NCBI GenBank assembly: GCA_021816665.1
Contig: JAKAXI010000014.1
Location: 1-14,294, forward strand
Reading direction: 5' to 3'
Length of the DNA: 14,294 bases
Source: Bacillota bacterium
GTDB lineage: Bacteria > Bacillota > Bacilli > Alicyclobacillales > Alicyclobacillaceae
Positions 1-14,294 of the stretch are shown here, one piece after another (position 1 is the first letter of the stretch; the number at the start of each line of letters is the position of its first letter). The translations under genes were made by a program, and so were the position numbers. A model generated the notes under the pieces. It worked only from the letters and a program-made list of their open reading frames with translations. It was not told the origin of the DNA and made no database searches.

Positions 1-579
1 ATTTAATGCCTGATAGACTGCGTAGGCGAAATCGTACGTACTGAGAGTCGCGCCGGTGACGATGGTGACTTGATAAGACTGCCTCTGGACAACCTCTTGC
101 GGTAAAATCGGGTCGATGTAAGCTTCCGGGTAGTGTGTGAGACACTGAGTGATCTGAACGTTGGTAATTTTGCCGCCCTTAATCTTTAACGCCACAGACA
201 CACTTCCGATTGGGTTTGTGCCCGTGCCGTTGTATGTGCCGTCTAAATACTTTTGCTGCGAAGTACTTGATGTTGATGGAGTCGAGCTCCCTGTGGACCC
301 CTTTGTTGCAGAGTTCGAAGTGCTCTTGCTAGATGAACCGCCGGACTGCGTGGACGATTTGTTGGACCCGCCTCCGTTCGTAGAGCTCGATGCCCCATCT
401 CCGCTCTGGTGTGAGCTAGAAGGAGGCGACTGCGTTGCGTTTTGCCCGGAAATCGGCACAGCCTGAGTTGAGGCTAATGCCGTGTTTCCTGAGTTCGTCA
501 AAACATACCCTGCTACGTACACCGCACCTACGGCGGCTGAGGCCAAGGCCACAAACTTGTTACTCATCCTGCCGGCCAC
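1..579 (-). CDS. FMN-binding-domain protein, exported or membrane-anchored (3' end cut by window)
   Basis: Translating the minus strand from GTG 579 gives 193 residues running off the left edge. The GTG follows AAGGAGGT (586-593) by 6 nt; the in-frame ATG at 585 abuts that site and is less likely. Residues 9-27 are a hydrophobic segment, a signal anchor or signal peptide. Residues about 37-109 are a Ser/Thr/Gly/Asn/Lys-rich low-complexity linker. From about residue 111 the sequence fits the FMN_bind fold: DGTYNGTG, a beta-rich GGKITNV stretch, YPEAYIDPILP, then TGATLST at 175-181. In this family the Thr of the S/T-G-A-T motif can carry FMN covalently attached by ApbE; here that would be T178. 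The usual Asp three residues before S/T-G-A-T is T172, so flavinylation is uncertain. The likely role is extracytoplasmic electron transfer (inference); partners would lie beyond the left edge. Probably only a few residues are missing. Confidence 0.8.
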   Translation of the reverse strand, partial: MAGRMSNKFVALASAAVGAVYVAGYVLTNSGNTALASTQAVPISGQNATQSPPSSSHQSGDGASSSTNGGGSNKSSTQSGGSSSKSTSNSATKGSTGSSTPSTSSTSQQKYLDGTYNGTGTNPIGSVSVALKIKGGKITNVQITQCLTHYPEAYIDPILPQEVVQRQSYQVTIVTGATLSTYDFAYAVYQALN

Positions 580-585
580 TGTCAT

Positions 586-593
586 ACCTCCTT
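586..593 (-). promoter_or_regulatory. Ribosome binding site of the FMN-binding protein gene
   Basis: AAGGAGGT read on the minus strand. It touches ATG 585 directly (0 nt) but lies 6 nt from GTG 579, which is why the GTG is preferred as the start. Confidence 0.75.
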
Positions 594-712
594 GGCGGAC
601 AAGCCCACCTCGGCAATGTCCGATCGGGCTTACAGTGTCCAAGTATATCCGGGCACGATTGAAGGATGGTCAAAAATCATTGAAGACACCATGAAGTTCT
701 TATGGAGCCTCC

Positions 713-741
713 TTGACAAGTTTTCAACCTGCTCACAGAAT
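713..741 (+). promoter_or_regulatory. Candidate sigma-A promoter for the GT87-type gene
   Basis: A perfect TTGACA (713-718) is separated by 17 nt from CAGAAT (736-741), which matches four of six bases of TATAAT. It would give a leader of about 50 nt before the GTG at 801. It lies in the 207-bp divergent region 594-800. On the minus strand I see only weak candidates for the FMN-binding gene (TTGACC at 673-668 with GATATA 18 nt away or TATACT 20 nt away), so I do not call that one. Confidence 0.45.
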
Positions 742-800
742 AGGCTCGAATACTGCCTGGCTCGGATTTTACAGAGACGTCGATACTTTGGAGGGGTCTT

Positions 801-2117
801 GTGTTTCAAAATCTGAAGGTCGACGCACGCACACTACGCCAGACAATTGTGTGGACCATCCTTGCCTTCATCGTTGGGGGACTTATCAACATCGAGTGGC
901 AGGCGCTGATCCGTCTGCGCCTGTTCGGGTACGACTACGCAATCTTCTACTATGCATTTGAGCACGTGCTACACCCTCAGAGCGTTGCCGCCCTGTACAA
1001 CAGCACGCTACAGCAGATGTACCTGCACGGGTTAGGCTTCCCTGTCATTGTCTACGACCAGTATGTCTATCCGCCACAGTTTGCGCTCTTTTGGTCTTTT
1101 CTCGGTCTGTTTCCCTTCTATGTATCCCTCGTCCTATGGTTGACCATCGAGGTGGTATCCTACAGCACCGCAGTGGTCATGCTCGCCCGAATGCTTTGGC
1201 CAAACATCCGTTTCCAGCCGGCCATCGGACTGGCGCTCTTGACCGCAGTACTCACCCCGTTCATTCTTGACACCGGATTCGCAAACGTCGACTGTGTGCT
1301 GCTGCTCTCTATCGTCGCAACGTTCGCCATCCTGCACAGGCGCCCTCATACTTGGCTGGCCGGCGTACCTCTCGGGCTGGCCATCGCCTTTAAAGTGACG
1401 CCAATCGCCGTGGTCGTCTACCTGCTGCTGCGCAAGCAGTGGCGCACAGCGGCATCCGCCATAGCTACAACCCTTATTTTGACGGCAGTGGCCGTCCTCT
1501 TCGTAGGGGTCGAGCCGCTCCTGCACTATGTCACACACTTCATCCAGTTTGGGCAGACGAGCATGCGGAACGGCCCTGCCCCCTACAACCAGTCCCTGCT
1601 CGGCCTTTTGCAGTTGTTTGCGTTGCACCACGCCCTGTCAGCAAACGCGTCAATGTTGGGCATAATCTTCGTCGGTTACGCGCTCGTCGTCGGTGTCGTC
1701 ATCTTGTGGACGGTACTGCGTACGCAGCCGCACCCTGCTGCGGACATGGCGCTCGCCTGTTTGACTCCACTCTTGTTTTCACCCTTAGTGGAGCAGATCC
1801 ACATGGTCTTGGCGTTGCCTGCCGTCCTCGTTCTGCTCAAGGCAGCGGCCAATGCCAAAGCGCTTGTTCGTGCCGATGCCACTGTCACCTCATCAACGAC
1901 AACGTCGTTCATGCTGTGGGCCGGGGTGTTTCTCAGCGTTGCCCTGATGTCGCTGCCAGTCACGTACTCCATCAACGAGTTGGTTAAACACATCCCAAAA
2001 ATCTATTGGATCGACGCACCTATGTACGTTGTCCAATTGATCACGTTCGCTAGCAGCGTTTGGATTCTGTTTCAGAAACCTCGCTCTGGTGAACCCGCGG
2101 CACTCTCTACGCATTAG
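801..2117 (+). CDS. GT87/DUF2029-family integral membrane glycosyltransferase
   Basis: This 438-residue protein is very hydrophobic, with about ten or more predicted membrane helices. The GTG start is preceded by GGAGGGG (790-796). Family-like marks are FGYDYAIFYYA near residues 42-52, with Asp45 in the place of the acidic residue that follows the first helix in GT-C enzymes; YVYPP at 88-92; GFANVDCVLLL at 159-169, in the place of the usual G-x-x-N stretch; FKVTP at 197-201; and PYNQSLLGLL at 261-270. Known members use polyprenyl-phosphate-linked sugars, often mannose, to glycosylate lipids or glycans on the outer face of the membrane. Donor and acceptor cannot be told from sequence. It stands alone, divergent from the FMN-binding protein and convergent with the SDR gene 41 bp away. 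No terminator hairpin is evident in that gap. Confidence 0.75.
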   Translation: MFQNLKVDARTLRQTIVWTILAFIVGGLINIEWQALIRLRLFGYDYAIFYYAFEHVLHPQSVAALYNSTLQQMYLHGLGFPVIVYDQYVYPPQFALFWSFLGLFPFYVSLVLWLTIEVVSYSTAVVMLARMLWPNIRFQPAIGLALLTAVLTPFILDTGFANVDCVLLLSIVATFAILHRRPHTWLAGVPLGLAIAFKVTPIAVVVYLLLRKQWRTAASAIATTLILTAVAVLFVGVEPLLHYVTHFIQFGQTSMRNGPAPYNQSLLGLLQLFALHHALSANASMLGIIFVGYALVVGVVILWTVLRTQPHPAADMALACLTPLLFSPLVEQIHMVLALPAVLVLLKAAANAKALVRADATVTSSTTTSFMLWAGVFLSVALMSLPVTYSINELVKHIPKIYWIDAPMYVVQLITFASSVWILFQKPRSGEPAALSTH

Positions 2118-2158
2118 GCCACGGGCACAGGTCGCCACGAACAGGTCACGCCAAGGTC

Positions 2159-3076
2159 TCAGTTGGTCGAGAGAGACGCGTACGTGACTCCTGTCAACTG
2201 CTCAGATACCTCCCACAAGCGCCCCGCAAGTTTAATGTCTTTGGACACTGCAGTTGAAGGAGATGGCCCCGGCGCCCCGCGCATGCCGCGCCAGCCTGTC
2301 GGACCCATGTACTCGCCCCCGTGAATGCTCTTGTCCGTCGCAGCGAAGAGTGTCGGCAGTGCACCCGCAGCAGCACTCTGACCAAACGGTTTCGACAGCC
2401 AAGACGTAAACCCACCCATACCGTTCTTCACCAACTGCGTCGATGCAAACCCAGGGTGACAGGCAGCGGCAATCGTCTGAGCGCCTGCAGCGCGCAGCCT
2501 TCGCTCGAGTTCACGCATGAACAAGAGGTTTGCGAGCTTGCTTTGACTGTAAAACGCCCAGCGTTTATAACCTTTGCTCCCATCCAGGTTGTCAAAATAG
2601 ATGTGCCCTCGCTGGTGCGCCAAACTGCTGACGACCACCACTCGTGAGCCAGAGACACTCTGGAGCGTCGGCAAAATGAGTCCGGTCAAGGCAAAGTGCC
2701 CCAAGTGGTTGGTGCCAAACTGCAGTTCAAAGCCATCCTCAGTGCGGGTGTACGGCGGCGCCATGACGCCAGCGTTGTTGATCAGCACATCCAACCGGTC
2801 GAAGCGCGAGTTGAACTCGGCCGCAAACGCGCGGACGCGTGCCTGGCTGGACAAGTCGAGCGACATCACCTGCACCTGAGCCTGCGGGTAGTCTGTCAGG
2901 ATAGCCTTCTTCGCAGTTTCACCACGCTCTGCACTCCGGACTGCGAGAACTACCTCGGCACCTTTTCCAGCGAGCACTTTGGCTGCTTCAAAGCCAATGC
3001 CGCTGTTCGCTCCCGTAACGAGTATCCGTCGACCGCTTTGGTCCGGGATCGACCTGATTGTCCAAACTTCAGCCAC
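2159..3076 (-). CDS. SDR-family NAD(P)-dependent oxidoreductase
   Basis: 305 residues, a classical to slightly long short-chain dehydrogenase. The cofactor loop TGANSGIG is at 21-28, Asp74 sits in SLDLSS, NNAG is at 100-103, and the catalytic set is Ser150, Tyr176 and Lys180 (YSQSK). The overall pattern (RILVTGANSGIG, NHLGHF, CHPGF) resembles the retinol-dehydrogenase/protochlorophyllide-reductase-like branch often annotated only as oxidoreductase. The start is GTG 3076 with AAGGAGG (3084-3090) 7 nt upstream. It is the last gene of the glcE-glcF-glcD-iclR operon; its start is only 21 bp past the iclR stop, and its ribosome binding site fills that gap. The substrate is unknown. By context it could act on a hydroxy-acid or aldehyde linked to glycolate use, but nothing in the sequence proves this. 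Confidence 0.88.
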   Translation of the reverse strand: MAEVWTIRSIPDQSGRRILVTGANSGIGFEAAKVLAGKGAEVVLAVRSAERGETAKKAILTDYPQAQVQVMSLDLSSQARVRAFAAEFNSRFDRLDVLINNAGVMAPPYTRTEDGFELQFGTNHLGHFALTGLILPTLQSVSGSRVVVVSSLAHQRGHIYFDNLDGSKGYKRWAFYSQSKLANLLFMRELERRLRAAGAQTIAAACHPGFASTQLVKNGMGGFTSWLSKPFGQSAAAGALPTLFAATDKSIHGGEYMGPTGWRGMRGAPGPSPSTAVSKDIKLAGRLWEVSEQLTGVTYASLSTN

Positions 3077-3097
3077 AAAAACTCCTCCTTGTCGCCA

Positions 3098-3877
3098 CTA
3101 CGACCGCTCGGGTACAAGCGAGTACCCGAGTCGATCCGAGATTGCTGCCGCTGTCTTTCTCACATACGGGACTAACTCGTGCAAACGGTCCAGGTCCATC
3201 CGGATGCTCGGCCCCGAAACACTGCATGCCGCTACGACGCGTCCGGCATTGTCCCGAATCGGCGCCGCGACACAACATACGCCAAGTTCGTGTTCCTCAA
3301 GGTCGAAGGCAAAGCCCGTCTCCCGTGTCGTTTCAAGGGCGCGCAGGAACGGGTCGCGCTCAGTCACTGTGTGTTCCGTCAACCGCGGCAGGCCGTAGCG
3401 GTCAATAATCCGGACTTGCTCAGACCTTGGCAGAGACGCCAGAATCGCTTTGCCAAGTCCCGTGGCGTGAACCGGTACGCGTGTCCCAACCCGGGAGTGC
3501 ATCCGGATCGTCTGTGCGCTTTCAACCTTCTCAATGTACACCACTTCACCCTGATCGAGGAATGCAAGGTGTACAACCTCGTTGACCTCTTCGGCCAACT
3601 CCTTCAAGTACGGCAGCGCTTCAGCTCGCAAGTCAATCGACGACAGCAGGCGCATGCCGAGGTCCAGTACGCCGTACCCAAGTTTGTAACGGCCCGTCTC
3701 ACTGTCCTGCTCGATGGCGCGGTGCCGCATCATGGTCGTCAGCAGGCGGTGCACCGTGCTTTTGTACATTCCAACCTGGTTCGCGAGTTCGGTTATGCTC
3801 ACGCCTTTCGGGTGCTCACTCACTACTTCGAGCAGAGCAAAGGCCTTATCCACTGATTTGACGGTATAGTCATCCAT
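3098..3877 (-). CDS. IclR-family transcriptional regulator of the glycolate operon
   Basis: 259 residues, typical length. The winged helix-turn-helix lies at about 5-75: VSITELANQVGM at 26-37 is the first helix region and the recognition helix begins near KSTVHRLL at 39-46, followed by the wing GRYKLGYGVLDLG. The C-terminal effector domain shows VPVHATGLGKAILA (134-147), EEHELGVCCVAAPI (194-207) and SVSGPSIRM (219-227), all standard for the family. IclR effector domains bind small acids; E. coli IclR responds to glyoxylate and pyruvate. The start is ATG 3877 with GAGGAG (3888-3893) 10 nt upstream. It sits 25 bp after glcD and before the SDR gene, so it is probably autoregulated. I propose that it binds the shared dyads at 8104-8126 and 10032-10054, linking glcEFD, the permease and aceB (inference). 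Repressor or activator action cannot be decided from sequence. Confidence 0.92.
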   Translation of the reverse strand: MDDYTVKSVDKAFALLEVVSEHPKGVSITELANQVGMYKSTVHRLLTTMMRHRAIEQDSETGRYKLGYGVLDLGMRLLSSIDLRAEALPYLKELAEEVNEVVHLAFLDQGEVVYIEKVESAQTIRMHSRVGTRVPVHATGLGKAILASLPRSEQVRIIDRYGLPRLTEHTVTERDPFLRALETTRETGFAFDLEEHELGVCCVAAPIRDNAGRVVAACSVSGPSIRMDLDRLHELVPYVRKTAAAISDRLGYSLVPERS

Positions 3878-3902
3878 CTCGCTGTCACTCCTCGTCTGCC
3901 TC

Positions 3903-5399
3903 TTAGCTGGTTGAATCCGGGGCGGTCACAGCGGTCTGTTCCTGAAACCCGCTAAATACTTCAACGTTCTGCTCGATGATGCGCCTCGCCTGCTTCACCT
4001 CGACGCAGCGGGCCGGTTCAGGGATGAGTTTCCCGGCGTTGCACAGGTCATTCGGATTGAAGGCTCTGCGAATGGCAATCTGGGCCTCGATCTCCTCGTC
4101 GCGAAACTGGTAGCGCATGTCTTCAATTTTCTCAATCCCGACGCCGTGTTCGCCGGTAATCGTCCCGCCGACGTCGACGCAGACGTGGAGAACTTCCGAA
4201 CCGACGCGGATGGCTTTTTCTGTCTCACCCGGTACCCGACTGTCGTAGCAGATAAGTGGGTGCAAGTTTCCGTCACCTGCGTGAAAAACATTGGCGATGC
4301 GCAGGCCCGACTCGCGGCTGATCTCCGTGATCCGCTGCAATACTTCGGTCAAACGCGACCTCGGGATGACGCCGTCCTGTACGATGTAGTCTGGCGAGAT
4401 CCGCCCCGTAGCGCCAAACGCCATCTTGCGGCTGCTCCACCACAGTGCCCGTTCATCTGTGCTCTCCGCGATTTTCACGGTGCGCACGTGGTTCTGCCGG
4501 CAGATTTCAACGACGCGCTCGGCGTCTTCCTCAACCCCCGCCGCAAGTCCGTCCACTTCGATCAGCAGCACGGCTTCAATATCCGGCGGGTAACCGACGT
4601 GAAAGTTACTCTTATCGACTGCCTGCATCGCAAGTTGGTCCATCATCTCGATCGCGGCGGGGATGATGCCCGTCCCGATGATCGCACTCACTGTGTTGGA
4701 GGCGTCTTCCACTCTGTCGAACATGGCCAGCGCTGTCTGCACGGCTTGTGGCTTCTTCAAAATTTTCACCGTGATCTCGGTCGCGATCCCAAGTGTCCCT
4801 TCTGAACCGACGACAAGTCCCAGGATGTCGTACCCAACGGCGTCGCCGTACGGCTGACCAACGTCGATGACTTCACCGTCTGGCAACACGAACTTCGCAG
4901 CCACGATGTGGTTCGTCGTCACGCCGTATTTAAGACAGTGCGACCCGCCAGCGTTTTCCGCTAGGTTACCGCCAATTGTGCAGACCGACTGGCTCGACGG
5001 GTCTGGCGCGTAGTAGTAGCCATCGCCCGTGATCTGCTTGGTCAAGGTCAGGTTGACAAGCCCAGGTTGCACGACCGCCCGCAGGTTCTCGAAGTCGACC
5101 GACAAGAGTTGGTTCATCCGCGCTAGGCTGATGACGACTTCGTTGTTCAGTGCGATGGCTCCCCCGCTAAGTCCTGTGCCAGCGCCGCGCGGGAGAAACG
5201 GGATCTGATGCTCGTGCAGCCATTTCACAACAGCGGCCACTTCCTCCGTATTGGCGGGAGACACCACCGCTCGCGGCAGCGCCTGTCTAGCCACGTAGCC
5301 GTCGCAGCTAAACACGTGGAGCTTGTTTTGCTCGTGGATGACGTGTTGTTCCCCGACAATCTCCTTCATCGCACGCACCAATTCGACGGGACTGGTCAC
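3903..5399 (-). CDS. glcD: Glycolate oxidase subunit GlcD (FAD-linked oxidase)
   Basis: 498 residues, the normal GlcD length. The N-terminal PCMH-type FAD-binding domain has PRGAGTGLSGG at 70-80, GGNLAENAGG at 143-152 with the following HCLKYGVT, and GSEGTLGIATEI at 198-209. The C-terminal FAD-oxidase domain has HAGDGNLHP at 373-381, GEHGVGIEK at 416-424 and the closing NPNDLCNAGKL at 448-458. GlcD is the flavin subunit that oxidises glycolate to glyoxylate and passes electrons through GlcE/GlcF to the membrane. D-lactate is an alternative substrate in this family. The GTG start overlaps the glcF stop by four bases (GTGA), with AAGGAGG (5410-5416) 10 nt upstream, so translation is likely coupled. 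The gene order here is glcE-glcF-glcD, not the E. coli order glcD-glcE-glcF. Confidence 0.95.
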   Translation of the reverse strand: MTSPVELVRAMKEIVGEQHVIHEQNKLHVFSCDGYVARQALPRAVVSPANTEEVAAVVKWLHEHQIPFLPRGAGTGLSGGAIALNNEVVISLARMNQLLSVDFENLRAVVQPGLVNLTLTKQITGDGYYYAPDPSSQSVCTIGGNLAENAGGSHCLKYGVTTNHIVAAKFVLPDGEVIDVGQPYGDAVGYDILGLVVGSEGTLGIATEITVKILKKPQAVQTALAMFDRVEDASNTVSAIIGTGIIPAAIEMMDQLAMQAVDKSNFHVGYPPDIEAVLLIEVDGLAAGVEEDAERVVEICRQNHVRTVKIAESTDERALWWSSRKMAFGATGRISPDYIVQDGVIPRSRLTEVLQRITEISRESGLRIANVFHAGDGNLHPLICYDSRVPGETEKAIRVGSEVLHVCVDVGGTITGEHGVGIEKIEDMRYQFRDEEIEAQIAIRRAFNPNDLCNAGKLIPEPARCVEVKQARRIIEQNVEVFSGFQEQTAVTAPDSTS

Positions 5400-6736
5400 T
5401 GTTCCGCCGCCTCCTTCTGATACGCTTCATCGAGCAGCTCTACCGTGTGCAACACGTCGAGGTCGCGCTGACGCTTGTGTACACCGAGCCGAATCTGCAT
5501 CATACACCCTGGGTTGCCCATGACAACCGCATCTGCTGTTTCAGGAATATCGTCCATCTTCCGTTCCAGGAGAGCGCTCGCCATATCCGGATGGGTCAAG
5601 TTGTAGATCCCGGCGCTCCCACAACACCGCTCCGAGTCCGGCAGTTCCACGAGTTTTAGGTCAGGGATGGCTCGCAGAAGTTGGCGGGGTTGCGAACGAA
5701 TGTGCTGCGCGTGACAGAGGTGACAGGCGTCGTGATAGGTCACCGTTTTGTTGATGTGCCCCTTTGGCGCTTCAAAACCAACCTCCACCAAGAGCTCTGA
5801 GATGTCGCGGACACGTGCAGAGAAGTCGCGAGCCCGTTGACCGTAGGTAGGGTCATCCCGGAACAGGTCCGGGTACTCTTTCAGGGCGGCACCACAGCCA
5901 GCCGCGTTGATGATCAGGTAGTCCGCTCCAGTAGCGAGGAAGACGTCGATGTTGGTCTTGGCCATGATGCGCGCCTGTTCGCGGTCACCGGCGTGAATCT
6001 GCAGTGCGCCACAACAGACCTGTTCCCGCGGCACTAGAACTTCCAGTCCGTTGCGCACAGCGACGCGAGCAGTCGCCTCGTTCACATGAGCGAAAAAGAC
6101 ATCCATGACACACCCTGTAAAGAGCACGGCCGTACCCTTCTTGGCGTCGCGCGCAGGGATTCGCTCTGGGAGTGCATCGACCGCCATGTCCGCCGCGATC
6201 TCTGGAATCACAGCCTCCATTTCTCGAGCCGCGTGCGGCAGCACACTGAGAGCACCCGTTTTGCGAACGACGGTCCTTAGGCCTGAACGCTGGTAGAAAC
6301 GAATGAACTTGCCGATGGCACGCAAACGCGAGCGATGTGGAAAAACGCCGCGCAAGAAGATCCGCTCTACAGTGCCAGCGCGTCCAACGGGCGGGTAGGC
6401 GGCGTGTGCCTGCCCGCGAGCCGTTTCAATGAGCGACCCGACTTGCACGCCGGATGGACAGACTGTCTCACACGCGCGACAGTCAAGACACGTGAAGACC
6501 GGGTCAATCACTGACTCGTCGAGTGGCAGTTTCCCCTCCGCCGCCTCCTTGATCAAAAGCACGCGTCCCCGCGGTGAATGGTTCTCGTCCTTGAGCTCCT
6601 GGTACGTCGGGCACACATCCAGACAGAATCCGCAGTGAACGCAGACCGAGAACTTCTCTTCCTCTGGTGCATCTGGCCAACGGAACGCGCTCACGTGTCG
6701 AGACATTTGAACGAGCTCTGGTTCTGCCTTTGCCAT
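5396..6736 (-). CDS. glcF: Glycolate oxidase iron-sulfur subunit GlcF
   Basis: 446 residues from ATG 6736. Two 4Fe-4S motifs are clear: C32-x2-C35-x2-C38-x3-C42-P and C83-x2-C86-x2-C89-x3-C93-P. Two cysteine-rich CCG domains follow, with CCGALQIHAG at 241-250, HDACHLCH at 335-342, CCGSAGIYNL at 371-380 and single Gly-Cys pairs near 208, 281 and 410. The subunit carries electrons from the GlcD/GlcE flavins toward the quinone pool. I chose ATG 6736 over the upstream in-frame TTG 6754 because the ATG has AGGGGGG (6744-6750) at 7 nt and follows the glcE stop by a single base, the usual coupled layout. The TTG would overlap glcE by 17 bases and lies past the binding site. The 3' end overlaps glcD by 4 bp. 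Confidence 0.95.
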   Translation of the reverse strand: MAKAEPELVQMSRHVSAFRWPDAPEEEKFSVCVHCGFCLDVCPTYQELKDENHSPRGRVLLIKEAAEGKLPLDESVIDPVFTCLDCRACETVCPSGVQVGSLIETARGQAHAAYPPVGRAGTVERIFLRGVFPHRSRLRAIGKFIRFYQRSGLRTVVRKTGALSVLPHAAREMEAVIPEIAADMAVDALPERIPARDAKKGTAVLFTGCVMDVFFAHVNEATARVAVRNGLEVLVPREQVCCGALQIHAGDREQARIMAKTNIDVFLATGADYLIINAAGCGAALKEYPDLFRDDPTYGQRARDFSARVRDISELLVEVGFEAPKGHINKTVTYHDACHLCHAQHIRSQPRQLLRAIPDLKLVELPDSERCCGSAGIYNLTHPDMASALLERKMDDIPETADAVVMGNPGCMMQIRLGVHKRQRDLDVLHTVELLDEAYQKEAAEQ

Positions 6737-6737
6737 C

Positions 6738-8057
6738 TCAAATCCCCCCTGCAAAGGTTGCCGGACTCATTGTGCGACCGGGATCGATCTGATGCTTGAT
6801 GCGTTCAAACAAAACGCCCGCCCGCCCGATTGGCCCAAATGGGTCCACCCCTTGGCGAACCTGTGCTGAAGCGTGTTTGATCACGACCGTTCCGTTCACA
6901 CGCGTTGCTGCTGTGCGTAGCTCAGTGACAATTTGAGTCGCGAGTTCCGGAGCCAGTCCGCGCACGAAAACCTCCCCTATGCCTAGGGTGACAGCCCAAG
7001 ACTGACGAACGTCAACCCCGTAGCGAGTCGCAAATTCGGCCACTTTGGCAGCGAGGTCATGCCAATTTGTCGGAGCTGCTGCCAAGCGGACTACGAGGTC
7101 TGCGCCTAGTGCCTGCTCCCCCATAGCCTCCCACCAGTCATCTGCCGCTGAACCTTGCAGTACATCTGCCGACATGCTCTGTTCCGTCGCCCACGCCTTG
7201 AGCTGTTCCGTCTGATACTGTGCCGACCGCTCATTTTCGTCGCAGTCCACCGCCAGCATCCAGACTCCTGTGGGCTCGTCGAAACTGGAAAGTGCCTGAG
7301 CTCTCGACGGGATGAGTACCGAGCCGACGAGTTTACTTCGCATCAAGCGGATATCTTCCGCGCTTCCGAAGAGCAGAACCGTTTCCCTGTGCAACGGAAG
7401 CGGTCGCAGTTTAAACGTTAGCTCTGTGATCACCCCAAGTGTCCCGCGTGACCCCACGAACAGCTTCGTCATGTCGTACCCGGCGACATTCTTCACCACT
7501 TTGCTGCCCGTTCTGATCACGGTCCCGTCCGGGTAGACTACACGCAGTGCGATCGCCATATCTCGGACGCCGCCGTACAATGCTCGCCGTGGTCCGCTTG
7601 CCGCAGTCGAAGCGATGCCGCCGATGGTCGAAGCAGCGGGCAGCCACGGGTCTAACGGAAGCATTTTCTGCTCAGCGGTCAAAACACGCCCGAGTTCAGA
7701 TAGAGTGACGCCTGGCTGGACAGTGACGACCAAGTCTGACGGCGAGAAATCGAGCACTTGATTCATGCGACCCATCGACAGCACGATGTGTACTCTTTCC
7801 CCTGGCGCCTCACCCGTCAGTTGCGTACCAGCGCCAATCGGTTTCACCTTCCAACCAGCCTCACTCGCTCTCTTCATGACCGCGGCCGTCTGGGCCTCGT
7901 CCGCCGGTTCGACCAAAACAGCGGGGTAATCACTGCCGGTTTGTAGCAACTCTCCTCCGTTCGCCAGAGCATGGACTGCATCTGCAGTACAAATTTCGGA
8001 TAGGGACGCCAAAATGGTTTGTGCAGTTTCTCGATCTAAAGTTTCCGTATGCTTCAC
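6738..8057 (-). CDS. glcE: Glycolate oxidase subunit GlcE (second FAD-binding subunit)
   Basis: 439 residues. It is a VAO-type FAD-binding protein with PIGAGTQLTG at 73-82, STIGGIASTAASGPRR at 143-158, and VKNVAGYDMTKLFVGSRG at 188-205 followed by TLGVITEL. The last block is characteristic of GlcE. It is longer than E. coli GlcE (about 350 residues), as is common in Gram-positive versions. GlcE pairs with GlcD and GlcF to form glycolate oxidase. It is the first gene of the operon. The start is uncertain: GTG 8057 is in the right place, but the purine-rich GGGGGA directly touches it with almost no spacing. An in-frame CTG 12 bases upstream (8069) has GGAG 6 nt before it and would add four residues. 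The promoter and candidate operator lie about 45-100 bp upstream. Confidence 0.93.
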   Translation of the reverse strand: MKHTETLDRETAQTILASLSEICTADAVHALANGGELLQTGSDYPAVLVEPADEAQTAAVMKRASEAGWKVKPIGAGTQLTGEAPGERVHIVLSMGRMNQVLDFSPSDLVVTVQPGVTLSELGRVLTAEQKMLPLDPWLPAASTIGGIASTAASGPRRALYGGVRDMAIALRVVYPDGTVIRTGSKVVKNVAGYDMTKLFVGSRGTLGVITELTFKLRPLPLHRETVLLFGSAEDIRLMRSKLVGSVLIPSRAQALSSFDEPTGVWMLAVDCDENERSAQYQTEQLKAWATEQSMSADVLQGSAADDWWEAMGEQALGADLVVRLAAAPTNWHDLAAKVAEFATRYGVDVRQSWAVTLGIGEVFVRGLAPELATQIVTELRTAATRVNGTVVIKHASAQVRQGVDPFGPIGRAGVLFERIKHQIDPGRTMSPATFAGGI

Positions 8058-8103
8058 TCCCCCGCTCAGTCGTTGCTCCGTTCGACTGCGTCAGCGCAAG
8101 CTG

Positions 8104-8126
8104 TTCTGTATTACAGAATAATATTC
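8104..8126. promoter_or_regulatory. Candidate IclR operator, glcE/permease intergenic region (site 1)
   Basis: A perfect 15-bp dyad TTCTGTA-T-TACAGAA lies at 8104-8118. A third TTC half-site at 8124-8126 makes a second overlapping dyad AGAATA-A-TATTCT (8115-8127). Site 2 upstream of aceB has the same design and matches at 21 of 28 aligned positions (8103-8130 against 10031-10058). The site lies between the divergent glcE operon and the permease gene. It covers the expected start point of the candidate minus-strand promoter at 8157-8129. Binding by the operon's own IclR protein is inferred. Confidence 0.7.
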
Positions 8127-8128
8127 TA

Positions 8129-8157
8129 ATTCTATGTTAAATTGCTACATTTCTAAA
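8129..8157 (-). promoter_or_regulatory. Candidate promoter of the glcE-glcF-glcD-iclR-SDR operon
   Basis: Read on the minus strand, TTTAGA (8157-8152) and TAGAAT (8134-8129) are 17 nt apart. They match the sigma-A consensus at four and five of six bases. Transcription would start near 8121, inside the candidate operator, a layout that fits repression by steric block. The AT-rich sequence here allows other choices, so confidence is modest. Confidence 0.4.
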
Positions 8158-8168
8158 TACAACAGGTA

Positions 8169-8193
8169 TGAACCGAGATCATCTCAGAGTTCA
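8169..8193. promoter_or_regulatory. Nested dyad upstream of the permease gene
   Basis: The sequence TGAAC (8169-8173), GAGAT (8175-8179), C, ATCTC (8181-8185), GTTCA (8189-8193) forms a nested inverted repeat. The one-base centre forbids an RNA hairpin using the inner arms, so a protein-binding site is more likely than an attenuator. It differs from the TTCTGTA dyad and may serve a second regulator of the permease. It lies 109-133 bp before the ATG. I found no convincing permease promoter. Confidence 0.35.
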
Positions 8194-8286
8194 TTTTCCT
8201 GCCAGTCGTTTGCTGTGGGAGGTGAAGTTTTTTTCCGATGTGTCGTCGGCTTGCGAGAAACCCCTTTCTACACTCACTTGACACGT

Positions 8287-8293
8287 AAGGAGG
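8287..8293 (+). promoter_or_regulatory. Ribosome binding site of the permease gene
   Basis: AAGGAGG lies 8 nt before ATG 8302. It fixes the start and excludes the 56-residue in-frame extension back to 8134, which is not hydrophobic and has no binding site. Confidence 0.85.
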
Positions 8294-8301
8294 ATTTGGG
8301 A

Positions 8302-9948
8302 ATGCCTCAGTCGGTTTTTCACCAATTGTTGACGCCCGTAGGCGGGTCCACACTGGTCTCTTTTCTCATGGGTTTGATCCCCATCGCTGTCGTACTTGTC
8401 CTGCTCGGTATCGTTCGCGCCCCCGCCTGGATCTCTGCGCTGTCCGGCTTGGTCGTTGGATTCATCATTGCACTCGTATTTTGGAAAATCCCTGGCGTGA
8501 TCGCGCTGTCCTCTATCGGTGAAGGAGCAGTGTTCGCCCTCTGGCCGGTCATGTGGATCGTGTTTGCCGCCATGTGGCTATACAACCTCAGCCAGAGAAC
8601 CGGCGCATTCGAGCAGTTTAAGCGCTGGATGTATCGGTATGCGACGACTGACCGGCGCATCCAGGTTCTGATCATCGCTTTCAGCTTCGGTGCTCTCATG
8701 GAAGGCATTGCCGGCTTCGGAACGCCTGTGGCGATCGCGTCCGCCTTGTTGGTCGGGCTCGGGTTTCCGGTACTTGACGCGGTGGTCTACTGTCTCATCT
8801 TCGACACGGCCCCTGTCGCCTACGGGGCGCTCGGTGTCCCGATTGTCACGCTTGGATCCGTCACGAACCTGCACCCGGCAGCTTTGTCCGCCATGGTCGG
8901 CCGCCAACTTCCGTTTTTTGCTTTGCTTCTCCCGTTTTACGTTCTCATCGTCATGGGCGGTTGGAAGGCTCTCAAGGGCGCATGGCCGGTTGCATTGGTC
9001 GGCGGACTGTCGTACAGCGTAACGCAGTTCATCGTCTCGAACTACATCGGTCCGGCCCTCCCCGACGTGCTGGCAGCGCTTGTGTCCCTGATTTGTATCG
9101 TGGGCTTTACGCGGGTTTGGCGACCAAAGGACACGGCTGACTACCAGTCCTACGTTCACTCGTCAAGCGCCGTTGAAATGGCCGCGGCACGCGAGCCAGG
9201 CACTGGACAAGAGCCGAGTGTAAGCTGGCGCGGCTGGGTCCCCTGGTTGACGGTCACCATCGTCGTCATCATTTGGACCTTCGCGAAGGTCGCTGACCTG
9301 GGAGCAAAAGACGTTCATTGGCCGGGGCTCGACAACCTTGTCTACCTGACGCTGTACCACAAGCTCTACGAGGCAGTCTGGAGCTTCCAGCCGCTCGGCA
9401 CTGGAACGGCGATTCTGGTCGCCGTGATCCTCAGTGCGTTCATGCTTCGCGCGCGCTGGACCGATTTCTGGGCTGCCGCCGGCGACAGTTGGAGACAGCT
9501 CTACCTCCCCATCTTTACCGTCATGTGCATCGTCGGTCTTGCGTACCTATACAACTACTCAGGGATGGCGTACACGCTCGGAATCGGCGTCGCTGCTCTC
9601 GGTGCTGCGTTTCCTTTCTTCTCCGGGTTCCTCGGCTGGATCGCCTGTTTCCTGTCTGGATCCGACACCTCTTCCAATGCGCTGTTTGGCAATCTTCAAG
9701 TGGTTGCCGCTAACCGACTCCACCTGAATCCGTACCTGATGGCGGCGACCAATTCATCAGGTGCTGTCATGAGCAAGATGATCTCTCCACAAAACGTATC
9801 GACTGGTGTATCAACCGGGGAATTGCGTGGCAAAGAAGGGCTGGTCATTCGCAGGACATTCGTGCACAGCATCATCCTCACTTGCATTCTTGGACTTCTT
9901 GTCCTGCTGCAGGCGCACGGACTAAGCGGCATGGTGCCGAAAGGCTGA
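8302..9948 (+). CDS. L-lactate/glycolate permease, LldP/GlcA (LctP) family
   Basis: 548 residues, standard for the LctP family, with about 12-14 membrane helices. Hallmarks are EGIAGFGTPVAIASALLVGL at 134-153, FDTAPVAYGALGVP at 167-180, SGSDTSSNALFGNLQ at 452-466, and NSSGAVMSKMISPQNV at 484-499. A longer soluble loop is at about 270-310. The family imports L- and D-lactate and glycolate with protons (LldP and GlcA in E. coli). The neighbouring glycolate oxidase and malate synthase favour glycolate as the physiological substrate, but lactate cannot be excluded. The gene is divergent from glcE across a 244-bp region holding the candidate operator and is followed by a hairpin terminator at 9975-10012. 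Its start is set by AAGGAGG at 8287. Confidence 0.93.
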   Translation: MPQSVFHQLLTPVGGSTLVSFLMGLIPIAVVLVLLGIVRAPAWISALSGLVVGFIIALVFWKIPGVIALSSIGEGAVFALWPVMWIVFAAMWLYNLSQRTGAFEQFKRWMYRYATTDRRIQVLIIAFSFGALMEGIAGFGTPVAIASALLVGLGFPVLDAVVYCLIFDTAPVAYGALGVPIVTLGSVTNLHPAALSAMVGRQLPFFALLLPFYVLIVMGGWKALKGAWPVALVGGLSYSVTQFIVSNYIGPALPDVLAALVSLICIVGFTRVWRPKDTADYQSYVHSSSAVEMAAAREPGTGQEPSVSWRGWVPWLTVTIVVIIWTFAKVADLGAKDVHWPGLDNLVYLTLYHKLYEAVWSFQPLGTGTAILVAVILSAFMLRARWTDFWAAAGDSWRQLYLPIFTVMCIVGLAYLYNYSGMAYTLGIGVAALGAAFPFFSGFLGWIACFLSGSDTSSNALFGNLQVVAANRLHLNPYLMAATNSSGAVMSKMISPQNVSTGVSTGELRGKEGLVIRRTFVHSIILTCILGLLVLLQAHGLSGMVPKG

Positions 9949-9974
9949 CTCCTGTTCCGTGCTCGTTAGACCCC

Positions 9975-10012
9975 AGAGGCCCAGAGGAGACTCTGCGGCC
10001 TCTACTGATTTT
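9975..10012 (+). terminator. Rho-independent terminator after the permease gene
   Basis: AGAGGCC (9975-9981) plus CAGAG (9982-9986) pair with CTCTG (9991-9995) and GGCCTCT (9997-10003). This is a 12-bp stem with one bulged C and a GAGA tetraloop. A short U run (ATTTT, 10008-10012) follows after four bases. It should separate permease transcription from aceB, implying that aceB has its own promoter. Confidence 0.7.
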
Positions 10013-10031
10013 CCGTCCTGACCAGTCGTTG

Positions 10032-10054
10032 TTCTATAATGCAGAACATTATTC
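10032..10054. promoter_or_regulatory. Candidate IclR operator upstream of aceB (site 2)
   Basis: TTCTATA-A-TGCAGAA (10032-10046) is a dyad with five of seven pairs intact, and flanking G/C (10031/10047) adds a sixth pair. A third TTC half-site at 10052-10054 sits exactly 20 nt from the first, as in site 1. Identity to site 1 is 21 of 28 without gaps. The element contains TATAAT (10035-10040), and its third half-site lies where a -35 would fall for the downstream extended -10 at 10072-10080. IclR binding is inferred. Confidence 0.65.
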
Positions 10055-10071
10055 CATTTTGCACAACAAGG

Positions 10072-10080
10072 TGCTATGAT
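10072..10080 (+). promoter_or_regulatory. Candidate extended -10 promoter of aceB
   Basis: TGCTATGAT is an extended -10 (TGn-TATGAT) with no good -35 at 17 nt (TTCCAT at 10052). The start would be near 10087, leaving a leader of about 80 nt. The alternative -10 is the TATAAT inside the operator (10035-10040), which also lacks a good -35. Confidence 0.4.
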
Positions 10081-10152
10081 GGGCAAAAGCCCCTTAGACG
10101 AGTACGAATATTTGTGACATGTAACAATGAACTCGTGCAGGGAATGGGAGAG

Positions 10153-10159
10153 AAGGAGG
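10153..10159 (+). promoter_or_regulatory. Ribosome binding site that sets the aceB start
   Basis: AAGGAGG is 9 nt before GTG 10169. The upstream in-frame ATG at 10127 would translate through this site and add 14 mostly Arg/Glu residues, so the GTG is preferred. Confidence 0.8.
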
Positions 10160-10168
10160 CGGATCGTC

Positions 10169-11770
10169 GTGTCCAAAGCGTACACCTGTCCACCGGGTAT
10201 CACTGTTACGGGTGACTACCAACCAGAATTTGCGAGTATTCTCACGCCGGAAGCCCTGGCCTTCGTGGCAAACCTCGAGCGTAAATTTGGCCCACGTCGA
10301 GAGGAACTGCTGCAAAAACGTCAAGAACGCGAGTTGGAGATTCGCTCTGGGAAACTCCCGGATTTTCTTCCGGAGACCGCATCAGTCCGCAGTGGTGATT
10401 GGACGGTCGGGCCGATTCCTGCAGACTTGCAAGACCGACGCGTTGAGATCACAGGGCCGAGCAGCGACCGAAAAATGGTCATTAACGCACTCAACTCCGG
10501 CGCCAAGTGCTTTATGGCAGACTTTGAAGACGCCAACTCCCCGACGTGGCAGAACAGTGTCCAAGGTCAGATTAACCTGCGCGATGCTATCCGGCGGAAA
10601 ATCGACTACACCAGCCCGGAGGGGAAGGCCTACCGCCTCAACCCAGACATCGCAACGCTCATCGTGCGGCCACGCGGGTGGCACCTCGTAGAAAAGCACG
10701 TGCTTGTCGACGGGAAGGCAGTCTCTGGCGGACTGTTCGACTTCGGCCTCTACTTCTTCCACAACGCGAAAGAACTCATCGCCAGAGGCTCTGGTCCGTA
10801 CTTTTACCTGCCGAAGATGGAGAGCCATTTGGAAGCCCGCCTCTGGAACAATGTCTTTGTCGAAGCGCAACAGCAACTCGGCATTCCGAACGGGACCATC
10901 AAGGCCACCTCGCTGATCGAGACCATCCTGGCGACATTCGAAATGGATGAAATTCTCTACGAACTACGCGATCACGCTGCCGGGCTCAACTGTGGCCGCT
11001 GGGACTACATTTTTAGCTACATCAAGAAGTTCCGCCATCAACCAGAAATGATTTTGCCTGACCGCGCGCAAGTCAACATGACTGTACCGTTCATGCGCGC
11101 GTACACCTTATTCACAATTCAAACGTGTCACAAGCGTGGGGCCTTTGCCATCGGTGGAATGGCTGCGCAAATCCCGATTAAAAACGACCCGGCAGCTAAC
11201 GAGGATGCTCTCACCAAAGTGCGTGCGGACAAGGAACGCGAAGCAGGAGACGGTCACGATGGTACGTGGGTAGCACATCCCGGGCTCGTCCCCGTTGCCA
11301 AAGAGGTATTCGACCGACTGATGCCAACGCCCAACCAGCTCGACCGCAAGCGTGAGGACGTGCACGTTACAGCCGCCGAACTCGTGGCTGTGCCGGCCGG
11401 CACCGTCACAGAGAGCGGTCTTCGTACAAACGTCAGTGTCGGCATACAGTACATTGCCGCTTGGCTGAATGGATCAGGCGCTGTGCCGATTTTCAATCTG
11501 ATGGAGGATGCGGCGACCGCCGAGATCTCCAGAGCACAGGTTTGGCAGTGGATCCACCATCCGAGAGGCGTTCTCGACGACGGCCGCAAAGTGACTGTGG
11601 AACTATTTCGGACAGTCGTCCAGGAGGAACTGGAGAAAATCCGCGCTGCAGTTGGCGCCGACGCCTATGCGCAAGGAAAATTCGAGCAAGCTGCGCAGTT
11701 GTTTGACGAACTGTCGGTTCGGGAAGAGTTCGAGGACTTCCTCACCGTCCCCGGCTACGCGTATCTGTAA
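10169..11770 (+). CDS. aceB: Malate synthase A
   Basis: 533 residues, the usual malate synthase A length. It condenses glyoxylate with acetyl-CoA to malate and CoA in the cytoplasm. Visible blocks are [12 protein letters not shown] at 116-127, [11 protein letters not shown] at 167-177 with the substrate-binding Arg, [17 protein letters not shown] at 211-227, Glu251 in SLIETI and Asp279 in CGRWDYIF (the Mg ligands), AHPGLVPVA at 369-377 and [13 protein letters not shown] at 443-455 with the catalytic base Asp447. These positions agree with E. coli AceB (Glu250, Asp278, Asp447, recalled from family knowledge). No isocitrate lyase gene is in the window. Next to a glycolate oxidase, the enzyme probably serves glycolate use, the job of malate synthase G (GlcB) in E. 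coli. Control is probably by IclR through the 10032 dyad. Confidence 0.96.
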
Positions 11771-11804
11771 CAAAACCGAGTTCACAGAAGCCTGCTCACT
11801 TATC

Positions 11805-11840
11805 CAAGTAACGCCCCGCAGAGATGCAGGGCGTTACTTG
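11805..11840. terminator. Bidirectional hairpin terminator between aceB and the capA-like gene
   Basis: CAAGTAACGCCC (11805-11816) pairs perfectly with GGGCGTTACTTG (11829-11840). Inside, GCA and TGC add 3 bp around a GAGA tetraloop. The 12-bp stem lies 34 bp after the aceB stop and 17 bp past the stop of the convergent CapA gene. There is no long U tract on either strand, so efficiency is uncertain, but the placement between convergent genes fits a shared terminator. Confidence 0.65.
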
Positions 11841-11857
11841 TGTCCAAAGGTGAAAAC

Positions 11858-12913
11858 TTACTTACGCTGTCCGCGCCCGAGCAGATGACCGGTGGTCAGT
11901 CGGTACACGCGGCGCATGGTAGCGCGGTCTGCCTCACTTAAGGTTTTATCTCGAGCGGTCAAGGACCTGCGCACGGGTAACACCCGAAACCTCGTACCGG
12001 ATTTGGTCGCATACCGATGCACCCAGGTGGGGACAGCTTGAACGCGGCGCAGGTGAATAGCCCCTTGCGTGTCTTTCTCGACGGTGACGTTCACAATGAC
12101 GCCGCTGTCCGAATGAATCCCCCCCATCATCCGGTCCGAGATGAAGTTCCCCATTGAGTAAATCACAAACTTGTCTGCACTTCGCCCCCCAGCTGCGCGC
12201 ACTGTCGTCTTCACCATGGGTTGCAGGACATGCGGGTGCGCTCCGAGCACAATGTCGGCGCCGTTTCGAAACAAGGCGTTTACCACCGTCTTTTGCCGCT
12301 CATTGGGGTGGCGGTGAAATTCCTGCCCGAAATGTACGGCAACGACAACGACATCTGCTTGGCTACGCATGCGCTTAAGGTCAGAGCGCATTTTCTGCAG
12401 GTTGATCCGATTGACTGCAAAGCCAAGTCCAGCGGGCAGCGTAAAACCGTTGGTTCCGTACGTGTAGGACAAGATTCCAACACGCATACCCCTCACGGCA
12501 CGAATCAACAGCCGTGTGGCATCGGCCTTCGTGCCGTACGTACCCGTGTGTTGTATCCCCTGCTTGTCTAACACGTGAAGGGTTCGGCGCAACCCCTTAA
12601 ATCCGCGATCTAAACAGTGATTGTTTGCTGTGGTCAACACATCGACACCAGCTCGCTTGAGCGCTCCAGCGAGTTCATCCGGACAGTTGAACATGGGCCA
12701 CCCTGTCTTCGGATTCCGGCGCTGGTATGTGTCTTCTCTGCCAGAGAGTGTGGTCTCCAAATTGCCAATGGTCAAATCGGCACTACGCAGGTGCGGTGCC
12801 ACTTCGCGAAACATACTGTCAAATGAATATGTGTTCCCTGGTCTCTTCGCTGATTCAATTTGGCGTCGCCACATCAGCAGGTCGCCGACAGCTGCAATTT
12901 TAATCGTTGTCAT
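11858..12913 (-). CDS. CapA-family protein (PgsA-like metallophosphatase fold)
   Basis: 351 residues from ATG 12913. Family motifs run in order: AAVGDLLMW with Asp11, GNLETTLSG with Asn51 and Glu53, TTANNHCLDRG with Asn97, Asn98 and His99, VAVHFGQEFHRHP with His194 and Glu198, GAHPHVLQP with His226 and His228, and YSMGNFISD at 252-260. These correspond to the metal-binding set of the CapA/PgsA fold. In poly-gamma-glutamate synthesis CapA is membrane-anchored and outward-facing. Here no signal peptide or membrane segment is seen, so it may be cytoplasmic or depend on a partner. The frame is open back to GTG 13087, but that extension has no binding site or helix, while ATG 12913 has AAGGGGGG about 7 nt upstream. 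The C-terminus is basic. It is divergent from a MurF-like ligase. The substrate is unknown. Confidence 0.87.
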   Translation of the reverse strand: MTTIKIAAVGDLLMWRRQIESAKRPGNTYSFDSMFREVAPHLRSADLTIGNLETTLSGREDTYQRRNPKTGWPMFNCPDELAGALKRAGVDVLTTANNHCLDRGFKGLRRTLHVLDKQGIQHTGTYGTKADATRLLIRAVRGMRVGILSYTYGTNGFTLPAGLGFAVNRINLQKMRSDLKRMRSQADVVVVAVHFGQEFHRHPNERQKTVVNALFRNGADIVLGAHPHVLQPMVKTTVRAAGGRSADKFVIYSMGNFISDRMMGGIHSDSGVIVNVTVEKDTQGAIHLRRVQAVPTWVHRYATKSGTRFRVLPVRRSLTARDKTLSEADRATMRRVYRLTTGHLLGRGQRK

Positions 12914-13076
12914 TTCCGGCCCCCCCTTGCTGACGATTGGTGTCGTCCACAGACAGTGCTTGGCACTTTGCGCTCGTTCCAACCTATTCAAAAACGGACA
13001 CCGTGGTCTAGAGAACTGCCCATACAGTGCTTCGAAAATCGACATATCATCGAACAGAGAAAGCCTAGCGGGCAGG

Positions 13077-13084
13077 GGAGGAGG
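13077..13084 (+). promoter_or_regulatory. Ribosome binding site of the MurF-like ligase gene
   Basis: GGAGGAGG lies 6 nt before ATG 13091. It excludes the 77-residue in-frame extension back to 12860, which runs antisense over the start of the CapA gene. Confidence 0.8.
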
Positions 13085-13090
13085 CACAGT

Positions 13091-14245
13091 ATGGCAAATC
13101 CACTGAGACTGAACAGACCCGTCATTGCCATTACAGGCAGTGCAGGGAAGTCAACCACCAAAGAGATGGTGGCCTCCATTCTCTCCACGCGATGGCGGAT
13201 TTTGAAATCAGTAGACAATCTCAATTTCATCAACCATACACAGCAATCCAGACAGAAGGTGCGTCCTGAACACCGCGCACTTGTACTGGAATACGGTATG
13301 TCCGGTGCAGGCCACATCAAGAGGCACTGCCAGGTCATCGAACCGAACTACGCAATCATCACGAACATCGGGTCTGCCCACATCGGTGCGTTTGGCGGCG
13401 ACGTGCGGAAACTTGCGCGCGCTAAGTCAGAACTCATTCGCTGGATGAAACCCACTGGAACCGTCGTCCTGAACAATGACAACGCAAACACACGCTTGAT
13501 CGAAACAGGCAGGTTTCGCGGCAAGAGACTCACCGTGGGTATTGAGAACAAAGCAGACTATCGAGCTGAAAATGTTCATTACTCATCCGGGGGCATGACG
13601 TTTGACGTCAAACTCAGGGGCAAACTGCAGCACTTTCGGATTCCGATTATGGGGCGGCACCACGTCTACAACGCGCTGTGTGCCATTGCAGTCACAGATG
13701 CACTTGGTTTTAGCGCGCAACAGATGCGCATCGGCCTGCAGCGGTTCCGGCGGATGTATCGGCGCACCAGCATATACCGACTTAAGAACAATATCTTCCT
13801 CATCGACGACAGTTTCAGTTCGAATCCGGATGCCGCCAAAGCGGCACTTGACACGCTAATGCAAGTCGGCAAAGGCGAAAAGTATGCTGTCTTAGGCAGT
13901 ATGCAAGCACTCGGAAAATACAGCGTGGCAGGACACAGTGCGGTCGGGCGTCACGTGGCGAAGCGAAACATCTCGAGGCTGTACACGTTTGGCGCCCTCG
14001 CCAAAACGATTGGGACTGCTGCTGTGAAGGCTGGATACCCGAAAGTTCGAGTTCTGCACTTTGTCGACAAAGCCGCGCTCAATCGTCGACTGTTGAACGA
14101 CTTACAATCAAATACCACAGTGCTCGTCAAAGCATCTCACGGGTTGCACCTGATGGACACTGCAGACCTGTTGCGTCATCGGTTATCAGCCACGAACAGC
14201 AAGCAGCGACTCAACGGGAAGCAATCCGTCAAGAAGAAGCGCTAA
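13091..14245 (+). CDS. Mur ligase family protein, MurF-like, without the N-terminal substrate domain
   Basis: 384 residues. The central ATP-binding domain starts at once: ITGSAGKSTTKEM at 14-26 is the P-loop. Next come LEYGMSGAGHI at 66-76 with Glu67, IITNIGSAHIGAFG at 89-102 with His97, AKSE near 111, and GRHHVYNALCAIA at 188-200. The C-terminal domain has IDDSFSSNPDA at 238-248, matching the MurF signature DDSYNANP, then GSMQALG at 269-275 and VKASHGLHLM at 346-355. MurF itself is about 450 residues and carries a UDP-MurNAc-tripeptide domain of some 90-110 residues before the P-loop, which is missing here. It should be an ATP-dependent amide ligase using an acyl-phosphate step; both substrates are unknown. 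It is unlike PgsB/CapB in its motifs. The C-terminus is strongly basic. The divergent CapA gene suggests a joint envelope or peptide-polymer role (inference). Confidence 0.85.
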   Translation: MANPLRLNRPVIAITGSAGKSTTKEMVASILSTRWRILKSVDNLNFINHTQQSRQKVRPEHRALVLEYGMSGAGHIKRHCQVIEPNYAIITNIGSAHIGAFGGDVRKLARAKSELIRWMKPTGTVVLNNDNANTRLIETGRFRGKRLTVGIENKADYRAENVHYSSGGMTFDVKLRGKLQHFRIPIMGRHHVYNALCAIAVTDALGFSAQQMRIGLQRFRRMYRRTSIYRLKNNIFLIDDSFSSNPDAAKAALDTLMQVGKGEKYAVLGSMQALGKYSVAGHSAVGRHVAKRNISRLYTFGALAKTIGTAAVKAGYPKVRVLHFVDKAALNRRLLNDLQSNTTVLVKASHGLHLMDTADLLRHRLSATNSKQRLNGKQSVKKKR

Positions 14246-14247
14246 CA

Positions 14248-14291
14248 CTGTAATGACGGGCCTGGCGCTATCCCACCGGGCTCGTTTACAG
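14248..14291 (+). terminator. Possible hairpin after the MurF-like gene
   Basis: CTGTAA (14248-14253) pairs with TTACAG (14286-14291), and ACGGGCC (14256-14262) pairs with 14279-14285 with one G-U, leaving a two-base bulge and a 16-nt loop. It starts 3 bp after the stop codon. The window ends three bases beyond it, so a U tract cannot be checked. Confidence 0.3.
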
Positions 14292-14294
14292 GTC

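Follow-up and report, generated by a model that had tools for sequence, protein, structure and literature searches.

An operator-like dyad element links glycolate genes and malate synthase A to a predicted IclR-family regulon in Alicyclobacillales

Gene organization and the shared element

The window, i.e. the whole analysed stretch of 14,294 nucleotides from a bacterium of the Alicyclobacillaceae, carries glycolate-related genes on both strands. On the minus strand, the glc operon starts with the gene of a GlcE-like FAD subunit (6738..8057; PF01565; NF008439 125.8 bits, below the cut-off of 284) and also comprises those of a GlcF-like Fe-S subunit (5396..6754; PF02754, PF13183; NF008434 280.4 bits, below the cut-off of 333) and a GlcD-like FAD subunit (3903..5399; PF02913, PF01565; TIGR00387 502.3 bits, below the cut-off of 567.9). 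All three proteins miss the GlcDEF equivalog cut-offs, yet glycolate oxidase models are among the best matches; the substrate of the oxidase, glycolate or D-lactate, was inferred from its co-control with aceB. The same strand holds the gene of an IclR-family regulator, likely the operator-binding protein (3098..3877), and, downstream of iclR, that of an SDR oxidoreductase (2159..3076; NF004846 396.4 bits, cut-off 268). On the plus strand, an LctP/GlcA-type lactate/glycolate permease (8302..9948; PF02652; TIGR00795 471.2 bits, cut-off 341.15), which stays below the cut-offs of the equivalog models for L-lactate permease and glycolate permease, is followed by aceB encoding malate synthase A (10169..11770; TIGR01344 850.8 bits, cut-off 594.5), whose GTG start codon is preceded by an AGGAGG site.

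The earlier note had reported an ungapped match of 21 of 28 bases between GTTCTGTATTACAGAATAATATTCTAAT (8103-8130) and GTTCTATAATGCAGAACATTATTCCATT (10031-10058), which direct comparison reproduced. Its chance level of about 7 of 28 holds for a single fixed alignment, whereas a fair test takes the best match over all offsets and both strands. When 300 first-order Markov pairs of the two intergenic regions were compared in this manner, 287 pairs had a best match of 16-18, and one pair each reached 20 and 21, which gives a p of about 0.003 for the pair alone. Using a matrix built from other genera, the two top-scoring sites of the window are the two operators (24.7 and 22.6 bits; next site 10.6 bits). 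None of 3000 Markov shuffles of either intergenic region reached the operator scores, and the maximum across 300 whole-window Markov sequences was 21.5 bits. A chance match of the two window sites was rejected on these Markov pair, shuffle and whole-window controls.

Both sites are indeed intergenic. Operator 1, a 17-bp dyad GTTCTGTATTACAGAAT (8103..8119, no strand assigned; 22.6 bits), lies between the start of glcE (8057, minus strand) and that of the permease gene (8302, plus strand). Its core at 8104-8118, with 7 of 7 arm pairs, is the sole perfect 7-1-7 dyad in the window, and it was found at E 0.003 in a search of the window's own genome with profile R1, which was built from aceB elements only. 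There is weak evidence for a degenerate second copy 20 bp downstream (8124..8138, plus strand), placed by the 20-bp spacing and by direct reading, in which the half-site TTCTA is retained and the far half is gone. The R1 match stops at model position 25, and no tandem with centres 18-22 nt apart was found at this glcE/permease site.

The element in the gap between the permease end (9948) and the aceB start codon was correctly located by the earlier note, but its extent was drawn too short. It is a 37-bp tandem of two 15-bp dyads (10032-10046 and 10052-10066) whose centres are 20 nt apart, within the 18-22 nt range, and whose spacing to the promoter is constant. Site 1, GTTCTATAATGCAGAAC (10031..10047, plus strand), covers approximately -55 to -41 relative to the inferred start point, and its imperfect dyad has 5 of 7 arm pairs on direct reading. 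Site 2, TTCCATTTTGCACAAC (10052..10067, plus strand), follows 20 bp from site 1 at approximately -35 to -21. R1 matches this element over its full length (10031-10067, E 3.3e-9), and the site-2 columns are conserved in alignment A1, which holds 27 elements cut at a fixed length from site 1. An extended -10 promoter, TGC-TATGAT (10072..10080, plus strand), shows a pattern conserved among the aceB elements: in 26 of 29 of them, TGN-TANNNT starts exactly 7 nt past the 37-bp element. The -35 box in the window is poor (TTCCAT). Site 1, at -48, has a position that would suit an activator as well as the repressor proposed below. A promoter scan of 7950-10200 yielded one sigma-70-like site that was not above shuffles, and therefore no glcE-side promoter is claimed.

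The common site GTTCTGTAATACAGAAC agrees with the 17-bp sequence GTTYCRYW3RYGRAAC at 15 of 17 positions by hand comparison and is of the GTT-11-AAC operator type. This dyad is described as an IclR-family trait that is overrepresented in Firmicutes, and tandem sites 18-22 nt apart were predicted for 94 IclR-family orthologous groups by Suvorova and Gelfand 2021 (PMC8222616). At dyad positions 5 and 13, the consensus given there reads C and G, whereas the present motif reads T and A. Malate synthase, lactate permease and three COG numbers searched for are not mentioned in the main text of that study.

Conservation and targets of the element

Conservation of the dyads upstream of orthologues had been set as a check in advance, and the element was found before orthologous aceB, glcE and permease genes. 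Leave-one-genus-out scoring, in which the matrix was trained without the genus being scored, separated 44 aceB upstream regions of two families (the aceB of G052, a 3' fragment only, was left out) into 32 with at least 27.2 bits and 12 with at most -3.3 bits, while the highest reversed-sequence control reached 5.6 bits. With a single-site matrix, 22 of 30 glcE upstream regions scored at least 11.2 bits, four of them weakly (11-13 bits; G024-G026 and others), against a reversed-control maximum of 2.2. For this set, which excludes the glcE of G037 since no locus was returned, reversed sequences served as the control; random windows, of which about 4% reached 13 bits, were set aside, as the loci they were drawn from hold true sites. 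Upstream of the permease, sites of at least 10 bits occur in 21 of 25 regions scored without a control run (G035, whose alignment starts at residue 50, was left out), and 17 of these sites are shared with a divergent aceB (9) or glcE (8). A site is also present before two permease genes that neighbour neither aceB nor the glc operon, in G031 (12.9 bits, 0.5 Mb away) and G030 (15.9 bits, on its own contig).

The second check set in advance, few unrelated genomic matches, also turned out favourably. R1 gave 46 matches at E≤0.01 in 41 genomes, 42 of them at aceB or glcE/permease; at this threshold it recovered sites before glcE in 12 genomes as well as an extra site between glcE and the permease gene in G039. 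At most 150 candidates were scored per genome in these scans, and the stricter filters of the family scan lose weak matches. Searches up to E 5 gave no match in L067, L077-L080 (by title not Alicyclobacillales) or L092, the Alicyclobacillus tolerans record that G030 matches in coordinates; the stand-alone permease site of G030 was thus missed by R1.

The target set is narrow. No site of at least 10 bits was present in 25 isocitrate lyase loci (scanned out of 30, five with weak partial matches being left out) or in 11 shunt-type aceB loci, with seven genomes common to both sets, nor at a twelfth locus, G006, which has an aceB fragment only. Where both aceB types occur together, in G017 and G018, only the glycolate-linked one has the element, and five genomes (G005, G010, G012, G022 and G023), each at least 98% complete, combine aceB, the IclR gene and the element with only weak partial isocitrate lyase matches. 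An assignment of the operator to a wider acetate/glyoxylate-shunt regulon was therefore rejected.

The element co-occurs with the IclR gene: it precedes aceB in 31 of 33 genomes with a window-type IclR versus 1 of 11 without, counts that are not independent events because the genomes are related. The sole IclR-less genome with the element is 82% complete. The two IclR-bearing misses keep the tandem, in G051 behind an inserted ORF (whose first 381 residues match no Pfam family) and in G053 before a 5'-truncated aceB. Since 8 of the 10 IclR-less genomes without the element have a shunt-type aceB, the clean contrast comes from G019 and G033. G019 has kept the glc genes, the permease gene and aceB (80% identity), while the IclR gene is absent and no site of 8 bits was found. 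Further observations count against the regulation proposed below: glcE carries a site of 17.1 bits in the complete (100%) genome G020, which lacks a close IclR orthologue, and in G042, G051 and G053 none was found upstream of iclR.

The linked IclR-family protein

The regulator encoded in the adjacent operon belongs to the IclR family, as the protein contains both HTH_IclR (PF09339, 64.6 bits, cut-off 22) and IclR_C (PF01614, 190.3 bits, cut-off 24). The cut-off of its best NCBIfam match, the BhcR equivalog NF045644, is not reached (227.4 versus 350 bits), and neither are those of E. coli-type IclR (NF008601, 178.4 versus 380), KdgR (NF011671, 208.7 versus 275) and AllR (NF007548, 147.1 versus 406). 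A PDB sequence search gave IclR-family chains only among the 21 matches listed, and a literature search found no study on this protein. In E. coli IclR, Gly160, Asp212, Ser239 and Ser241 are, together with position 161, residues that contact the oxygens of glyoxylate or pyruvate (PMC11323563). The former four are conserved in 26 of 26 orthologues (E. coli numbering), in all of which residue 161 is Leu, compared with Ala in E. coli IclR and Ile in BhcR; the hydrophobic patch of the orthologues is unlike that of E. coli IclR.

The earlier note had predicted a single glycolate regulon. Its core is supported, since the element links aceB to the permease gene and the glc operon, with the IclR of the cluster as the protein that the evidence favours. 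The SDR does not appear to be a general member: among the loci mapped, which include 16 of 80 kept from 176 found, the window and Alicyclobacillus sp. ALC3 are the only ones with its gene beside iclR.

Proposed regulation and its context

The comparative evidence consists of the shared element, its conservation, the tandem at a fixed promoter distance, the co-occurrence with IclR and the narrow target set. Judging from sequence comparison, the shared element is very probably regulatory, and very probably the docking site of the adjacent IclR, so that the glycolate-to-malate route could be switched as one unit. The fit of the dyad to the published GTT-11-AAC type with 20-nt tandems suggests an IclR-family glycolate regulon. 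We consider it likely that the sites are operators through which the IclR at 3098-3877 controls glc, permease, aceB and iclR as a glyoxylate-relieved repressor; binding by this IclR, repression instead of activation and glyoxylate as the signal are inferred, repression relieved by glyoxylate being the likeliest mode. At the aceB promoter, the tandem dyads would be occupied from -55 to -21 by two neighbouring IclR dimers (a tetramer) at a spacing of two helical turns, and the same protein would also bind the dyad between glcE and the permease gene. Without substrate, bound IclR would block RNA polymerase. Once glycolate enters and GlcDEF converts it to glyoxylate, the latter would bind the C-terminal domain of IclR, which would then leave the DNA, and permease, glycolate oxidase, malate synthase and IclR itself would be made together.

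It is possible, with clearly lower probability, that the same IclR at the same sites is an activator or dual regulator, recruiting RNA polymerase from -48 and -28 with glyoxylate or glycolate. This would suit the extended -10 and poor -35 of the aceB promoter in the window, and the family contains activators and dual regulators (PMC8222616). BhcR, the closest named model, binds more weakly with glyoxylate in vitro, yet is an activator in vivo. However, site 2 lies over -35 to -21 in 26 of 29 aligned aceB promoters, which suits occlusion, and the retention of the glc genes, the permease gene and aceB in G019, without IclR or sites of 8 bits, is easier to understand if the lost protein was a repressor.

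It seems improbable that another transcription factor binds the element and that the linked IclR gene is a passenger. The glcE site of G020 would fit such a factor, and a further IclR-family gene (E≤1e-40, 33-38% identity) is present in 13 of 26 orthologue-bearing family genomes, including the window's; on the other hand, the dyad and tandem spacing are of the IclR type, the presence of the element follows this IclR orthologue, and the IclR is the sole regulator among the eight window proteins scanned. That the element is due to chance, or conserved merely as promoter sequence, can practically be dismissed: the second window dyad is imperfect and best-of-all-offset chance matches often reach 17-18 of 28, but all 27 aligned elements keep the outer G of site 1 and its arm letters TTC and AGA around a variable centre, site 1 lies upstream of -35, the shunt loci lack the element, two stand-alone permeases have the dyad, and the aceB-only profile search, the glcE scoring and the leave-one-genus-out aceB scoring all disfavour this reading.

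The repressor model preferred here resembles E. coli IclR-aceBAK, which also combines an IclR-family protein, a 15-bp 7-1-7 dyad (TGGAAATNATTTCCA; PMC8222616) and malate synthase A as a target. The two systems differ in operator sequence and in targets: the glyoxylate shunt (aceB-aceA-aceK) in E. coli, and glycolate uptake and oxidation plus aceB in the window system, where isocitrate lyase is without a site. In E. coli, the IclR binding site reportedly overlaps the aceBAK promoter, as Pan et al. are said to have described in 1996. BhcR of Paracoccus denitrificans, from the beta-hydroxyaspartate cycle, is a glyoxylate-responsive IclR-family regulator in glycolate assimilation, as is proposed for the window protein, with which it shares Thr at pocket position 143 and a larger residue at 161; unlike the latter, it controls the bhc genes, while glycolate oxidase of P. 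denitrificans is under a separate repressor, GlcR. In gene order, E. coli GlcC-glcDEFGBA is similar, with glycolate oxidase, permease and malate synthase in one cluster beside the regulator gene, but its malate synthase is of type G and GlcC is a GntR/FadR-type protein, in place of the IclR-family protein and malate synthase A of the window.

Bacterial LrgAB is homologous to PLGG1, the glycolate/glycerate translocator of plant plastids. Tentatively, the IclR-family protein of Alicyclobacillales may serve glycolate assimilation instead of the acetate/glyoxylate shunt, with a dedicated malate synthase A, and its regulon may mark glycolate transporters, namely LctP and, in one species (G030), lrgAB, in which case bacterial LrgAB would likewise transport glycolate. 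The co-regulation with malate synthase points to glycolate, rather than lactate, as what the ambiguous GlcDEF-like oxidase and LctP-like permease of these bacteria handle. The IclR-family protein gains predicted targets, an operator and a likely signal, two malate synthase genes may be told apart by their role in glycolate use or the acetate shunt, and the operator could mark glycolate genes in related genomes.

Architecture and conservation of the aceB element

In the window, glcE-glcF-glcD-iclR-sdr lie to the left and the LctP-type permease and aceB to the right. GlcD, GlcF and GlcE do not reach the curated equivalog cut-offs, so the name 'glycolate oxidase' is based on related models and on the gene context. 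The window forms one contig of an assembly (2.07 Mb in 319 contigs) that is 72.6% complete, and the closest named relative among the matches listed is Alicyclobacillus sp. ALC3, with a 97% identical permease and identical gene order. As the earlier note had claimed, the 28-base stretches near glcE/permease and aceB share 21 identical positions; among 300 composition-matched intergenic pairs, the best of all offsets gave 16–18 in 287 and 21 once. The dyad proposed for each stretch is perfect in the first, while in the second only 5 of 7 positions pair on direct reading. The glcE/permease operator contains one strong dyad (8104–8118); its second copy is reduced to a remnant. Of the loci mapped, just two, the window and ALC3, have the SDR gene (2159–3076 in the window), which the earlier note included in its predicted regulon, directly after iclR.

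Upstream of aceB orthologues, a 37-bp block with the consensus GTTCTGTAATnCAGAACAnTnTTCCATATTnCACAAC (alignment of 27 sequences) comprises two dyads spaced 20 bp start to start, corresponding to 10032–10046 and 10052–10066 in the window. The 27 elements were cut to fixed length from site 1, which makes the alignment gapless by construction; the site-2 columns are nevertheless conserved. An extended -10 promoter (TGN-TANNNT; 10072–10080 in the window) starts exactly 7 nt past the block in 26 of 29 aceB elements, some of which are near-identical (two redundant ones were omitted from the 27-sequence set). If the hexamer is taken as -12 to -7, the dyads would span -55 to -41 and -35 to -21.

Conservation of the dyads before aceB orthologues was borne out when 44 genomes of two families, all with a scorable aceB, were run against a 37-bp matrix whose training set excluded the genus under test: two separate groups emerged, in which 32 scored 27.2–54.7 bits and 12 at most -3.3, with a highest reversed-sequence control of 5.6 bits. 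The window's IclR (3098–3877, minus strand) or an orthologue (62–91% identity) is present in 33 of these genomes, 31 of which carry the element; the species are related, and these counts do not represent independent events. Both IclR-bearing exceptions were inspected, and each keeps a tandem element with promoter. In G051 (L396, 4252–6425), these lie ~2.1 kb upstream of aceB, with a 506-aa ORF between. The first 381 residues of this ORF match no Pfam family, and it may represent a mobile element. In G053 (L395, about 4309–4358), a weaker tandem element and promoter directly precede a 5'-deficient aceB, whose missing end reflects either gene decay or an assembly error. Among the 11 genomes lacking an IclR orthologue, the element occurs in one (G039, 82% complete). 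For 8 of the remaining 10 (G016, G020, G040, G045, G046, G047, G054 and G055), the gene scored was a shunt-type aceB, beside isocitrate lyase; G019 and G033 (85% complete) are the only ones that combine a glycolate-linked aceB with the lack of both IclR and the element.

Recovery of glc operon, permease and further sites

The profile R1, derived solely from aceB elements, was used to scan 41 family genomes under stricter filters, with up to 150 candidates scored per genome. At E ≤ 0.01, at least 46 matches were obtained: at least 28 at aceB (in 27 genomes, one of them matched on both strands), at least 14 at glcE or in the glcE–permease interval, and at least 4 at three other places (G006 on both strands, G030 and G025). 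Unrelated sites, which in large number would have refuted the earlier note, were few: elsewhere in the window's genome no R1 match was better than E 0.3, and the complete ALC3 genome contains only two matches up to E 0.5, at the same two places as the window. A 16-base degenerate pattern, designed after the aceB sites were seen, gave 37 matches in the 41 genomes (26 at aceB, 3 at glcE or permease, 8 elsewhere) versus 5 for the reversed pattern.

With a single-site matrix from aceB elements, 22 of 30 glcE upstream regions scored at least 11.2 (reversed-control maximum 2.2). The G031 site doubles as an aceB site and is therefore not independent support, and those of G024–G026 are weak (11–13 bits) and lie at an extrapolated gene start. 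An IclR orthologue is present in 24 of these genomes, 20 of which pass the matrix. R1 matches were found in G005, G010 and G012, which possess the orthologue and have glcE regions under the threshold, and in G006 a 24.9-bit site precedes the permease heading the glc operon. Two of the six genomes without an orthologue, G039 and G020, carry a glcE site; G020 is complete, with nothing IclR-like after glcD, and its 17.1-bit site is read as a remnant.

A site of at least 10 bits precedes 21 of 25 permeases scored, a set without control. Nine of these sites are common to a divergent aceB and eight to a divergent glcE, and thus add little; the others belong to G006, G028, G030 and G031. In G021, G022 and G023 the permease lies behind glcD in one operon, and the G019 permease scored comes from a genome without IclR. 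Permeases apart from aceB and the glc operon have their own dyad in G031 (12.9 bits, 0.5 Mb off on one contig) and G030 (15.9 bits, on a separate contig, not detected by R1). In G030, this permease, aceB (29.4 bits), the glc-iclR operon (16.6 bits) and lrgAB lie on four contigs, each with a site.

The lrgAB operator (L208 on contig C107; 4132–4148, 27.5 bits) is situated ~45 bp before lrgB (PF04172) and a 127-aa ORF called lrgA-like from its position and by visual inspection, the genes occupying 3004–4086 on the minus strand. Both have a plant homologue, the glycolate/glycerate translocator PLGG1, and the opposite flank carries an aldo/keto reductase gene. When 20 lrgB loci were scanned, out of 33 family genomes matching lrgB, those of the 19 other genomes showed no site above 5.8 bits. 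In G006 (L206, contig C1), a 27.5-bit operator (4054–4070) precedes genes for a POT-family transporter (PF00854) and a DAO-family FAD oxidase (PF01266); if glycine or sarcosine is its substrate, this oxidase would yield glyoxylate, fitting the regulon. Sites at 6263 (17.6 bits) and 6572 (20.0 bits) in G025 (L209, contig C1) precede a gene with a sub-threshold CitMHS transporter match, a possible extra target in one species. In G028 (L220, contig C20), a same-type 23.4-bit dyad (4141–4157) adjoins a gene that encodes a distant paralogue of IclR (29% identity) and is perhaps that paralogue's own operator.

Probable regulator and proposed mode of control

IclR-family operators include a GTT-11-AAC subgroup, and tandem sites 18–22 nt apart are interpreted as two dimers bound on the same face (PMC8222616); the dyad and spacing of the present element agree with these sites. 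The window protein carries both IclR domains. Five residues of E. coli IclR touch glyoxylate or pyruvate oxygens (PMC11323563), four of which are kept in 26 of 26 aligned orthologues; position 161 is Leu. The hydrophobic patch of the orthologues reads Thr (Ser in one)-Met-Val-Val/Ile, its Thr being the BhcR residue. Because the dyad and spacing are of IclR type, both domains are present and four of five contact residues are kept, a repressor that would be relieved by glyoxylate is favoured. BhcR serves as a warning by analogy: it binds DNA less in vitro when glyoxylate is present, yet expression in vivo needs it (PMC11323563). Of all the steps proposed, the direction of control is the least certain. 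Where family loci that include iclR were mapped, this gene ends the glc operon or is divergent from aceB or the permease, and is thus probably self-controlled there; three genomes of the second family (G042, G051 and G053) showed no site before iclR.

The regulon is not described in the titles and abstract openings among the listed open papers on Alicyclobacillus glycolate, malate synthase, glycolate oxidase or IclR and on IclR glycolate regulons. Within this scope it seems undescribed; the kind of system is already known.

Separation from the glyoxylate shunt

Isocitrate lyase loci (25 of 30 returned, with 1.5-kb flanks where the contig allows) contained no site above 8.2 bits, and none of 11 shunt-type aceB loci, some coinciding with isocitrate lyase places, exceeded 9.8 bits. 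G017 and G018 each hold two malate synthases, with the element only at the glycolate-linked one. L387 (G017), L386 (G018) and L388 (G019) each contain a further malate synthase A gene, adjacent to isocitrate lyase and lacking the operator; the two malate synthases of these genomes are apparently under separate control. In five genomes of at least 98% completeness (G005, G010, G012, G022 and G023), aceB, IclR and the element are kept and isocitrate lyase is matched only weakly and in part (E about 1e-13); a role of their malate synthase in the shunt is therefore unlikely.
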